This document shows positions 1 to 64,000 of a stretch of 64,000 nucleotides of DNA, piece by piece. Origin of the DNA: Ardenticatena sp. (GTDB taxonomy: Bacteria; Chloroflexota; Anaerolineae; Ardenticatenales; Ardenticatenaceae); contig WFOS01000050.1 in the NCBI GenBank assembly GCA_015487975.1, positions 1-64,000 of the forward strand. The letters run 5' to 3'. The notes below the pieces were generated by a model, which did not search any database, was not told where the DNA came from, and worked only from the letters and a program-made list of their open reading frames with translations. Positions within the stretch are counted from its first letter, which is position 1. The number at the start of each line of letters is the position of its first letter. Position numbers and translations under genes: made by a program.

Positions 1-109
1 GCACGCCCTCTTCGAGGCCTGGGGCACCTCTGGCTTGCTTTTTCCACGCTCCATCTCGTCTCTTCCCATCCCCCACCACGTTTTGGGTAATCACCAGTAC
101 GCCAATCAC
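1..109. other. No recognisable gene at window edge
   Basis: I see no convincing gene here. Short open stretches exist, but none has a start with a ribosome binding site or a recognisable protein motif. It may be the tail of a transcription unit lying to the left of the window. Confidence 0.4.
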
Positions 110-137
110 TTGACACATCTCGCAACTTCGCTAGAAT
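110..137 (+). promoter_or_regulatory. Promoter of tRNA-Leu
   Basis: TTGACA at 110-115 and TAGAAT at 132-137 are separated by 16 bp. The predicted transcription start lies about 13 bp before the 5' end of the tRNA. This is a near-consensus housekeeping promoter. Confidence 0.7.
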
Positions 138-156
138 AGCCGACGCAATCAGGCGA

Positions 157-239
157 GCCCGCGTGGCGGAATTGGTATACGCAGCAGGTTGAGGGCCTGT
201 GCCCGAAAGGGCGTGGGGGTTCGAGTCCCTCCGCGGGCA
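157..239 (+). tRNA. tRNA-Leu (anticodon GAG)
   Basis: The acceptor arms GCCCGCG (157-163) and CGCGGGC (232-238) pair fully. The anticodon loop TTGAGGG gives anticodon GAG. The T-loop sequence is GTTCGAGTCC, and a long class II variable arm (GCCC-GAAA-GGGC) is present, as expected for leucine. The discriminator is A239 and CCA is not encoded. It has its own promoter and is followed directly by a terminator, so it is a single-gene unit. Confidence 0.96.
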
Positions 240-244
240 TCAGC

Positions 245-280
245 AAAAAAGTCACCATCTTCGCGATGGTGGCTTTTTTC
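245..280. terminator. Rho-independent terminator, probably bidirectional
   Basis: The stem GTCACCATC / GATGGTGGC (251-273) has an A-run before it and six T after it. It ends the tRNA-Leu transcript on the plus strand. It can also serve the minus-strand galT-galK transcript, which ends at 347. Confidence 0.85.
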
Positions 281-346
281 ATGTTCCCATCAGACACGTA
301 TCCCGACCACGTGGGTGCAAAACACCTGCATGCGCTCAAGGGATGC

Positions 347-3574
<3,228 letters not shown>

Positions 3575-3635
3575 GGCCTTCTCCCTTCTGTCGAAAAGAT
3601 TGATTGACTATGAGAGGAGTACGCCCATCTCACAT

Positions 3636-4448
3636 TCAACGTTGCGTCGGAATGGCAGGTGGCATTGTTTCGCCGGGCAACAGAAAGCCGTAGCGTTGCA
3701 TCATGGCACGGCCTTCATCACTGTTGACGAACGCCACGAACGCAGCAGCTTCTTGTTGCATGCGGCTATCACGCACAATGCCCATGGCTTGGTCGAGTGG
3801 ACGATGGTATGTTTCGGGAACAAGCACCCAACGCCCATTGGATGGGATCGCCAACGAGAGCGCAACAAGCGCCACATCCACATTGCCTGTGGCGGCGTAC
3901 TGAAACGCCTGGCGCACATTTTCTCCCAATACGAGCCTGGGGTGCACAGCCTCCCACACCCCTGCTGTCTGCAACGCCTCACGTGCAGCAACGCCATACG
4001 GCGCATGTTGGGGGTTCGCAATGGCAATGCGCCGAATGCGCGGGTCGGTCAAATCTTCCACCCGCTCGATAGGCACCTGACTTTCAGCGTGCGTCCACAA
4101 CACCAGGCGCCCCCGTGCATACACCGTGATGCTTTCGGGGGTTACAATCCCCTTTTGCGCCAGGTCTTCGATATAGGCGATATTGGCGGCAGCAAACACA
4201 TCCACAGGCGCGCCTTCTTCAATTTGCTGCGCCAACACGCCTGTCGATCCAAAATTGAACACCACCGGCACACCTGTTTGCGCCGTAAACGCCTGCCCCA
4301 CCTCTTCGAAGGCCAACGTCAAATCAGAAGCAGCGGAAACAGTGAGCGCAGATGGGGCATCTTGTCCAGGGGCACGACACGCGAGAAGCAGAAGAAGGCC
4401 AATGAGTGGCATACACAGCTGTCGTATCATCTGCGCAGATTGTGCCAT
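3636..4448 (-). CDS. modA: Molybdate ABC transporter substrate-binding lipoprotein (ModA)
   Basis: Periplasm-facing binding protein for molybdate or tungstate. A signal peptide ends in the lipobox LLLLAC (Cys near residue 24), so it is probably lipid-anchored. The mature protein opens with the ModA hallmark LTVSAASDLTLAFEEVG and continues with FNFGSTGVLAQQIEEGAPVDVFAAAN, which lines the oxyanion pocket. At 270 residues it is standard length. No modB permease or modC ATPase lies next to it, so the rest of the transporter must be elsewhere. A molybdopterin-synthase fusion gene 12 kb away shows that the cell makes molybdenum cofactor. A good promoter lies upstream (4481-4509). Confidence 0.9.
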   Translation of the reverse strand: MAQSAQMIRQLCMPLIGLLLLLACRAPGQDAPSALTVSAASDLTLAFEEVGQAFTAQTGVPVVFNFGSTGVLAQQIEEGAPVDVFAAANIAYIEDLAQKGIVTPESITVYARGRLVLWTHAESQVPIERVEDLTDPRIRRIAIANPQHAPYGVAAREALQTAGVWEAVHPRLVLGENVRQAFQYAATGNVDVALVALSLAIPSNGRWVLVPETYHRPLDQAMGIVRDSRMQQEAAAFVAFVNSDEGRAMMQRYGFLLPGETMPPAIPTQR

Positions 4449-4480
4449 GGTTTACACGTTTCAAGCATGTTGACGGCGAG

Positions 4481-4509
4481 ACTATACAAAGAAGTCAGCA
4501 TTTTGCCAA
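4481..4509 (-). promoter_or_regulatory. Promoter of modA
   Basis: On the minus strand TTGGCA (4504-4509) and TATAGT (4481-4486) are separated by 17 bp. The predicted start is about 25-30 nt before the modA ATG. Confidence 0.65.
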
Positions 4510-4548
4510 AGGCGTGCAACAGATTCTTTCAAAATTGTACTCCTATTG

Positions 4549-4576
4549 TTGACACAATGCCGACTTTCTCCATAAT
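4549..4576 (+). promoter_or_regulatory. Promoter of the S1-domain gene / ftsK unit
   Basis: TTGACA (4549-4554) and CATAAT (4571-4576) are separated by 16 bp. The predicted leader to the S1-gene ATG at 4761 is about 175 nt and contains a large hairpin. It diverges from the modA promoter within the same 312-bp intergenic region. Confidence 0.6.
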
Positions 4577-4668
4577 GAACGGCACCTACCGATGCAGCCC
4601 TCGTAATCGAAAGCGATGCAGGTGAGTGAACAGGTATTGTATGCATATGCAGGGGTACGTTTGTGAAT

Positions 4669-4710
4669 AACAAGCCAGTTCTCCCCCCTATGTGCGGGAA
4701 CTGGCTTGTT
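4669..4710 (+). promoter_or_regulatory. Long leader hairpin (possible attenuator or terminator)
   Basis: A 13-bp perfect inverted repeat AACAAGCCAGTTC / GAACTGGCTTGTT (4669-4681 and 4698-4710) has a 16-nt loop and is followed by a T-rich TTGTTCTGTT. It lies in the 5' leader between the promoter at 4549 and the S1-domain gene. It could be an attenuator of the S1/ftsK transcript or an ordinary terminator. Confidence 0.6.
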
Positions 4711-4760
4711 TTGTTCTGTTGTGGAAAGAGAAGCGATTGAGTGATAGAGGAGTTTGTATC

Positions 4761-5771
4761 ATGTATCCAAATGTTCCTTGGGCACAACCAGCAGATGAAG
4801 AATACTGGCAAGCCATTGTTACCCAGGGAAAGTGGGCGCCTGCCATTCCAACACGTGCCGAAAATGATACCGAACGCCATTACGACCTCGTCGACATTCC
4901 CGAGGAAGTTTGGGCACGCCTCGAAGAACTTTTTGCCAATGGTGAAGTGCTCGATCTCCCCGTGGTTGGCTACAACAAAGGTGGCCTGCTCGTGGAATGG
5001 GAAGGCATACAAGGTTTCGTCCCTGCGTCTCAATTGCGCGATACCAACATCATCAATACGCCCGATGCTCGCCAAGCCTACCTTGAAAGCCGTGTTGGTG
5101 AAACCCTGCACCTCAAAATCATCGAACTCGACCGTGCCCAAAACCGCATCATTTTGAGTGAACGTGCCACCCAATGGGAAGGCCGCTGCCCCGATGACAT
5201 CATCGAAACGGTACAGCCAGGCGACATTCGGCGTGGTATCGTCAGCAACGTGACCCATTTTGGCGTCTTCGTCGATTTGGGGGGCATCGATGGCCTGATT
5301 CACGTGTCGGAACTCTCATGGCAACGTGTCAGCCACCCGCGTGATTTGCTTGCGCCGGGCGACGAAGTAGAAGTGTATATCGTCGAAGTCGATCGACCGC
5401 GCCGCCGCATCGCATTGAGCCTGAAACAATTGCAACCCAATCCCTGGTTGAAAGTCGCTGAGCGGTACCAAGAAGGTGACATCGTCGAAGTGGAAATTAC
5501 CAACGTGGTGGATTTTGGCGCGTTCGCCCGCCTGGACGAAGGTGTGGAAGGGTTGATTCACGTCTCCGAATTGGGCAATGGCGATGTCAACCCGCGCATG
5601 GCGCTGTACGAAGGGCAGCGCATCCGCGCACGCATCATGAGCATCGACCCCGAACAGCAACGCATTGGCCTGACGTTGCGCGGAGTGGACGAATACGAAT
5701 ACAATGAAGAGGGTGAAACCACCAATCACTCGGATATGACCGAATACGATGGCTCGCCGGGAACGGTCTAA
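4761..5771 (+). CDS. S1 RNA-binding domain protein (ribosomal protein S1-like)
   Basis: A 336-residue protein with three S1 (OB-fold) repeats at about residues 50-125, 143-215 and 228-300. The second and third carry the classic signature (GIVSNVTHFGVFVDLGG..GLIHVSEL and EITNVVDFGAFARLDEG). The first is divergent. It is shorter than the four- to six-repeat S1 of Proteobacteria. Many non-proteobacterial lineages encode such three- or four-repeat homologues, which bind mRNA at the ribosome or act in RNA metabolism. The start at 4761 has GAGGAG 9 nt upstream; an in-frame upstream ATG at 4692 lacks a site. The acidic tail overlaps the ftsK start by 23 bp, implying coupled expression. Confidence 0.85.
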   Translation: MYPNVPWAQPADEEYWQAIVTQGKWAPAIPTRAENDTERHYDLVDIPEEVWARLEELFANGEVLDLPVVGYNKGGLLVEWEGIQGFVPASQLRDTNIINTPDARQAYLESRVGETLHLKIIELDRAQNRIILSERATQWEGRCPDDIIETVQPGDIRRGIVSNVTHFGVFVDLGGIDGLIHVSELSWQRVSHPRDLLAPGDEVEVYIVEVDRPRRRIALSLKQLQPNPWLKVAERYQEGDIVEVEITNVVDFGAFARLDEGVEGLIHVSELGNGDVNPRMALYEGQRIRARIMSIDPEQQRIGLTLRGVDEYEYNEEGETTNHSDMTEYDGSPGTV

Positions 5772-7986
5772 ATCAAAATCACAAGAGGCAACGCAGCATG
5801 CCCTGGTTGCAGCTGACGTTGTTGGTCTCTTGCTGATTGCCGCCGGCCTTCTGACAGCACTGGCACTCTGGAAAAACTCGGGCATTGTGCTCGGCTGGTA
5901 TGAACAAGAGGTGCGCCTGCTGTTTGGTTCAGGTGCGCCTCTTTTTGCATTGGGGCTGACCCTCGCCGGCTGGTTTATTTTTGCACAACCCAACGACCGG
6001 CCGCTCGAGTTTCACGTCTGGCAATGTTTGCTGGGCGGTGAAGTTCTTTTCATGCTTTTCCTGGCGCTCTGGCATGGTTTGCGTGCACCAACCCCACTCA
6101 GCCCAGAAACAATGCCCGGCGGCGTTGTCGGGTGGCTGCTTTTTTCTGTGCCTGCAAACGTCATCGGCACACCAGCGACGCTGCTGCTCCTGTTCCTGCT
6201 GACGATTGTGCTGACGCTTCACCTCTTGCCGCTCGAAACCGAAGAGGTGCAAGCCCGTCTGCGTGCATGGCGCACCACGCTCCGCGAAACAGCCCAACGC
6301 TGGCGGACACCACCACAGCCCATCACCGTTCCCCCCGCTCCCGTTGCCAACCAGCCAGCCAGCACTCCCGAAGAGACTGAACCACCTCAACCTACCCGCC
6401 CTCCCCCCAAACCGTCCAAACCACGCTCACCAGCGCGTCAAGAGCACGCAGCACCACCGCGCCCACGCCACCAAGCACCGCGCGACCTGCCCCCGCTCGA
6501 CCTCCTGCACGATGGGGAAGACATGGGGGTGGACATGGCTACTGCCCGTTCCCGTGCTCGCCTTATCGAAGAAACGCTTGCGGCTTTTGGTGTGCCAGCA
6601 CAAGTGGTGCAAATCAATCCGGGGCCTACCGTGACCCAGTTCGGCATCAAGCCAGGCTTCATCGAACGCCGCCTGGCCGACGGCACTATCAAGCGCACGA
6701 AAGTACGCGTCAGCAAAATCACATCCCTGGCCGACGACCTCGCGTTGGCGCTTTCGGCCAAAAGTATTCGCGTCGAAGCCCCGGTGCCGGGGCGTCCCTA
6801 CGTCGGGATCGAAGTGCCCAACAGCGAAGCCAACCTCGTCTCGCTGAAAGGAATCCTCACCAGCGAAGAATTTACCAAAAGCGACGCCGAAATTCCCTTT
6901 GCCCTAGGGCGCGACGTGAGCGGGAACCCGGTGGTCGCCGACCTCACCAAAATGCCCCACCTGCTCATCGCCGGTGCCACAGGAAGCGGCAAATCCGTCT
7001 GTATCAACGCCATCATTGCCTGCCTGCTCTTCAATTTCTCGCCCGACGAGCTGCGTCTGCTCCTGGTGGACCCCAAAATGGTCGAACTCATCCCGTACAA
7101 CGGCATTCCCCACCTCATCTCCCCCGTCTTGACAGACGTGGAAAAGGTCGTTGGCGCGTTGCGCTGGGCGCTCGCCGAAATGGACCGCCGCTACAAGCTC
7201 TTTTCGCAACACGGCAAGCGGAATGTGCACAGCTACAATGCCTGGGCTGAACGGGCGGGCGAGGAAACCCTGCCCTACATCGTCATCATCATCGACGAAC
7301 TGGCCGACCTGATGATGGTTGCGCCCGACGAAGTCGAACGCATGATTTGCCGCCTGGCGCAAATGGCGCGTGCCACCGGCATCCACCTGATTATTGCCAC
7401 TCAGCGTCCCAGCGTGGACGTGGTCACTGGACTCATCAAAGCCAACTTCCCCGCGCGTATCGCGTTCGCCGTCGCCAGCAGCATCGACAGCCGCGTCATC
7501 CTCGATTCACCCGGGGCCGAAACGCTTCTCGGGCGTGGCGATATGCTCTTCATGGCCCCTGATGCAAGCAAGTTGCAGCGCCTGCAAGGGGCTTTCATCA
7601 GCGATGAAGAAATCAATGCACTGGTCACCTGGTGGCGCACACATGTCCCGCAGGAAGCAATCTTGCAACCCGAAGTCTCGTGGGATGAGTTTCTCGCCGA
7701 TAGGGAGATGGTCGAAGAGGATGAGCTGCTGCCCGCCGCGATCGACCTGGTCCAACAATACGAATGGGTTTCCACCTCGTTCCTACAACGCAAATTGCGC
7801 GTCGGGTACAACCGTGCAGCACGCTTGATGGATTTGCTGGAAGAACGGGGAATTGTCGGCCCCCCAGACGACCAACATCGAGGGAGTCGCCCGGTTCTGC
7901 GTGGTCGCCACGCAGACGACCTCGACGATGATCTCATCTACGAAGATGATGACGATATTGCCCAACCCGACTGGGACGACCTCTAA
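5749..7986 (+). CDS. ftsK: DNA translocase FtsK/SpoIIIE
   Basis: Septum-anchored, ATP-driven dsDNA pump that clears and aligns chromosome termini at division. The 745-residue protein has four N-terminal membrane helices (about 20-165) and a Pro-rich linker (about 190-245). The alpha/beta motor follows, with Walker A GATGSGKS at 409-416 and Walker B VIIIDELADL around 512-521. The C-terminal winged-helix gamma domain (about 665-715, ending LLEERGIVGP) reads orientation sequences. An Asp-rich tail follows. The linker is much shorter than in E. coli FtsK and is similar to SpoIIIE. It overlaps the S1-domain gene by 23 bp. Confidence 0.95.
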   Translation: MARRERSKSKSQEATQHALVAADVVGLLLIAAGLLTALALWKNSGIVLGWYEQEVRLLFGSGAPLFALGLTLAGWFIFAQPNDRPLEFHVWQCLLGGEVLFMLFLALWHGLRAPTPLSPETMPGGVVGWLLFSVPANVIGTPATLLLLFLLTIVLTLHLLPLETEEVQARLRAWRTTLRETAQRWRTPPQPITVPPAPVANQPASTPEETEPPQPTRPPPKPSKPRSPARQEHAAPPRPRHQAPRDLPPLDLLHDGEDMGVDMATARSRARLIEETLAAFGVPAQVVQINPGPTVTQFGIKPGFIERRLADGTIKRTKVRVSKITSLADDLALALSAKSIRVEAPVPGRPYVGIEVPNSEANLVSLKGILTSEEFTKSDAEIPFALGRDVSGNPVVADLTKMPHLLIAGATGSGKSVCINAIIACLLFNFSPDELRLLLVDPKMVELIPYNGIPHLISPVLTDVEKVVGALRWALAEMDRRYKLFSQHGKRNVHSYNAWAERAGEETLPYIVIIIDELADLMMVAPDEVERMICRLAQMARATGIHLIIATQRPSVDVVTGLIKANFPARIAFAVASSIDSRVILDSPGAETLLGRGDMLFMAPDASKLQRLQGAFISDEEINALVTWWRTHVPQEAILQPEVSWDEFLADREMVEEDELLPAAIDLVQQYEWVSTSFLQRKLRVGYNRAARLMDLLEERGIVGPPDDQHRGSRPVLRGRHADDLDDDLIYEDDDDIAQPDWDDL

Positions 7987-8028
7987 CCCCGTGCGCATGC
8001 CGAGGAACGAAAACCAAGGAGAAAACAT

Positions 8029-8412
8029 GTGAAGCGTCTGCCTTTTGGCATACTCCTCATCGCGTTGTGGCTGTTACTGAGTGCGTGCAGTGGCGGCACA
8101 GCCACCCCACCCACACCGACACTCGATCCCATTGCGGCAGAGGGGAAACGAATCTTCTCGCGGCACTGTGCCGCCTGCCATTCGCTTTCGCCCGATACGA
8201 TCATCGTGGGCCCTTCGCTGGCTGGCATTGGCACCCGTGCCGCTGAACGCATTCCCGACATGGACGCCCGCACCTACATCGAGCAATCCATCCTCAACCC
8301 CGATGCCTACATTGTCGAGGGGTTTCCCAACGCCATGCCCAACGATTTCGGCAAAAAATTGAGTGGTGAGGAGCTCGATGCCCTGGTGCACTTCCTGCTC
8401 ACATTGCACTAA
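8029..8412 (+). CDS. Class I c-type cytochrome lipoprotein
   Basis: A small (127-residue) membrane-anchored electron carrier. A signal peptide ends at the lipobox LLSAC (Cys20). A Thr/Pro-rich spacer leads to one haem site, CAACH (Cys47, Cys50, His51), with a probable Met axial ligand in NAMPNDFG near residue 104. The start is GTG, 8 nt after AAGGAG; the ATG overlapping it by one base is followed at once by a stop. It lies 90 bp before a di-haem peroxidase-type protein on the same strand. It could pass electrons to that protein, but this is an inference from position. Confidence 0.88.
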   Translation: MKRLPFGILLIALWLLLSACSGGTATPPTPTLDPIAAEGKRIFSRHCAACHSLSPDTIIVGPSLAGIGTRAAERIPDMDARTYIEQSILNPDAYIVEGFPNAMPNDFGKKLSGEELDALVHFLLTLH

Positions 8413-8439
8413 CACCAGCGGCGTAGCCTCAGGGCACGA

Positions 8440-8459
8440 ACGGCAGCCCTGGCTGCCGT
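8440..8459 (+). terminator. Short hairpin after the cytochrome gene
   Basis: The inverted repeat ACGGCAG / CTGCCGT has a 6-nt loop and no clear T-run. It sits between the cytochrome stop and the next gene's ribosome binding site. It may slow transcription or shape mRNA stability rather than terminate. Confidence 0.35.
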
Positions 8460-8502
8460 ATTGCGGTATGATCAACAGGTGCACGCGGCAAGGAGGCCTC
8501 TC

Positions 8503-10782
8503 ATGCAACGCATGCGCACGTGGTTCATTCGGATCAGCGTCGGGTTTCTGGCGCTTCTGCTTGGATACTGCGGCACGACCGCGCTCATTCCCATTCCCCA
8601 CGACCCCGTGCCCGAAACAACTGGGGCGGGGGCCAGCAGTGTCGAACCATCATTCAGCGGCTTACAACGCGAATTTCCACCACTCAATGAGCCGCCCGAC
8701 AACCCCACGACGCCCGAAAAAGTCGAATTAGGGCGGCTGCTCTTCTTCGACCCCATCCTTTCCGCCAACGACGACATCTCTTGTGCCACCTGCCACCATC
8801 CCGATTACGGGTTTGCCGACGGCTTGCCACGCGCTATTGGCGCTGGTGGCACAGGCGTAGGCCCCAACCGTTCGGGGGGCGTGGAACTGACTCGCAACAC
8901 TCCCACACTCTGGAACGTGGGCTTTGCTCGCACCTTCTTCTGGGATGGCCGCGTTGATGCACTGGAAGACCAGGCGCTTGTGCCACTCACCCATCCCGAC
9001 GAAATGGCTGTGCAAGACCAGCAAGCCCTTGTGGAAGAACTACGGCGCATTCCCGCCTACGTGGCGTTGTTCGATGCCGCGTTTGGTGGCGGTGAAGCCG
9101 CCGTGCGTGTCGAGAATGTCCAAAAAGCGTTGGCGGCATTCGAGCGCACGCTGGTCAGCAATATGAGCCCCTTCGACCGCTATGCCGCTGGTGACGTGAA
9201 CGCGCTCACCCCACCCCAACGCCGTGGGTTGACCCTCTTCCGGTCCGCAGCCACGCGCTGTTTCGAGTGCCACATCGCACCGACGTTTGCAAGCGACACG
9301 TTCCGTGTCATCGGTGTGCCCGATGTGCCCGGCTTCCCCCATGACCCCGGCCGTGCTGGCGTTGTCCCCGATGGACAAGATGGGGCGTTCAAGGTGCCGA
9401 CCCTGCGCAACATCGCTTTGACCGCGCCCTACATGCACAATGGCATCTTCCAGACCCTCGAAGAGGTGATTGATTTTTATGCCAACGGTGGCGGGCGAGC
9501 TCATGGCGTCGAGAATGTCGATCCCTTCGTGCAGGGCTTCGAGCTGACAGAACAGGAAAAAGCTGACCTCATCGCGTTCCTCTATGCCTTGACTGACGAA
9601 TCGAACATGCCACCAATTCCCACAGAAGTGCCCAGCGGCTTACCGGTTGTTCCACGGCTGGAAAATCCTGCCCGCGACCTTGTGGCGCTCTACAACGCCA
9701 AAGCCCCACCCGGCCCGGTCGAAAGCGGCTTGCCGCGTGTGTTGCGTGTGCAACCTGGCGAGACGATTCAGGCAGTCGTCGATCGCGCCCGCCCTGGCGA
9801 CCGTATCGAAGTCCCGTATGGCGTCTATCACGAGCGGGTTGTGATCGACATGAGCAACATCACTCTCATTGGCATTCCCAATGAAAATGGAGAATGGCCA
9901 GTGCTGGATGGGCAAGGCAAATTGGCCGATGGGGTGATTGCCAGCGGCAATGCTTTCGAGATGGCTTTCTTCCAGGTGAAAAACTACACCGACAACGGTG
10001 TCCTGGTCGAAGGCGTGCGGGGCGTGCATCTGCACGACCTGTATGTGGAAAAGACAGGCACCTACGGTGTCTATCCGGTGCACAGCACTGACGTTCTGAT
10101 TGAACGTGTCGAAGCAACCGGCGTCGACGATGCGGGGATTTATGCCGGGCAATGCGAGAATGTGATCGTGCGGGATAATGTGGCGTATGGAAATGTCATC
10201 GGGATCGAAATCGAGAATACCGACAGCTTTGAAATGTACGACAATCACGTGTACGACAATTCCGTGGGGCTCTTTGTGGACCTGCTTCCCCAGCTCACAT
10301 CCAAAGTAGCACGCAATGGGAAGGTGTACAACAACATCTCCGAACACAACAACACACCCAACTTCGCTCCCGCTGGCTCGACAGCGTCGCTCGCACCGGC
10401 TGGCACGGGGTTGCTTGTGCTCGCCGCCGACCACAACGAAATCTTCGACAACGTCATTCGCGACAATCAGAGCGTGGGCATTGCCATCGTCAACCTGGCG
10501 CTGGGATTCGATGAAAACGAAATCGACGTTGGCCCCAACCCCGAATTCAACTGGGTGCATGACAACGAACTGGTCAACAATGGCTACGACCCGGTGTCCG
10601 AAGTGACATCAGTGGGATTGCCAGGAGCGGACATCATCTGGGACGGGTCAGGGGATGGCAACCGCTTCGATCAACCAGGGGTCAGCAGTTTTCCGCCACT
10701 TCTGCCATCCAGTGATTGGCCGACCCCGTTGTATCGGTCGTACTGGCATACGCTGAATATCATCAAACGCTTGCTGATGTAA
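8503..10782 (+). CDS. Di-haem cytochrome c peroxidase (MauG-like) fused to a right-handed beta-helix domain
   Basis: A 759-residue exported protein. A hydrophobic N-terminus (about 8-24) is a signal peptide or anchor. Residues 60-395 form a bacterial di-haem peroxidase/MauG module with two haem sites, CATCH (94-98) and CFECH (253-257). Family landmarks include ELGRLLFFDPILSAN, TLWNVGF..FFWDGR and KVPTLRNIALTAPYMHNG. From about 412 to the end is a parallel beta-helix of the NosD/pectate-lyase type, opening VQPGETIQAVVDRARPGDRI and continuing as short repeats rich in N-V-I/D-N steps. Such helices bind or process polysaccharides. The start at 8503 follows AAGGAGG by 6 nt; an upstream in-frame TTG has no such site. 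The substrate is unknown. Confidence 0.88.
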   Translation: MQRMRTWFIRISVGFLALLLGYCGTTALIPIPHDPVPETTGAGASSVEPSFSGLQREFPPLNEPPDNPTTPEKVELGRLLFFDPILSANDDISCATCHHPDYGFADGLPRAIGAGGTGVGPNRSGGVELTRNTPTLWNVGFARTFFWDGRVDALEDQALVPLTHPDEMAVQDQQALVEELRRIPAYVALFDAAFGGGEAAVRVENVQKALAAFERTLVSNMSPFDRYAAGDVNALTPPQRRGLTLFRSAATRCFECHIAPTFASDTFRVIGVPDVPGFPHDPGRAGVVPDGQDGAFKVPTLRNIALTAPYMHNGIFQTLEEVIDFYANGGGRAHGVENVDPFVQGFELTEQEKADLIAFLYALTDESNMPPIPTEVPSGLPVVPRLENPARDLVALYNAKAPPGPVESGLPRVLRVQPGETIQAVVDRARPGDRIEVPYGVYHERVVIDMSNITLIGIPNENGEWPVLDGQGKLADGVIASGNAFEMAFFQVKNYTDNGVLVEGVRGVHLHDLYVEKTGTYGVYPVHSTDVLIERVEATGVDDAGIYAGQCENVIVRDNVAYGNVIGIEIENTDSFEMYDNHVYDNSVGLFVDLLPQLTSKVARNGKVYNNISEHNNTPNFAPAGSTASLAPAGTGLLVLAADHNEIFDNVIRDNQSVGIAIVNLALGFDENEIDVGPNPEFNWVHDNELVNNGYDPVSEVTSVGLPGADIIWDGSGDGNRFDQPGVSSFPPLLPSSDWPTPLYRSYWHTLNIIKRLLM

Positions 10783-10850
10783 TACCAATTGCGTTTAGAA
10801 TTGGCATGATGCAAAAAGAGAGCATCACATTGGAGCAGAAGGTGACGCCA

Positions 10851-11223
10851 ATGAGTGGACGGCGATTGCAGATCGAATGGCAAGGAAATGCAGAGAGCCT
10901 GAAACAGCTATACAAAGAAGAGAGCGCGCCGAGGGCATATCGCAGGTGTGGTATGGGATGGTGCCTGAGGAGACCGCGCCAAGGTCGTCCGAGCGCTGGG
11001 CATCGCGTTGGTTCAGCAGCCTTCCTCCTTGCCGGAACCGAATCCTGTGGAGCGAGAGAGACGTCGTCGTGTCAAAGGGCGGCCCTATCCAGACCTTGCA
11101 GCGAAGAAGCGCGCTGTCTTGGGAGATTTTGCCGCTCATCCAGAGCACATGCGACGATTGGCGCATTGGTCCTGGATCTCCGAACCAGTTCGAACGCTCT
11201 CTTGGAACACGGTTTTACTATGA
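10851..11223 (+). pseudogene. IS630-family transposase remnant
   Basis: Fragments of one transposase appear in different frames. The N-terminus (from 10851) has RRLQIEWQGNAESLKQLY, typical of the helix-turn-helix start of IS630-type transposases. The C-terminus (about 11020-11190, another frame) has PNPVER, RRRVKGRPYPDLAAKK, then HMRRLAHWSWI, matching the end of the DDE domain. Only about 370 bp remain of about 1 kb. The middle, including the first two acidic catalytic residues, is deleted and at least one frameshift is present. It cannot be active. No clear terminal inverted repeats are visible. Confidence 0.7.
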
Positions 11224-11687
11224 GCCATTGGTATAAAAACAGGCATGCGTACAGACGCAGGGTTGCCCCGTTTTGTCTTCACAGCGTGATGACTTGATCG
11301 GGTGGGTTTGGCGCCAATGCGGCATACAGATCGGGGAAACATTCCACCTGCACGCCGTCTATCGTGTTGACAGGGCGCACTTCGCCCGGTTCGATGCGTC
11401 CTTGCCCACCGGGATCGCACCAACGGGGGGCCCCTTCCGCCAAGTGTCGTTCCAGAGCGCACATATCGCACATCATGAGCAGAATGTTCTGTTCACGCTA
11501 CCTCGACACCAGGGGGGACCGGCTTCCAACTGGGGCAAAATCATTTGCCCGAACGGGGGCGTCAGCAGCATGGTACCGCCGTCCAACGGCCTTTGTAGGC
11601 GTATGATTGTAGGCCGAAATCCTGCCCTCGTTCACGTGCGGCGTAGCCACTGTCCGCTGCACACGGGGTTAGCGAGCACCAGAAATT
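11224..11687. other. 464 bp without a confident gene
   Basis: No confident gene. A 65-codon minus-strand reading frame at 11279-11476 carries CDMC and other Cys residues but has no ribosome binding site and no match I recognise. The opposite strand is open in a different frame. The region lies between a dead transposase and a broken toxin gene, so it is probably degraded accessory DNA. Confidence 0.5.
11638..11661 (+). repeat. Dispersed repeat, copy 1
   Basis: This 24-nt element begins GCGGCGTAGCC and ends GCTGCA. It matches the copy at 12401-12424 at 22 of 24 positions, in the same orientation. Similarity seems to continue weakly for about 30 nt downstream. The first 11 nt also occur at 8418-8428. 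The two copies flank the MntA/HepT pair. Confidence 0.6.
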
Positions 11688-12041
11688 TCAAACATCCATC
11701 CCAAAGCCATCCAATATCATCTTGATCTGTACCCGTAACTCAGGTATATCTTCTTGCGCTGTCAGCCACACTGTTTTCACATCCACACCGAAATAATCAT
11801 GGATCAACTTATCTCGCATTCCCGCTATATCCTGCCAGGGTATCTCCGAATATTGTCGTCGCAGGTCCTTCGATAACCGTTTAGTCGCTTCCCCAATAAT
11901 CTCCAGCTGCCGAATCACGCCATCCTGTAACAATGTCGTTTACGCAAACTGCTCTTCACTCACGCCCTGGAGATATTCTTCTATCCGCATCGTGGCATCA
12001 TAAATGTGCCGCAGGTACATCTCGTCATCATGATAGCTCAT
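11688..12041 (-). pseudogene. hepT: HepT-type HEPN toxin with an in-frame stop
   Basis: Read from the ATG at 12041, this is a 117-codon HepT/DUF86 frame interrupted by TAA at codon 34 (11940-11942). Both sides match the family in one frame. The N-terminus is MSYHDDEMYLRHIYDATM; after the stop comes LLQDGVIRQLEIIGEATKRL, then the HEPN RNase motif RX4HXY as RDKLIHDY. In intact MntA/HepT pairs HepT is the RNase toxin and MntA the nucleotidyltransferase that AMPylates it. Its start overlaps mntA by 14 bp, the normal order for the pair. A TTG at 11933 could re-initiate an N-truncated 81-residue product. A sequencing error is not excluded. Confidence 0.8.
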
Positions 12042-12336
12042 AAATCCCCCGCGCATTGGATAGCACCGCTTCTCGAATGTAAGGGCTGAGGGCTTGCTCT
12101 GTAACCAAGTCTACTTTACGGCCAAACAAGGTACTCAGTTCTCGCTCAAACCGTACCAAAGTGAGCAAACTTACTGGGCGAATAAATTGAACCAGAATGT
12201 CTATATCGCTGTCTTCACGCTCTTCGCCACGAGCCACCGAGCCAAATACCTTGAGCGAAGCGACCTGGTATTGGCGACACAGGTCCAACAATCGTTCATC
12301 TACAACAATCGTTTTCTCCATCATATCTTTCTTCAT
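12028..12336 (-). CDS. mntA: MntA-type minimal nucleotidyltransferase antitoxin
   Basis: A 102-residue protein with the minimal nucleotidyltransferase signature GSVARGEEREDSDIDILVQF (about residues 32-51), which contains the GS and DxD metal-binding residues. A third acidic site is likely in KVDLVTE. This matches antitoxins of MntA/HepT (type VII) systems, which transfer AMP to the HepT toxin. The gene appears intact even though its partner carries a stop codon. The exact start is uncertain: ATG codons at 12336, 12324 and 12321 are all possible and none has a strong ribosome binding site. Confidence 0.82.
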   Translation of the reverse strand: MKKDMMEKTIVVDERLLDLCRQYQVASLKVFGSVARGEEREDSDIDILVQFIRPVSLLTLVRFERELSTLFGRKVDLVTEQALSPYIREAVLSNARGIYELS

Positions 12337-12400
12337 TGTACACTAAAACATCGGCTCACATAGACATCAAGGAGATGATTTATCATGCCTGCTTTCGCGA

Positions 12401-12424
12401 GCGGCGTAGCCGCTGTCTGCTGCA
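12401..12424 (+). repeat. Dispersed repeat, copy 2
   Basis: Direct copy of the element at 11638-11661 (22 of 24 identical). The 293-bp gap between mntA (12336) and the next gene (12630) that contains it holds no convincing gene. A 62-codon minus-strand frame at 12445-12633 is unrecognised and lacks a ribosome binding site. Confidence 0.6.
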
Positions 12425-12629
12425 GCCAGGGTGAGGCCCGACACTCATTTCCTCGGCAAGATAGGTCGCCGACTGCCTCTGCTGTGCACACACTTTGCGC
12501 TCAAATGTCGGTTTGTAAAACTTGGCGCCAGGTTATCCAACACCACGGCCTGAGAAGTGAGGAAGCGACCATGAAGTCCCTCTCTGTCGGCACAAGCAAG
12601 GCGCGATCCGATACCCTTGCCCGTGCCCG

Positions 12630-12945
12630 TCATTGCAATTCAGCCAGCAACCGCTCTAAATCACCATAGTCGTACGGCGGTCGTTTGCGTACGGCCAGAA
12701 CATCTACATACAACTCCGCCTCCGTTATCGCATACACGATCCGCCACCGCTCTATCCGCAGCCGCCTCAATTCCACATCCATCTCAGGCAACCTTGAGGT
12801 ATCCAATTTTACGCTCCCTGGCCCCTGGCGATCGAGGGTTCTCACTCAGCCCATCTATGGCTCGCTTTACCCGCTGACGCATATTCCCTGGCAAGCGCTT
12901 GATCTCTTTCCACGCTTGCGGAAGTACATAAACCTTGTACTTCAC
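12630..12945 (-). pseudogene. RelE/ParE-family toxin disrupted by a frameshift
   Basis: Two overlapping frames together make one RelE/ParE-type toxin. The N-terminal part starts at GTG 12945 with KYKVYVLPQAWKEIKRLP, then RVKRAIDGLSENPRSPG. It then runs out of frame and stops at 12784. The C-terminal half, KLDTSRLPEMDVELRRLRIE followed by RWRIVYAI and DVLAVRKRPPYDYGDLE, lies in another frame. The switch falls around 12815-12825. The span of 316 nt fits a one-base insertion in a gene of about 104 codons. The start overlaps the antitoxin stop (GTGA), typical of a toxin-antitoxin pair. A base-call error near GGGGCCAGGGAG would also explain it. Confidence 0.78.
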
Positions 12946-13196
12946 TCCAACTCTCCCCTCATTTCTTTCCATGGAAGCCACCCCGCTTTTTCTCGATCCC
13001 CCTTCGCGTTCCGAAGAGCAACAAGAGCCTCCCTGGCAATTTCCAAATCTTCAAGGGTCTCCAGCCACTCGACCAACGCCTCCCAGTCTTCCGCATCGAG
13101 AACCACAAAGCGATTGCCTTTAACCGTCACATATTGTACGGATTGCAGGGCTTCCAGTCCCGTTATCTCAACCCCTCCAGATTCCCGATTTTCCAA
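12942..13196 (-). CDS. Antitoxin of the RelE/ParE-type pair
   Basis: An 84-residue acidic protein directly upstream of the toxin frame and overlapping its start by 4 bp. The N-terminal part (VQYVTVKGNRFVVLDAEDWEAL) resembles the DNA-binding beta-strand segment of Phd/YefM-like or related Chloroflexota antitoxins. The C-terminal helix, rich in Glu, Leu and Trp, would wrap the toxin. Antitoxins of this kind usually repress their own promoter. The gene is intact whereas the toxin is frameshifted, a state that is harmless to the cell. Confidence 0.7.
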   Translation of the reverse strand: MENRESGGVEITGLEALQSVQYVTVKGNRFVVLDAEDWEALVEWLETLEDLEIAREALVALRNAKGDREKAGWLPWKEMRGELE

Positions 13197-13360
13197 CTCA
13201 TTCCCAGTTTACATTATCAACCACCAGAATACAAGACCCGTGTTACCAAATAGAATGGAGCAAGACGGCCTAACGTCTACCTTGCCGACTTCAGCATCGC
13301 GAACACGTATGCAACTTTCATCCGAACACTCCTATTGTGGCAATTGGTAGACCAGACGCC

Positions 13361-14233
13361 TTACCTGGAAAGAAGGGGGGGTCGATGCCGTCGAGCGAGC
13401 CAGCCACGTGCCGGGGCCAGCAAAAAGGCCAGGACAAAACAGGCAGTCGCCACCAGAACGATGGCTGCCCCAGATGCCATGTTGAAATAGAACGAGAGAT
13501 AGAGCCCCGCGACCGCCGAAAAGGCGCCAATCGCCGCTGCCACGCCAATTACTCGCGGTAAACGGTACGTAAGCAGGGTAGCTGTTGCGGGAGGCGTAAT
13601 CAGCATGGCAAGCAACAAGGCAACACCAACCGCCTCAATCGCTACGACGACGGTAATGGCAATGAGGAGCAACAGCAGGTAGTGCAGCCAGCGGGTTGGC
13701 AGGCGCAATGTTTCCGCCAGAACCGGGTCGAATGAGAGAAGCACGAATTCTTTGAAGAATGCAAACATCACAATCAGAACGCCACCACCAAACAGCCCCA
13801 CCATGACAACCTGGCGCATGGAAACGCCTAGCACGTTTCCAAAGAGAATATGTGCCAAATCCACAGCGTAATTGCCAGAAAGCGAAATGAGTGCAATGCC
13901 CAGGGCAAACATTCCCGCAAAAACGACGCCAATCGCTGTATCTTCGCGAATCTCGCCGCTTTCGGTGATGGCGCCAATACCGAGTGCAGCCACCACAGCG
14001 GAGCCAAGTGCCCACCAAAAAAGCCCATCGGTCAAGCCACCATGCACCAAATACCCAACGGCAATGCCGGGCAAAATGGTGTGCGCCAGCGCATCGCCAA
14101 AGAACGCCATCCCACGCAACACCACGAACGTTCCTACGATCGCAGCGACAACGCCAACCATGAGTGCGACGATCATGCCACGCACCATAAACGGGTACGC
14201 GAATGGCGTGGTCAACCACTCGATGAGATTCAT
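13361..14233 (-). CDS. znuB: Metal ABC transporter permease (ZnuB/MntB family)
   Basis: A 290-residue inner-membrane permease of the ABC-3 family with about eight or nine hydrophobic helices. Family landmarks are VLRGMAFFGDALAHTILPGIAVGYL near residue 38 and EAVGVALLLAMLITPPATA near residue 200. It is the last gene of the zur-znuA-znuC-znuB operon and overlaps znuC by 4 bp. The family imports Zn2+ or Mn2+. The His/acid-rich loop of the partner binding protein and the Zur-like regulator favour zinc. Confidence 0.92.
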   Translation of the reverse strand: MNLIEWLTTPFAYPFMVRGMIVALMVGVVAAIVGTFVVLRGMAFFGDALAHTILPGIAVGYLVHGGLTDGLFWWALGSAVVAALGIGAITESGEIREDTAIGVVFAGMFALGIALISLSGNYAVDLAHILFGNVLGVSMRQVVMVGLFGGGVLIVMFAFFKEFVLLSFDPVLAETLRLPTRWLHYLLLLLIAITVVVAIEAVGVALLLAMLITPPATATLLTYRLPRVIGVAAAIGAFSAVAGLYLSFYFNMASGAAIVLVATACFVLAFLLAPARGWLARRHRPPLLSR

Positions 14234-15057
14234 ACGTGCTCGCCTCCTTCACAACAGGTATCGCTGACCACCATCACACGCTCATCATCCGCCGGTACAA
14301 GGTGCAAATGAGGGCCATACGCCGCCGACAGCGTCCCTGGTGTCAGTACCAGACTCGGCACGCCGTAGGCAAGCAGCCGCCGATTGAGCACCATGACCAT
14401 GTCGAACATGGTGTTTGCCTGGTCGAGGTCGTGTGTGGCAACCAAAAGCGTCACCCCACGTTCGCGAAGCATATCCCAAATGCGAAAAACCGTGCGTTGT
14501 GAGGGCACATCCAGCCCGTTGAGCGGTTCATCCATCAGGACAATGCGAGCTTCCTGGGCAAGCGCACGCGCGATGAACATACGCTGCTGCTGACCGCCCG
14601 ACAATTGCCCAATCTGACGGTCTGCCAGGTGAAGCAAATCTACTTCGGCAAGCGCCAGCCGCACTGCTTCATGGTCTTCCCGACGTGGGCGGCGCAGCAG
14701 GCCAATGTGCGCTGTACGTCCCATCATCACAACATCGTACACGGTCAGCGGAAATCGCCAGTCCACGTCTTTGTGTTGCGGTACATAGGCAATATCGCGT
14801 GTGGCATGTGGGGGCTTCCCAAACAGACGAACTTCCCCCTCAGCGGGGATGATGAGCCCGGCAATCACTTTCAACAACGTAGATTTGCCCGCCCCATTGG
14901 GCCCCACAATCGCCACACGTGCCGCTGGCGCAATGGTGAATGAGACATCTTCCAGGGCAACACGTGTGCCATAATGGACACTGACATGCACCACTTCAAC
15001 CGCTGGCGTGGTTGATTGCGTATCCGCGCTGGGTTGTGGTTGAACCGCAAGGGACAT
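14230..15057 (-). CDS. znuC: Metal ABC transporter ATP-binding protein
   Basis: The ATPase that powers metal uptake. It has Walker A GPNGAGKS, the Q-loop YVPQ, the signature LSGGQQQR, Walker B IVLMDEP and the switch His in ATHD. I chose the ATG at 15057 because AAGGAG lies about 7 nt upstream. A GTG at 15075 overlapping the znuA stop is the alternative. The C-terminus is extended beyond the core and ends in SDTCCEGGEHV. This Cys-Cys/His tail is not part of the ABC fold and could bind metal. Confidence 0.93.
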   Translation of the reverse strand: MSLAVQPQPSADTQSTTPAVEVVHVSVHYGTRVALEDVSFTIAPAARVAIVGPNGAGKSTLLKVIAGLIIPAEGEVRLFGKPPHATRDIAYVPQHKDVDWRFPLTVYDVVMMGRTAHIGLLRRPRREDHEAVRLALAEVDLLHLADRQIGQLSGGQQQRMFIARALAQEARIVLMDEPLNGLDVPSQRTVFRIWDMLRERGVTLLVATHDLDQANTMFDMVMVLNRRLLAYGVPSLVLTPGTLSAAYGPHLHLVPADDERVMVVSDTCCEGGEHV

Positions 15058-15071
15058 AGGAAACTCCTTTC

Positions 15072-16007
15072 TCACTCTACACGCAAGGCGTCTACAATCA
15101 CCGTCGTGTTGTAGCGCATCAGGTCTTCGTATGTCGGCGCAGGCCCATCTTCTGCTGAAAGCGAGCCCGTGTAGATGACGACAACCTGCACGCCGGTATC
15201 ATTGGCAATCTGCTCGACAAGGCGGCGGTCGATCGTCTCGCTGACGAAGATGGCTGGCACGTCGAAGGTGCGAATAGTTTCGTACAGATGGCTCAGCGCC
15301 TGTGCTGATGGTTCTGCTAAAGTGCTGGCACTGGGAACAACCGTTGCTACCTGCTGAAAACCATACGCATGCGCGTAGTAGCCCAGCACTGCGTGGTCGG
15401 TTACTAGGATACGGCGCTCTGGCGGCACCCGCTCCACCTGCTCACGAATCCACGCATCCAACGCCTCAAGCCGCCGACGATACGCAGCAGCATTCGCGCG
15501 GTAGGTGTCGGCATGTGTCGGATCAAGTGCCGCCAGTGTATCGGCAATCTGGTCAGCCCAAGCGGCAACATTTTGTGGGTCGAGCCAGACGTGGGGGTCG
15601 TATGCCCCATGCTCATCGTGTTCACGCTCAGCAGCGTGTTCATCATCCTCGATAGGCAGCAACACCGGCACCTGCTCACCTAGAGCGACCACGCGGTCGG
15701 CAAATTCCGGTGTGTCGAGCACCTTTTCCAGCGCCGTTTCCAATCCCAATCCATCGATGAAAATAACATCAACACGCTGCAACGCTGCCATGAGTTGAGG
15801 TGTTGGTTCGAATGCGTGAGGGTCTTGCCCGCGCGGAATGAGTGTTTCCACCACCAGATATTCGCCTGCAACGTGCTGCACGACATCGCCGATAATCGAC
15901 GTGCTGGCCACAACTCGGACCGTTGCCGATGAGGTGGACGACGTCGAGGAGGTGCAGGCAGTCAATGATGCCACAATCAAACCCCACCAGAACCAGCGAA
16001 AACGCAT
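15072..16007 (-). CDS. znuA: Zinc/manganese-binding lipoprotein (ZnuA/TroA family)
   Basis: Cluster A-I solute-binding protein that captures the metal outside the membrane. A signal peptide ends in the lipobox ASLTAC. Likely metal ligands are His in DPHAFEPTP, His in DPHVWLDP, His in TDHAVLGYYAHAYG and the acidic residue in VSETIDRRL. Between the first two is a His/Asp/Glu-rich loop (EDDEHAAEREHDEHG), a feature usually seen in zinc-specific members. The start at 16007 follows GGAGGAG by 5 nt; an upstream in-frame start at 16064 lies inside the regulator gene. It is second in the operon, 14 bp after zur. Confidence 0.93.
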   Translation of the reverse strand: MRFRWFWWGLIVASLTACTSSTSSTSSATVRVVASTSIIGDVVQHVAGEYLVVETLIPRGQDPHAFEPTPQLMAALQRVDVIFIDGLGLETALEKVLDTPEFADRVVALGEQVPVLLPIEDDEHAAEREHDEHGAYDPHVWLDPQNVAAWADQIADTLAALDPTHADTYRANAAAYRRRLEALDAWIREQVERVPPERRILVTDHAVLGYYAHAYGFQQVATVVPSASTLAEPSAQALSHLYETIRTFDVPAIFVSETIDRRLVEQIANDTGVQVVVIYTGSLSAEDGPAPTYEDLMRYNTTVIVDALRVE

Positions 16008-16021
16008 CAACGCTCCTCCTG

Positions 16022-16465
16022 CTATGTCGTTTGTGTTGGGGATGTTTGCATACAATCGGGGCACTTGCCATACACTTCCACCAAATGCCCTTCCACCAGA
16101 AAACCAAATTTGCGCCCAATGGCTTCGGTTGCTTCATCTAGAAGACACTCGTCGATTTCAATCGTGCGATGACAGACCAGACAGACAAGATGATGGTGAT
16201 GCCCGGCAGTGGTGAGAATGTAGGTGGTGCTGGTGCTGCCCAACGTGCATGCCTGCACCACGTTGAGCCGCACGAGCACATCAAGCGTGCGATAGACGGA
16301 TGCTTTGCCAATCTCCGGCACACGCGCCTGCACGGCTTCCAACAATTCCGCTGCCGTGACATGGCGGTTCATTTCGGCCAGCGTTTCGATGATCGCCCGC
16401 CGGGATGCTGTGATCTTCAAACCAGCGTCGCGCAAGGCTTGCAACGTCTGCTCCACTGTCGTCAT
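16022..16465 (-). CDS. zur: Fur-family metalloregulator (Zur-like)
   Basis: A 147-residue repressor, first gene of the metal-uptake operon. The N-terminal winged helix (about 5-80) contains the recognition-helix region GKASVYRTLDVLVRLNVV. The dimerisation domain has the His-rich regulatory site AGHHHHLVC and two Cys pairs (CLVC and CPDC) for the structural zinc. Its position next to znuACB and a tandem palindrome in its own promoter point to zinc sensing, but Fur or Mur specificity cannot be excluded by sequence alone. The ATG at 16465 follows GAGGGGA; a TTG at 16480 is the alternative. Confidence 0.88.
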   Translation of the reverse strand: MTTVEQTLQALRDAGLKITASRRAIIETLAEMNRHVTAAELLEAVQARVPEIGKASVYRTLDVLVRLNVVQACTLGSTSTTYILTTAGHHHHLVCLVCHRTIEIDECLLDEATEAIGRKFGFLVEGHLVEVYGKCPDCMQTSPTQTT

Positions 16466-16485
16466 ACACGATCCCCTCAAAAAAT

Positions 16486-16518
16486 TGAAACAAAGTTTCT
16501 ATTGAAACAAAGTTTCAT
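16486..16518. promoter_or_regulatory. Tandem Zur-type operator
   Basis: Two 17-bp tandem units each contain the dyad GAAAC-N3-GTTTC (16487-16499 and 16504-16516). The second unit extends to a 15-bp TGAAAC-N3-GTTTCA palindrome. The arms TGAAA/TTTCA resemble published actinobacterial Zur boxes. The sites lie 22-50 bp upstream of the zur start codon and are likely bound by Zur itself. Confidence 0.7.
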
Positions 16519-16530
16519 TTAGGGTATACA
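16502..16530 (+). promoter_or_regulatory. Possible promoter of moaD-moaE
   Basis: TTGAAA (16502-16507) and TATACA (16525-16530) are separated by 17 bp. The -35 hexamer lies inside the second operator copy. The predicted leader to the moaDE start at 16687 is about 150 nt. Confidence 0.4.
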
Positions 16531-16548
16531 AACTGTGCTTCCTGTCAA
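16521..16548 (-). promoter_or_regulatory. Possible promoter of the zur-znuACB operon
   Basis: On the minus strand TTGACA (16543-16548) is followed after 16 bp by TACCCT (16521-16526), which is a weak -10. The tandem operator lies just downstream, where a bound repressor would block transcription. Confidence 0.4.
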
Positions 16549-16686
16549 ATCCCCCATGCCAGAACGCACAAGCGAATGTGGTCTCTTGGCAATGGACACG
16601 TCTCATTTTTCACTTTGCCATGTGTGCTCACACCCATATACTCGAAGGCATCCACAGCCAAGGCCAAGCCAGTGTGATGAGGTGGG

Positions 16687-17382
16687 ATGATGAACATTGT
16701 GGTACGCTTGTTTGCCAGTTATCGGGAGCGTGTAGGGGCTTCGACAATCAGCCTGGAATTGCCCGAAGGGGCAACGTTGCAAACCGCATGGGATGTACTG
16801 GTGGCGCAATACCCCGCGTTGAACACGGTACGTCATCGCGTGGTGGGGTCGGTCAACGCGGAGTATGTACCGCTGGACCATGTGCTGCACGATGGCGATG
16901 AGGTTGTGTTCATTCCCCCGGTGGCTGGTGGCGACCACCACATTCATCACTATTTTGCCATTGTGGAAACACCAATCGATGAGCGTGCGTTGCGGCATGT
17001 GGTCGAGCATCCATCCGCAGGGGCGGTTCTGACGTTTTTGGGGACGACGCGGAATCAGACGGGGGGACGTAAAGTAGAATACCTTGAATACGAAGCGTAC
17101 GAACCACTCGCCATCAAGCAGATGCAACGCATTGCGGCTGAAATCCGCGAGCGCTGGCCTGATGTGATTGGCGTTGCCATGGTGCATCGTGTGGGACGCC
17201 TAGAAATTGGGGAAGCGAGCATTGGGATTGCCATCAGTAGCCCCCATCGCGCGACGGCATTCGCCGCCTGTCGCTATGCCATCGACCGCGCCAAAGAGAC
17301 GTTGCCAGTCTGGAAAAAAGAAGTGTGGGAAGGTGGCGCAGAATGGATTGAAGAGGGGCCAGGCGCACCACTTGAAGGGTAA
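16687..17382 (+). CDS. MoaD-MoaE fusion (molybdopterin synthase)
   Basis: Both subunits of molybdopterin synthase occur in one 231-residue chain. Residues 1-82 are MoaD, a ubiquitin-like sulfur carrier ending in PPVAGG (Gly81-Gly82). Residues about 88-231 are MoaE, with the catalytic-lysine region PVWKKEVWEGG near 208-218. The enzyme inserts two sulfurs into precursor Z (cPMP) during molybdenum-cofactor synthesis. MoaD normally needs a free C-terminal Gly-Gly for thiocarboxylation, so the chain must be cut after Gly82, as known for the mycobacterial MoaX fusion. GAGGTGG precedes two adjacent ATG codons. It is convergent with the next gene, 7 bp away. Confidence 0.93.
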   Translation: MMNIVVRLFASYRERVGASTISLELPEGATLQTAWDVLVAQYPALNTVRHRVVGSVNAEYVPLDHVLHDGDEVVFIPPVAGGDHHIHHYFAIVETPIDERALRHVVEHPSAGAVLTFLGTTRNQTGGRKVEYLEYEAYEPLAIKQMQRIAAEIRERWPDVIGVAMVHRVGRLEIGEASIGIAISSPHRATAFAACRYAIDRAKETLPVWKKEVWEGGAEWIEEGPGAPLEG

Positions 17383-17389
17383 TCACGCA

Positions 17390-20300
17390 TTAGAAAGGTG
17401 AATCGACGATCACCTTCTCCAAGTGTAATTCTTCATCCGCGCGGGCATTCGCCATGAATGTGCAGTTGCGCCCGGCATTCTTTGCTGCGTAGAGCGCCTT
17501 GTCTGCCCAGGTAATGAGTTGCGCCAAGGAAACTGGCCCGCCATGCGCCGGTTTCATAGCGACACCGATACTCACCGTGATTGGCAATCTGCCTGCCGAG
17601 GTCTTGAACGGCACATGGCCGATACGGTGGCGCAATCGTTCTGCAACCGTCATGGCAATTTCGGGTGAAACGTTTGTCAACAGAATGACAAATTCTTCAC
17701 CACCATAACGCGCCACAACATCACGCTCGCGCAAGAGTGTTTGCGCTCGGTGTGCCAACTCTCGCAACACTTCATCGCCAACATCGTGACCAAAGGTATC
17801 GTTCACCTGTTTGAAGTGGTCGATATCGAACAAGAGCACGGCCGTATCGTCCAGCATACGGTCCGTGCGCCCCAACAGGTGGTCGGCCAGATAGAAAAAG
17901 CCGCGTCGGTTGTACAGACCAGTCAGCGGGTCAATGCGACTCGTATGCTCGATTTGCTGGTGCAACTGAGCATTGTGTATCACCAACCCTGCGGTTGCCG
18001 CAAACGTTTCCAACAAGCGCAAATCTTCTTCCGTAAATGCATGTGGGTACGTGGCATCCAGGGCAAATACGCCCAAAATCTCATCTCTGCTCATCAGTGG
18101 CACGACCACCGCCGAACGAATTTCCCCCACTTCGCGAATGTGTCCCCGATAGCGTATGCGATAATCTGCCCAGACATCTTCGACGACAAAGCCCCGTCTC
18201 TCACGCACGGCTTTGGCCGCATACGACGGGGCATCCAGGGGGAGTGTCAACGTGCGCACACGTTCATCACGATACCCGCGACACACCAGCATGCGCAATA
18301 TTCCCTCTGATTCATCGAGCACCATCAATGCTCCTTTTTCGGCCGTTGGGACCGCTTCCAGGCAGATATCCAAGAATGTTTCAGCCACGCGCTGAACATC
18401 GAGCGAATGCAAGAGCAAACGGGTCGCTCGATGAAGGGCTTCCAATTCCCGTGTGCGCTTCTGCTGCGTATCGTGTAATTGGGCGTTATGCAGGGCAATG
18501 GCGGCATGCTGGGCAAAGAGACTCACCAGGCGCTCATGCTCCTGGGTAAAAAACCCAACTTCCTTGTAATCGAGCGTGATCATGCCCATGAGTTGGCCTT
18601 CGAACAGCAATGGAACCCCCATCCAGGAACGAATGGCTTGTGATTCGAAAGTAGGGAGAAAATACCCTGCACTCAAAACGTCATCGATGCGTACAGGCTG
18701 TTTTCGTCGCCATACCAGCGTATTGGGGTTGGGCCCAGGCACCAAAAAACGAATCCCGCGCACGAGCGCATCATCCGCCCAGCCCTGCCCGCCAACGATT
18801 TCGAAGAATGTGTGGCCATGTTCGTGTTTGAGCAATTGCACAGTGGCCGAGTGATATGGCACGAATGTTTGCAGACTTTCCAGGATACGTTGCACGGTCG
18901 TTTCGAAATCAAGACTCGCTGTCAGCATCGCCGCAGCTTCACGTAACAGTTCAGTCTCTTTGAGACGCACTGCCAGCTCGTTTTGCAGGCGGTGGTGCTT
19001 GATCGCCAAGGCAACCTGTCCGGCGACCTGTTCACCCAATGCGACATACTCTTCTGATACATGTTGACGGCGATGATAACTGATGAGCAATGCGCCGACT
19101 CTCTCACCTTCGGCCATCAGAGGGAGCGCGAGCACCGTTTTGGTGGGAAACATACGGACAAGACGTTCACTCACCAAAGGGGAATGCAATACATCCTCAA
19201 TCACGATGGGCGTACCGGCTTCCAACACCGCCTCGGTAATGGTTGGTTCTCCTGGCATAGCACGTACCGAGCGATACGATTCTTTGTACGGTCCGTAGGC
19301 GGCCCCCGGCACAGGCATCTGCTGCTCTGCGTCCCAAAGCGTGACAAAAGCACCATCAGCTTCGAACAAGACCCCCACCGTTTCAGCCAAACGATCGAGC
19401 ATCTCATCGAACGTTGGGGCTCGCAAGGTATCCAACGTGATGCTATTGAGCAGTTGCAATGTGCGCATCCGAGTGCGACGTGCTTCTTCCTCTTCGCTCC
19501 GTTCGATGGCAGCACCAACCAAGGCCGCTGTCGTATGCAGGGCGTAGGTTTCTTCCGGGAGCAAGGTACGTGTACGCCTTTCCAACACGCCTAGTCCCCC
19601 CCACAATTGGCCATGCACAAAAACAGGGACTATGTAGACCAGCTGCCCACCTTTACGAGCCAGAAAAACTTCCGCATCTGGGGGGGCCGTACCACGCACG
19701 AACATCGAGGGGTGCCCTGCTTTCAGCCTCTCCACATCGTCCTCGGAAAGCCCATACGCAGAAAGAGGTGCCGATGACGCCTCGCTGTTGGGAAAGATGA
19801 TATGAGATGCCCGCGCGACAAGCCGCACCGTCGGGGGCGCTGCACTTTCGAAAGAGAGCAAATAGATGCTCGCAAATCCGGCCTTCTGTTGAATGTGCGT
19901 GAGCAATGACCGAACGGCCTCTTCCCATCGCCCAGCAGGCTGGCGCAAAAACGTCGCTCCAGCCTGCCCCGCCAGGGCAGCAATCTCACGGCTTCGTTCC
20001 AAAGCCTGGTGGACATCACGTTGTTGCAGCATGATGCGGACAATATCGCCCACTTCTTGCACAAACTGCACATCACGAGACGTCATCAATGACTCACGTG
20101 CCACGATGACAAGGATAATGCGGCAATCTCGAACAGGAACGAGCCATGCGTGAGAAAACCCCAATGCTTGCACAGCCCGCGCCCACGGTTCTTCCACAAG
20201 CGCCATATCGGCAATGGGAAAGGGTTTGCCAAGTTCTAGCACACGCCGCCAAAATGAAAATGATGTTTCCTCGGGCGATTCGAAAATGTGTTGCCACCTT

Positions 20301-21535
20301 TCGAGCGTTCCGTCATCCACGTCCACGCTCTGCAAAACCACTCGTTCGGCCTCTTCATCGTATTCGAGCATCAGGCAGACAGCCTCTTCCAGGCCAATAG
20401 CATAGCGCACTTTTTGCACCACTGCGGCATAAAAGACCTTCTGCGGCACGTCTTCGGCCAGCAATGCCAGCAAATGGGCGGTTGTTTCGAGGCGTCGGTG
20501 CACCAACACATGTGGGGTAATATCTTCCAGCGTCAGCAACCATAAAGGGACCAGCCAGTGTCCCAAGCGTACAATACGCACGTCGTACATGCGGCCTGCA
20601 AACGAAAGTCGTTGCTGCCCATTTGCCAAAGGTTCGCGCCATAGCTGCGCCAGTTGCGGCGCCCGCTCAGCGAGCAAATCACCGACTGCATCAGGCACCC
20701 CCAAAAACGGACGTGCTGCGGTGTTATGGGCCTGGATACGCCCATTGTCATCCACTACGATGATGGCATCGCTCAGATGCTGGGAAACGTGATGCAAGGA
20801 AATGTACTGTGCCTGCCATAGCGCGGTACGGTTGAGGTAGAGTGCCAACCCAGCGATAGCAATGATCGACGCAAAAGCCGTGGGACGGATAGCGCCGGTT
20901 TGCAAAATGTCGAGCCGCCACAACTGGAATGTCAACCAGGGAAATGTCAGCAAGAGGAAGGTCATCAATACGTCGCGTATGCGCCGACGCCGGTGCCAGA
21001 TAAACCGCACCAACCAAAGCACACCACTCAGAAACAATAAGCTTTCGAAAAATCCCAACAAAGCTCCCCACGGTGGCGCCAAAGAAGGCAGATAGATCCA
21101 ATACCCGTCTTGTTGCTTCAGAGAGAAGGTAAGCAGGGTTGGAGCAAACGTGATCAATGCGCCAAACAGCACTGCCACCCCGCCCATCACCACAGCGAAG
21201 GCCTGCTTGACGAGGCGTCGCCAGCGACCATGCATAAATTCGGTATATTGGGCGACAAATGCCAGCCATGCATAAACAAGCAAGCGCTCACCAATGTAGG
21301 CCAAATGTGCCAGAAAGAGTTTGGGAGGAGAAAGCGGCAAGAGCACGCTGAGGGCTTCACTTATGATACGAAAAGTGGTCAATCCAAGGAGCAAAGCCAC
21401 GCCATAGCGTACAGGGGCGATACTTCGCCAGACACGCACAGTTACCCATAAAAGACCGATACCAGATACAATCGATCCCCAAACGTAAAATGTGGTTATC
21501 AAACCGACTTCCCTCGATACCTGCATATCAATCAC
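17390..21535 (-). CDS. Membrane-bound multi-GAF diguanylate cyclase
   Basis: A 1381-residue signalling protein. About seven N-terminal helices (residues 1-240) look like a 7TM/histidine-kinase-type sensor. A PAS-like segment (about 255-340) and several GAF domains follow, then a C-terminal GGDEF domain (about 1205-1350). The active site is RYGGEEF, and an RxxD (RERD) sits five residues before it, so the product-inhibition I-site is intact. It should make c-di-GMP from two GTP. No kinase or EAL domain is present. The start overlaps the stop of the upstream dehydrogenase gene by 4 bp, so it is the third gene of the fni operon. Confidence 0.88.
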   Translation of the reverse strand: MIDMQVSREVGLITTFYVWGSIVSGIGLLWVTVRVWRSIAPVRYGVALLLGLTTFRIISEALSVLLPLSPPKLFLAHLAYIGERLLVYAWLAFVAQYTEFMHGRWRRLVKQAFAVVMGGVAVLFGALITFAPTLLTFSLKQQDGYWIYLPSLAPPWGALLGFFESLLFLSGVLWLVRFIWHRRRRIRDVLMTFLLLTFPWLTFQLWRLDILQTGAIRPTAFASIIAIAGLALYLNRTALWQAQYISLHHVSQHLSDAIIVVDDNGRIQAHNTAARPFLGVPDAVGDLLAERAPQLAQLWREPLANGQQRLSFAGRMYDVRIVRLGHWLVPLWLLTLEDITPHVLVHRRLETTAHLLALLAEDVPQKVFYAAVVQKVRYAIGLEEAVCLMLEYDEEAERVVLQSVDVDDGTLERWQHIFESPEETSFSFWRRVLELGKPFPIADMALVEEPWARAVQALGFSHAWLVPVRDCRIILVIVARESLMTSRDVQFVQEVGDIVRIMLQQRDVHQALERSREIAALAGQAGATFLRQPAGRWEEAVRSLLTHIQQKAGFASIYLLSFESAAPPTVRLVARASHIIFPNSEASSAPLSAYGLSEDDVERLKAGHPSMFVRGTAPPDAEVFLARKGGQLVYIVPVFVHGQLWGGLGVLERRTRTLLPEETYALHTTAALVGAAIERSEEEEARRTRMRTLQLLNSITLDTLRAPTFDEMLDRLAETVGVLFEADGAFVTLWDAEQQMPVPGAAYGPYKESYRSVRAMPGEPTITEAVLEAGTPIVIEDVLHSPLVSERLVRMFPTKTVLALPLMAEGERVGALLISYHRRQHVSEEYVALGEQVAGQVALAIKHHRLQNELAVRLKETELLREAAAMLTASLDFETTVQRILESLQTFVPYHSATVQLLKHEHGHTFFEIVGGQGWADDALVRGIRFLVPGPNPNTLVWRRKQPVRIDDVLSAGYFLPTFESQAIRSWMGVPLLFEGQLMGMITLDYKEVGFFTQEHERLVSLFAQHAAIALHNAQLHDTQQKRTRELEALHRATRLLLHSLDVQRVAETFLDICLEAVPTAEKGALMVLDESEGILRMLVCRGYRDERVRTLTLPLDAPSYAAKAVRERRGFVVEDVWADYRIRYRGHIREVGEIRSAVVVPLMSRDEILGVFALDATYPHAFTEEDLRLLETFAATAGLVIHNAQLHQQIEHTSRIDPLTGLYNRRGFFYLADHLLGRTDRMLDDTAVLLFDIDHFKQVNDTFGHDVGDEVLRELAHRAQTLLRERDVVARYGGEEFVILLTNVSPEIAMTVAERLRHRIGHVPFKTSAGRLPITVSIGVAMKPAHGGPVSLAQLITWADKALYAAKNAGRNCTFMANARADEELHLEKVIVDSPF

Positions 21536-24426
21536 ATCAGTGCCGCCGCGAGGACCTCAGCCACATGCATCGGCTGCATTCCACTTATCTCTGCAATTTG
21601 CTGGCGACACGAAACTCCCGTTACCGCGACCACATCAGCAGCGCGTACGGCTTGCGCCACCCCCATCTGTGCAATCCGACGCGATATATCGGCATGTTCC
21701 GCTTCGAAACCAAACGACCCTGCCAAACCACAGCATGTTACATCTGCCAGCTGCACATCTGCTTCTGGAATCTTTTGCAGGGCTGAAAGTGCCAGACGTG
21801 CGTCGCTTTCGGCTTTTTGATGGCAATGGACATGAAGCACAATGCGCTTAGGAAATGGGCGCAACCTTTTCCTGAGTATAGAGAGAAGATCAGTGTCATG
21901 CAAAAATTCCTCAAAAAGTCGTGCTTTTTCAAACAAACGTTGTGCGCGCTCATCGTCTGGGCAGAAATCGCGCACTTCGCTACGCAATGTCAACGAACAT
22001 GATGGCTCCAATCCAACGACAGGCATCTCTCGCGCCAGCAACGGCTCGAACGCATCCAGCAACGCGACAGCACGCGCTTTGGCCGCTGGCAAGAATCCTT
22101 TGCTCATCAGTGGACGCCCACAGCAGACATTCGGCGCAAGATGCACACGCCACCCTGCGGCTTCCAACACCTTCACAGCCGCTATGCCTTGTTGTGGATA
22201 GTTGAAATTGGTGAAGGTGTCCACGTACAACACCACTTCGCCCTGTTCCCCAGCCGCGGCGGGCGGTGTGTGGTTGGCAAACCATTCTCGGAATGTGCGA
22301 CGGTGCAAAGGCGGCAGGCGGCGCTGCGGATCGATGCCAAGGAGACCTTGCCCCCATCGCGCAAGCGGGGACCGCATCACCGCATTGACCAAGGGAGCCA
22401 GTGGTGCGCCCATCTCGTAGAGCGTGCGAATGTAGCCAAACAAGTAGTCTCGCACGGGTCGGCGATGCTGCTGATAGTAGTGGTGCAAAAACTCGTATTT
22501 GAGTTTCGCCATATCCACGCTGGACGGGCATTCACTTTTGCAGGCTTTGCATTCCAGACACAAATCCAACACATCGAAGACATCGGGATTGGCAAGCCCA
22601 CCAGGCAAACGCCCGCTTATGGCGGCGCGAAGCATGTTTGCCCGTGCGCGGGTCGTCTCTTTTTCGTCACGGGTAGCACGATACGAGGGACACATGACAC
22701 CCCCGTGCAGATTGCGGCACACGCCCATACCATTGCACTGTTCGATCGCACGGTCGAACCCCAAAAATTCGTCGAACGAGAGCATGGTCGGCGGGACCTG
22801 TGCCCGATACTCAGGGCCATAGCGCAAGTTCTGGTCCATAGGTGGAGCATCCACCACCTTGCCAGGGTTGAAGAGCCGATCGGGATCCCAGGCCGCTTTG
22901 AGTTCGCGCATGGCTTGATAGAGCCGTGGCCCAAAAACCCGTGGATTGAACTCCGAGCGAGCGAGGCCATCGCCATGCTCACCGCTCATCGCGCCACCGA
23001 ATTCCAGCGCCAGGTCTACCACCTGCTCGGCAATGCGGCGCATCATGCGCACCCCTTCGGCGCTTTTCAGGTTGATGAGCGGGCGACAGTGCAAACAGCC
23101 CGCGCTGGCATGTGCATAAAACGCAGCATCAGTGCCATTGTCACGCACAATCTGGCGGAAACGGCCGATGAAGGCGGCCAGGTGCTCTGGCGGCACGGAG
23201 ACATCTTCCACGAAGGGAATGGGCTTGTGGTCGCCCTTGATCCCCATGAGCAACCCCAGTCCCACTTTGCGCACATACCAGACCCGTGCTTGTGCCGCGG
23301 GGTCGAGGAGTTTGAGGATAGGCGCACGATACCCCCACGCCCGCATACGAGCTTCCATCTGGTCGAGCTTCGATTGCAGCTCGGCTTCGGTCTCGCCAAA
23401 AAACTCCACCAACAGCACCGATTCGGGATCGCCCTGCACCCAGTCGAGCGCCCGCGAATAGCCCGTTTGTTTGCGTGTCAGCCGCACCACATACTGGTCG
23501 ATGAGTTCGATCGCCGAGGGGGCTGTTTCGAGCAAGGGGACGACGGCTTCCAGCGAGTGGATGAAGTCATCGAATGGCAACACCGCCAGCGCCCGTTGTT
23601 TGGGGCGCGGCACCAGTTTGAGCGTGGCTTCGGTGACAAACGCGAGCGTGCCTTCGGAACCAACGAGCACCTCAGCCAGGTTGAGCCGTCCCTTCTGCAC
23701 CCCACGCCAGAGACGATCCAGGTTGTAGCCACTGGAACGCCGCCAGTGTCGCGGAAAATCGCGCTCGATATCCTCGCCATATTCGCGGGCAAGCGCCAAC
23801 ATGGCACGGTAGAGGCGCCCTTCGGGGGTCTCCTGCGCCGCGAGCACCTGCGCTTCATCCAGAGAAAGCGGAGCAAAGGCGGCCTCGGTTCCATCGGCCA
23901 GCAATGCACGCGCCGCAACGATATTGTCGGCGGTCATGCCATAGAGAATGGAATGTGCCCCAGTGGAATTGTTGCCGATGACGCCCCCCACAGTCGCACG
24001 GTCCAGGCTAGCAGGGTCGGGGCCAAACATCAGCCCATACGGTTCCAGCGCACGGTTGAGGTGTGCAATCACCATGCCTGGCTGAACACGGCACGTCCGC
24101 GCCTCGGCATCAACTTCGAGCAGCGCATGCATGTACTTCGATGTATCCACGACCACGGCCGCCCCAACTGCCTGCCCCCCCAGGCTCGTCCCGGCACCGC
24201 GGGGCAAAACAGGTACGCCATATTCGCGCGCGACGGCAATCGTCGCGGCAATGTCATCGGCATCACGGGGAATGACGACACCGTGTGGCATGATCTGGTA
24301 AATGCTGGCGTCGGTGGCATAGAGAATGCGGCTCGTCTGATCGAAACGGACTTCGCCACGCACGTATCGCTGCAATGCGTGCGTCAGGTCGGCCATCTGC
24401 TCGGCATGCACTGCCCGTTCAGTCAT
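21532..24426 (-). CDS. FAD-linked oxidase / Fe-S protein (GlcD/YdiJ-like D-2-hydroxyacid dehydrogenase)
   Basis: A 964-residue fusion. Residues about 50-270 are a PCMH-type FAD domain (GVPVLPRGAGTSLGGQAVG). The C-terminal FAD-oxidase part (to about 560) contains HASAGCLHCRPL and GGAMSGEHGDGLARSE. Next come Cys clusters for 4Fe-4S binding (CNGMGVC..MCPSY and CLECKACKSECP). Two CCG-type heterodisulfide-like motifs follow (VCCGRPLMSKG and TCCGLAGSFGFE). This layout and length match YdiJ, which oxidises D-2-hydroxyglutarate or related D-2-hydroxyacids and passes electrons to the membrane chain. The ATG at 24426 follows GGAGG; frames further upstream overlap the fni end. Substrate is not provable here. 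Confidence 0.9.
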   Translation of the reverse strand: MTERAVHAEQMADLTHALQRYVRGEVRFDQTSRILYATDASIYQIMPHGVVIPRDADDIAATIAVAREYGVPVLPRGAGTSLGGQAVGAAVVVDTSKYMHALLEVDAEARTCRVQPGMVIAHLNRALEPYGLMFGPDPASLDRATVGGVIGNNSTGAHSILYGMTADNIVAARALLADGTEAAFAPLSLDEAQVLAAQETPEGRLYRAMLALAREYGEDIERDFPRHWRRSSGYNLDRLWRGVQKGRLNLAEVLVGSEGTLAFVTEATLKLVPRPKQRALAVLPFDDFIHSLEAVVPLLETAPSAIELIDQYVVRLTRKQTGYSRALDWVQGDPESVLLVEFFGETEAELQSKLDQMEARMRAWGYRAPILKLLDPAAQARVWYVRKVGLGLLMGIKGDHKPIPFVEDVSVPPEHLAAFIGRFRQIVRDNGTDAAFYAHASAGCLHCRPLINLKSAEGVRMMRRIAEQVVDLALEFGGAMSGEHGDGLARSEFNPRVFGPRLYQAMRELKAAWDPDRLFNPGKVVDAPPMDQNLRYGPEYRAQVPPTMLSFDEFLGFDRAIEQCNGMGVCRNLHGGVMCPSYRATRDEKETTRARANMLRAAISGRLPGGLANPDVFDVLDLCLECKACKSECPSSVDMAKLKYEFLHHYYQQHRRPVRDYLFGYIRTLYEMGAPLAPLVNAVMRSPLARWGQGLLGIDPQRRLPPLHRRTFREWFANHTPPAAAGEQGEVVLYVDTFTNFNYPQQGIAAVKVLEAAGWRVHLAPNVCCGRPLMSKGFLPAAKARAVALLDAFEPLLAREMPVVGLEPSCSLTLRSEVRDFCPDDERAQRLFEKARLFEEFLHDTDLLSILRKRLRPFPKRIVLHVHCHQKAESDARLALSALQKIPEADVQLADVTCCGLAGSFGFEAEHADISRRIAQMGVAQAVRAADVVAVTGVSCRQQIAEISGMQPMHVAEVLAAALM

Positions 24427-24452
24427 GAGAGTCCTCCCAAAGCCACGTGCGT

Positions 24453-25502
24453 TCAGACAGTCACGTACTCCCACGTATCGGTGCGGCGCAAGGGCGCACG
24501 GCGCAACGCATCCAGCGAGGTTGCCCCCACACAAAACGCCGCGATGCGCAGTTCTTGGATATACGCGCTGAACGTATCGAACACGGCTTGCGTGTGGTCG
24601 GTTGCTGGTTGCAGCAATGGCGCCGCACTTCCCACCAGCGTCGCGCCCAGGCGAATGGCTTTGGCGGCATCCACACCGCTGCGGATCCCCCCGCTGGCAA
24701 AAACGAGCACATCAGAGGGCACAGCCGCCCGCACATCCATAAGCGCCAACGCCGTGGGAATCCCCCACCCGGCAAACGTGTGGGCGATATGGCGGCGCAG
24801 GGGGTCTTGCTGGCGGTAGGCTTCAACCTCACTCCAACTGGTGCCGCCGGCTCCCGCCACATCAATTGCCACAACACCACACTCGACCAGGCGCTTTGCC
24901 ACGGCGGCACTGATTCCATTGCCAACTTCCTTCACCACGATGGGCACATCCAGCTGGCGTGCCAGCGCCTCGATTTTGGCATAGAGCCCGCGCCAATCAC
25001 GGTCGCCGCCAGGCTGAACCGCCTCTTGCAGGGGGTTCAGGTGCAGGATGAGCGCGTCGGCTTCAATCATTTCAACCGCACGCCGCGCTTCATCCACCCC
25101 GTAGCCTTCGTTCAACTGGACAGCGCCAAAATTCGCCAGCAACAAAATGTCGGGGGCCACGTGCCGCACACGGTAGGTCGCGGCGAGCGCGTCATCTTCC
25201 AGCGCCGCCCGTTGAGAACCAACCCCCATGGCAATTCCCAACGCCTGTGCGGCTTCCGCCAGGTGCAGGTTGATACGCGCCGCCTCGCTGGTACCACCCG
25301 TCATACTGCTGATGAGAAACGGTGCCTGTAAGTCACGTCCCCACACATGCAGACGCAAATCCACCTCGTCCAGATGGCATTCAGGCAATGCCACATGCTC
25401 GAAGAAGAATCGCTCGAACCCTGTGGTCACACCTTTGGCACGCACATCTTTTTGCAACACAATATCAATGTGGTCTTGCTTGCGTGATTCGATCGAGGCC
25501 AT
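24453..25502 (-). CDS. fni: Type 2 isopentenyl-diphosphate delta-isomerase
   Basis: FMN- and NADPH-dependent interconversion of IPP and DMAPP, needed for isoprenoid lipids and quinones. At 349 residues it is standard length. TIM-barrel landmarks are SRKQDHI at the N-terminus, APFLISSMTGG, GSQRAALE, HLNPLQEAVQPGGD (substrate and metal site), KEVGNGIS, DVAGAGGTSW and ASGGIRSGVDAAKAI (FMN phosphate). The ATG at 25502 follows AGAGGAAAACG; an in-frame start at 25538 lacks a site and lies at the -10. It is first in an operon with the YdiJ-like dehydrogenase (26-bp gap) and a diguanylate cyclase. Confidence 0.96.
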   Translation of the reverse strand: MASIESRKQDHIDIVLQKDVRAKGVTTGFERFFFEHVALPECHLDEVDLRLHVWGRDLQAPFLISSMTGGTSEAARINLHLAEAAQALGIAMGVGSQRAALEDDALAATYRVRHVAPDILLLANFGAVQLNEGYGVDEARRAVEMIEADALILHLNPLQEAVQPGGDRDWRGLYAKIEALARQLDVPIVVKEVGNGISAAVAKRLVECGVVAIDVAGAGGTSWSEVEAYRQQDPLRRHIAHTFAGWGIPTALALMDVRAAVPSDVLVFASGGIRSGVDAAKAIRLGATLVGSAAPLLQPATDHTQAVFDTFSAYIQELRIAAFCVGATSLDALRRAPLRRTDTWEYVTV

Positions 25503-25540
25503 CGTTTTCCTCTGTATAGGCTCAGATTGGACATACATTC

Positions 25541-25568
25541 ACTATACCAACAGTAGGCCGAAAGGCAA
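25541..25568 (-). promoter_or_regulatory. Promoter of the fni operon
   Basis: On the minus strand TTGCCT (25563-25568) is followed after 16 bp by TATAGT (25541-25546). TGG directly before the -10 makes it an extended -10 promoter. Confidence 0.6.
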
Positions 25569-25596
25569 CAGAACTCAATTGCTCCCTTTTCGATTC

Positions 25597-25626
25597 TTCG
25601 CCTCGTGTCGCCCCTTGTGCTATAAT
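25597..25626 (+). promoter_or_regulatory. Promoter of gyrB
   Basis: A perfect TATAAT (25621-25626) is preceded by TGC, giving an extended -10. The -35 is weak (TTCGCC at 25597-25602, 18-bp spacer). The leader to the gyrB start is about 75 nt. Confidence 0.65.
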
Positions 25627-25681
25627 ATGGTAGATACCGGCACGTGCGCGCTCTGAAGGGCGCTTTGTGCCTGCACACTGA

Positions 25682-27619
<1,938 letters not shown>

Positions 27620-27637
27620 CCCCTTTGGGCGTGCGAT

Positions 27638-27664
27638 CCCCCCACTGTACGGTGGGGGGTTTTT
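27638..27664 (+). terminator. Terminator of gyrB
   Basis: The stem CCCCCCAC / GTGGGGGG (27638-27645 and 27652-27659) has a 6-nt loop and is followed by a T-run (27660-27664). Confidence 0.93.
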
Positions 27665-27709
27665 CTTTGCCACGCATCACACCCACACGAACAATAGACT
27701 CGCACCTTT

Positions 27710-27738
27710 TTGATAGAAGCCTGTGAACGTTTTATAAT
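27710..27738 (+). promoter_or_regulatory. Promoter of the coiled-coil protein / speA unit
   Basis: TTGATA (27710-27715) and TATAAT (27733-27738) are separated by 17 bp. It lies about 105 bp before the first start codon. Confidence 0.75.
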
Positions 27739-27843
27739 TGACATTCGCCACACTCCGGCACGGGCATCCGTACATACGGCAAACATTGCGCATTGCAGCG
27801 CCGCTTCCATCTGGCGGCGTATTTCAATAGGGGGAAACACCTC

Positions 27844-28704
27844 ATGAGCCTGAACAAGCCAGCACAACCCGTTCCCGTGCGTGCCGAACTCCAACGCCAA
27901 TTGCGGCGTGCCGTGTGGCAATACGCCTTTTTTCGCTGGGAGAACGCCGTCATTCTGGCAGGAACCCTGCTCCTGAGCGTCTTTCTCCCTCACCCGTTCA
28001 GTTTCTGGCCTGTCTGGGGATGGCCGCTCTTCGGGGCACTGGGCATGGGAACCATGATCGTTGCCAGCCTGCGCGACCGCGAAGCCAATGCCCGCCTCTT
28101 GCTCCAACTCTTCGAAGACCTTTTCGACCCCAATCGTCTGCAATCACCCGACTTGCAAGCCGCTGTGGAGAAAGCCCTTACCTATCAACGCTATATCGAA
28201 CAAGCCGCCCGTGATCCGCGCTACGCACTGGCGCAAAACGCTCTGGAAGAAACAGCCACCACCCTGGGTGACTGGCTGGCCCACATCTACCGCCTGGCGC
28301 TGCGGCTAGATGCCTATCGCCATGATGCACTCATCGCCCGCGAACGTGAATCCGTACCGCGCGAAATCGAAACACTACAAGAACGCTTGCGCACCGAGCA
28401 AGACCCCGCCATTCGGCGCGACATCGCGCGCCTGCTGGAAAGCAAGCAAGCCCAATGGCGTGCCTTGCAAGAACTCGACGCCCGCATGAAGCGTGCCGAC
28501 CTGCAAATTCAGGAAAGTTTGACAGCGCTCGCGACCGTCTACGGGCAAGCGCAACTGGTGGGGGCAAGCGAAACCGACCAGATCGAAACGGCACATCTGC
28601 GCGAGGAAATCGAAGCACAAATTCAATGGCTCGATGCGGTCAACGAGAGCCTACAAGAAATCTACCAAGAACCCGAAGTCCGAGCACATGAGGAGCATCC
28701 ATGA
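27844..28704 (+). CDS. Membrane-anchored coiled-coil protein of unknown function
   Basis: A 286-residue protein I do not recognise. Two hydrophobic helices (about 34-50 and 58-75) separate a basic, Gln/Arg-rich N-terminus from a long helical C-terminal part rich in Glu, Arg, Gln and Leu. That part has heptad-like stretches around 165-225 and 240-280 and is likely cytosolic. The ATG at 27844 follows AGGGGG. The last codons overlap the arginine decarboxylase start by 4 bp (ATGA), so the two proteins are co-translated. A structural or regulatory link to polyamine synthesis is possible but rests only on position. Confidence 0.7.
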   Translation: MSLNKPAQPVPVRAELQRQLRRAVWQYAFFRWENAVILAGTLLLSVFLPHPFSFWPVWGWPLFGALGMGTMIVASLRDREANARLLLQLFEDLFDPNRLQSPDLQAAVEKALTYQRYIEQAARDPRYALAQNALEETATTLGDWLAHIYRLALRLDAYRHDALIARERESVPREIETLQERLRTEQDPAIRRDIARLLESKQAQWRALQELDARMKRADLQIQESLTALATVYGQAQLVGASETDQIETAHLREEIEAQIQWLDAVNESLQEIYQEPEVRAHEEHP

Positions 28705-30143
28705 ACGTGATACCAATCATCGGATGGGAATCACCTGAGCCTGTTCCCGACGGCTACCGTTTCAACGACTATCTGCACGTGCGCAATGGGCATCTGTTCT
28801 ACGAAGACCTGGACCTGGCGGGGCTCTTTCTTGGGAATGGCGACAGCCCATTGGGGGTGCCGCTCGCTAGCCCGCTGGAACTGGTCTATTTGCCGAAAAT
28901 TCGCGATAAAATCCGCTCCCTGCAAGACGTTTTCGCCCAAGCCATTGTTGAACAAGAATACACTGGGCGCTTTCACTACGCCTATGCCTCGAAAGCCAAC
29001 GCTGCCGAAGAGGTCATTCGCACAACACTGGGCACAGGTATTCACCACGAAATGTCGTCCACTGTGGATGTGGACATCGTGCGCCTGATGATTCAGCGGG
29101 GCCATATCACCTCCGACCAGATGATCATCGCCAATGGCTTCAAGATGGCGGGTATGCCCTATTCACGCAATCTCATTCAGCTCAAACGCGAATACCCTGA
29201 GTACCGCATTATTCCTGTGATCGAGAACCTGGCTGAATTGCCCCCGCTCATCGAATCGGGGTTGCCATTCGAGGTGGGCTTGCGCCAGAAATCCTATGGC
29301 AAACACGCCAACGTTGCCGCCATGGATTTTGCCAATTCCCGCTTTGGGTTGACGATTGGCGAAATTTGGGATGCCGCCGAGATGATTGCGCAATCCCCCA
29401 ACCTCACCTTGCGGCTCTACCATGGCATGGTCGGCAGCCAGCTCACCGACCCAAAAGATTTTGTCGAGCGGCTTACCCCTCCACTAGAAGTGTTTGCGCA
29501 ACTGCACGAAGAATTTCCCACACTGACGATTTTCGACTTTGGCGGTGGGGTCCCTGTGGGCTTGACACTGGATTTCAACTTCGATTACTACGAATTCGCC
29601 ATTCGGCTACTGCAAGCCATTCAGGTCCTCTGCGCCCGCTACAACATCCCCGAACCCGACATCATGGGTGAAATGGGGCGCTATACCGTAGCCGAACACG
29701 GCGCGCACCTGTTCCGTGTGCTTCTGGTAAAGGATAATAACTCGCCACTCCCGTGGTACATTATCGATGGTTCGATTATGTCGTCGTTCCCCGACACCTG
29801 GGCGTTGGGGGAACACTTCATCGTCTTGCCACTCAACCATCTGGACAAACCCTTCCGCCGCGTGCAACTCGGCGGCCTGACCTGTGACAGCGACGATGTG
29901 TATCCCCCCAAGGGAAGCGAAGCCGAGCTCTGGCTTCCCTTGGAAACCGAGGATCTGTACATCGGGTTCTTCGCCGTCGGGGCGTATCAGGAAATGCTGG
30001 GGGGCGTCGGGGGAAGCAAGCATTGCGTCATTCCCGAAGCGAATGAGTTGATTGTGGATCGCAATGCCGATGGTTCGTACTCATTCGAGCTGTTTGTGGG
30101 GCAAGCTCCCGAAGATGTGCTCGACAATCTCGGCTACCACTGA
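28701..30143 (+). CDS. speA: Arginine decarboxylase (fold III, PLP)
   Basis: Converts L-arginine to agmatine, the first step of polyamine synthesis by the agmatine route. It is an alanine-racemase-fold PLP enzyme. The PLP lysine is Lys98 in YASKAN, and the substrate/PLP segments HHEMSS, VGLRQKSYGKH and GGGVP follow. The C-terminal catalytic Cys is Cys395 in LTCDSDDVYP. At 480 residues it lacks the helical-bundle insertion of the about 650-residue proteobacterial SpeA and resembles shorter homologues. A diaminopimelate or other basic amino-acid decarboxylase is less likely given the CDSDD context. Agmatine-using genes are not in the window. Confidence 0.85.
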   Translation: MNVIPIIGWESPEPVPDGYRFNDYLHVRNGHLFYEDLDLAGLFLGNGDSPLGVPLASPLELVYLPKIRDKIRSLQDVFAQAIVEQEYTGRFHYAYASKANAAEEVIRTTLGTGIHHEMSSTVDVDIVRLMIQRGHITSDQMIIANGFKMAGMPYSRNLIQLKREYPEYRIIPVIENLAELPPLIESGLPFEVGLRQKSYGKHANVAAMDFANSRFGLTIGEIWDAAEMIAQSPNLTLRLYHGMVGSQLTDPKDFVERLTPPLEVFAQLHEEFPTLTIFDFGGGVPVGLTLDFNFDYYEFAIRLLQAIQVLCARYNIPEPDIMGEMGRYTVAEHGAHLFRVLLVKDNNSPLPWYIIDGSIMSSFPDTWALGEHFIVLPLNHLDKPFRRVQLGGLTCDSDDVYPPKGSEAELWLPLETEDLYIGFFAVGAYQEMLGGVGGSKHCVIPEANELIVDRNADGSYSFELFVGQAPEDVLDNLGYH

Positions 30144-30148
30144 GATGA

Positions 30149-30185
30149 GAAGACCTGTCAGGCCACGAAGGCTCGACAGGTCTTC
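30149..30185. terminator. Bidirectional terminator hairpin
   Basis: The 11-bp stem GAAGACCTGTC / GACAGGTCTTC (30149-30159 and 30175-30185) lies in the 66-bp gap between the convergent ends of speA and the lipoprotein gene. The T-tract is weak (CTCTTGTT). Confidence 0.65.
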
Positions 30186-30209
30186 CTCTTGTTGCCTCGC
30201 CCTTCTGTG

Positions 30210-31994
30210 CTACCTCTGCCACGTCTGGCATACTTTGTTGTTTTCCTCGTTGCTTTCCGCAATGTCATCGTAGGGATCAATCACCAGACAAATCGTGCAA
30301 TCAGGATCGTAGCAAGAGCCGTCCACAGGCGGCAACACAAATTCCCAAAAAAGGCCATTTGGGCTGGGCGGCAACTCCTCGATGATGGTGTCCAGGAAGG
30401 CATCAGGGTCTGCACTCGCCTGAACTTCGACGTCGTCCACACGTGTCGCGCCGGTGTTGTAAAGCAAGGCATACACCGTTATCTGGCATTGCTCTGGCTT
30501 TTCAGTACATGCCTCTTTGAAATCATCCACCCAAATAGCCAAATCGGGCAAGGAAGCCGGCGTGGGGGATGGTGTTGGCTCCACCAGAGGCAATGCATCT
30601 ATCTTGTATCCCACGCACGTCACATAGTCGGAGCTGCCAAACAGCCAGGCTTCTCTCTCTGTTTCAGTGGCAACAAGGAGCCAGCGGTCGCCAGAAAGAC
30701 GCCCCAATGGCGTAAATTTCGTCCCTGGAGACAACGTCGTGATCACGTCTGCCTCGAGGCTGGGAGCAGATCGTAAACGCAAAGCCACGCGCGTTTCGCA
30801 AAACGGTTGGACTTCGAGCGCTTCGGGGGCACGGGGTGGTGCCGGCTCACCATTTGGCAGCGGTGGTGTGATGCTAAATCCCAGGAAACACCCATCTTCC
30901 AAACGCAAGGTAGCATAGTGATAGGGTACAGGCGCTCGGCTGCTCAACACCTCGATTTCCCCCACCTGTGATTGCACGAACAGACGTTGAATTTCCTTAC
31001 GCGCGGGGTCGAACACGATGAGCATGCCTGTATCTGGGCCAGCTCTATTGAAGATCATCAGGTCCAGCGATTCCACACGTGCTAACACAGCGCGAAAATC
31101 GAAAAAGATCTCGCCCTTTTGCACGGCGATATCGGGGTTGCCGTCACGGTTGCAATCTTCAAGCGCATATCTCCCACCTTCGCCCAACATCAATCGTACA
31201 CCTTCGAGGATGAATGGGTCGCCCGGTGGGGGGAGCGTTTGTAACGGCGCCAGATTGCTGACGATATCGGCGAACGCCCAGACCACTTCGCCTACTTCAC
31301 GGACGGGTTGACCAGTCTGTGCGAGTTCAATCCAGCGTTGGACGGCTTGCATATCCGCCTGAATGCCAGGGCTTGGTTCATCCAGAGGCGCCACCCAACG
31401 TGCCATGCCCGCCGGCACCGGCTTCGTCACGCCATCTGCCATGATCGCCAGATCGTCCTCGGTAGCATCCAACCCAATGACCCACACCAACGGGGCTTCT
31501 TGTTCGCGCACCACCAAAAAGCGCGTGCCGGTGGCCTGTACCACAGCGATCTGCCCGTTGTCGAACGCGCTTTCTACCACAAGCAAGCGTTCTTGCAACG
31601 CAGCATCGGGATCGAAATCGAACAAGACGGCGCCAGCCACCAGCACAAAATTGGCAATCGCAGATCGCTCATCAGCAGAAAGTTGCTTGATATGGAGCTC
31701 GCCGTCGCGGGTAATATCGGCGGTAACCAAATCACCAAAACGCAGCAGGGCACGCCCTTGTTCGTCCACATCCACCCCTTCGCCCACCTGTACCGTTCTT
31801 GTTTGTTGTGCAGGAACAGGCGTGCGAGCAGTCGCACGTATCACAAATGCGTTGTCGAGCAGGGTTTCCAGGTTGGCCTGCCCTCCTTCTACGTTTCCAG
31901 CTGGTGTCTCGCGCATTGGCGTTTGCACACCTGTACCTTCCCCCCCACATGCAGAAAGCAGCATCATCAAAACGATCACCCACATCTTTCGCAT
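30210..31994 (-). CDS. Multi-domain lipoprotein (FecR-like, SH3b, CARDB-like)
   Basis: A 594-residue surface lipoprotein with lipobox LLSAC (Cys16). Residues about 45-170 contain a FecR-like beta segment (VQVGEGVDVDEQGRALLRFGD). Around 280-300 is an acidic DCNRDGNPDI motif of the calcium-loop type. Residues about 395-455 form an SH3b domain (VALRLRSAPSLEADVITTL). A Pro/Thr hinge leads to a C-terminal CARDB-like Ig fold (LPDLAIWVDDF, ending YDDIAESNEENN). The ATG at 31994 follows AAGGAG; a longer frame to 32069 overlaps the upstream gene. It lies 22 bp after the SIR2-STAND gene and is probably the third gene of that operon. Its role is unknown. Confidence 0.8.
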   Translation of the reverse strand: MRKMWVIVLMMLLSACGGEGTGVQTPMRETPAGNVEGGQANLETLLDNAFVIRATARTPVPAQQTRTVQVGEGVDVDEQGRALLRFGDLVTADITRDGELHIKQLSADERSAIANFVLVAGAVLFDFDPDAALQERLLVVESAFDNGQIAVVQATGTRFLVVREQEAPLVWVIGLDATEDDLAIMADGVTKPVPAGMARWVAPLDEPSPGIQADMQAVQRWIELAQTGQPVREVGEVVWAFADIVSNLAPLQTLPPPGDPFILEGVRLMLGEGGRYALEDCNRDGNPDIAVQKGEIFFDFRAVLARVESLDLMIFNRAGPDTGMLIVFDPARKEIQRLFVQSQVGEIEVLSSRAPVPYHYATLRLEDGCFLGFSITPPLPNGEPAPPRAPEALEVQPFCETRVALRLRSAPSLEADVITTLSPGTKFTPLGRLSGDRWLLVATETEREAWLFGSSDYVTCVGYKIDALPLVEPTPSPTPASLPDLAIWVDDFKEACTEKPEQCQITVYALLYNTGATRVDDVEVQASADPDAFLDTIIEELPPSPNGLFWEFVLPPVDGSCYDPDCTICLVIDPYDDIAESNEENNKVCQTWQR

Positions 31995-32016
31995 CGCACT
32001 ACTCCTTCCACGCCTT

Positions 32017-34824
32017 TCAGCGCAATACCAGCCACACAAGCCACAACGCGAGCGCACCACAGAGACCATACAAGGTCAGCATCACTGCACGTGCTCGCTG
32101 CGCCCACGCGCCATCACCCAACTCGCGCATCAACACCCCCACGAAACGCGGCAGAGCCCCCGCAAGAGCGCCCAACATGCCGCCCACCAGCAAACCGACG
32201 AACGCCGTTGCCAGCAATGTCCCGCCCTGCACACCCTGCTGCGCCATCGAAAACATGGTCAGCATACCTATCAACACGCCCCCCACGAGCGCTCCCCAGC
32301 GTGCCGCATGCAAGGTTTGGGCGGCGATGAAATCACGCCGTCGCGTCCAGCGCCGCTGCCAGACAGCACGCCGCACGCGGGCACGCATGGCCGCAGGCAA
32401 TAGCGGTTCTACCAGCGGTTGCATGTCGCGCAGCTGGTAGATAGCCGCGTCGGCATATGGATGATTGGCCTGCGATGCACCTACCAGGGGCGTAACTGCT
32501 TGTTGGAGCAAGGGGGGCGGAAGTGTGGCAATGGCTTGGACGGCCGCTTGGCGCACCTCCGCATTAGGGTCGTCAAGTGCCAGGCGGGGCAAATGGGTTG
32601 TGTACGTCTCAACAGCCAGACGTGCCACTGCCAGTGCAGCGCGTGCACGCACAAAGGGTTCGGCATGTTCCAATAAACGCACCAAGACCGCCCCTTGCAC
32701 ATCGGGCGGCAATCTGTCGGCTGGCGGTTCGCCGTAGGCAATCGCACTGGCAAAACAGAGCGTCTGCTCATCGGGGCTAAACCGCAAACGTGTGCGGTGG
32801 CGTTCGATGAGCGCCAAATCGTCCGGGGGAAGTAGCCGTCCACGGTCGCGCCACTCACGAACAGCAGTGCGCAAAATCTCGCGGGCTTTTTGCGCTGCCC
32901 AAAACGCTTCACCGAGCCAGCGGGTAATATGGGCCGCCAGGTAGTCGTGCGTCAATTCGTACTGAACGCCTGTGGGCGTCTCGTAGCGTCGAACCAGACG
33001 CAGCGCCACAAGCTGCTCAAGCAGGCGCGTGGCATCATCCACTGTCATGTCGGCGGCACGTGCCAGGTCATCGAGTGCCACACGCGCTTTGAGACCACTG
33101 CTTCCCACCAGCAAGCCCAACAACGTGCGCACTTGGGGCTGTTCTGCTGTGGGAAAGGTCGCAATGGCATCATCCAGATAGTGTCCAAGCAGGGCGCCAG
33201 TGCCACCCAGCGCTTCCAAGTCATCCACATTCAGGGTAGTGCGCCCTTGGGCTTCAACCACTGCACGGTAGAGGGCATCGGCCACAATTTGCAGGTGCGG
33301 TGGCGCGACGCGGCCATTTTCATCCGTCAGGTCGTCGAGGAGCCGTTCCAAGAGCGCTGGCTTCCACGTCACACCAAACAGGGCAGCCGGTTCTTCCAGC
33401 GCCAAACGGGCGGTTTCGCGGTTGAGCGGGGTGAGATAAAAGCGCACATCCAGCAATGTGGGAAAAGCCTCTCGCCAGGCATCGAGGTGTCCCACAAACT
33501 CTTCACGCAACACGAAAACCAAGCGCAGGTCCAACGTGCGGTCTGCCACCAGGGTCATCACATCAGCCAACTGGGCAGGCTGTTCAGCCGCCGGTACGTG
33601 CGCAAAAAACTGCTCGAACTGGTCCAAGACCAGCACCACAGGCCCTTCAAGCGCCTGTTGCAGGCGCCGAACAAGCGCTGCCAGGTCATCTGTGTCGGTA
33701 AAAGGCACGTCGAGGGTGGTCGCTTCTTGCCGCAAGGCCGCCCCCAGCACCTGCGTGAGCGAGTGTGTGGGATAAGGTGTGGCGGCAACCAAGAGCGCCC
33801 GCAAGGCGGCCAACCGTGGCGCAACGCCCGCCATGAGCAAGCTGGTTTTGCCACTGCCCGAACTGCCATAGAGCACGACATGCCGCCGCGCCAGAATGCG
33901 ATGCGTCAGGCGGCGGCTCTCTTCCTGCCGCCCAGCAAAAATGGCGGCATCGTTCTGGCTAAAACTATCCAGGGCTTTGTAGGGGCGTTCGGGGCGCACA
34001 AGTGGAATACGGCTTTCCAGCGGATTGGGGGATGGTTCGACAGGCTGGGCTTGCAAACGTTTCACCGTCGAGGTCAGGCGCTCGAAGAAGGTCTGCAAGT
34101 CGGTTTCGACCAGCATGACGTTGCGCCGCTGCCAGTAGGCCACTTCGTTTTCAGCAGGCAAGCGGGGCACCAGGGCGAAGGCGGGACGCCGAAACTGCCC
34201 TACGAGGTCTTCGATCTGGTCGAACATGTCGCGCACGATGGGGTGTTCGAGATTGTATCCCACAAACAGGAGCGTTTTGGTAGCGAAATAGGCACGCACC
34301 ACATCATGCAAGGCGCTCATCGTGCGCAAGAAGCGGCGCACGTCATCGTCGGTGATACAGAGGTGATCGGGGTCTTCGATATCACCCTGCAATTTGATGA
34401 TGGCAATGCGCGATTCATCGAAGAAAGGCAAATCAGTGTCGCGGCGAATGCGCACATAGGCTTTCCCAAATTGGTCGAGAGCAGTTTCCAACACACGGTC
34501 GAAGCGCGTCGTCACAACTTTGGCAAAGGGGGGCAAGGCGTCGGCCAACAACTGGTGCACAGCAGCGGGGTGGGGCGTGAGCGTTTGCAAGGCATCGCGC
34601 AAGGCACTGAGCAGGGCAGCACGCCCAATTTGCACTTCTACGTCGCGTGCCACCAGGCTCAACGGGCGGTCTGGTGGGCCGATGGCGAACGTTTGCGCCA
34701 GGTATGCAGCGATCTGTTGATCGAGGGCATGTTTGCCTTGTCCATGCAAGCCCGTGCCAACAACGAAGACCACATTGTCTTGCCACAAAAGCGTGGCCAG
34801 TTGGTCAATCAACGGACTCGTCAT
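32017..34824 (-). CDS. SIR2-like / STAND NTPase / HEAT-repeat membrane protein
   Basis: A 935-residue NLR-like protein. Residues about 15-250 are a SIR2-like Rossmann domain (VVGTGLHG; TTRFDRVLE; KLQGDIEDP). Residues about 285-560 are a novel-STAND ATPase with Walker A GSSGSGKTS (320-328) and Walker B VVLVLDQFEQFF (from 396). A winged-helix region and HEAT-like repeats follow (about 640-800). At least three membrane helices occupy about 845-935. In the SIR2 domain the catalytic His of the usual LHG motif is Gln (LQG) and the Asn of TTN is Arg, so NAD+ cleavage is doubtful. STAND proteins oligomerise on sensing a signal. A 4-bp overlap couples it to the CHAT gene upstream. Confidence 0.85.
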   Translation of the reverse strand: MTSPLIDQLATLLWQDNVVFVVGTGLHGQGKHALDQQIAAYLAQTFAIGPPDRPLSLVARDVEVQIGRAALLSALRDALQTLTPHPAAVHQLLADALPPFAKVVTTRFDRVLETALDQFGKAYVRIRRDTDLPFFDESRIAIIKLQGDIEDPDHLCITDDDVRRFLRTMSALHDVVRAYFATKTLLFVGYNLEHPIVRDMFDQIEDLVGQFRRPAFALVPRLPAENEVAYWQRRNVMLVETDLQTFFERLTSTVKRLQAQPVEPSPNPLESRIPLVRPERPYKALDSFSQNDAAIFAGRQEESRRLTHRILARRHVVLYGSSGSGKTSLLMAGVAPRLAALRALLVAATPYPTHSLTQVLGAALRQEATTLDVPFTDTDDLAALVRRLQQALEGPVVLVLDQFEQFFAHVPAAEQPAQLADVMTLVADRTLDLRLVFVLREEFVGHLDAWREAFPTLLDVRFYLTPLNRETARLALEEPAALFGVTWKPALLERLLDDLTDENGRVAPPHLQIVADALYRAVVEAQGRTTLNVDDLEALGGTGALLGHYLDDAIATFPTAEQPQVRTLLGLLVGSSGLKARVALDDLARAADMTVDDATRLLEQLVALRLVRRYETPTGVQYELTHDYLAAHITRWLGEAFWAAQKAREILRTAVREWRDRGRLLPPDDLALIERHRTRLRFSPDEQTLCFASAIAYGEPPADRLPPDVQGAVLVRLLEHAEPFVRARAALAVARLAVETYTTHLPRLALDDPNAEVRQAAVQAIATLPPPLLQQAVTPLVGASQANHPYADAAIYQLRDMQPLVEPLLPAAMRARVRRAVWQRRWTRRRDFIAAQTLHAARWGALVGGVLIGMLTMFSMAQQGVQGGTLLATAFVGLLVGGMLGALAGALPRFVGVLMRELGDGAWAQRARAVMLTLYGLCGALALWLVWLVLR

Positions 34825-36872
34825 CTGGATTCCCTCTGCAAACGGCGCAGCAAGGCAATAGGATCGGTCTCCAAGACATGCAAATGGCGGTTGCTCGCCA
34901 ACGATTGGAGAGCGGCTGATGACAACGATGGCCAGACTGCAAACGCAGGTCGCCGAAAACGTGTCCCCGCGACTTCATCCAAAAGCGCTAGCCAGAAGGA
35001 ATCTGTGGGGAGAAGCCCCACGGTCAGCACATCGTTGCGTTTGAGAAGCCGCCCTACTTCGTCGAGCACGTCGGGTTTGTTGCGGCCACGGATGAGCGCG
35101 TTGAGGTCTTGTTCGGTCACAAGGAGCGTTTCAGGGCGGTCGATCGTGCCAAGCAGGTGATAGAGTGTAGGGCGGTCGGGGTTGGCAAAGGTGAGGGTCG
35201 TATCATCCACAACCACATTGCACGCCACGCCGCGCGCCTGCACAGCCCGCTGCAAGGCCAGGTCGTAGGTGAACGTCACCAGATGACGCACCCGTCCACG
35301 TGCTATCAGGTCGGCAATAGCGGCATAGAGGGGCGCCGGCGGCACTGGTACAGCCGAAAGGGCATCGATGAGAAATTCGGTGAAGGCAAAGCGGTTCTGG
35401 TTCTGCATCACTTGCTGGGCAACCGTGGCAAGCGAGTCCTCAGGCGGTAGGCCATACTGGGCTGCTAGTGCCCGTGCCAGGTCAACACGCGATGGTATGC
35501 CCGTCAAGATGGTGGGTGCATCTCCACCGACGACAAGCACCAATCGTCCACGCTGGGCTGCCATTTGCAGACGAAGCCAGTGGCGTTGTGCCACATTGGC
35601 CATGTCAGGCGAGGTTGGCGGCGTGGGTGGGGTGGTGTGGGTCATGATGGTGTTCTGATTGCCGATGTTGATGACACTCCCCATAACGCTACCCTGGATC
35701 ACGACAGAAGGGTCAGCTGGTGTACGTGTGGTATCCGTCGTCACTTCCTCGGTTGCATTTTCAATCCCAAACAAGCGTCCGTCGCTATCACGCATGAAAA
35801 GCACCGGCGTTGCCCATTCGAGCGGATTGCCATCGACCACGTAGATGGCCTTTCGGGCTTCGGCGAGCGCGTGGTCTACTTGCCCTGTATCCACCAGTGC
35901 CGTGTAGAATGCACGAGCAAACGTCAGCGCTGCGGCGTCAGTAATGGCAAATTGCATGGCAATCACCGCCGGCACACCACGTCGTACAAGTTGTTGCGCC
36001 ACGCCTGCGAACAGATTGGCATCAGCAGTTTGTGCGCCACGGCATGCATTGAGCACCACCAGCCGCAACGCGTCGAGTTCGTCCCCCAGCAGGACCGTCA
36101 GGCGTTCGGCGTTGAGCGGACGTGCTTCACCCTGCTCATCCTCGAAGAGCAACACCCCATGCGCCCCGTCGAAATTACCATGCCCGATGAAGTGGATAAT
36201 GTGATAGCTTCCATGCCGCAACGCTGCTTGCAGTGCGGCAGGGGTAGGTGGCATCAACTGCTCGAGCACCAACCGTCCATGTTCAACCAGTGGGGCAAGT
36301 GCTGTGCGAATGTCGTGCCACTCGCGTTCCACATCCAGCGGGGGCGTGCCGCGAGGAGCAGCAATGATGACCAACATGCGCACTGTCTCATCCACACGAG
36401 TGGCGTGCACAGCTTGGGGAATATTCAAATAGCGCACCAGTGGCGTGTATGTCGAAACGGCAAGGAACGCGCCTTGCTGTGGGTCATAGAGCAATTCCCA
36501 CGGCAACGCATGGAGAGAAGGGGTCTCCAAGCGCAAGCGCACCCGGATGCCCTGCTCATTGCGGCGGGCAGCATCCAGGCTACGCCGCCACAACGTCGCC
36601 ACATCGCCGCTAAATACCACATCGAAGAGCCGTTCCCCAACCTTGCGCACAATCGTTTCCGGCGACACGTCTGCCGAGGCTGTGGGGGTGAGGATCAGCC
36701 CGCGCTGGGGACGGCCGATTTCTTGCAGTAGCACGTCTGGCGCAAACACCTCGCGGGGCATGGGAGCGGAAGCACGTGCTTCCCCAACAGGCGAATCAAG
36801 CACTCGCGTATCCAGCGTTTCGCCCTCAGTGGTCAGCAGTAAATCGAAATTCATGAACGATTGCGCTGGCAT
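34821..36872 (-). CDS. CHAT protease fused to a SIR2-like domain
   Basis: A 683-residue protein, first of the operon. Residues about 100-370 are a CHAT (caspase-HetF-associated) cysteine-protease domain with an intact dyad: His231 in HFIGHGNFDG and Cys277 in LVVLNACRGA. The conserved PWELLYD precedes them. A linker (about 390-412) has short beta-like repeats (VVIQGSVMGSVINIGNQNT). Residues about 440-670 form a second SIR2-like domain in which TTN is TFT and the catalytic His of LHG is Leu (LLG), so it is probably not an active NADase. The ATG at 36872 has GGAG 7 nt upstream. CHAT proteases act in bacterial defence and cell-death modules; the substrate here is unknown. Confidence 0.88.
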   Translation of the reverse strand: MPAQSFMNFDLLLTTEGETLDTRVLDSPVGEARASAPMPREVFAPDVLLQEIGRPQRGLILTPTASADVSPETIVRKVGERLFDVVFSGDVATLWRRSLDAARRNEQGIRVRLRLETPSLHALPWELLYDPQQGAFLAVSTYTPLVRYLNIPQAVHATRVDETVRMLVIIAAPRGTPPLDVEREWHDIRTALAPLVEHGRLVLEQLMPPTPAALQAALRHGSYHIIHFIGHGNFDGAHGVLLFEDEQGEARPLNAERLTVLLGDELDALRLVVLNACRGAQTADANLFAGVAQQLVRRGVPAVIAMQFAITDAAALTFARAFYTALVDTGQVDHALAEARKAIYVVDGNPLEWATPVLFMRDSDGRLFGIENATEEVTTDTTRTPADPSVVIQGSVMGSVINIGNQNTIMTHTTPPTPPTSPDMANVAQRHWLRLQMAAQRGRLVLVVGGDAPTILTGIPSRVDLARALAAQYGLPPEDSLATVAQQVMQNQNRFAFTEFLIDALSAVPVPPAPLYAAIADLIARGRVRHLVTFTYDLALQRAVQARGVACNVVVDDTTLTFANPDRPTLYHLLGTIDRPETLLVTEQDLNALIRGRNKPDVLDEVGRLLKRNDVLTVGLLPTDSFWLALLDEVAGTRFRRPAFAVWPSLSSAALQSLASNRHLHVLETDPIALLRRLQRESR

Positions 36873-37033
36873 AGCATCACTCCAATACGTTTGGGGAAGT
36901 TGGGCTGCATCTGACTAAACGTTCGCAAACAGGCGAAATAGGCAACGCGGTAACAAAAGTGACCTTGGGGAACAAGAGAGAGGGGACAAGGCCGCTCTCC
37001 CCTTGTGCATCCCCTCATCCATCTAACGTCCTA

Positions 37034-37061
37034 TTGACACACAAAACACCAATGTTATACT
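37034..37061 (+). promoter_or_regulatory. Promoter of the amidotransferase / murI unit
   Basis: TTGACA (37034-37039) and TATACT (37056-37061) are separated by 16 bp, with TGT before the -10 (extended -10). It lies 57 bp before the start codon. The remaining 36873-37033 shows no gene and no clear promoter for the CHAT operon. Confidence 0.82.
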
Positions 37062-37117
37062 TCGGCACCCTACCACATACACGCATACTGGTTGGCTTGG
37101 GGATTTTGGAGGAACAT

Positions 37118-37915
37118 ATGCAGTCCGTACACGCCGTGATTGGTATTCCAACACAAACGCAAGACGCCTCGACAACCACGCCACGCGCCTGGGTAATGAG
37201 CCAGCAATATGTGCATACCCTCACGCGCTTTGGTGGCATTCCCTGGCTCATTCCAGCACTCCAGGGCGACCATGCAACGCTGCGTGCCATTTACGACCAA
37301 ATGGACGGCCTTTTCCTGGCAGGGGGGTTGGACATTGACCCTTCCGCCTACGGCGAAGCCCGTCACCATCTGTGCGGCGAAAGTGACCTTGCCCGCGACG
37401 ACGTGGAGTTGACGCTGGCACGCTGGGCGATCGAAGATCGCAAACCCGTTCTGGCCATTTGCCGTGGCTTTCAAATCATCAACGTTGCGATGGGCGGCAC
37501 ACTCTACCAGGATTTGAACTTTCAGTATCCCCAAGCCATCAAACATGATTACTTTCCAACCCGCTATCCCCGCACCTTGCTTTCACACAGCATCGAAACT
37601 GTCCCTGGGACCCGCTTGCATCGTCTCTTCGGCGTGCCACGCCTCAAAGTGAACAGTATGCACCATCAGGGCATCAAGACATTGGGGCGTGGACTGGTGC
37701 CAAGCGCCTATGCCCCCGATGGACTCATCGAAGCGATCGAATCGGCTGATGAGCACTTCCTGATTGGTGTCCAATGGCATCCCGAAGAGATGGTTGAAAC
37801 CGACCCACGTATGCGGCGGCTTTTCACACGCTTCGTCCAGGCGGCGGCCGAATATCGCGCTCGCAAACAGGCCACCACAGTACCAGACGACACATCCATA
37901 CGGCTTTCCGCTTGA
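37118..37915 (+). CDS. Class I glutamine amidotransferase-like hydrolase (PuuD/gamma-glutamyl-GABA hydrolase family)
   Basis: A 265-residue cytosolic enzyme. The catalytic triad is visible: nucleophile Cys in LAICRGFQIIN, and His and Glu in VQWHPEE. Other family landmarks are GIPWLIPAL, DGLFLAGGLDIDP and a VNSMHHQGI motif. PuuD-type members hydrolyse gamma-glutamyl-GABA in putrescine breakdown, while others act on related gamma-glutamyl amides, so the exact substrate is open. The ATG at 37118 follows TTGGAGGA and the promoter fits; longer frames would start inside the promoter. It lies 24 bp before murI on the same strand. Confidence 0.88.
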   Translation: MQSVHAVIGIPTQTQDASTTTPRAWVMSQQYVHTLTRFGGIPWLIPALQGDHATLRAIYDQMDGLFLAGGLDIDPSAYGEARHHLCGESDLARDDVELTLARWAIEDRKPVLAICRGFQIINVAMGGTLYQDLNFQYPQAIKHDYFPTRYPRTLLSHSIETVPGTRLHRLFGVPRLKVNSMHHQGIKTLGRGLVPSAYAPDGLIEAIESADEHFLIGVQWHPEEMVETDPRMRRLFTRFVQAAAEYRARKQATTVPDDTSIRLSA

Positions 37916-37939
37916 GCCACTCTCATGCAGGAGTCGAAG

Positions 37940-38758
37940 GTGACGAACGCACGCGGCCCGATCGGCATGTTCGACAGTGGCATTGGCGGCGGCACAGTGC
38001 TCCGCCACGTCCACCGCCTCTTGCCCGCCGAAGACATCCTCTACCTTGCCGATCAGGCGCATGTGCCGTATGGCCCCCGTCCACGCGAGGAAATCCGCCT
38101 GCTGGCACAAGCCGCCACGGAATGGTTGCTGGCACAAGGTGCAAAAGTCATCGTCGTTGCCTGCAACACTGCCAGTGCTGCCGCCCTCCGCTGGCTCCGT
38201 CGTGAATACCCCAACGTGCCCTTCGTTGGCATGGTGCCCGCTGTCAAACCAGCGGCACGCCAGAGCAAAAGCGGCGTTGTCGGCTTGATGGCAACCCCCG
38301 CCACCATGCAAGGGGAACTGCTGCAAGAAGTGGTGCAAGAATGGGCGCAAGGTGTGCAACTGTTGCAACAAGTCTGCCACGGCCTCGTCGAACACATCGA
38401 AAAAGGCGAGCTTGATAGCCCCAAAACGCTCGCACTCCTTCGCACCTACTTGACCCCCATGCTCAATGCCAATGCTGACCACATCGTGTTGGGATGCACG
38501 CACTACCCCTATCTCGAAGCCCTCATTCGCCGTGTGGTTGGCCCCACGGTGCATCTTGTGGACGCTGGCGAAGCGGTTGCCCGCCAGGTTGCCCGTGTCC
38601 TCGATGAACACCATCTCCGCCATCCGGGTACACCTCGGAATGGTCACATCACCTACGCCACTACAGGAGACGTTGCGCATCTTGCTACCCTCGTCGAACG
38701 CCTGCACCTGCCCGCTGGCGCCGTGCAAAGCGCCACCTACGCCGTTTCTTGCGCTTAG
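37940..38758 (+). CDS. murI: Glutamate racemase
   Basis: Makes D-glutamate for peptidoglycan. At about 272 residues, it has the signature GPIGMFDSGIGGGTV, the first catalytic Cys in VVACNTASAAAL and the second Cys/His in VLGCTHYPYL. Cofactor-independent Asp/Glu racemase family. I prefer GTG 37940, which has CAGGAG 6 nt upstream. ATG 37925 is in frame but that ribosome site lies inside it. It supplies substrate for MurD in the dcw cluster 20 kb to the right and shares a transcript with the amidotransferase upstream. Confidence 0.95.
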   Translation: MTNARGPIGMFDSGIGGGTVLRHVHRLLPAEDILYLADQAHVPYGPRPREEIRLLAQAATEWLLAQGAKVIVVACNTASAAALRWLRREYPNVPFVGMVPAVKPAARQSKSGVVGLMATPATMQGELLQEVVQEWAQGVQLLQQVCHGLVEHIEKGELDSPKTLALLRTYLTPMLNANADHIVLGCTHYPYLEALIRRVVGPTVHLVDAGEAVARQVARVLDEHHLRHPGTPRNGHITYATTGDVAHLATLVERLHLPAGAVQSATYAVSCA

Positions 38759-38799
38759 CCGGCATACTTTTCACTCTGGCGCTGTTCGAAAATGAGCAT

Positions 38800-38828
38800 T
38801 TGACACAAATACAGGGCTATGCTATACT
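38800..38828 (+). promoter_or_regulatory. Promoter of the tRNA operon
   Basis: TTGACA (38800-38805) and TATACT (38823-38828) are separated by the optimal 17 bp. The first tRNA begins about 45 nt after the predicted start. Confidence 0.85.
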
Positions 38829-38881
38829 CCCGCGCTGTCAAGAGAGGATGGAACGTACATTCAAAAAGCAAAACATCACAT

Positions 38882-38964
38882 GGGGGCGCGCCGGAGTTGG
38901 AGAGCCGGGGCGGACTGTAAATCCGTTGGCACAGCCTGAGGGGGTTCGAATCCCTCCGCCCCCA
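38882..38964 (+). tRNA. tRNA-Tyr (anticodon GTA)
   Basis: Acceptor arms GGGGGCG and CGCCCCC pair fully. The anticodon loop is CTGTAAA. The long class II variable arm is typical of bacterial tRNA-Tyr. The discriminator is A and CCA is not encoded. It is first of five tandem tRNA genes. Confidence 0.96.
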
Positions 38965-38978
38965 TTGCGCACGGTTGT

Positions 38979-39051
38979 GGCCGCGTAGCTCAATTGGGAG
39001 AGCAGCTGACTCTTAATCAGCGGGTTGGGGGTTCGAGTCCCTCCGCGGTCA
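38979..39051 (+). tRNA. tRNA-Lys (anticodon CTT)
   Basis: Acceptor GGCCGCG pairs with CGCGGTC (one G-U). The anticodon stem GCTGA/TCAGC carries loop CTCTTAA. The T-loop is GTTCGAGTC. CCA is not encoded. Confidence 0.95.
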
Positions 39052-39068
39052 TTCGCCGGAATGTTCAT

Positions 39069-39141
39069 GTCCGCGTAGCTCAGTGGATAGAGCGCAGCCC
39101 TGCGGAGGCTGAGGTCGGAGGTTCGAATCCTCCCGCGGACG
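39069..39141 (+). tRNA. tRNA-Arg (anticodon GCG)
   Basis: Acceptor GTCCGCG/CGCGGAC is present. The anticodon stem CAGCC/GGCTG holds loop CTGCGGA, giving GCG, which reads CGC. T-stem GGAGG/CCTCC. Discriminator G, CCA not encoded. Many bacteria use ACG (inosine-modified) for CGN codons, so a GCG isoacceptor is worth noting. Confidence 0.93.
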
Positions 39142-39150
39142 CTCTGGTGT

Positions 39151-39233
39151 GCCGGGGTGGCGAAATTGGCAAACGCGCACGACTCAAAATCGTGTGGACT
39201 ACGTCCTTGTGGGTTCGAGTCCCACCCCCGGCA
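39151..39233 (+). tRNA. tRNA-Leu (anticodon CAA)
   Basis: Acceptor GCCGGGG/CCCCGGC is present. Anticodon stem CACGA/TCGTG with loop CTCAAAA. Long variable arm as for class II leucine tRNAs. CCA is not encoded. Confidence 0.95.
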
Positions 39234-39245
39234 TATGGAGCATAC

Positions 39246-39322
39246 GGGCGCGTAGCTCAGCTGGTTAGAGCGTCCGGCTCACATCCGGGAGGTCAGAGGT
39301 TCAAGTCCTCTCGCGCCCACCA
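39246..39322 (+). tRNA. tRNA-Val (anticodon CAC)
   Basis: Acceptor GGGCGCG/CGCGCCC is present. Anticodon stem TCCGG/CCGGG with loop CTCACAT. This is the only tRNA of the window with the 3' ACCA encoded. It is last in the array. Confidence 0.95.
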
Positions 39323-39327
39323 CGAAG

Positions 39328-39364
39328 ACGCCATCGGTTCACCGATGGCGTTTTTGTTTTTCCC
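39328..39364 (+). terminator. Terminator of the tRNA operon
   Basis: The stem ACGCCATCGG / CCGATGGCGT has a TTCA tetraloop and is followed by TTTTTGTTTTT. Confidence 0.93.
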
Positions 39365-39392
39365 GCTATGTTCACCGCTTGTGCGCACCGAT

Positions 39393-39421
39393 TTGTTTTG
39401 AAAATACGAAAGAAGTACTAT
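39393..39421 (+). promoter_or_regulatory. Promoter of the pentapeptide-repeat gene
   Basis: TTGTTT (39393-39398) and TACTAT (39416-39421) are separated by 17 bp. It falls in a locally AT-rich stretch directly after the tRNA terminator. Confidence 0.55.
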
Positions 39422-39525
39422 TGGCAAAAGAATTTCAAGTAGTTAGTATGACCAATAGTCCTGGCATCATAACTCCGTTATCATTTTTCCGGCCTGATCA
39501 ACCAAACATTATTGGGGTCGCACTT

Positions 39526-40419
39526 ATGACGCAACCAAATATGGAAAAACCAGCAGACGAAAAAGTCATCCTCACGCGACAGGAGGTCCTTTCGGCGGCC
39601 ACGCTCGCCTACGGCGAAGGACAAACTCCTGATTTCAGCCATCAACATCTCGACGGGCTCAATCTGAGCAGCAGCACGCTTGAGCAGGCCAACTTTCAGG
39701 GGGCATCGCTGTTAGGCACCGTGCTGGTGGATGCCACACTTACAGGTGCCAACTTCGAAAGCGCCATGCTCTTCAAAGCCGATTTGTACGCCGCCATTGC
39801 CACCGAATGCAACTTCACCGATGCCAAACTCATTGGGGCGAATCTGCGTCGGGCACGGCTCTTCCAATCCATTTTGCGCGATGTGGACGCCCGGGGCGCC
39901 AATTTCAGTGCCGCCAATTTGCGTCATGCCATTCTCGACAACGCCGACCTGAGCAGTGCTGTTTTGCAAATGGCGGTTCTCTTCAAAGCATCTCTGCAAC
40001 ATACGAACCTGCAAGGTGCCAACTTGCAAAATGCCAACCTTAGCACGGCTGTGGCAACCGCAGCCAACTTCCAGGAGGCAAACATGAACGAGGCTGATTT
40101 GCGCGGTGCTATCCTCGACCACGCGCTGCTCAACAATGCCAAATTGGTGCGTGCACACCTTGTCGGAGCAAGTCTCAACAATGCATCGGCCCAGGGTGCT
40201 GATTTTAGCCATGCCAATCTGTCGGGGGCTATTCTCCACAAAGCCCGCTTGAACAGTGCCAATTTCACCAATGCGTCCCTGCGCTGGGCAGACCTGACAG
40301 ACGCCGACTTGACGAATGCGATTCTCACAGGCGCAACATTGCGCGGTGCTCGCTACAACAGCAACACCAAATGGCCCGAAGGTTTTACGCCGCCTCCCAG
40401 TGCTGTCAAAGTCGGCTGA
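39526..40419 (+). CDS. Pentapeptide-repeat protein
   Basis: About 297 residues, of which roughly 35-285 are tandem A(D/N)LXX-type pentapeptides (for example LQGANLQNANL and LTDADLTNA). These fold as a right-handed quadrilateral beta-helix. Repeat-poor ends flank the helix. Such proteins are often cytosolic and of unknown role, and some mimic DNA and protect gyrase. The function here is not inferable. The start is uncertain: ATG 39526 has GGGG-type spacing upstream, while ATG 39448 would add 26 residues and has no clear site. It is a single-gene unit with its own promoter and terminator. Confidence 0.88.
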   Translation: MTQPNMEKPADEKVILTRQEVLSAATLAYGEGQTPDFSHQHLDGLNLSSSTLEQANFQGASLLGTVLVDATLTGANFESAMLFKADLYAAIATECNFTDAKLIGANLRRARLFQSILRDVDARGANFSAANLRHAILDNADLSSAVLQMAVLFKASLQHTNLQGANLQNANLSTAVATAANFQEANMNEADLRGAILDHALLNNAKLVRAHLVGASLNNASAQGADFSHANLSGAILHKARLNSANFTNASLRWADLTDADLTNAILTGATLRGARYNSNTKWPEGFTPPPSAVKVG

Positions 40420-40422
40420 ATA

Positions 40423-40452
40423 GAAAACAGTCCCACATGTGGGGCTGTTTTC
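40423..40452. terminator. Bidirectional terminator
   Basis: A near-perfect inverted repeat, GAAAACAG-T-CCCACATGTGGG-G-CTGTTTTC, lies between the convergent pentapeptide gene and the diguanylate cyclase gene. Its ends provide A/T runs for both strands. Confidence 0.85.
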
Positions 40453-40472
40453 TGTTGTGCATCCACCATTGC

Positions 40473-43400
40473 TCATTCGCTCCACGCCACGCGGTTGCGT
40501 CCTTCTTCTTTGGCAACATAGAGCGCGGCATCAGCCCGCCGCAACAAATCTTCGAATGTCCTGTCATCTGCACGCAATGTTGCCACGCCAATACTCGCCG
40601 TCACCCAAATTCGCCCAACATCGGTCTCAAAACGTGTGCGCTCGATCGCCGCGCGAATGCGTTCCGCTGCACGCACTGCCTGGTCGAATGACGCTTCGGG
40701 CATGAGCACCATAAATTCTTCGCCACCATATCGCCCCACGATATCCACTTCACGCACATGGCTGGCGATAGTATGTGCAAATCGTGCCAGCACCTGGTCA
40801 CCAACAAAATGACCATACGTATCGTTCACCAGCTTGAAGTAATCCAAATCCAGCATGAACAAGCTCAATGGCCGCCCATATCGCTGCGCTCGCCGAAACT
40901 CACGCTTCGCAATCTCGAAAAAGCCACGCCGATTCCACACCTGTGTCAGGTCGTCAGTCAGCGCCATTTGGTGAGCATCGGCGTACAACAACGCGTTGTG
41001 AATTGCTGCTGTGGCGGTGATGGCAAACGTTCGCAGCATGTCCAAATCATCGCGGCTGAATGCTGCTGGACGTGTCGCATCCAACGAGATGATGCCATAC
41101 ACGCGATCGCCATACACCAGCGGCACGACAATGCCCGATTTGATGGCTTGTACTTCGGGCACGTCGCCATCGTAAAAAATGTCTTCAACCGCATCCACAT
41201 CTTCAACCAACAAGGAAAGGACATCGCGAGCTGATTTGGCAGCATACCCCGTCTCTGGCAAAACCATGTTTTGGACGGCGGTGTCTTCATACCCACGCAC
41301 AGCCCGCACCCGCAAATGGCCATCTTCGTCCTTCAATGCCAAGGTACCCTTTTCGGCATTTGGGATCGCCCGCATGGCCGCCCCTAGGATTTCGTCCAGC
41401 AATTCGTCCAGATCGAGTGTGCCCAGCAAAGAGGCGGTAGCTTTGTAGAGCGCTTCCAACTGTTGCGCGCGACGTTGCTCTTGCTCGTAGTAGCGCACAT
41501 TGGTAAGCACAACCCCCGTGTAGTTCGCCAGGCTACGCAAAAGTGAAAGGGCATCGTTGTTCAAGTGGCTTGGTGGTTCGATGAAATGCAGAACCGCAAC
41601 CCCCAGCGGTTGTTCCTGCCCCCACACGGGAACCAGCAATGCATGTTTGACACCAAAGCGCTCGAAGGCACGTCGTTCGCGCGGCGACAAAGTCTTGTCG
41701 CCGAACGAGACAACGCGGATGGTGAACGTTTCGACCGTGTGTTGCAGCAGCGGCAACTCCGCTAGTGGGAATGTTCGCCCAAGCAGCGAAGTTTTTGGCT
41801 GAAACCCATCACGGGCGACTTCGGCTATCAAATGAATGGATGTCCCTTCGAGAACCCCAATATGGCAGCTCACACAATGCACGGTCTCGATGAGGTGATG
41901 TGCAAGGCGTTGTAGAATTTCGTGCGGGGCACGTTTGGCTACCAAATCTTCGGCAGCCCGGTAGAGGCGTTCGAGCATGTCGGCGCGGCGCCGCAACTCA
42001 GAATAGAGGCGGGCATTTTCGAGCACAGTCGCAGCCTGTCGGGCAAATGTCGTCAGCATGCGCACATGCGAACTGGAAAAGGCAAATGCATCCCGACGAT
42101 AGACCGCCAATACCCCACGCACGTACCCTTCCAGAATGAGCGGGACACCCAACCATGAGTGTGCATCAGGCCAAGGAAGCGCCTCACCGCGTCCTCGGCC
42201 CTCGTGCGTTGCATGTGTGATGGGCACACCATCTTGCAGAATGCTTTGCAAAAGCGGATAGGGATCCACAGGGTACCGCTGCCCCGCGGGTGGCGCGCCT
42301 TCGCCCAGGGTGGCAAGCAGGCGCAAGACGCGCTGGTTGGCAACGGATTCATCTTCGAGCAACAACATGCAGACATGGGCAGGCACCAATTGCTGTACCT
42401 GTTCCAGAATCTGGCAGACGGCTTCGTCCAAATCCAGCGTTGTGGCAATGACGCCATGCGCAGAATGCACCGTCTCCAATTCGCTCACACGGCGCTGGAC
42501 CTCCTGCTCCATCAGGGCGCGATGCAGAAAGAAGCTGAGCGCATGACGGACAATGTCGGCTTCTTGCAATGTTGCTGCCGAAAATGTGCGTGGTTCATCC
42601 CATGCCAGCAAGATAGCCCCAAGACGCTGTTCTTCATGGATCAGGGGCATCCCCAAAAGCGAACGCTGTGGGAACAACAACGCCACATCCAGTTCGATGA
42701 AGGGCGAGTCGAGAATATCTTCAACAGCAATCACGCGGTTGGCATTCAACACCGACGCCGTGAGTGTCCGACGGCGTGGCGTCACAGAGAGGCTCGCATA
42801 GCGTTGTGCCAGTGGTCCAACAGCCGCCACAGGCACAGGCACATTGCGCTGCGCATCCCAACGCAGCAAGTACGCAGCATCAGCATCGAATGCATGGCAC
42901 ATTTGCTGAGCAATGTGGTCCCAAACGATTTCCAAAGGAGCCCGATGCACCGTTTTGACGATAGAAGCCACATCGGTAAGCAGGTGCTCGAGCCGCCGAA
43001 TGCTCGAAACACTCGTTGCAAGGGCATGCGTGGTCTGTATCCACCGTGCCACTTCCAACCAGGTGGACAGATGGGCGGGCGTCGCCTGGGTTTCTGGCAG
43101 CAAAAGTCCCAAACTGAGGTTGGTGTAGCCATGGTGGGGGAAGACAACCCCGACGCCATGTTCCAGTGCAAATGAATGCGGTACATGTAGGCCTGTTTGC
43201 ACACGCCGCAAGAATGTCTCAGCCGTCGTCTGTGGAACTGGGTCGGCTATATGCGACCATTCGCGCTGTTCGCTACGCACCCAAATTCCCAGCCCATCCT
43301 TGGGGAACAACGCCTGCGCCCATGCGGCCATACGCGCCCACCATATTTCCAACGTCAGCGGCGACACATGCTCCAAAGTGTGTTGCAATGACGCCAGCAC

Positions 43401-43751
43401 GCGGGTAAAGAGATGTGGGTCGGGGGCAACATCCTCATGGAACAGATAGACCACATTTCCCGAGGCGGGATCGGTTGTGTGAAAGATGCGCCAGAGACGC
43501 CCAAGATAGGACACAGGCGCCTGTCCAATCCGTTCTCCTACGAAGGGCAGCACTTGCGCCAGGGGCATTCCACGATGTGTTGCCTGAATACCAAGGCGCT
43601 CCGCGGCTTCGTTCCATGCAACGATACGCCCATCTTCTGATGCAACAGCCACCCATGCTTCACGAATATCAGCAAATCCCGTCACATGTGCCTCACCTTC
43701 CGTGCCCATCACTTCCACTGCACCGACATTTTGGGATGAAAAGCAAGGCAT
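40473..43751 (-). CDS. Soluble PAS/multi-GAF diguanylate cyclase
   Basis: A 1092-residue cytosolic signalling protein without membrane helices. A PAS-like segment (about 25-110) is followed by an unassigned region and about four GAF-type domains. Each GAF is preceded by a helical linker of the type LEALYKATASLLGTLDLDEL. The C-terminal GGDEF domain starts near 930 (TDDLTQVWNRRGFFEIA). Its active site is RYGGEEF and the I-site is REVD, so it should make c-di-GMP with product inhibition. The C-terminal half resembles the membrane-bound cyclase at 17390, suggesting a paralogue. The start may be ATG 43751 or 43709. It follows the E1 gene by 42 bp and may be co-transcribed. Confidence 0.87.
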   Translation of the reverse strand: MPCFSSQNVGAVEVMGTEGEAHVTGFADIREAWVAVASEDGRIVAWNEAAERLGIQATHRGMPLAQVLPFVGERIGQAPVSYLGRLWRIFHTTDPASGNVVYLFHEDVAPDPHLFTRVLASLQHTLEHVSPLTLEIWWARMAAWAQALFPKDGLGIWVRSEQREWSHIADPVPQTTAETFLRRVQTGLHVPHSFALEHGVGVVFPHHGYTNLSLGLLLPETQATPAHLSTWLEVARWIQTTHALATSVSSIRRLEHLLTDVASIVKTVHRAPLEIVWDHIAQQMCHAFDADAAYLLRWDAQRNVPVPVAAVGPLAQRYASLSVTPRRRTLTASVLNANRVIAVEDILDSPFIELDVALLFPQRSLLGMPLIHEEQRLGAILLAWDEPRTFSAATLQEADIVRHALSFFLHRALMEQEVQRRVSELETVHSAHGVIATTLDLDEAVCQILEQVQQLVPAHVCMLLLEDESVANQRVLRLLATLGEGAPPAGQRYPVDPYPLLQSILQDGVPITHATHEGRGRGEALPWPDAHSWLGVPLILEGYVRGVLAVYRRDAFAFSSSHVRMLTTFARQAATVLENARLYSELRRRADMLERLYRAAEDLVAKRAPHEILQRLAHHLIETVHCVSCHIGVLEGTSIHLIAEVARDGFQPKTSLLGRTFPLAELPLLQHTVETFTIRVVSFGDKTLSPRERRAFERFGVKHALLVPVWGQEQPLGVAVLHFIEPPSHLNNDALSLLRSLANYTGVVLTNVRYYEQEQRRAQQLEALYKATASLLGTLDLDELLDEILGAAMRAIPNAEKGTLALKDEDGHLRVRAVRGYEDTAVQNMVLPETGYAAKSARDVLSLLVEDVDAVEDIFYDGDVPEVQAIKSGIVVPLVYGDRVYGIISLDATRPAAFSRDDLDMLRTFAITATAAIHNALLYADAHQMALTDDLTQVWNRRGFFEIAKREFRRAQRYGRPLSLFMLDLDYFKLVNDTYGHFVGDQVLARFAHTIASHVREVDIVGRYGGEEFMVLMPEASFDQAVRAAERIRAAIERTRFETDVGRIWVTASIGVATLRADDRTFEDLLRRADAALYVAKEEGRNRVAWSE

Positions 43752-43793
43752 CGCCCCCTGCTTTTCATCCCCATCACCACACAGCCAAAGCCT

Positions 43794-45851
43794 CTAAATA
43801 GTGAGAGCCTCTTCCATGGCAGCGCGAATACGCGCGACTGTGGGCACCACATCATCCATCAAGCGCTTGTTGTAGGGCACCGGGCAGTCCGCACCAGACA
43901 CACGATAGACCGGTGCATCCAACGAAAAGAAAATGGCTTCCGCAATCGTTGCCGCGACCTCAGCCCCAAACCCAGCCGTGCGGCAATCTTCATGGACAAT
44001 GAGACACCGCCCGGTTTTTTCGACCGAGGCCAGCACGGCCTCGCGGTCCCACGGCTTGATCGTGCGCAGATCGATGATTTCAACGGCATTGGGAAAGGCT
44101 TCGGCTGCTTCCAGACACCGGTAGAGCATAGCCCCCCAGGTGACCACTGTCAGGTCGCTGCCTTCTTGCACAATGGCAGCTTTGCCCAGCGGTAACATGA
44201 ATTCATCCCCTGGATAGGGACGACGCGCCACCATGTTGTCGAGCAAGTTGCGATGCTCCAAAAAGACCACGGGATCGTTGCCACGCAAGGCTGTGCGAAG
44301 CAAGCCGACGGCATCTTCAGCATTACTCGGCATGACGACATACCAACCCGGTTTATGCGCCAACACCGCTTCATCGGAGACCGAGTGCCAGGGGTCACCG
44401 ACTTTTTTGGAAAACCCAACCGGCATGCGCACGACCACCGGCGCCGCAAAGCGGTTGTTCGTGCGCCAGCGAATAGTGCCCAGGTTGTTCATTTGCTCGG
44501 TTGCGGGGTCCATGTATTTACGGAATTGAATTTCGGGCACCGGAAGCAATCCGGCAACCGCCATGCCCATCGAGCGGCCAATGATGCCCTCTTCACTCAG
44601 CGAGGTATCGAACACGCGGGCTTCCCCAAATTCGGTTTGCAGGCCGCGCGTTGCCCCATGGACACCCCCTTTGACGCCTACATCTTCACCAAAGACCAGC
44701 ATGCGCGGATTGATGCGCAATTCGTGTTGCAATGTGCGCAGAACCGCATCCACCAGGTTGATACGCACAGGCGTATCGGGGTGCGGCACATCCGTCCCGG
44801 CAGGCAGGCGAATCCCTTCGGGCAGCAAACCACCTTGCTGCTGGATTTCCCCTTCGAAGAAGACATGCCGTGTGCCCGTACCAGGTGCCGGCTCAGGCCA
44901 GGCACGCACCGTTTCGACGGCGGCACGCACGCGTGCTTCGGCTTCGACTTCCAGCGCGTTCCACTCATCGGCGCTCATGTGGTCGGGCACAAGGAACTCG
45001 CGCAGACGGCGCAGAGGGTCACGCTGGTGTTCCGCTTTACGTTCCTCGGGCGATTTGTACGCGGCGGTATCCACAGACGAGTGCCCCGGTAGGCGCACGA
45101 CTTCCACACGCAACAACACCGGCCCATGCCCTTCGCGCACCAGGCGCACGGCTTCGGCAATGACCTGTGGGGCTTCGCGGGGGTCGGTTCCATCGCATTG
45201 CAAAATCGTTAGATTTTCGAACGCCGCCAGGTTTTCGGCAATGTTGCCGCCGGGGGTTTGCAATTCATGGCGAACTGAAATGGCGTACCGGTTGTCTTCG
45301 ATGAAGAAGAGCATGGGCAAGCGCAGCGTGGTCGCCATGGTCAGTGCCGACCAAAAGCCATTGGCCGCTACGGAACCATCACCGCCACAGGCCACCGCAA
45401 TGGCGCCATCCCAATCGGTATGCCCCAGTTGCTCGACATGATAGCGGATTGCCTGCGCCCATCCGGCGGCTGGCGTGTATTGCGACCCCACATCCCCCGC
45501 CGCGGGAAGCACAGTCGGGCGTTCACCACGGCCAGGGCGGTTGAACACCACGCCCACATCGCGCCCGTCGCTTGGTCCGCCTTCACGCGCCATAGAGCCT
45601 CCGAGGGCTTCTTCCAACGTCATTCCCAACGTCAGCATGAGCGGGCGGCTACGGTAGTACGAAGCAATGCCATCATGGGGGTGGGTCAAGTGCAATCCAA
45701 GCAGCACCTGCGCCAGTTCGTGCCCGCCAGCAGAAAACTGGTAAATGACTTCGCCAGAAGGTAACAACTCGCTTTCTTCGATGGTATCCAGTGTGCGGGA
45801 GAGCAGCATCAAACGTGCAATGTGCATCCAATCAAGCGTGGGTGTTTGCAT
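43794..45851 (-). CDS. 2-oxoacid dehydrogenase E1, alpha and beta subunits fused
   Basis: A 685-residue thiamine-diphosphate enzyme that decarboxylates a 2-oxoacid (branched-chain, pyruvate or acetoin type) for an E2 partner. The alpha part (1-340) has the TPP/Mg motif GGDGSVAANGFWSALTMATT ending in EDNRYAI. The beta part (about 365-685) has FGEDVGVKGGVHGATRGL and the family-typical PEIQFRKYMDPATEQ region. In many bacteria the two are separate genes. No E2 or E3 gene is adjacent, so complex membership cannot be stated. The ATG at 45851 follows AAGGAGG; a longer frame to 45872 is less supported. Confidence 0.88.
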   Translation of the reverse strand: MQTPTLDWMHIARLMLLSRTLDTIEESELLPSGEVIYQFSAGGHELAQVLLGLHLTHPHDGIASYYRSRPLMLTLGMTLEEALGGSMAREGGPSDGRDVGVVFNRPGRGERPTVLPAAGDVGSQYTPAAGWAQAIRYHVEQLGHTDWDGAIAVACGGDGSVAANGFWSALTMATTLRLPMLFFIEDNRYAISVRHELQTPGGNIAENLAAFENLTILQCDGTDPREAPQVIAEAVRLVREGHGPVLLRVEVVRLPGHSSVDTAAYKSPEERKAEHQRDPLRRLREFLVPDHMSADEWNALEVEAEARVRAAVETVRAWPEPAPGTGTRHVFFEGEIQQQGGLLPEGIRLPAGTDVPHPDTPVRINLVDAVLRTLQHELRINPRMLVFGEDVGVKGGVHGATRGLQTEFGEARVFDTSLSEEGIIGRSMGMAVAGLLPVPEIQFRKYMDPATEQMNNLGTIRWRTNNRFAAPVVVRMPVGFSKKVGDPWHSVSDEAVLAHKPGWYVVMPSNAEDAVGLLRTALRGNDPVVFLEHRNLLDNMVARRPYPGDEFMLPLGKAAIVQEGSDLTVVTWGAMLYRCLEAAEAFPNAVEIIDLRTIKPWDREAVLASVEKTGRCLIVHEDCRTAGFGAEVAATIAEAIFFSLDAPVYRVSGADCPVPYNKRLMDDVVPTVARIRAAMEEALTI

Positions 45852-45960
45852 CGTGTCTGGCCTCCTTGCCATTCATTGGTTGCCTTCGAGGCTGGCGCAT
45901 TCTATCACGGCACGCAACAAAATCGAAACAGATTGGGACGTTGACAGGCCACCGCAGCGT

Positions 45961-45989
45961 TTGTCAGCCATCACCACATCTTTTATAGT
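45961..45989 (+). promoter_or_regulatory. Promoter of the epimerase gene
   Basis: TTGTCA (45961-45966) and TATAGT (45984-45989) are separated by 17 bp, 48 bp before the start codon. Confidence 0.7.
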
Positions 45990-46036
45990 GGCGACATGAG
46001 TTCCCAATCCAATCGAACAACGGAAGGAGTTGTCGT

Positions 46037-46975
46037 ATGAAAATTCTGGTCACAGGGGGCGCCGGTTTCATTGGTTCACATGTCGTGGATGCCTACATTG
46101 CCGCCGGACATGATGTAGTTGTGGTGGACAATCTGAGCAGTGGTAAACGCGAAAACGTCCACCCGAAGGCACGGCTTTACGAGCTCGATATTCGCGACCC
46201 CGCGCTGGAAGACGTTTTCGCAGCCGAACGTCCCGATGTGGTGAACCACCATGCCGCCCAGATTGATGTGCGCCGCTCTGTAGAAGACCCCCTGATGGAC
46301 GCCGAGGTCAACATCCTGGGCTCTCTGCGTCTCATTTTGTTGGCACGGCGCTATGGTGTGCACAAATTCATCTATGCGTCCACTGGCGGGGCAGTTTATG
46401 GTGAACCGCAGTACCTGCCATGTGATGAAGCGCACCCCATCAACCCGATTTGCGAATATGGTGCCAGCAAACATACCGTAGAACACTACCTCTACCTCAA
46501 TCGCCACAATTTTGGGCTGGAATACACCATCTTGCGCTATCCGAATGTGTATGGACCACGACAAGACCCCCACGGCGAAGCCGGCGTGGTCGCCATTTTC
46601 AGTCAGCGCATGTTGCGCAAAGAACCCGTCACGATTTTCGGGACCGGGGAACAAGAGCGAGATTTCCTTTCAGCGCTCGATTGTGCACGCGCCAATGTGA
46701 TGGTGCTGGAACAGGGGAATGGTCGCATTTACAACCTGGGGACAGGACGAGGAACGTCTATCAATGCGCTCTTTGCTCTGCTCAAAACTATCACCAACTA
46801 CCCGTTCGAGCCAAAGTATGCGCCGGCGCGAGTTGGTGAGACGTTCAAAATTTACTTGGATGCCTCACGTGCGGCACGTGAACTTGGCTGGCAACCAACC
46901 CGAACCCTCGAAGATGGCCTGCGTGAAACCGTCGCCTCTTTTGCTCAGGCATTGCCCAAACACACACCCTCCTGA
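46037..46975 (+). CDS. NAD-dependent sugar epimerase (UDP-glucose 4-epimerase-like)
   Basis: A 312-residue extended short-chain dehydrogenase. The NAD motif GGAGFIGSH is at the N-terminus and DNLSSGKRENV follows beta-2. The catalytic Ser/Thr lies in YASTGGAVYG, and the Tyr-Lys pair is in EYGASKHTVEHY. It has the RYPNVYGPRQDP and GTGEQERDF landmarks of GalE/UDP-GlcNAc-type epimerases. It could provide the UDP-galactose epimerisation for the galT-galK pair, but UDP-glucuronate or other nucleotide-sugar specificity is possible. It has its own promoter and ends convergently with ftsZ. Confidence 0.88.
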   Translation: MKILVTGGAGFIGSHVVDAYIAAGHDVVVVDNLSSGKRENVHPKARLYELDIRDPALEDVFAAERPDVVNHHAAQIDVRRSVEDPLMDAEVNILGSLRLILLARRYGVHKFIYASTGGAVYGEPQYLPCDEAHPINPICEYGASKHTVEHYLYLNRHNFGLEYTILRYPNVYGPRQDPHGEAGVVAIFSQRMLRKEPVTIFGTGEQERDFLSALDCARANVMVLEQGNGRIYNLGTGRGTSINALFALLKTITNYPFEPKYAPARVGETFKIYLDASRAARELGWQPTRTLEDGLRETVASFAQALPKHTPS

Positions 46976-46989
46976 TGCACCACACCTTG

Positions 46990-47020
46990 GGGCAAGGGAG
47001 CGTTGGATGCTCCCTTGCCC
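46990..47020. terminator. Hairpin between convergent epimerase and ftsZ genes
   Basis: A perfect 12-bp inverted repeat GGGCAAGGGAGC / GCTCCCTTGCCC (46990-47001 and 47009-47020) has a 7-nt loop. There is no T-run, but its position at the shared 3' ends suggests a terminator or mRNA-end stabiliser for both. Confidence 0.65.
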
Positions 47021-47053
47021 GCATGTCACAGGAGGAATGTCAGCAACGGTTGG

Positions 47054-48193
47054 CTAGCGACGGCGCAAGAAGGCCGGTACATCAAGGTCGTCGCGATCGA
47101 AGCGGCGTGCCGGAAACTCCTTCACTTTTTCATGCAGGTTGGGGCCACGACGTGGTGTCTGACCATCCCCCACCGCCCGCTTCCTGGTTTCTTGCGGTGG
47201 GCGCTGACGGCGGGCATTGCTTTCAAAGCCCGTTGCAATCAACGTAATACGGATTTCGTCTTCCATCGTGGGGTCAATCACCGCCCCGAAGATGATGTTG
47301 GCATTGGGGTCGGTGGTGGCACGAATCAACTCAGCCGCTTCGTTGACTTCAAACAGGCTCAGGTCGGGGCCGCCGGTGATGTTGAAGAGCACACCACGCG
47401 CCCCATCAATCGTGATGTCGAGCAGAGGGCTGCTCACAGCCTGCTCAGCCGCCACACGTGCACGGTCTTCACCCGAAGCCACGCCAACCGCCATCAACGC
47501 AGCGCCACCTTCGGCCATAATCGTGCGCACGTCGGCGAAGTCCAGGTTGATGAGGCCTGGCACGGTGATCAGTTCCGAAATGCCCTGAATCCCCTGACGC
47601 AACACATCGTCGGCTGTTTTGAACGCATCCTGGATCGAAGCCCGTTTGTCCACGATTTGTAGCAGGCGGTCGTTGGGGATGACGATGAGCGTATCCACCG
47701 CTTCTTGCAACGCCTCGATGCCCGCCTCAGCGTTTTCCATGCGGCGCTTGCCCTCGAACGAGAAGGGGCGCGTCACCACACCGATGGTCAGAGCGCCAGC
47801 CTCGCGGGCAATTTTGGCCACCACAGGCGCAGCACCAGTTCCTGTACCGCCCCCCATCCCAGCGGTAATGAAGACCATATCGGCACCCCGCAAGGCGTTG
47901 TAGAGGTCTTCCATGCTCTCTTCAGCAGCTTTGCGGCCCACTTCGGGGTTGCCACCAGCGCCAAGGCCGCGCGTCAATTTGTCGCCAATGCGAATACGAT
48001 GCGGCGCCTGGCTCAGCAACAAGGCTTGTGCATCCGTATTGACAGCGATGAATTCGACGCCACGAATGCCGGCTTCGATCATCCGGTTGACGGCGTTGGA
48101 ACCACCGCCACCCACACCCACAACCTTGATTTGCGCGAAGTTCTCGATTTCGGTGTAGTCTTCGAAGGGCATTTCTTGTTGGTTATGATACAT
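47054..48193 (-). CDS. ftsZ: Cell division protein FtsZ
   Basis: Tubulin-like GTPase that forms the division ring. Nucleotide motifs [15 protein letters not shown] and [11 protein letters not shown] and the catalytic T7 loop NLDFADVR are present. A short basic linker leads to the C-terminal peptide [11 protein letters not shown], which binds FtsA. At 379 residues it is standard length. The ATG at 48193 follows AGGAGG; a longer frame to 48244 is not family-like. It is last gene of the dcw cluster, 75 bp after ftsA. Confidence 0.97.
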
Positions 48194-48268
48194 GACATTC
48201 CTCCTGTTGATTTTGCGTCTCGCTTTCAAAACCGACCACCCCAAAACCAGTCGGCATCGCTTCTCTCA

Positions 48269-49504
48269 TCAACCCGGCAAGAGCATGTGCAGCCATTCGC
48301 GGAAACGCTCCCAGGCAGAGTGTACTTCGGGATGTTCAGGGGCTGGCGCTTTCACCTGATGATGATGTGCCCCCCATTCGAGCAAGCCGACACTGGTGGC
48401 ATACGCGGGCGAGCCCAGCCTATCCACCAAGCCGGAAAGGCGTTCGGTATGCGGGGGCGCAATACGCACCGGCAGACCAAATGCGTCATGCGCGGCTTCG
48501 CGCAAACCGGGCAGGCTCGCTGTTCCACCACAAAAGACGAGCCCGGCCGGGAGCAACCCATCGTAACCAGAACGCTTGATTTCACGCTGGATAAGGTCGA
48601 AGATGTCGGCCACACGATAGGCGAGGATCTCAGCAATTTCGCTGCGCCACACCTGCTGGACAGCGGTATCACCGAAGGCGCTGACCTCGATCAGTTCATC
48701 TTCGACGATGGCCTCAGGGCGAGCAGCGCCATACCGCAGTTTCAAACGCTCCGCCGTTGCCACAGGGCATTGTAATGCCACAGCCAGGTCATGTGTCAAG
48801 TGTGCGCCCCCAAGTGGCAGGCTCGCCGTATGCCAGACAGAGCCTTCCAAAAAGATACTGATATCAGTCGTACCACCGCCAATGTCCACCAGCACCACGC
48901 CTAATTCCTTCTCGTCTTCTTCCAGCACCGCTTCGCCCGAAGCCAGTGGTTCCAGCACAAAGGCTTCGACCAATACGCCAGCCGTGCGGCAACATTGTTC
49001 CAACGTCTGCAATGCTGTCACTGCGGCTGTGACAATGTGCGCTTCCACTTCCAGGCGGTACCCATGCAGCCCAATCGGATTGCGCACACCATTTTCGCCA
49101 TCCAGCCAGTAGCCGCGCGGGATGATATGCACCACTTCTTGCGAATGTGGAATGGCAACAGTGCGTGCCGATTCAAGCGCACGGCGCACATCCTGCGCGT
49201 CCACACGATGGTTGCTGCGGGCAATCGAAACTGTTCCGCGGCTATTGATGCCCGAAATGTGCGCCCCCGCAACCCCCACGAAGGCCGATTGCACCTCGAC
49301 CCCGGCGGCACGTTCGGCTTTATGCACCGCCTCTTCCACAGCAACACTTGCCGCAGCCATATCCACGATGACACCCTTTTTCACCCCTTGCGATGGCGCA
49401 ATACCCACTCCAACCACATGAATGCGGTTGTTGCGATCGACTTCACCAATCAGACAGGCGATTTTGGCAGTTCCAATATCAAGTCCCACCACAATATGCG
49501 ACAT
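48269..49504 (-). CDS. ftsA: Cell division protein FtsA
   Basis: Actin-like ATPase that ties FtsZ filaments to the membrane. At 411 residues, it has phosphate-1 GLDIGTAKIACLIGE, phosphate-2 VVLVDIGGGTTDISIF and the adenosine motif VFCGGTASLPGL. The C-terminus ends in an amphipathic segment (WERFREWLHMLLPG) suited to membrane targeting. It sits between ftsQ (15-bp gap) and ftsZ, the normal order. Confidence 0.95.
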   Translation of the reverse strand: MSHIVVGLDIGTAKIACLIGEVDRNNRIHVVGVGIAPSQGVKKGVIVDMAAASVAVEEAVHKAERAAGVEVQSAFVGVAGAHISGINSRGTVSIARSNHRVDAQDVRRALESARTVAIPHSQEVVHIIPRGYWLDGENGVRNPIGLHGYRLEVEAHIVTAAVTALQTLEQCCRTAGVLVEAFVLEPLASGEAVLEEDEKELGVVLVDIGGGTTDISIFLEGSVWHTASLPLGGAHLTHDLAVALQCPVATAERLKLRYGAARPEAIVEDELIEVSAFGDTAVQQVWRSEIAEILAYRVADIFDLIQREIKRSGYDGLLPAGLVFCGGTASLPGLREAAHDAFGLPVRIAPPHTERLSGLVDRLGSPAYATSVGLLEWGAHHHQVKAPAPEHPEVHSAWERFREWLHMLLPG

Positions 49505-49519
49505 ACACGACTCCTCATC

Positions 49520-50359
49520 TCATTCCCCTGAACGCACCTGGTAGAATGGCCGTTCCGGCACTGTCAAATCCAAAATAGCAACATTCTCTTGCGTGGCAAA
49601 CGTTTCCGCAAATGCGCGATACACTGCTACTTTCCAAGCCAAATCGTGGCGGTCGCCAAAACGGACTTCCCATCCTCCATCAGCAATAAAACTGACGCCT
49701 GCCGCTGGTCGCCAATCGAATGCCCGGCGTTCTGGCAGCAACGCATGCAATTCAACCACCGTTCGTACCGCTTCGGCATCCACCTGCATGCCCGGTTGCA
49801 TAGGCACATCGCGCAAATCGCGAATGACCAACGCATCCGACGCATCCCCACGCAGGCGGAACAACACACCTTCGTCATCTACGAAATAGCTTTCGCCGTT
49901 GCTTTGCCAAACAGCCAGCGGCTGCCGCTCTTCAATCCGAATGGTGAGACGGTTGGGCAAACCAATCGAGACTTCGGCCTGCTTGATGGTTGGTTCATTC
50001 AACAACCGCGCTTCCACCTCATCAGGGCGAATCCAGAACATATGCCAGCCATCGACATCCGCCATTGCATAGACTTCGGCGGCAGTGAGCAGATGCGTGC
50101 CTTCGATACGAGCATCGAAGACATAGAATGTGTTGCTCATGAACACCCAATATGCCACCATCCCGAGGAGTGTCAGCAGCAGCAGCGAAACCCAGCGGTG
50201 GCGCGGCAGCGTGCGCAGAGCAGCCGTATGGTGCAACACATTCGTATCCACTGTGCGCCCAAACATACGTTCCGAGCGACGACGCATCACACGGCGGCGC
50301 CTGCCACGGCGCACACGCGGATTGCCGATGAGGCTGTTCGACCGTCGTCGGCGGGGCAT
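49520..50359 (-). CDS. ftsQ: Cell division protein FtsQ/DivIB
   Basis: A 279-residue single-pass membrane protein of the divisome. The very basic N-terminus (MPRRRRS..RRGRRRRVMRRR) is cytosolic. One helix spans about 59-76 (VSLLLLTLLGMVAYWVFM). A POTRA domain follows (about 85-150: FDARIEGTHLLTAAEVYAMA..LLNEPTIKQAEVSIGLPNRLTI) and then the FtsQ beta domain. It binds FtsL and FtsB-type partners at the septum. The ATG at 50359 lies 2 bp after the ddl stop, with GGTGGAG upstream. Confidence 0.92.
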   Translation of the reverse strand: MPRRRRSNSLIGNPRVRRGRRRRVMRRRSERMFGRTVDTNVLHHTAALRTLPRHRWVSLLLLTLLGMVAYWVFMSNTFYVFDARIEGTHLLTAAEVYAMADVDGWHMFWIRPDEVEARLLNEPTIKQAEVSIGLPNRLTIRIEERQPLAVWQSNGESYFVDDEGVLFRLRGDASDALVIRDLRDVPMQPGMQVDAEAVRTVVELHALLPERRAFDWRPAAGVSFIADGGWEVRFGDRHDLAWKVAVYRAFAETFATQENVAILDLTVPERPFYQVRSGE

Positions 50360-50361
50360 CG

Positions 50362-51462
50362 TCACTCCACCCGATTTTCCATCTTTTCGGCGTGGCGTTC
50401 TATGGCCAGTTCCAGTAAGCGCTGCACTACATCGGTGTATTGCATACCTTCGGCTTCCCACAAGCGGGCATACATGCTCAGGTGTGTGAAGCCTGGCATC
50501 GTATTCAACTCGTTGAGAAACACCTCGCCTGTCCGTGGGTCGAGCAAAAAGTCAACACGCGCCAACCCGCTTCCATCAATCGCGCGGAATGCCTGCACCG
50601 CCATCTCGCGTAAGCGATTCATCAGTGCTTCGTCAATCGGAGCGGGAACAAGCAACTCGCTATGCCCATCGGTGTACTTGGCCACATAGTCGTAGAAAGT
50701 GTGCTCACCCAGCGGGCGAATTTCACCCGCCACGCTGGCACGCGGTTCGTCGTTTCCAAGCACCGAAACCTCGATTTCCCGGGCGTTGGGCACACCATAT
50801 TCCACAATCACCTTGCGATCATAGGCCGCCGCCAGATCGATCGCCGCGGCAATATCATCGTCCGCATCTACCCGCGAAACCCCCACACTCGACCCCAGGT
50901 TGGCCGGCTTGACGAACAGTGGGCGATGCGTGCCAAAGCGTCCCTCGATCTCTTGCAAAACATCCGCGCGTGCCTGCCGCCAGCGATGGCGACGTACGAC
51001 CAGATACGGCACCTGCGGCAATCCCGCCGCCGCAAGGAGCACCTTGGCCATTGCCTTGTCCATAGCGACGGCAGAAGCGAGCACGCCACACCCCACATAG
51101 GGCAAGCCCGCCATTTCCAGCAGGCCTTGCACGGTGCCATCCTCACCATATGGCCCGTGCAACACGGGGAACACCACATCTACTTCGCTCAGCAAAAGGG
51201 CCTCGGCCAGGTCAAGCATGTGGCGCTCGGGTCGGGCGGGAAGGTGCACTTGTACGATCCCTTCGCGCATGGCGTCGGGATGCACGCCAGGCAACCAGGT
51301 GCCATCACGCGCAATACCAATCGGATAGACGTGATAGTTCAACGCCGTCAATGCCTGAATGACTGAACGGGCAGAAAGCAACGACACGTCATGCTCGCCG
51401 CTTCGGCCACCAAACAGTACCGCAACCGAATGAATGTCGGAGACCGAACGTGGGTGGTTCAT
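50362..51462 (-). CDS. ddl: D-alanine-D-alanine ligase
   Basis: ATP-grasp enzyme that joins two D-alanines for the peptidoglycan stem peptide. At 366 residues, it has [36 protein letters not shown], the glycine-rich region [14 protein letters not shown] and the metal-binding end [11 protein letters not shown]. Its ATG lies one base after the murB stop. Its place between murB and ftsQ is common in dcw clusters. Confidence 0.95.
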
Positions 51463-51463
51463 C

Positions 51464-52450
51464 TCAGTCCCATTCTCCCACGAATTCGATTTCGGGTTCC
51501 AGTTCGACGTCAAACTTTTCCTTGACCACCTGCTGAATGTGCTCGATCAACGCACGAATATCGGCAGCCGTGACGCCCTCTTCGGTCACGATGAAGTTGG
51601 CATGCTGTTCGCTGACACGTGCGCCACCAATCGTGTATCCCTTCAGGCCAGCAGCTTCGATCAGACGGCCAGCGTACTCTCCGGGTGGGTTTTTGAACGT
51701 ACTTCCCCCACTTGCTTGACGAGGTTGCGATTCCGAACGCAAGCGCATGAACCGCTGCGCCCGTTGCTTGATGGCTTCGGGATCATCGCGCCGCAGCGCA
51801 AACAATGCACGCAACACCACAGGCCGTTTGTATGGTTCGATATCCAGAATCATCGAATGCCGATAGCCAAAATCCATCTCTTCGGCTTTGAGCGTGCGGA
51901 TCGAACCATTGGGATCCATGACCTGAACAGCACGCACCACATCAGCCGTCTCGTATCCCCACGCACCAGCGTTCTGCACAATGGCGCCTCCCACTGTCCC
52001 CGGAATGCCAATCGCCCATTCCAGCCCAGCGACACCTTCGCGGATGAGTTGCCCGGCCAGCCAGGGAAGCGAAACGCCCGAATCGACAATCATGGCCACG
52101 TAGTCGCCTTCGGGACGCAGGCGGTATTTGCGTGCACGATTGAGAATCACCAACCCGCGCACACCTTTGTCGCTGATGAGAATATTGCTGCCGCCGCCAA
52201 TCACGCGGTAGGGCACTTTGGCACGGTGGGCGGTGTGCACGGCCTTGATGAGTTCATCCGTGTCATCCACACGTAAGAACCATTCCGCGGGGCCGCCAAC
52301 ACGCCACGATGTGTAGGGCGCCAGCGGTTCATTCTGCTTGAGGCGATCCTCGAAAGTGTTATGAAAAATCACGCGCACCAAATCGCGTTTGGAAAGCGTT
52401 TCACGCGACGCCCAACGACGACGCCCGCTACTGCGTCCACCAGATCTCAT
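51464..52450 (-). CDS. murB: UDP-N-acetylenolpyruvoylglucosamine reductase
   Basis: FAD- and NADPH-dependent reduction of UDP-GlcNAc-enolpyruvate to UDP-MurNAc. At 328 residues, it has [13 protein letters not shown], the FAD loop [30 protein letters not shown] and the catalytic Ser region [14 protein letters not shown]. This form lacks Type I insert loops as far as I can see. The ATG overlaps the stop of the 57-residue ORF upstream (ATGA). The basic N-terminal extension (RSSGRRRW) is longer than usual. Confidence 0.95.
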
Positions 52451-52620
52451 CCTACGAGCCTCCCTTGCTTTGTCTGGATAGGCTGGACGGGCAGCCGTTT
52501 CACACGCCGCTGCGCCGCCAGAACTTCGAGAATCGTTGGCACAGGGCCAAGTTGCTGCAACAAGCGTTCAGCGATCCGGCGGGCATTGTGCGGGTCGATT
52601 GCGCGTGTGTGGCGTCTCAT
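52447..52620 (-). CDS. Small basic protein of 57 residues inside the dcw cluster
   Basis: An ORF too short for most gene finders. Its ATG overlaps the murC stop by 4 bp and its TGA overlaps the murB start by 3 bp, so it fills the 166-bp gap exactly. The product starts MRRHTRAIDPHNARRIAERL, is basic with no Cys or Trp, and has a predicted helical core (ARRIAERLLQQLGPVPTILE) and a Lys/Arg-rich tail. I recognise no family. The double coupling is strong evidence that it is translated. It could be a small divisome or Mur-enzyme partner, or simply a bridge keeping ribosomes on the message. Confidence 0.68.
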   Translation of the reverse strand: MRRHTRAIDPHNARRIAERLLQQLGPVPTILEVLAAQRRVKRLPVQPIQTKQGRLVG

Positions 52621-54023
52621 CCCATCCTCCTTTCGTATTGACTGGCTGCGCGGTCTTCAAGAGCCTGACGCAGACGTGGTCCCAGAGTGGTAATATCACC
52701 AGCACCAAGCGTCAAAATCACAACATCTTCAGGCATATCCTGCAACAAACGTGTGAGCAATTCTTCCTGCGTTGGCACGTACATGGCTTCGACACCTTGC
52801 AAGCGCTGTGCCAGGTCAGCAGCGCTCACACCAAGCGAGTTGGTTTCACGGGCGGCATAAACATCACTCACATACACACGGTCGGCATCGGTGAAAGCGG
52901 TGACGAAGTCATCAAAGAGTGCTGCCAGACGGCTAAAGGTGTGTGGTTGGAAAATGGCCCAAATCTGGCGCTCGCCAAACCGCTCACGCGCCGCCCGCAA
53001 TGTGGCACGAATTTCGCTCGGGTGGTGGGCATAGTCATCGAAAATTTGTACGCGCCCCACCGTCCCAACAGGCTGAAAACGCCGTTCCGCGCCTTCGAAG
53101 CGCCCCAGGCTGTATTGCAAATCACTCATCTCAATTCCCAGGTAATGCCCCACGGCAATACAAGCCAGTGCATTGAGCACATTATGCCGTCCTGGAACGC
53201 GCAAGCGGAACGCCCCCAGCGGGTGCCCATCGAACACGGCAACAAAATCAAAGCCACCGAGGTCGTTTGGTCGAAGTGCCGCCGCCTGCCAGCGATTGCC
53301 TTCACCAAAGCCATATGTCAACTGTGCCACCGACGGCAAGGCTGCTTCCAAAACTGCCTGCGCACCCTGGTCATCGCCACATGCCACCAGCAGGCCATCG
53401 GCACGCACCTGTGCTACAAAGCGACGGAATGTTTCCAATACAGCCTCCTCGGTCGGGTAGATGTCCGGATGGTCGTGTTCGACATTCGTGACAACCGCTA
53501 CGTAGGGCTGCAAACCGAGGAACGCGTAATCATATTCGTCCGCTTCCAGAACGAACCATTGACTGTTCCCCACCCGCGCATTCCCCCGCAATTGTGGCAC
53601 TTCACCACCAATCACCGCCGTCGGGTCGAAACCAGCATCTGCAAGTGCCAACGTCAGCATGGCAGTGGTGGTGGTTTTGCCATGCGTGCCAGCCACCGCA
53701 ATCAAATCGTACTCACGCGTGAGTTCCGCTAACCACTGGTTGCGTTTCAACACCGGAATCCCGCGTGCACGGGCGGCTTGTACTTCGGGATTGTCCTCCG
53801 GCACAGCACTCGACACAACGACAAGGCTGGCATCACCCACGAAATCGGGACTATGCCCCAAAAAGACCTCGGCCCCTGCACGGCGCAATGCTTCGAGGCG
53901 CGGCCCCGGCATGCGGTCGGAGCCACTGACACGCCAGCCCCGCGCCAACATCACGAACGCCAGCGCCGAAAGTCCCGCGCCACCAATGCCCACAAAATGA
54001 ATGTGCCGATGTTGTGCGTTCAC
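52617..54023 (-). CDS. murC: UDP-N-acetylmuramate-L-alanine ligase
   Basis: Adds L-Ala to UDP-MurNAc in the cytosol. At 468 residues, it has N-terminal Rossmann HFVGIGGAGLSALA, the ATP loop VAGTHGKTTTT, the catalytic EADEYDYAFL and C-terminal YAHHPSEI. I place the start at GTG 54023, giving NAQHRHIHFVGIGG as in the family, just after the upstream stop. An in-frame ATG at 54053 lies inside the upstream gene without a ribosome site. It is followed by an overlapping small ORF and murB. Confidence 0.94.
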   Translation of the reverse strand: MNAQHRHIHFVGIGGAGLSALAFVMLARGWRVSGSDRMPGPRLEALRRAGAEVFLGHSPDFVGDASLVVVSSAVPEDNPEVQAARARGIPVLKRNQWLAELTREYDLIAVAGTHGKTTTTAMLTLALADAGFDPTAVIGGEVPQLRGNARVGNSQWFVLEADEYDYAFLGLQPYVAVVTNVEHDHPDIYPTEEAVLETFRRFVAQVRADGLLVACGDDQGAQAVLEAALPSVAQLTYGFGEGNRWQAAALRPNDLGGFDFVAVFDGHPLGAFRLRVPGRHNVLNALACIAVGHYLGIEMSDLQYSLGRFEGAERRFQPVGTVGRVQIFDDYAHHPSEIRATLRAARERFGERQIWAIFQPHTFSRLAALFDDFVTAFTDADRVYVSDVYAARETNSLGVSAADLAQRLQGVEAMYVPTQEELLTRLLQDMPEDVVILTLGAGDITTLGPRLRQALEDRAASQYERRMG

Positions 54024-54030
54024 AGGCCAC

Positions 54031-54669
54031 CTATACCGAACGTAATTTTTCATCAAGTCGCGCGATGGTACTGAATAGGAATCCATGCCAGAAAATGGCG
54101 ACAATCGCCAACAAGATGAGTACCTGCCCGTTGCCAATGCGGTTGTACACTTCGACGGCGTTGTTCAAAAAATCAATCGTGATGACAGTTTGCGCACCGG
54201 TGGAATCAAAGTTGTACCCCAGATTGAGCGAGAGTGCCCAGTTGTTGACGTAGGTAGCAATCCAATCACGGCCCAAATCGAGCAAGAGGACCATGAACAA
54301 AAAACCCGCTACACTTCCCAGGGACAGGCTGATGAGTTTGTCGCGACGGTCGCCTCTTGTGCGTTCAATGATGTTGTGGAACGTCACGACGACCATCACC
54401 ATCGACGCCACATACAAGCCTATCTGGAATAAGCCGGTACGCGGTCCCGAAAAATCAACTTCCAGGACGAAACGAATCAAGCGAATGAGGAAATCGCTCG
54501 ATTTGAGCGCCACCAACCAGCCAAAGGAGATACCAGCCAATGTTGCAATGGTGCGTTTCCAACCGCCAACCAGTCCCAACAGGGCAAAGAACGCAATGGA
54601 AACATAGGTCAAAACCATAAAATCAACGGTCAAATGAATCTCACTGGGCAGTTGGATGTTGATGTTCAT
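54031..54669 (-). CDS. Membrane protein inserted between murG and murC (CvpA-like layout)
   Basis: A 212-residue membrane protein with about five helices (roughly 17-38, 40-60, 80-102, 115-140 and 182-202) and a small loop domain near 140-180. The N-terminal two-helix segment and overall layout recall CvpA-type proteins, but the match is weak and I would not assign function. The ATG overlaps the murG stop (TGATG) and GGGAGG precedes it. It is an unusual resident of a dcw cluster, placed between two Mur genes, and may serve the divisome or cell envelope. Confidence 0.75.
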   Translation of the reverse strand: MNINIQLPSEIHLTVDFMVLTYVSIAFFALLGLVGGWKRTIATLAGISFGWLVALKSSDFLIRLIRFVLEVDFSGPRTGLFQIGLYVASMVMVVVTFHNIIERTRGDRRDKLISLSLGSVAGFLFMVLLLDLGRDWIATYVNNWALSLNLGYNFDSTGAQTVITIDFLNNAVEVYNRIGNGQVLILLAIVAIFWHGFLFSTIARLDEKLRSV

Positions 54670-55853
54670 CAATGGCCTCCCTTCATTATGGACCGCTGGT
54701 CCTGTTTGGATCGCCCACTTGCACGTACCAGGTCGTACAGGCGTTGCGCTGCATCAGGTTGTGCCAGTTTTTGCATGGCGGCCTGCATCATATGCAACCG
54801 TTCTTCGTCTTCTACCAGTGCCTCGACCACTGGCACAAGACGCTGCTGAATCTCGGCATCGGGCACAATGAGCGCCCCTCCATGTGCCGCCAGGTGTTTG
54901 GCATTCGCCCATTGGTGCGCCCCAGAGTAGGGGTAGGGCACCAACACCGCTGCGACTCCTGCCGCAGGTAATTCCCCCAACGTCGAGGCACCAGCACGTG
55001 CAACGACGATATCCGCTGCACGCAATGCAGCCGCCATTTCGTCATGCAAATAGTCGAACAGGTGATACCGTTGACGCATCGGTTCGGACAAGGCATCTCG
55101 CACCGACTGCAACCATTCTCCATCGGAGCGCCCGTGAATGTGAATGACGTGCGCCAATGCCAACAATGCCTTGATGTTGTGCCCCACTGCCTGGTTGAGG
55201 CTATGGGCACCTTGGCTCCCTCCCATCACGAGCACGACACGCGCATCAGCAGGAATACCAAACACAGTGCGTGCCGCTTCACGCGAGGGCACGTCGCGCA
55301 AGGCCCGGCGCACGGGGTAGCCCGTGACGACGGTTTTGCCCGCGCGAAAGTGCCCCTGGGCGGCTTCACCCGTCACGGCAACGCAGGTTGCAAAGGGGGC
55401 AAGGGCCTTCACAGCCAGGCCGGGTTCGATGTCGGGCAGGTAGATGAGCAAGGGAATGCGTTGCAACCAGGCTGCCACACCCACAGGGAAGGTGACATAT
55501 CCCCCAGTCGCCAAGACCACATCGGGGCGAAACTCGCGCAAGAGCCGCCATGCCTGCCAAAAGCCACGCATCAAACGCAGGATATTGCGTGCCAGGCGTG
55601 CTGGCGACATGCCCCGCACACCACCAGCAGCAATGCCTGCAAAAGGGATGCCAGCGCGTTGCACCAGTTCGGCTTCCAGCCCCCCTTCACTCCCAATCCA
55701 GAGAATGGTTGGTCTCTCTTGTGCAGCATCGAGCATGGAGAGCGCCGGGTAGACATGCCCACCTGTGCCGCCACCAGTCATTACCAAGCGCAGCGCGGTT
55801 TCTGCTTGTACGCTCATTGTCGAGATGGGCGCATCCGCAATTTTTCCCATCAT
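54669..55853 (-). CDS. murG: UDP-GlcNAc transferase MurG
   Basis: Transfers GlcNAc to lipid I to form lipid II at the inner face of the membrane. At 394 residues (GT-B fold), it has the N-terminal loop MTGGGTGGHVYPAL, the second loop GGSQGAHSLN and the UDP-GlcNAc site RAGASTLGELPAAG. The ATG at 55853 overlaps the ftsW stop; an ATG at 55817 is a shorter alternative. Slightly longer than usual because of N- and C-terminal tails. Confidence 0.95.
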   Translation of the reverse strand: MMGKIADAPISTMSVQAETALRLVMTGGGTGGHVYPALSMLDAAQERPTILWIGSEGGLEAELVQRAGIPFAGIAAGGVRGMSPARLARNILRLMRGFWQAWRLLREFRPDVVLATGGYVTFPVGVAAWLQRIPLLIYLPDIEPGLAVKALAPFATCVAVTGEAAQGHFRAGKTVVTGYPVRRALRDVPSREAARTVFGIPADARVVLVMGGSQGAHSLNQAVGHNIKALLALAHVIHIHGRSDGEWLQSVRDALSEPMRQRYHLFDYLHDEMAAALRAADIVVARAGASTLGELPAAGVAAVLVPYPYSGAHQWANAKHLAAHGGALIVPDAEIQQRLVPVVEALVEDEERLHMMQAAMQKLAQPDAAQRLYDLVRASGRSKQDQRSIMKGGH

Positions 55854-57013
55854 GCCGACGCCTCGTCGTCATCCATCGCTTCGCTGCGGCTTACACTCAG
55901 TAGCAATCCAACACCAGCCAACGCTGTGACCAGTGCCGAACCGCCAAACGAAATGAAGGGCAACGGAATACCAGTGAAGGGGACTGTGTTGGTCACCACA
56001 GCCACATTCACAGCTGCCTGCAACAAAATCCAGGTGGTGATACCGCACGCCAGTAATGCCCCAAACCCATCAGGGGCTGTCGCCGCAATACGATACCCCC
56101 GATACCCGAAGAAAAGGAAGAGCCCCAGCACCAACAGTCCGGCCACAAGCCCCATTTCCTGCCCCAGAATGGCAAAAATGACATCCGTATGGCCTGCCGG
56201 CAAAATCCCCACATCGCCACGGCTGGTCCCAAGCCCTTGCCCGAAAATACCACCGCTTGCCAGCGCAATCAACGTTTGCGAAATCTGGTATCCCACCGAG
56301 TCAGCATACGCGAAGGGGTCTCGAAAGGCTTGAAGGCGTGCACTCCGGTACCCAGCCCGTGTGGCGATGACGTACAACGTTGTCACGGCAATAGCACCAC
56401 CACTGAGAAACTGTTTCAGGTCGGCACCCGCCACGAAGAACATGATGCCCGCAGTGGTGCCGATGAGCAGCGACGTACTGAAATCGGGCTGGAGCAAAAT
56501 CAAGCCACAGATGATGCCGAGCAGCACAGCGAAGGGAATCAAGCCCACGCGCACGTCACGAATGCGCTCCCCCTTGCTGCTGGCCCAGTGCGCGATGTAG
56601 AGAATGACAGTCAACTTGGCAAATTCGGACGGCTGAACCGAACCATTCAACAGCCAACGGGTTGCCCCGAAGCGGCTGCGCCCAAGCACAAGCAAGACAA
56701 CCAACATGAACAATGTGGTAGCCATGAAAGGAATGGTGTAGCGCTGCCAGACGCGGTAATCAATGCGCCAGGCAACGGTCATTGCCCCCAGCCCAACCAA
56801 GGCCCAGAGCGCCTGCCGTTTCAGGTAGAACATGCTGTCGCCAAAATTGTAGTATCCCAGCGAGTACGTCGCGCTGTAGACCATGAGCAAACCTATCGCC
56901 AGCAACATGAACACCGACAGCAAAAGCACATAGTCGCTACGACGCTCTTGCCAGAGTGCGCGACGGGCGCGATGCCGCTCAGGTTGTGGCTTGACAGCGG
57001 TTGCGTGTGCCAT
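55850..57013 (-). CDS. ftsW: Peptidoglycan polymerase FtsW
   Basis: SEDS-family glycosyltransferase that polymerises septal peptidoglycan with its partner PBP FtsI. At 387 residues, it has about ten membrane helices. Family landmarks are SVQPSEFAKL, LLQPDFSTSLL, the large loop with the catalytic Asp region (ALASGGIFGQGLG), GHTDVIFAILGQEMGLVAG and GIPLPFISFGGSAL. The ATG at 57013 follows TGGGGAA; a GTG at 57028 is possible. It overlaps murG by 4 bp. Confidence 0.95.
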   Translation of the reverse strand: MAHATAVKPQPERHRARRALWQERRSDYVLLLSVFMLLAIGLLMVYSATYSLGYYNFGDSMFYLKRQALWALVGLGAMTVAWRIDYRVWQRYTIPFMATTLFMLVVLLVLGRSRFGATRWLLNGSVQPSEFAKLTVILYIAHWASSKGERIRDVRVGLIPFAVLLGIICGLILLQPDFSTSLLIGTTAGIMFFVAGADLKQFLSGGAIAVTTLYVIATRAGYRSARLQAFRDPFAYADSVGYQISQTLIALASGGIFGQGLGTSRGDVGILPAGHTDVIFAILGQEMGLVAGLLVLGLFLFFGYRGYRIAATAPDGFGALLACGITTWILLQAAVNVAVVTNTVPFTGIPLPFISFGGSALVTALAGVGLLLSVSRSEAMDDDEASA

Positions 57014-57031
57014 GAATTCGTTCCCCACTGG

Positions 57032-58480
57032 TTAGCGTGCACCACTGGCCAGACGTGCCAGGCGATGCTGGTACGCCACTTCGGCAGCGGTTGGCAAACG
57101 GCGCACCAGTTCCTTGAAACGCCGCCCGCGTTCTTCGTAATCACGGAAGGCATCGAAGCTGGTGCCACTTGGGCTCAACAACACCACGTCGTCACGTTTG
57201 CTTACTTCTGCGGCCACTGCGACCGCCTCTTCCAGGGTCAGGCAACGGCGAATCGGAATATGCCGACTTGTGCCATTGGCTTGCAGCATCGCCTGTTCGA
57301 CGGCGGCTTCGATGCGGGGCGCCATTTCGCCAAAAAGCACCAGGTACTTCACTCGCGCCACGATTTCGCGTGCCAGTTCATCCAGGGGCAAATGCTTGTC
57401 ACGCCCGCCTGCGAGCAAGATAATGTGTCCGGCATCATTCTGGAAAGCACGCAACGCGGCGAGTGTGCGGTCGGGACTGGTGGCAATCGAATCATTGATC
57501 CAGCGCACCCCATCGATGACGCGCACCAGTTCCAACCGATGCTCGACACCACGGAACGCCCGAATCACACGCGCCATCGTCCCCGGCTTGACTCCCACAG
57601 CGTGCGCCACGGTGACCGCAGCAAGCACATTTTCGACGTTGTGAGCGCCCGGCAAGCCAATGTCGGCAACGGGGCAAATTTTCACTAGCCGTTCACCATC
57701 GCGCACCACGACCATGTCATCATGCACGAACGCCCCTTGTGGCACGGCTTCATGGCGACTGAACCACAACACACGACCCGATGTCAGATCGGCCAGTGCA
57801 CGCGTTTCGGGGTCGTCCCAGTTGAGTACCGCCACGTCATCAGCACTCTGGTGGCGCAAAATGTTGGCTTTGGCATCGCGGTAGGCTTCAAACGTGCCAT
57901 GGCGATCCAAGTGATTGGGGCGCACATTGGTCACAACGGCCACATGGGGGCTGCGGCGCAAATATTCCAACTGGAAACTAGACAATTCCAGCACAACCCA
58001 GTCGCCAGCGCGGATATCGTCCACGTCTTCGATCAGTGGGCGGCCAATGTTTCCACCCACCCACGTTTTGCGGCGACGGTCGGTTTTCAACATTTCGCCG
58101 ATGAGTGTGGTGGTGGTGGTTTTGCCGGCTGAACCGGTAATGCCAACAATGGGCGCCCGGCAGAGATCGAAAAAGAGCTCGGTCAGGCTGCTCACTGGCA
58201 GACCACGTTCCACCGCTGCGCGGACAATTGGCACCGAACGTGGAATGCCGGGGCTGACAAAGAGGATATCGGTTTCCAGAATATCCTCGGGATGGTCGCG
58301 CAACACGCACATGACAGGCAAGCCTGCCAGTTGCCCAATCTCGTCAGCCAGGTCGGCCAATCCTCGCCGGTCGCTGACGATGACCTGTGCGCCCCGTTTG
58401 GCCATGAAGCGTGTCAGCGCCATGCCTTCGCGCCCCAGGCCCAAAATCGTGACTCGTCGGTCGGCAAACGTTTTCATCAT
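57032..58480 (-). CDS. murD: UDP-N-acetylmuramoylalanine-D-glutamate ligase
   Basis: Adds D-Glu to UDP-MurNAc-L-Ala. At 482 residues, it has the N-terminal LGLGREGMAL, the ATP loop ITGSAGKTTTT, VVLELSSFQLEYL, TNVRPNHLDRHG and AGGRDKHLPL. D-glutamate comes from MurI (37940). Two adjacent ATG codons (58480 and 58477) follow AGGGGGC. It lies 65 bp after mraY. Confidence 0.95.
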   Translation of the reverse strand: MMKTFADRRVTILGLGREGMALTRFMAKRGAQVIVSDRRGLADLADEIGQLAGLPVMCVLRDHPEDILETDILFVSPGIPRSVPIVRAAVERGLPVSSLTELFFDLCRAPIVGITGSAGKTTTTTLIGEMLKTDRRRKTWVGGNIGRPLIEDVDDIRAGDWVVLELSSFQLEYLRRSPHVAVVTNVRPNHLDRHGTFEAYRDAKANILRHQSADDVAVLNWDDPETRALADLTSGRVLWFSRHEAVPQGAFVHDDMVVVRDGERLVKICPVADIGLPGAHNVENVLAAVTVAHAVGVKPGTMARVIRAFRGVEHRLELVRVIDGVRWINDSIATSPDRTLAALRAFQNDAGHIILLAGGRDKHLPLDELAREIVARVKYLVLFGEMAPRIEAAVEQAMLQANGTSRHIPIRRCLTLEEAVAVAAEVSKRDDVVLLSPSGTSFDAFRDYEERGRRFKELVRRLPTAAEVAYQHRLARLASGAR

Positions 58481-58545
58481 AACAGCCCCCTTTTCTGCGC
58501 CCCGTTGTACACTTTCAGTTCGCCAATTTCGTTGTGGCAGATTGA

Positions 58546-59517
58546 TTACAGGAGAGCCAAAGCCACACCAATCATGCTGCTAAGCATGCTAATCAACCAG
58601 AAGCGCTGCACGACCTGCACTTCGCTCCACCCCAGCAGTTCAAAATGGTGATGCAACGGCGCCATCTTGAAGAGGCGTTTTCCCCCCGTCCAGCGGAAGT
58701 AGGCCACCTGCAAGATGACACTCAATGCTTCGCTCACAAACACAATGCCCACAATGGGCAAAAGCAACCATTGCCCCGTCATCAACGCCACTGTTCCCAG
58801 CGTAGCGCCCAGCGCCAAACTGCCAGTATCGCCCATGAAGAGCTCCGCCGGGTGGGCGTTGTACCAGAGAAAAGCCAAAATGGCGCCCGTCATCGAAAAA
58901 CAGAATGTGACCAGATGGGGCTGCCCCTGTTTGGCGGCGATCACCCCATATGCAGCAAAGTTGATGGCCGCAACGCCCCCCGCCAAGCCATCCAGCCCAT
59001 CTGTCAGGTTGACGGCGTTGGCGGTACCACTGATGATGAAAATCGCCACCGGAATGTAGAACACCCCAATCGGAATTTTTTCGGGTATCGTCGGAATCGC
59101 AATGGATTCCAGACGAAAGAGAACATGCAACACCAGTGCCGCCAACGTTGAAATCGCCAGCAGCCAGAGCATTTTATAGCGTGGTAAAATGCCTTCCTTG
59201 GGTTGCCCACGCATTTTCTGGCGCAGTTTGGTGTAATCATCCACCAAGCCCAAAAATCCCGTTGCCAGAATCACAAACAATGGCAACGCCAGCGATTGAT
59301 ATTGCGGCAAAATGAAGAGTGTACTGAAAATGACAACCGGCACGATAATCATGATGCCACCCATCGTGGGCGTTCCAACCTTGGTTTGGTGATGTGCCGG
59401 TCCTTCCAAGCGAATCGCTTCACCAATCTGGCGTTCGCGCAAGAAATTGATCAGCGGCCGCCCCCATATCACAGCAAACAGGAACGAGAGCGTGCCGAGT
59501 GTCAGCGAAAGGGACAT
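58546..59517 (-). CDS. mraY: Phospho-N-acetylmuramoyl-pentapeptide transferase
   Basis: Membrane enzyme forming lipid I from undecaprenyl phosphate and UDP-MurNAc-pentapeptide. At 323 residues, it has about ten helices and catalytic motifs TPTMGG, VDDYTKL, NAVNLTDGLDGLA, AELFMGDTGSLALG and the cytosolic LHHHFELLGW. Its ATG shares one base with the murF stop (TAATG). Confidence 0.96.
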   Translation of the reverse strand: MSLSLTLGTLSFLFAVIWGRPLINFLRERQIGEAIRLEGPAHHQTKVGTPTMGGIMIIVPVVIFSTLFILPQYQSLALPLFVILATGFLGLVDDYTKLRQKMRGQPKEGILPRYKMLWLLAISTLAALVLHVLFRLESIAIPTIPEKIPIGVFYIPVAIFIISGTANAVNLTDGLDGLAGGVAAINFAAYGVIAAKQGQPHLVTFCFSMTGAILAFLWYNAHPAELFMGDTGSLALGATLGTVALMTGQWLLLPIVGIVFVSEALSVILQVAYFRWTGGKRLFKMAPLHHHFELLGWSEVQVVQRFWLISMLSSMIGVALALL

Positions 59518-60959
59518 TAGTGTTCACCCCGTTCCTGGGGCGATACGGCGAGTGCATTGACGACTTCATCCAGCCGCATGCCCCGTGATGCTTTGACCAG
59601 CACCATATCGCCCGGCTGCAACATCTTTCGCAAACGTGCGATGGCTTCGTGGCTGTCTTCCACTTCGATGACGCGATCAGGCGCCATCCCAGCCGCGCGT
59701 GCCGCACCAGCAATCAGATGTGCCCGCGGTCCCACAGTCACCAACAGATCGGCCACTTCGGCGGCGCGAATGCCAACCAGTTCGTGCCCCTTTTGCTCGT
59801 AAGTCCCCAATTCCAACATGTCACCAAGGACTGCCACCTTGCGGCCATTCAGATCCGCCAGCAGATTCAGCGCCGCCAGCACACTGGGGGGACTGGCGTT
59901 GTAGGTGTCATCGATCAGCGTTGCGCCGTTGACGCCGGGCACAACCACAATGCGCAACCGCTCCATCTGGGCGAGTTTGCGCCATGCTCCGATGATCTCC
60001 GGCCAGGGCTGCCCTTCCAGCAATCCCACACTGGCTGCGGCCAGGGCGCCATGCACGCTATGACGTCCCAGCAAGGGCAACCGCGCAAAGATGGTTTCAT
60101 CGCCATAGTGAAAGCGGAAGGAGATCCCTTCCAGGCCATAGCTGACAATGTCGCTCGCCCACAAATCATTGTCGGGTGAAAGGCCATACGTGAAGACGCG
60201 ACAGTGGGCTGTTTCGCGCATGGCACGCACCCATTCATTGTCGCCATTGAGAATGGCGATGCCATCAGGCGGCAAGGCTTCCACCAGTTCGGCTTTGGCA
60301 GCAGCAATGGCTTCGATCGAGCCGAGCCGCTCGAGGTGTACCGGTTCCACATTGGTGACGATCCCCACCTGCGGGCGGGCAATTTCCGCCAGGCGGGCAA
60401 TCTCACCACGGCGCGTCATAGCCATTTCGAGCACAGCGCGTTCGGCGTCAAGCGGCATGGTGAGCAAGGTCAGCGGCAAGCCAATGTCGCTGTTGTAGTT
60501 GCCACGGCTTTTGAACGTGCGGAACCGTTGTGCCAGCACAGCCGCCGTCAGTTCTTTCACGGTGGTTTTGCCCACCGAGCCAGTAATGCCCACAACGCGT
60601 AAGGATGGGGTGGCACGCGAGCGCCACCACGCCGCCAGGTCTTGCACAGCACGCATGCTATCGTCCACCAAGAAGATGACAGGCGGCACCAAGGCTTCGA
60701 CCTGAGGTGCGGCGACCTTTACAATCGTGGCAGCCTCTGCTTCAGCAGGCAGGCGTTCGGCAATCACCACGGCTGCGCCATTCGCCAATGCTTCGCCGAT
60801 GAAGAGATGCCCATCAGTACGCTCACCCGGCACAGCCACAAATGCCGCGCCTTCACGCACCAGGCGACTATCGGCTACCCAGTCAAGCACGGGAGCTTCG
60901 CCCCCATGTGGTGGCGGCATACCTGTCAACCCCTGGTAGACTTCGGCAATCGTCGGCAT
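59517..60959 (-). CDS. murF: UDP-MurNAc-tripeptide-D-Ala-D-Ala ligase
   Basis: Adds D-Ala-D-Ala (made by Ddl) to the UDP-MurNAc-tripeptide. At 480 residues, it has the N-terminal substrate domain, the ATP loop GITGSVGKTTVKELT, ENNYNSDIGLPL-like GNYNSDIGLPLTLL, EMAMTRRGEI and DDTYNASPPS. The ATG at 60959 follows AGGAG. A longer open frame to 61085 overlaps ftsI and is not family-like. It stands directly after ftsI where murE is often found. Confidence 0.95.
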   Translation of the reverse strand: MPTIAEVYQGLTGMPPPHGGEAPVLDWVADSRLVREGAAFVAVPGERTDGHLFIGEALANGAAVVIAERLPAEAEAATIVKVAAPQVEALVPPVIFLVDDSMRAVQDLAAWWRSRATPSLRVVGITGSVGKTTVKELTAAVLAQRFRTFKSRGNYNSDIGLPLTLLTMPLDAERAVLEMAMTRRGEIARLAEIARPQVGIVTNVEPVHLERLGSIEAIAAAKAELVEALPPDGIAILNGDNEWVRAMRETAHCRVFTYGLSPDNDLWASDIVSYGLEGISFRFHYGDETIFARLPLLGRHSVHGALAAASVGLLEGQPWPEIIGAWRKLAQMERLRIVVVPGVNGATLIDDTYNASPPSVLAALNLLADLNGRKVAVLGDMLELGTYEQKGHELVGIRAAEVADLLVTVGPRAHLIAGAARAAGMAPDRVIEVEDSHEAIARLRKMLQPGDMVLVKASRGMRLDEVVNALAVSPQERGEH

Positions 60960-60982
60960 AGTGGCGTCAACTCCTGCAAGCC

Positions 60983-62761
60983 TCAACGTCGAGAAAGGCG
61001 TAATCGGTCGGGGGGGATGTTGAGATACGTCAACACACGGCGTGCCAGACGTTGGAACGTTGGCGCTGCACTCTGCGACCCCCACCGAAACTCGCCTTTG
61101 GGTTTGTCCAGCTTCACCAGAATAACAAACTGTGGGTCGTCCACGGGGGCATACCCAATGAAACTGGCGATGGTGTCTTCTTTGTGGTATCCCCCTGGGA
61201 TGGGCACCTGTGCCGTGCCGGTTTTGCCACCAATGCGGTAGCCGTCGATGAGTGCCGTGCGCGTTTCCAGTTCCACTGCATCGGCCAGCAAGGTTTGCAT
61301 GTAGTGCGCTGTGAAAGGACTGATGGGATGGCCATCCACCTGCGGCTCGAACTCCAAAATGCGCCCATGGTCTACCACAGCGCGAATCAGACGTGGGCGC
61401 ACCAAGTTGCCCCCGTTGATGACAGCAGCAAATGCCCGTACCATCTGAATCGGCGTGACGGCGATGCCCTGCCCAAACGCATTCGTGCCCAAATCGCTAG
61501 GATGCCACAGCCCATCGCCCGGCCGCTTGACGGTTCCAGCGGCTTCTTCGGGCATGCCAATGCCGGTTGGTTTGCCAAACCCAAACGCATCCACATACGC
61601 CAAAAACCGTTCAACGCCCAACTGGGTGTTGATCCATGCAGTGGCTGTGTTGAGTGAATAGCCCAAAATCTGGCGCAAATTGACGATCCCGCGGCCCTTT
61701 TCATCCCAGTTTTTGATGATGCGCCCCCCCACTTCGATGGCGCCGGTGTCGTTGAAGACCATGTCAGGCGCAATGGCTTCGGCATCCAATGCACTGGCAA
61801 CGGTAATCACCTTGAATGTGGAGCCTGGTTCGTACTGCTCCGAAATGGCCGGGTTGATGAACCGTTCAGAGGGGACGTTGGCATAGTTGTCGGGGTCGTA
61901 TGTCGGCCAGTTGGCCATCGCCAACACATCACCGCTTTTCGGGTCCAAGACGAGAATGGTACCGCTTTCCGCGCCATACAGTTCAATGGCAGCCTGCAAT
62001 TCCTGTTCCGCCATGAACTGGATAGTGCGGTCGATGGTCAGCACCAAATCAACACCATCGCGTGTCGGCATGAAGACGCGCGGCCCCAGTTTGACTTCTT
62101 CCGCCACAACGTCGCTCACCACACGACACGTCGGCGGCTCACACACAATCGCGCTCCCTTCCAGCCAATCGGCAAACGTGCGTTCGAGGCCATACCCCTG
62201 CCGATCAAGGTTGACAAAGCCCAGCACATGTGCAGCCAATGTCCCATTGGGATGGGAACGCAAAATCACCGGCTCGATGACGAAAGCCGGCGTTTCCATA
62301 TTTGCCAGTGTGTGCCCGACGGTATAGGGCGCCATACTGGCAATGCGCACATAGGGATCGTCACGAGTCAACAGCGTTTTCAATTCATCCTCCGAGCGCC
62401 CAATCAACGGCGCAATCTCGGCAGCCAATGCCTCCGGGTCGGATATCAGGTTCGGCGACACGCCGATGTTGTAGCGCGTCGTATCGATCGCCAGCAGATA
62501 GCCATTTCGGTCGCGGATGGTGCCACGCGGCGCCTGTTCGGCTGGCTGAACACGTGTCAGCGGGCGCATGGCGAGCACCGTGTCGCGTTCCAAAACCTGC
62601 CAGTAGAACAACCGCCACGCTAATACCGCAAAGACGCCAGCCATTACCGCAAGCATCACATAGATGCGGCGTTGCCGCGTGAGAACCAGCGCAGCCAGGC
62701 GCTCGCGGTCGGTTTCATCTGCATCACGTGATGGGCGGTGCCATCGTTCATACCGAAACAT
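60983..62761 (-). CDS. ftsI: Septal penicillin-binding protein FtsI/PBP2b-type transpeptidase
   Basis: Class B PBP that cross-links septal peptidoglycan, partner of FtsW. At 592 residues, one N-terminal helix (about 33-52) is followed by a pedestal domain (RGTIRDRNGYLLA) and the transpeptidase. The active-site motifs are SxxK in EPGSTFKVIT, SxN in YSLNTAT and KTG in GGKTGTAQ. No PASTA domains are present at the C-terminus. It lies between ftsL and murF. Confidence 0.95.
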   Translation of the reverse strand: MFRYERWHRPSRDADETDRERLAALVLTRQRRIYVMLAVMAGVFAVLAWRLFYWQVLERDTVLAMRPLTRVQPAEQAPRGTIRDRNGYLLAIDTTRYNIGVSPNLISDPEALAAEIAPLIGRSEDELKTLLTRDDPYVRIASMAPYTVGHTLANMETPAFVIEPVILRSHPNGTLAAHVLGFVNLDRQGYGLERTFADWLEGSAIVCEPPTCRVVSDVVAEEVKLGPRVFMPTRDGVDLVLTIDRTIQFMAEQELQAAIELYGAESGTILVLDPKSGDVLAMANWPTYDPDNYANVPSERFINPAISEQYEPGSTFKVITVASALDAEAIAPDMVFNDTGAIEVGGRIIKNWDEKGRGIVNLRQILGYSLNTATAWINTQLGVERFLAYVDAFGFGKPTGIGMPEEAAGTVKRPGDGLWHPSDLGTNAFGQGIAVTPIQMVRAFAAVINGGNLVRPRLIRAVVDHGRILEFEPQVDGHPISPFTAHYMQTLLADAVELETRTALIDGYRIGGKTGTAQVPIPGGYHKEDTIASFIGYAPVDDPQFVILVKLDKPKGEFRWGSQSAAPTFQRLARRVLTYLNIPPDRLRLSRR

Positions 62762-62793
62762 GCCGACGCTCTACACCACTGGTTGACGCGGAT

Positions 62794-63174
62794 TCATCGG
62801 GTTTGCCCATCTTCTGGCGCTGGCGTTTCGGGCTCGATCGAGAGATAGTCCGCCTCGTAGACGGGGACGTAGCCGTTTTCGCGGGCAAACTGCAATACAT
62901 GCGCCGGGCTTTCCAGTTCGGCGATTTCGCGTTCCAATTCGCGATTGGCTTCCTGCAATTGGATATATTCACGTTCCATCTTTTCGATGTCGAACTGTGT
63001 GATCGCCACCTGGCTGACCTGTGCCAGGTAGAGGAAGAGCAAAATACCGATGAGGACCAGCAACAACAACGCCCGCTGAGCAATCTCGCCCGAAAGCAAA
63101 TTCAAGCGGCGCACGGGGCGTGTACGTTGCACACGCCAGAACGATTCACGCATCAGACGGCTTTCAGATGCCAT
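62794..63174 (-). CDS. ftsL: FtsL-like division protein
   Basis: A 126-residue bitopic protein between rsmH and ftsI, the usual ftsL position. It has a basic cytosolic N-terminus, one helix at about 36-52 (LLLLVLIGILLFLYLAQ) and an extracytoplasmic coiled coil (about 58-92, IEKMEREYIQLQEANREL). A septum-formation-initiator-type end follows (ARENGYVPVYEADY). It could equally be called FtsB/DivIC-like; identity rests on layout and context. It would form a complex with FtsQ. Confidence 0.82.
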   Translation of the reverse strand: MASESRLMRESFWRVQRTRPVRRLNLLSGEIAQRALLLLVLIGILLFLYLAQVSQVAITQFDIEKMEREYIQLQEANRELEREIAELESPAHVLQFARENGYVPVYEADYLSIEPETPAPEDGQTR

Positions 63175-63185
63175 ACACCCTCACT

Positions 63186-64000
63186 TCACAGTTTTTCGAC
63201 AACTCGCAACTTGGCGCTCCGCGCACGCGGATTCCTTTCGACTTCGGCGGCGGTAGGCGTCATGGGCTTACGCGTGATCAGCCGCACTTGCGCCTTGTGC
63301 CCACATTCGCACACCAGAATATGAGGCGGGCACAGGCAATCAGTGGCTTCTTGTTTGAAAAAGTGCTTGACGATTCGGTCTTCCAGTGAGTGAAACGAGA
63401 TGACTGCCAGCCGTCCACCAGGGCGCAAAAGGGAGATTGCCTGTGGCAACACGTCTTCCAATGCGCCCAACTCATCATTGACGGCAATCCGCAACGCCTG
63501 AAACGTGCGCGTTGCCGGATGCCGGCGCTGCCCACGTCGTCGCCCCACTACTTTTTCGACGAGATCACCCAATTCACGCGCGGTTTGGATGGGACGCGCC
63601 GCTACGATGGCACGTGCAATACGGCGTGAATGGCGCTCCTCACCATAGCGGTAAATCAAATCAGCCAACTCATCCTCGGGCAAGGTGTTCACCAGGTCGG
63701 CGGCAGTGAGTCGTGCGTCGGGGTCGAGCCGCATATCAAGCGGTGCATCGGCGCGAAACGAAAGGCCTCGCGACGGATCATCGATTTGCAATGATGAGTA
63801 GCCGAGGTCAAGCAAAATGCCATCGACACCGACGAACCCATGTGCGTTGGCAACCTCGCGCAAAAAACGAAAATTGCGCCGCACCAGCACCACACGGTCA
63901 CCAAAGCGAGCCAAGCGCTGGGACGCAACGGCTAAGGCCGCCGGGTCCTGGTCGAGTCCAAGCAAACGTCCATCAGGCGCCGAACGTGCCAGGATTCCCT
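63186..64000 (-). CDS. rsmH: 16S rRNA m4C1402 methyltransferase (N-terminus outside window)
   Basis: SAM-dependent enzyme that N4-methylates C1402 of 16S rRNA; first known gene of dcw clusters (mraW). The visible 271 codons include [48 protein letters not shown] and [20 protein letters not shown]. The C-terminal Cys/His cluster is [14 protein letters not shown]. The frame stays open to the window edge; roughly 40 N-terminal residues, including the SAM-binding start, are missing. It ends 11 bp before ftsL. Confidence 0.95.

Follow-up and report, generated by a model that had tools for sequence, protein, structure and literature searches.

Results

The window analysed here, a stretch of 64,000 nucleotides from Ardenticatena sp., carries three adjacent genes on its minus strand. 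Gene A (34821..36872) encodes a protein of 683 aa in which open reading frame and Pfam analysis places a CHAT protease before a degenerate SIR2_2 domain. Gene B (32017..34824), defined by its ORF, Pfam and an AF2 model, encodes 935 aa comprising a degenerate SIR2_2 domain, an nSTAND1 ATPase, HEAT-like repeats and C-terminal membrane helices. Gene C (30210..31994) encodes a lipoprotein of 594 aa (lipobox MRKMWVIVLMMLLSACGG) with FecR-like, SH3_3 and CARDB regions. The stop codon of A and the start codon of B overlap by 4 bp as ATGA, with bases 34821-34824 in common, and the ribosome site of B (AGGGA) is located within A; C begins at 31994, preceded by AGGAG and separated from B by 22 nt. The preliminary description of this locus had reported the two overlapping genes, and the ORFs agree with it, but it had taken the pair as the whole unit, and this view has to be widened to include gene C, the most constant neighbour of B.

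The operon is flanked by speA and gyrB on one side and by a glutamine-amidotransferase gene, murI and five tRNA genes on the other, with cell-wall genes further out. This gene order is identical in the two species of the genus, and in the second genome (G001) the whole operon lies at the equivalent chromosomal place, with A, B and C 73%, 75% and 68% identical, respectively, to those of the window. The range of 68-75% for these three genes, compared with 84-97% for their neighbours, shows that A, B and C evolve faster; such divergence is common for conflict genes but is no proof of that kind of role. The tRNA genes form a cluster at 38881-39322. A scan of the neighbours showed no defence genes, and the housekeeping flanks and the synteny with G001 set the locus apart from mobile defence islands, which have defence or mobile genes as neighbours; defence systems are not usually found in such surroundings. 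Close relatives of the operon proteins are absent from phage and plasmid records. A mobile or phage-borne element was rejected, the best phage match covering 24% of B at 28% identity and no plasmid record covering most of A. No gasdermin was identified within the three-gene operon, and a search of the window's own genome for EAD1 gave no matches, with none in the control genomes either, which makes the control uninformative.

The CHAT domain of A (PF12770, residues 93-358, E 2e-35) occupies 35799..36596. Its catalytic dyad, His231 (36180-36182) and Cys277 (36042-36044), lies in HG and NAC motifs that are intact in 27 of 27 aligned CHAT rows, that is, A and 26 others; the dyad named in the preliminary description is therefore present, and its loss in homologues, which that description had proposed to look for, is nowhere seen in the alignment. 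In the CHAT tree the CHAT domain of the window and those of Caldilineaceae type fall into separate starred groups, with the deep forks open. The linker that follows contains a beta-type motif, VIQGSVMGSVINIGNQNTI, at approximately 35637..35705 on the minus strand; it is kept in the genus and resembles short beta or amyloid-type signalling motifs. The SIR2_2 domain of A (34881..35285; residues 530-662, E 2e-9) folds with confidence when modelled alone by AF2 (mean pLDDT 87.7, pTM 0.87), and Foldseek matches the model to ThsA and DSR2 (TM about 0.77) and also to the SIR2 domain of KomC.

In B, the SIR2_2 domain (34117..34518; residues 103-236, E 7e-23) precedes the nSTAND1 ATPase (32836..33984; residues 281-663, E 3e-52), which has a Walker A motif GSSGSGKTS and a Walker B motif LDQFE. 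Residues G320, G323, G325, K326, S328, D401 and E404 of these motifs are invariant across 18 homologues, and with both motifs intact B qualifies as an NLR-like STAND protein. Pfam detects HEAT repeats, and the C-terminal membrane helices (32020..32298, about residues 843-935) are predicted both by a hydropathy scan, which places hydrophobic helices at about 843-861, 867-892 and 912-935, and by AF2, which places helices at 811-862, 867-902 and 905-934. The architecture first proposed for B thus stands in every part. The AF2 model of full-length B (mean pLDDT 86, pTM 0.69) finds its best Foldseek PDB match in the SIR2-STAND protein EfAvs5 (9jap, E 7e-15), with a different domain placement (TM 0.25).

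Gene C is matched by SH3_3 and CARDB and, weakly, by FecR (E 0.013 in the window); two of its homologues score 22.9 and 24.3 bits against the FecR profile, for which the cut-off is 24. Of 60 relatives, six have B, and the FecR-like part of C was found in these alone (Fisher p=2e-8). In 20 of 20 distinct B-family loci with flanking sequence on the relevant side, B is succeeded by between one and three C genes; the named sources of these loci are Caldilineaceae, Caldilineales, Anaerolineales and Litorilinea MAGs, and in one of the B-family genomes (G024) a single intervening gene separates the two. As C homologues lie 3' of B in all 20 loci, C is the most constant partner of B. A C-family gene at locus L106 (9963-11423) has FHA domains, unexpected for a secreted lipoprotein family; these domains are usually cytoplasmic, which makes it less than certain that every C faces outward. 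A further locus, L160 (G393:C365, 108-6984), has two FecR-like C genes followed by a gene for a degenerate SIR2 domain joined to CHAT; it lies near the start of its contig, so that its B may be situated beyond the contig end.

Catalysis by SIR2 domains of this group relies on an Asn, in the motif TTNYD, and a His, in the motif K-x-HGD. In A the Asn is replaced by Thr (VTFTYD) and the His by Leu (YHLLGT), and in B the replacements are R107 (TTRFD) and Q146 (KLQGD); the PDB match to KomC aligns Gln146 of B with His146 of KomC, the KomC H146N mutant being a separate PDB chain. These two SIR2_2 domains are the only ones in their genome. Both catalytic residues are lost in 17 of 19 class-level B rows, the other two (G091 and G064) keeping the Asn with Gln in place of His, and both are absent from the B rows from outside the class (L171 and L172). 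The replacements in B are conserved, with TTRFD and K-x-QGD shared by most of the B proteins, which are about 40% identical. In the family of the SIR2 domain of A, here called D and searched with a profile built from that domain and its relatives, 14 of 15 dead rows lack both residues and L160 alone retains only the His; here the replacements are variable (T/A/R with Y/L/F/W). A second SIR2 gene near the B-C operon of G091 (L104, G091:C18, about 13900-14930) has both residues intact (TTNWD, KLHGS), and an NADase branch of the system may therefore exist.

In PaAvs5 the N110A mutation, which changes the catalytic Asn, abolishes defence, and its Asn153, at the position equivalent to the His, is active in the native protein, with replacement by Ala or Gln again abolishing defence (PMC12931631). 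Loss of the His alone would therefore not prove inactivity; it is the loss of both residues, with Gln at the second position in B, that makes NADase activity unlikely. Judged by these residues neither the SIR2 domain of A nor that of B should be an NADase. A reading of SIR2 as an NADase effector was accordingly rejected, the catalytic residues being gone from both partners and from nearly all homologues.

Matches to D at E below 1e-50 were found in 13 of 396 genomes of the class. In the SIR2 tree 13 D rows, A included, form one clade (97/99) and 17 B rows form another (100/99), and the SIR2 domain of A is therefore no recent copy of that of B; a recent duplication was rejected on this ground. 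Two divergent SIR2 genes, those of G024 and G038, lie outside the D clade. CHAT and caspase are both clan CD proteases, and it is mainly to this clan that D is fused: as CHAT-SIR2 in the genus of the window, as SIR2-CHAT at seven loci (L117, L125, L156, L158, L159, L160 and L172), as SIR2-bDLD1-caspase at L043 and as SIR2-caspase at L177. One member (L098) is an EAD1-SIR2 fusion, and no recognised effector was found in the D members at L106, L157 and L044, the last having a weak DUF7363 match. As the domain order differs, the combination of CHAT and SIR2 probably arose more than once.

The families B and D co-occur in the same genomes far above chance, as the preliminary description had proposed to check. 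Near-full-length B is present in 15 of the 396 class genomes, D in 13 and both in 9 (p=6e-12); leaving out the genus of the window, seven genomes have both (p=2e-9), and at genus level, among 222 genera, 10 have B, 9 have D and 6 have both (p=1e-7). A sample of 400 genomes from the phylum contained B in 5, D in 6 and both in 5 (p=7e-11), three of the latter five being also in the class sample. All of these p-values overstate significance, as some of these genomes contributed to the D profile and related genomes do not count as independent observations, and the genome sets are drawn samples that include many MAGs. Both genes lie in one operon in the window, in G001 and at L117, L125, L098, L106 and L172. 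D is nevertheless not obligatory for B, since a strict D relative is missing from four genomes with B (G026, G239, G352 and G064), of which some are incomplete MAGs. With weaker matches included the wider distribution is patchy, at 32 of 396 genomes. The locus from outside the class, L172 (G725:C158, 5214-11030), encodes a degenerate SIR2 domain joined to nSTAND1 and Hsp70, followed by a degenerate SIR2 domain joined to CHAT, which suggests the same pairing as in A and B with another accessory part; its Hsp70 part is broken by a stop in that assembly and no FecR gene was found at the locus. CHAT and nSTAND1 are also found in a single chain, at L185 (G612:C111, 8189-11560) and at G003:C1054 (1154-3532), and the simplest reading of these chains beside the split pair is that some lineages join the two parts covalently and others through two SIR2 folds.

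Discussion

The genomic evidence, consisting of the operon itself, the co-occurrence of B and D, and the single chains of CHAT and nSTAND1, links an NLR-like STAND protein to a protease effector at the level of the genes, and the conserved pairing upholds the original proposal of a STAND and protease module. Among the systems of PADLOC and NCBIfam none matches it over its whole extent, and the preliminary description had likewise been unable to match it to a named system. In fold, as far as the models indicate, the operon is nearest to Avs5, in which an N-terminal SIR2 fold likewise precedes a STAND ATPase and helical repeats at the C-terminus. B has the same order, SIR2 being N-terminal to the ATPase, but differs in having lost the SIR2 active site, where a competent SIR2 domain of Avs5 would have Asn and either His or Asn at the second position and B has R107 and Q146, and in having C-terminal membrane helices, a FecR-like lipoprotein neighbour and a separate protease partner. 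PADLOC matched no Avs model on the operon and gave only partial ThsA, Dsr and other SIR2 matches, and a simple member of Avs5 was rejected on both counts. Thoeris ThsA, DSR1/DSR2 and KomC have the SIR2 fold in common with A and B, but their catalytic Asn and His are present.

Conflict systems with STAND or EAD components and CHAT or caspase effectors combine a STAND switch, a clan-CD protease and an adaptor domain shared between partners (PMC7159879, 2020; PMC8195603, 2021; Kaur). The likeness extends to one D homologue that carries EAD1 and another that carries bDLD1 and caspase. In the operon, however, the putative shared adaptor is the dead SIR2 domain in both A and B rather than a small EAD or death-like domain, EAD1 itself being confined to the one D homologue, and MoxR-vWA parts are absent. 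An active CHAT protease also serves as the effector in SAVED-CHAT, in the TPR-CHAT of Craspase and in CHAT systems with bacterial gasdermins, but the operon has no SAVED, CRISPR or TPR part, and the SAVED_CHAT profile gave only a partial match over the CHAT domain of A. A precedent for two different SIR2 proteins as partners is provided by the vertebrate sirtuins FAM118A and FAM118B, paralogues that work only together, via SIR2-SIR2 contacts, although theirs is an active NAD-processing assembly and the active sites of A and B are lost (PMC12700824).

We propose, with the chances in our judgement evenly balanced, that A, B and C constitute one operon in which a membrane-anchored NLR-like STAND switch docks a CHAT protease through non-catalytic contact between SIR2 domains. 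B would be the switch, anchored in the membrane through its C-terminal helices, its nSTAND1 ATPase changing state on a signal and assembling; the signal could be relayed by the outward-facing lipoprotein C, a candidate input at the outer face of the membrane. The N-terminal SIR2-like domain of B would then act as a docking or oligomerisation surface and not as an enzyme. A would be the effector, its SIR2-like domain binding, or co-assembling with, that of B, and this contact would gather and activate the CHAT protease by proximity, so that it could cleave one or more cytoplasmic targets. A dead NADase fold would thus play the role that death, CARD or EAD adaptor domains play elsewhere. The pairing function suggested for the shared SIR2 fold in the preliminary description is plausible. 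That two SIR2 families have been retained without catalysis, and occur in pairs and in new combinations with proteases, argues that the fold can be an interaction module. The folds of EfAvs5, ThsA and DSR2 work as oligomers, and the resemblance of the predicted structures of B and A to these would favour docking.

The main rival for the role of the SIR2 domains, which we regard as unlikely, is that they are ligand sensors, in whose altered pockets NAD+, ADP-ribose or a related nucleotide would be bound but left uncleaved, the binding gating the STAND protein and the protease. The Arg and Gln of B are conserved and not drifting, as would be expected too if a ligand pocket had been retained, and the SIR2 domains of both A and B are predicted to fold like those of ThsA and DSR2. 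The replacements in D are, however, different and variable, and describe no single new pocket, and the presence of the domain in both partners is better explained by docking.

For the purpose of the operon the main rival, to which we assign a similarly low probability, is signalling of envelope state or stress rather than immunity, with C and B reporting on the envelope and A cleaving a regulator. Such a function would fit the constancy of the B-C linkage, the confinement of the FecR-like part of C to genomes with B, and a chromosomal locus syntenic in the genus among housekeeping genes. Against it, known conflict systems include STAND proteins partnered by CHAT or caspase, by bDLD1 and by EAD1 (PMC8195603, PMC7159879), and both the faster divergence of A, B and C and the patchy distribution of the system are unlike a function of this kind. 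Defence or cell death, reached by docking of A to B, would be the outcome under our own proposal; this part of the preliminary description is unproven, as no defence island surrounds the locus, which has housekeeping flanks in both species of the genus.

It is very improbable that the SIR2 domains are still NADases with unusual residues, giving the system two effectors, NAD+ depletion and proteolysis. The activity of PaAvs5 with Asn for the canonical His would allow some latitude at that position, and the second SIR2 of G091 looks intact; in A and B the Asn is gone too, PaAvs5 no longer defends when its Asn is changed or when Gln occupies the position equivalent to the His (PMC12931631), and, the SIR2 gene of G091 apart, every D protein lacks at least one catalytic residue. 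That A and B adjoin by chance, in a phylum rich in CHAT, SIR2 and STAND genes that shuffle fast, is hardly credible given that separate lineages, with differing domain orders, repeatedly show the two in the same genome and in one operon.

Beyond this operon, we suggest tentatively, at somewhat less than even confidence, that degenerate SIR2 serves across the Chloroflexota as a dedicated adaptor linking membrane STAND switches to CHAT or caspase, the outward input being a FecR-like lipoprotein. The arrangement would resemble a transmembrane inflammasome, and we found no description of a SIR2/CHAT/STAND or FecR/STAND system in the open-access literature searched. Bacterial SIR2 domains of immune type are usually read as NAD+-depleting effectors, and the operon is a warning against labelling every SIR2-STAND gene as an NADase defence system. 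If the proposal is true, degenerate SIR2 would be a new class of adaptor in the prokaryotic counterpart of apoptosis signalling, in a three-gene system that is directly testable and that may have an extracytoplasmic input.
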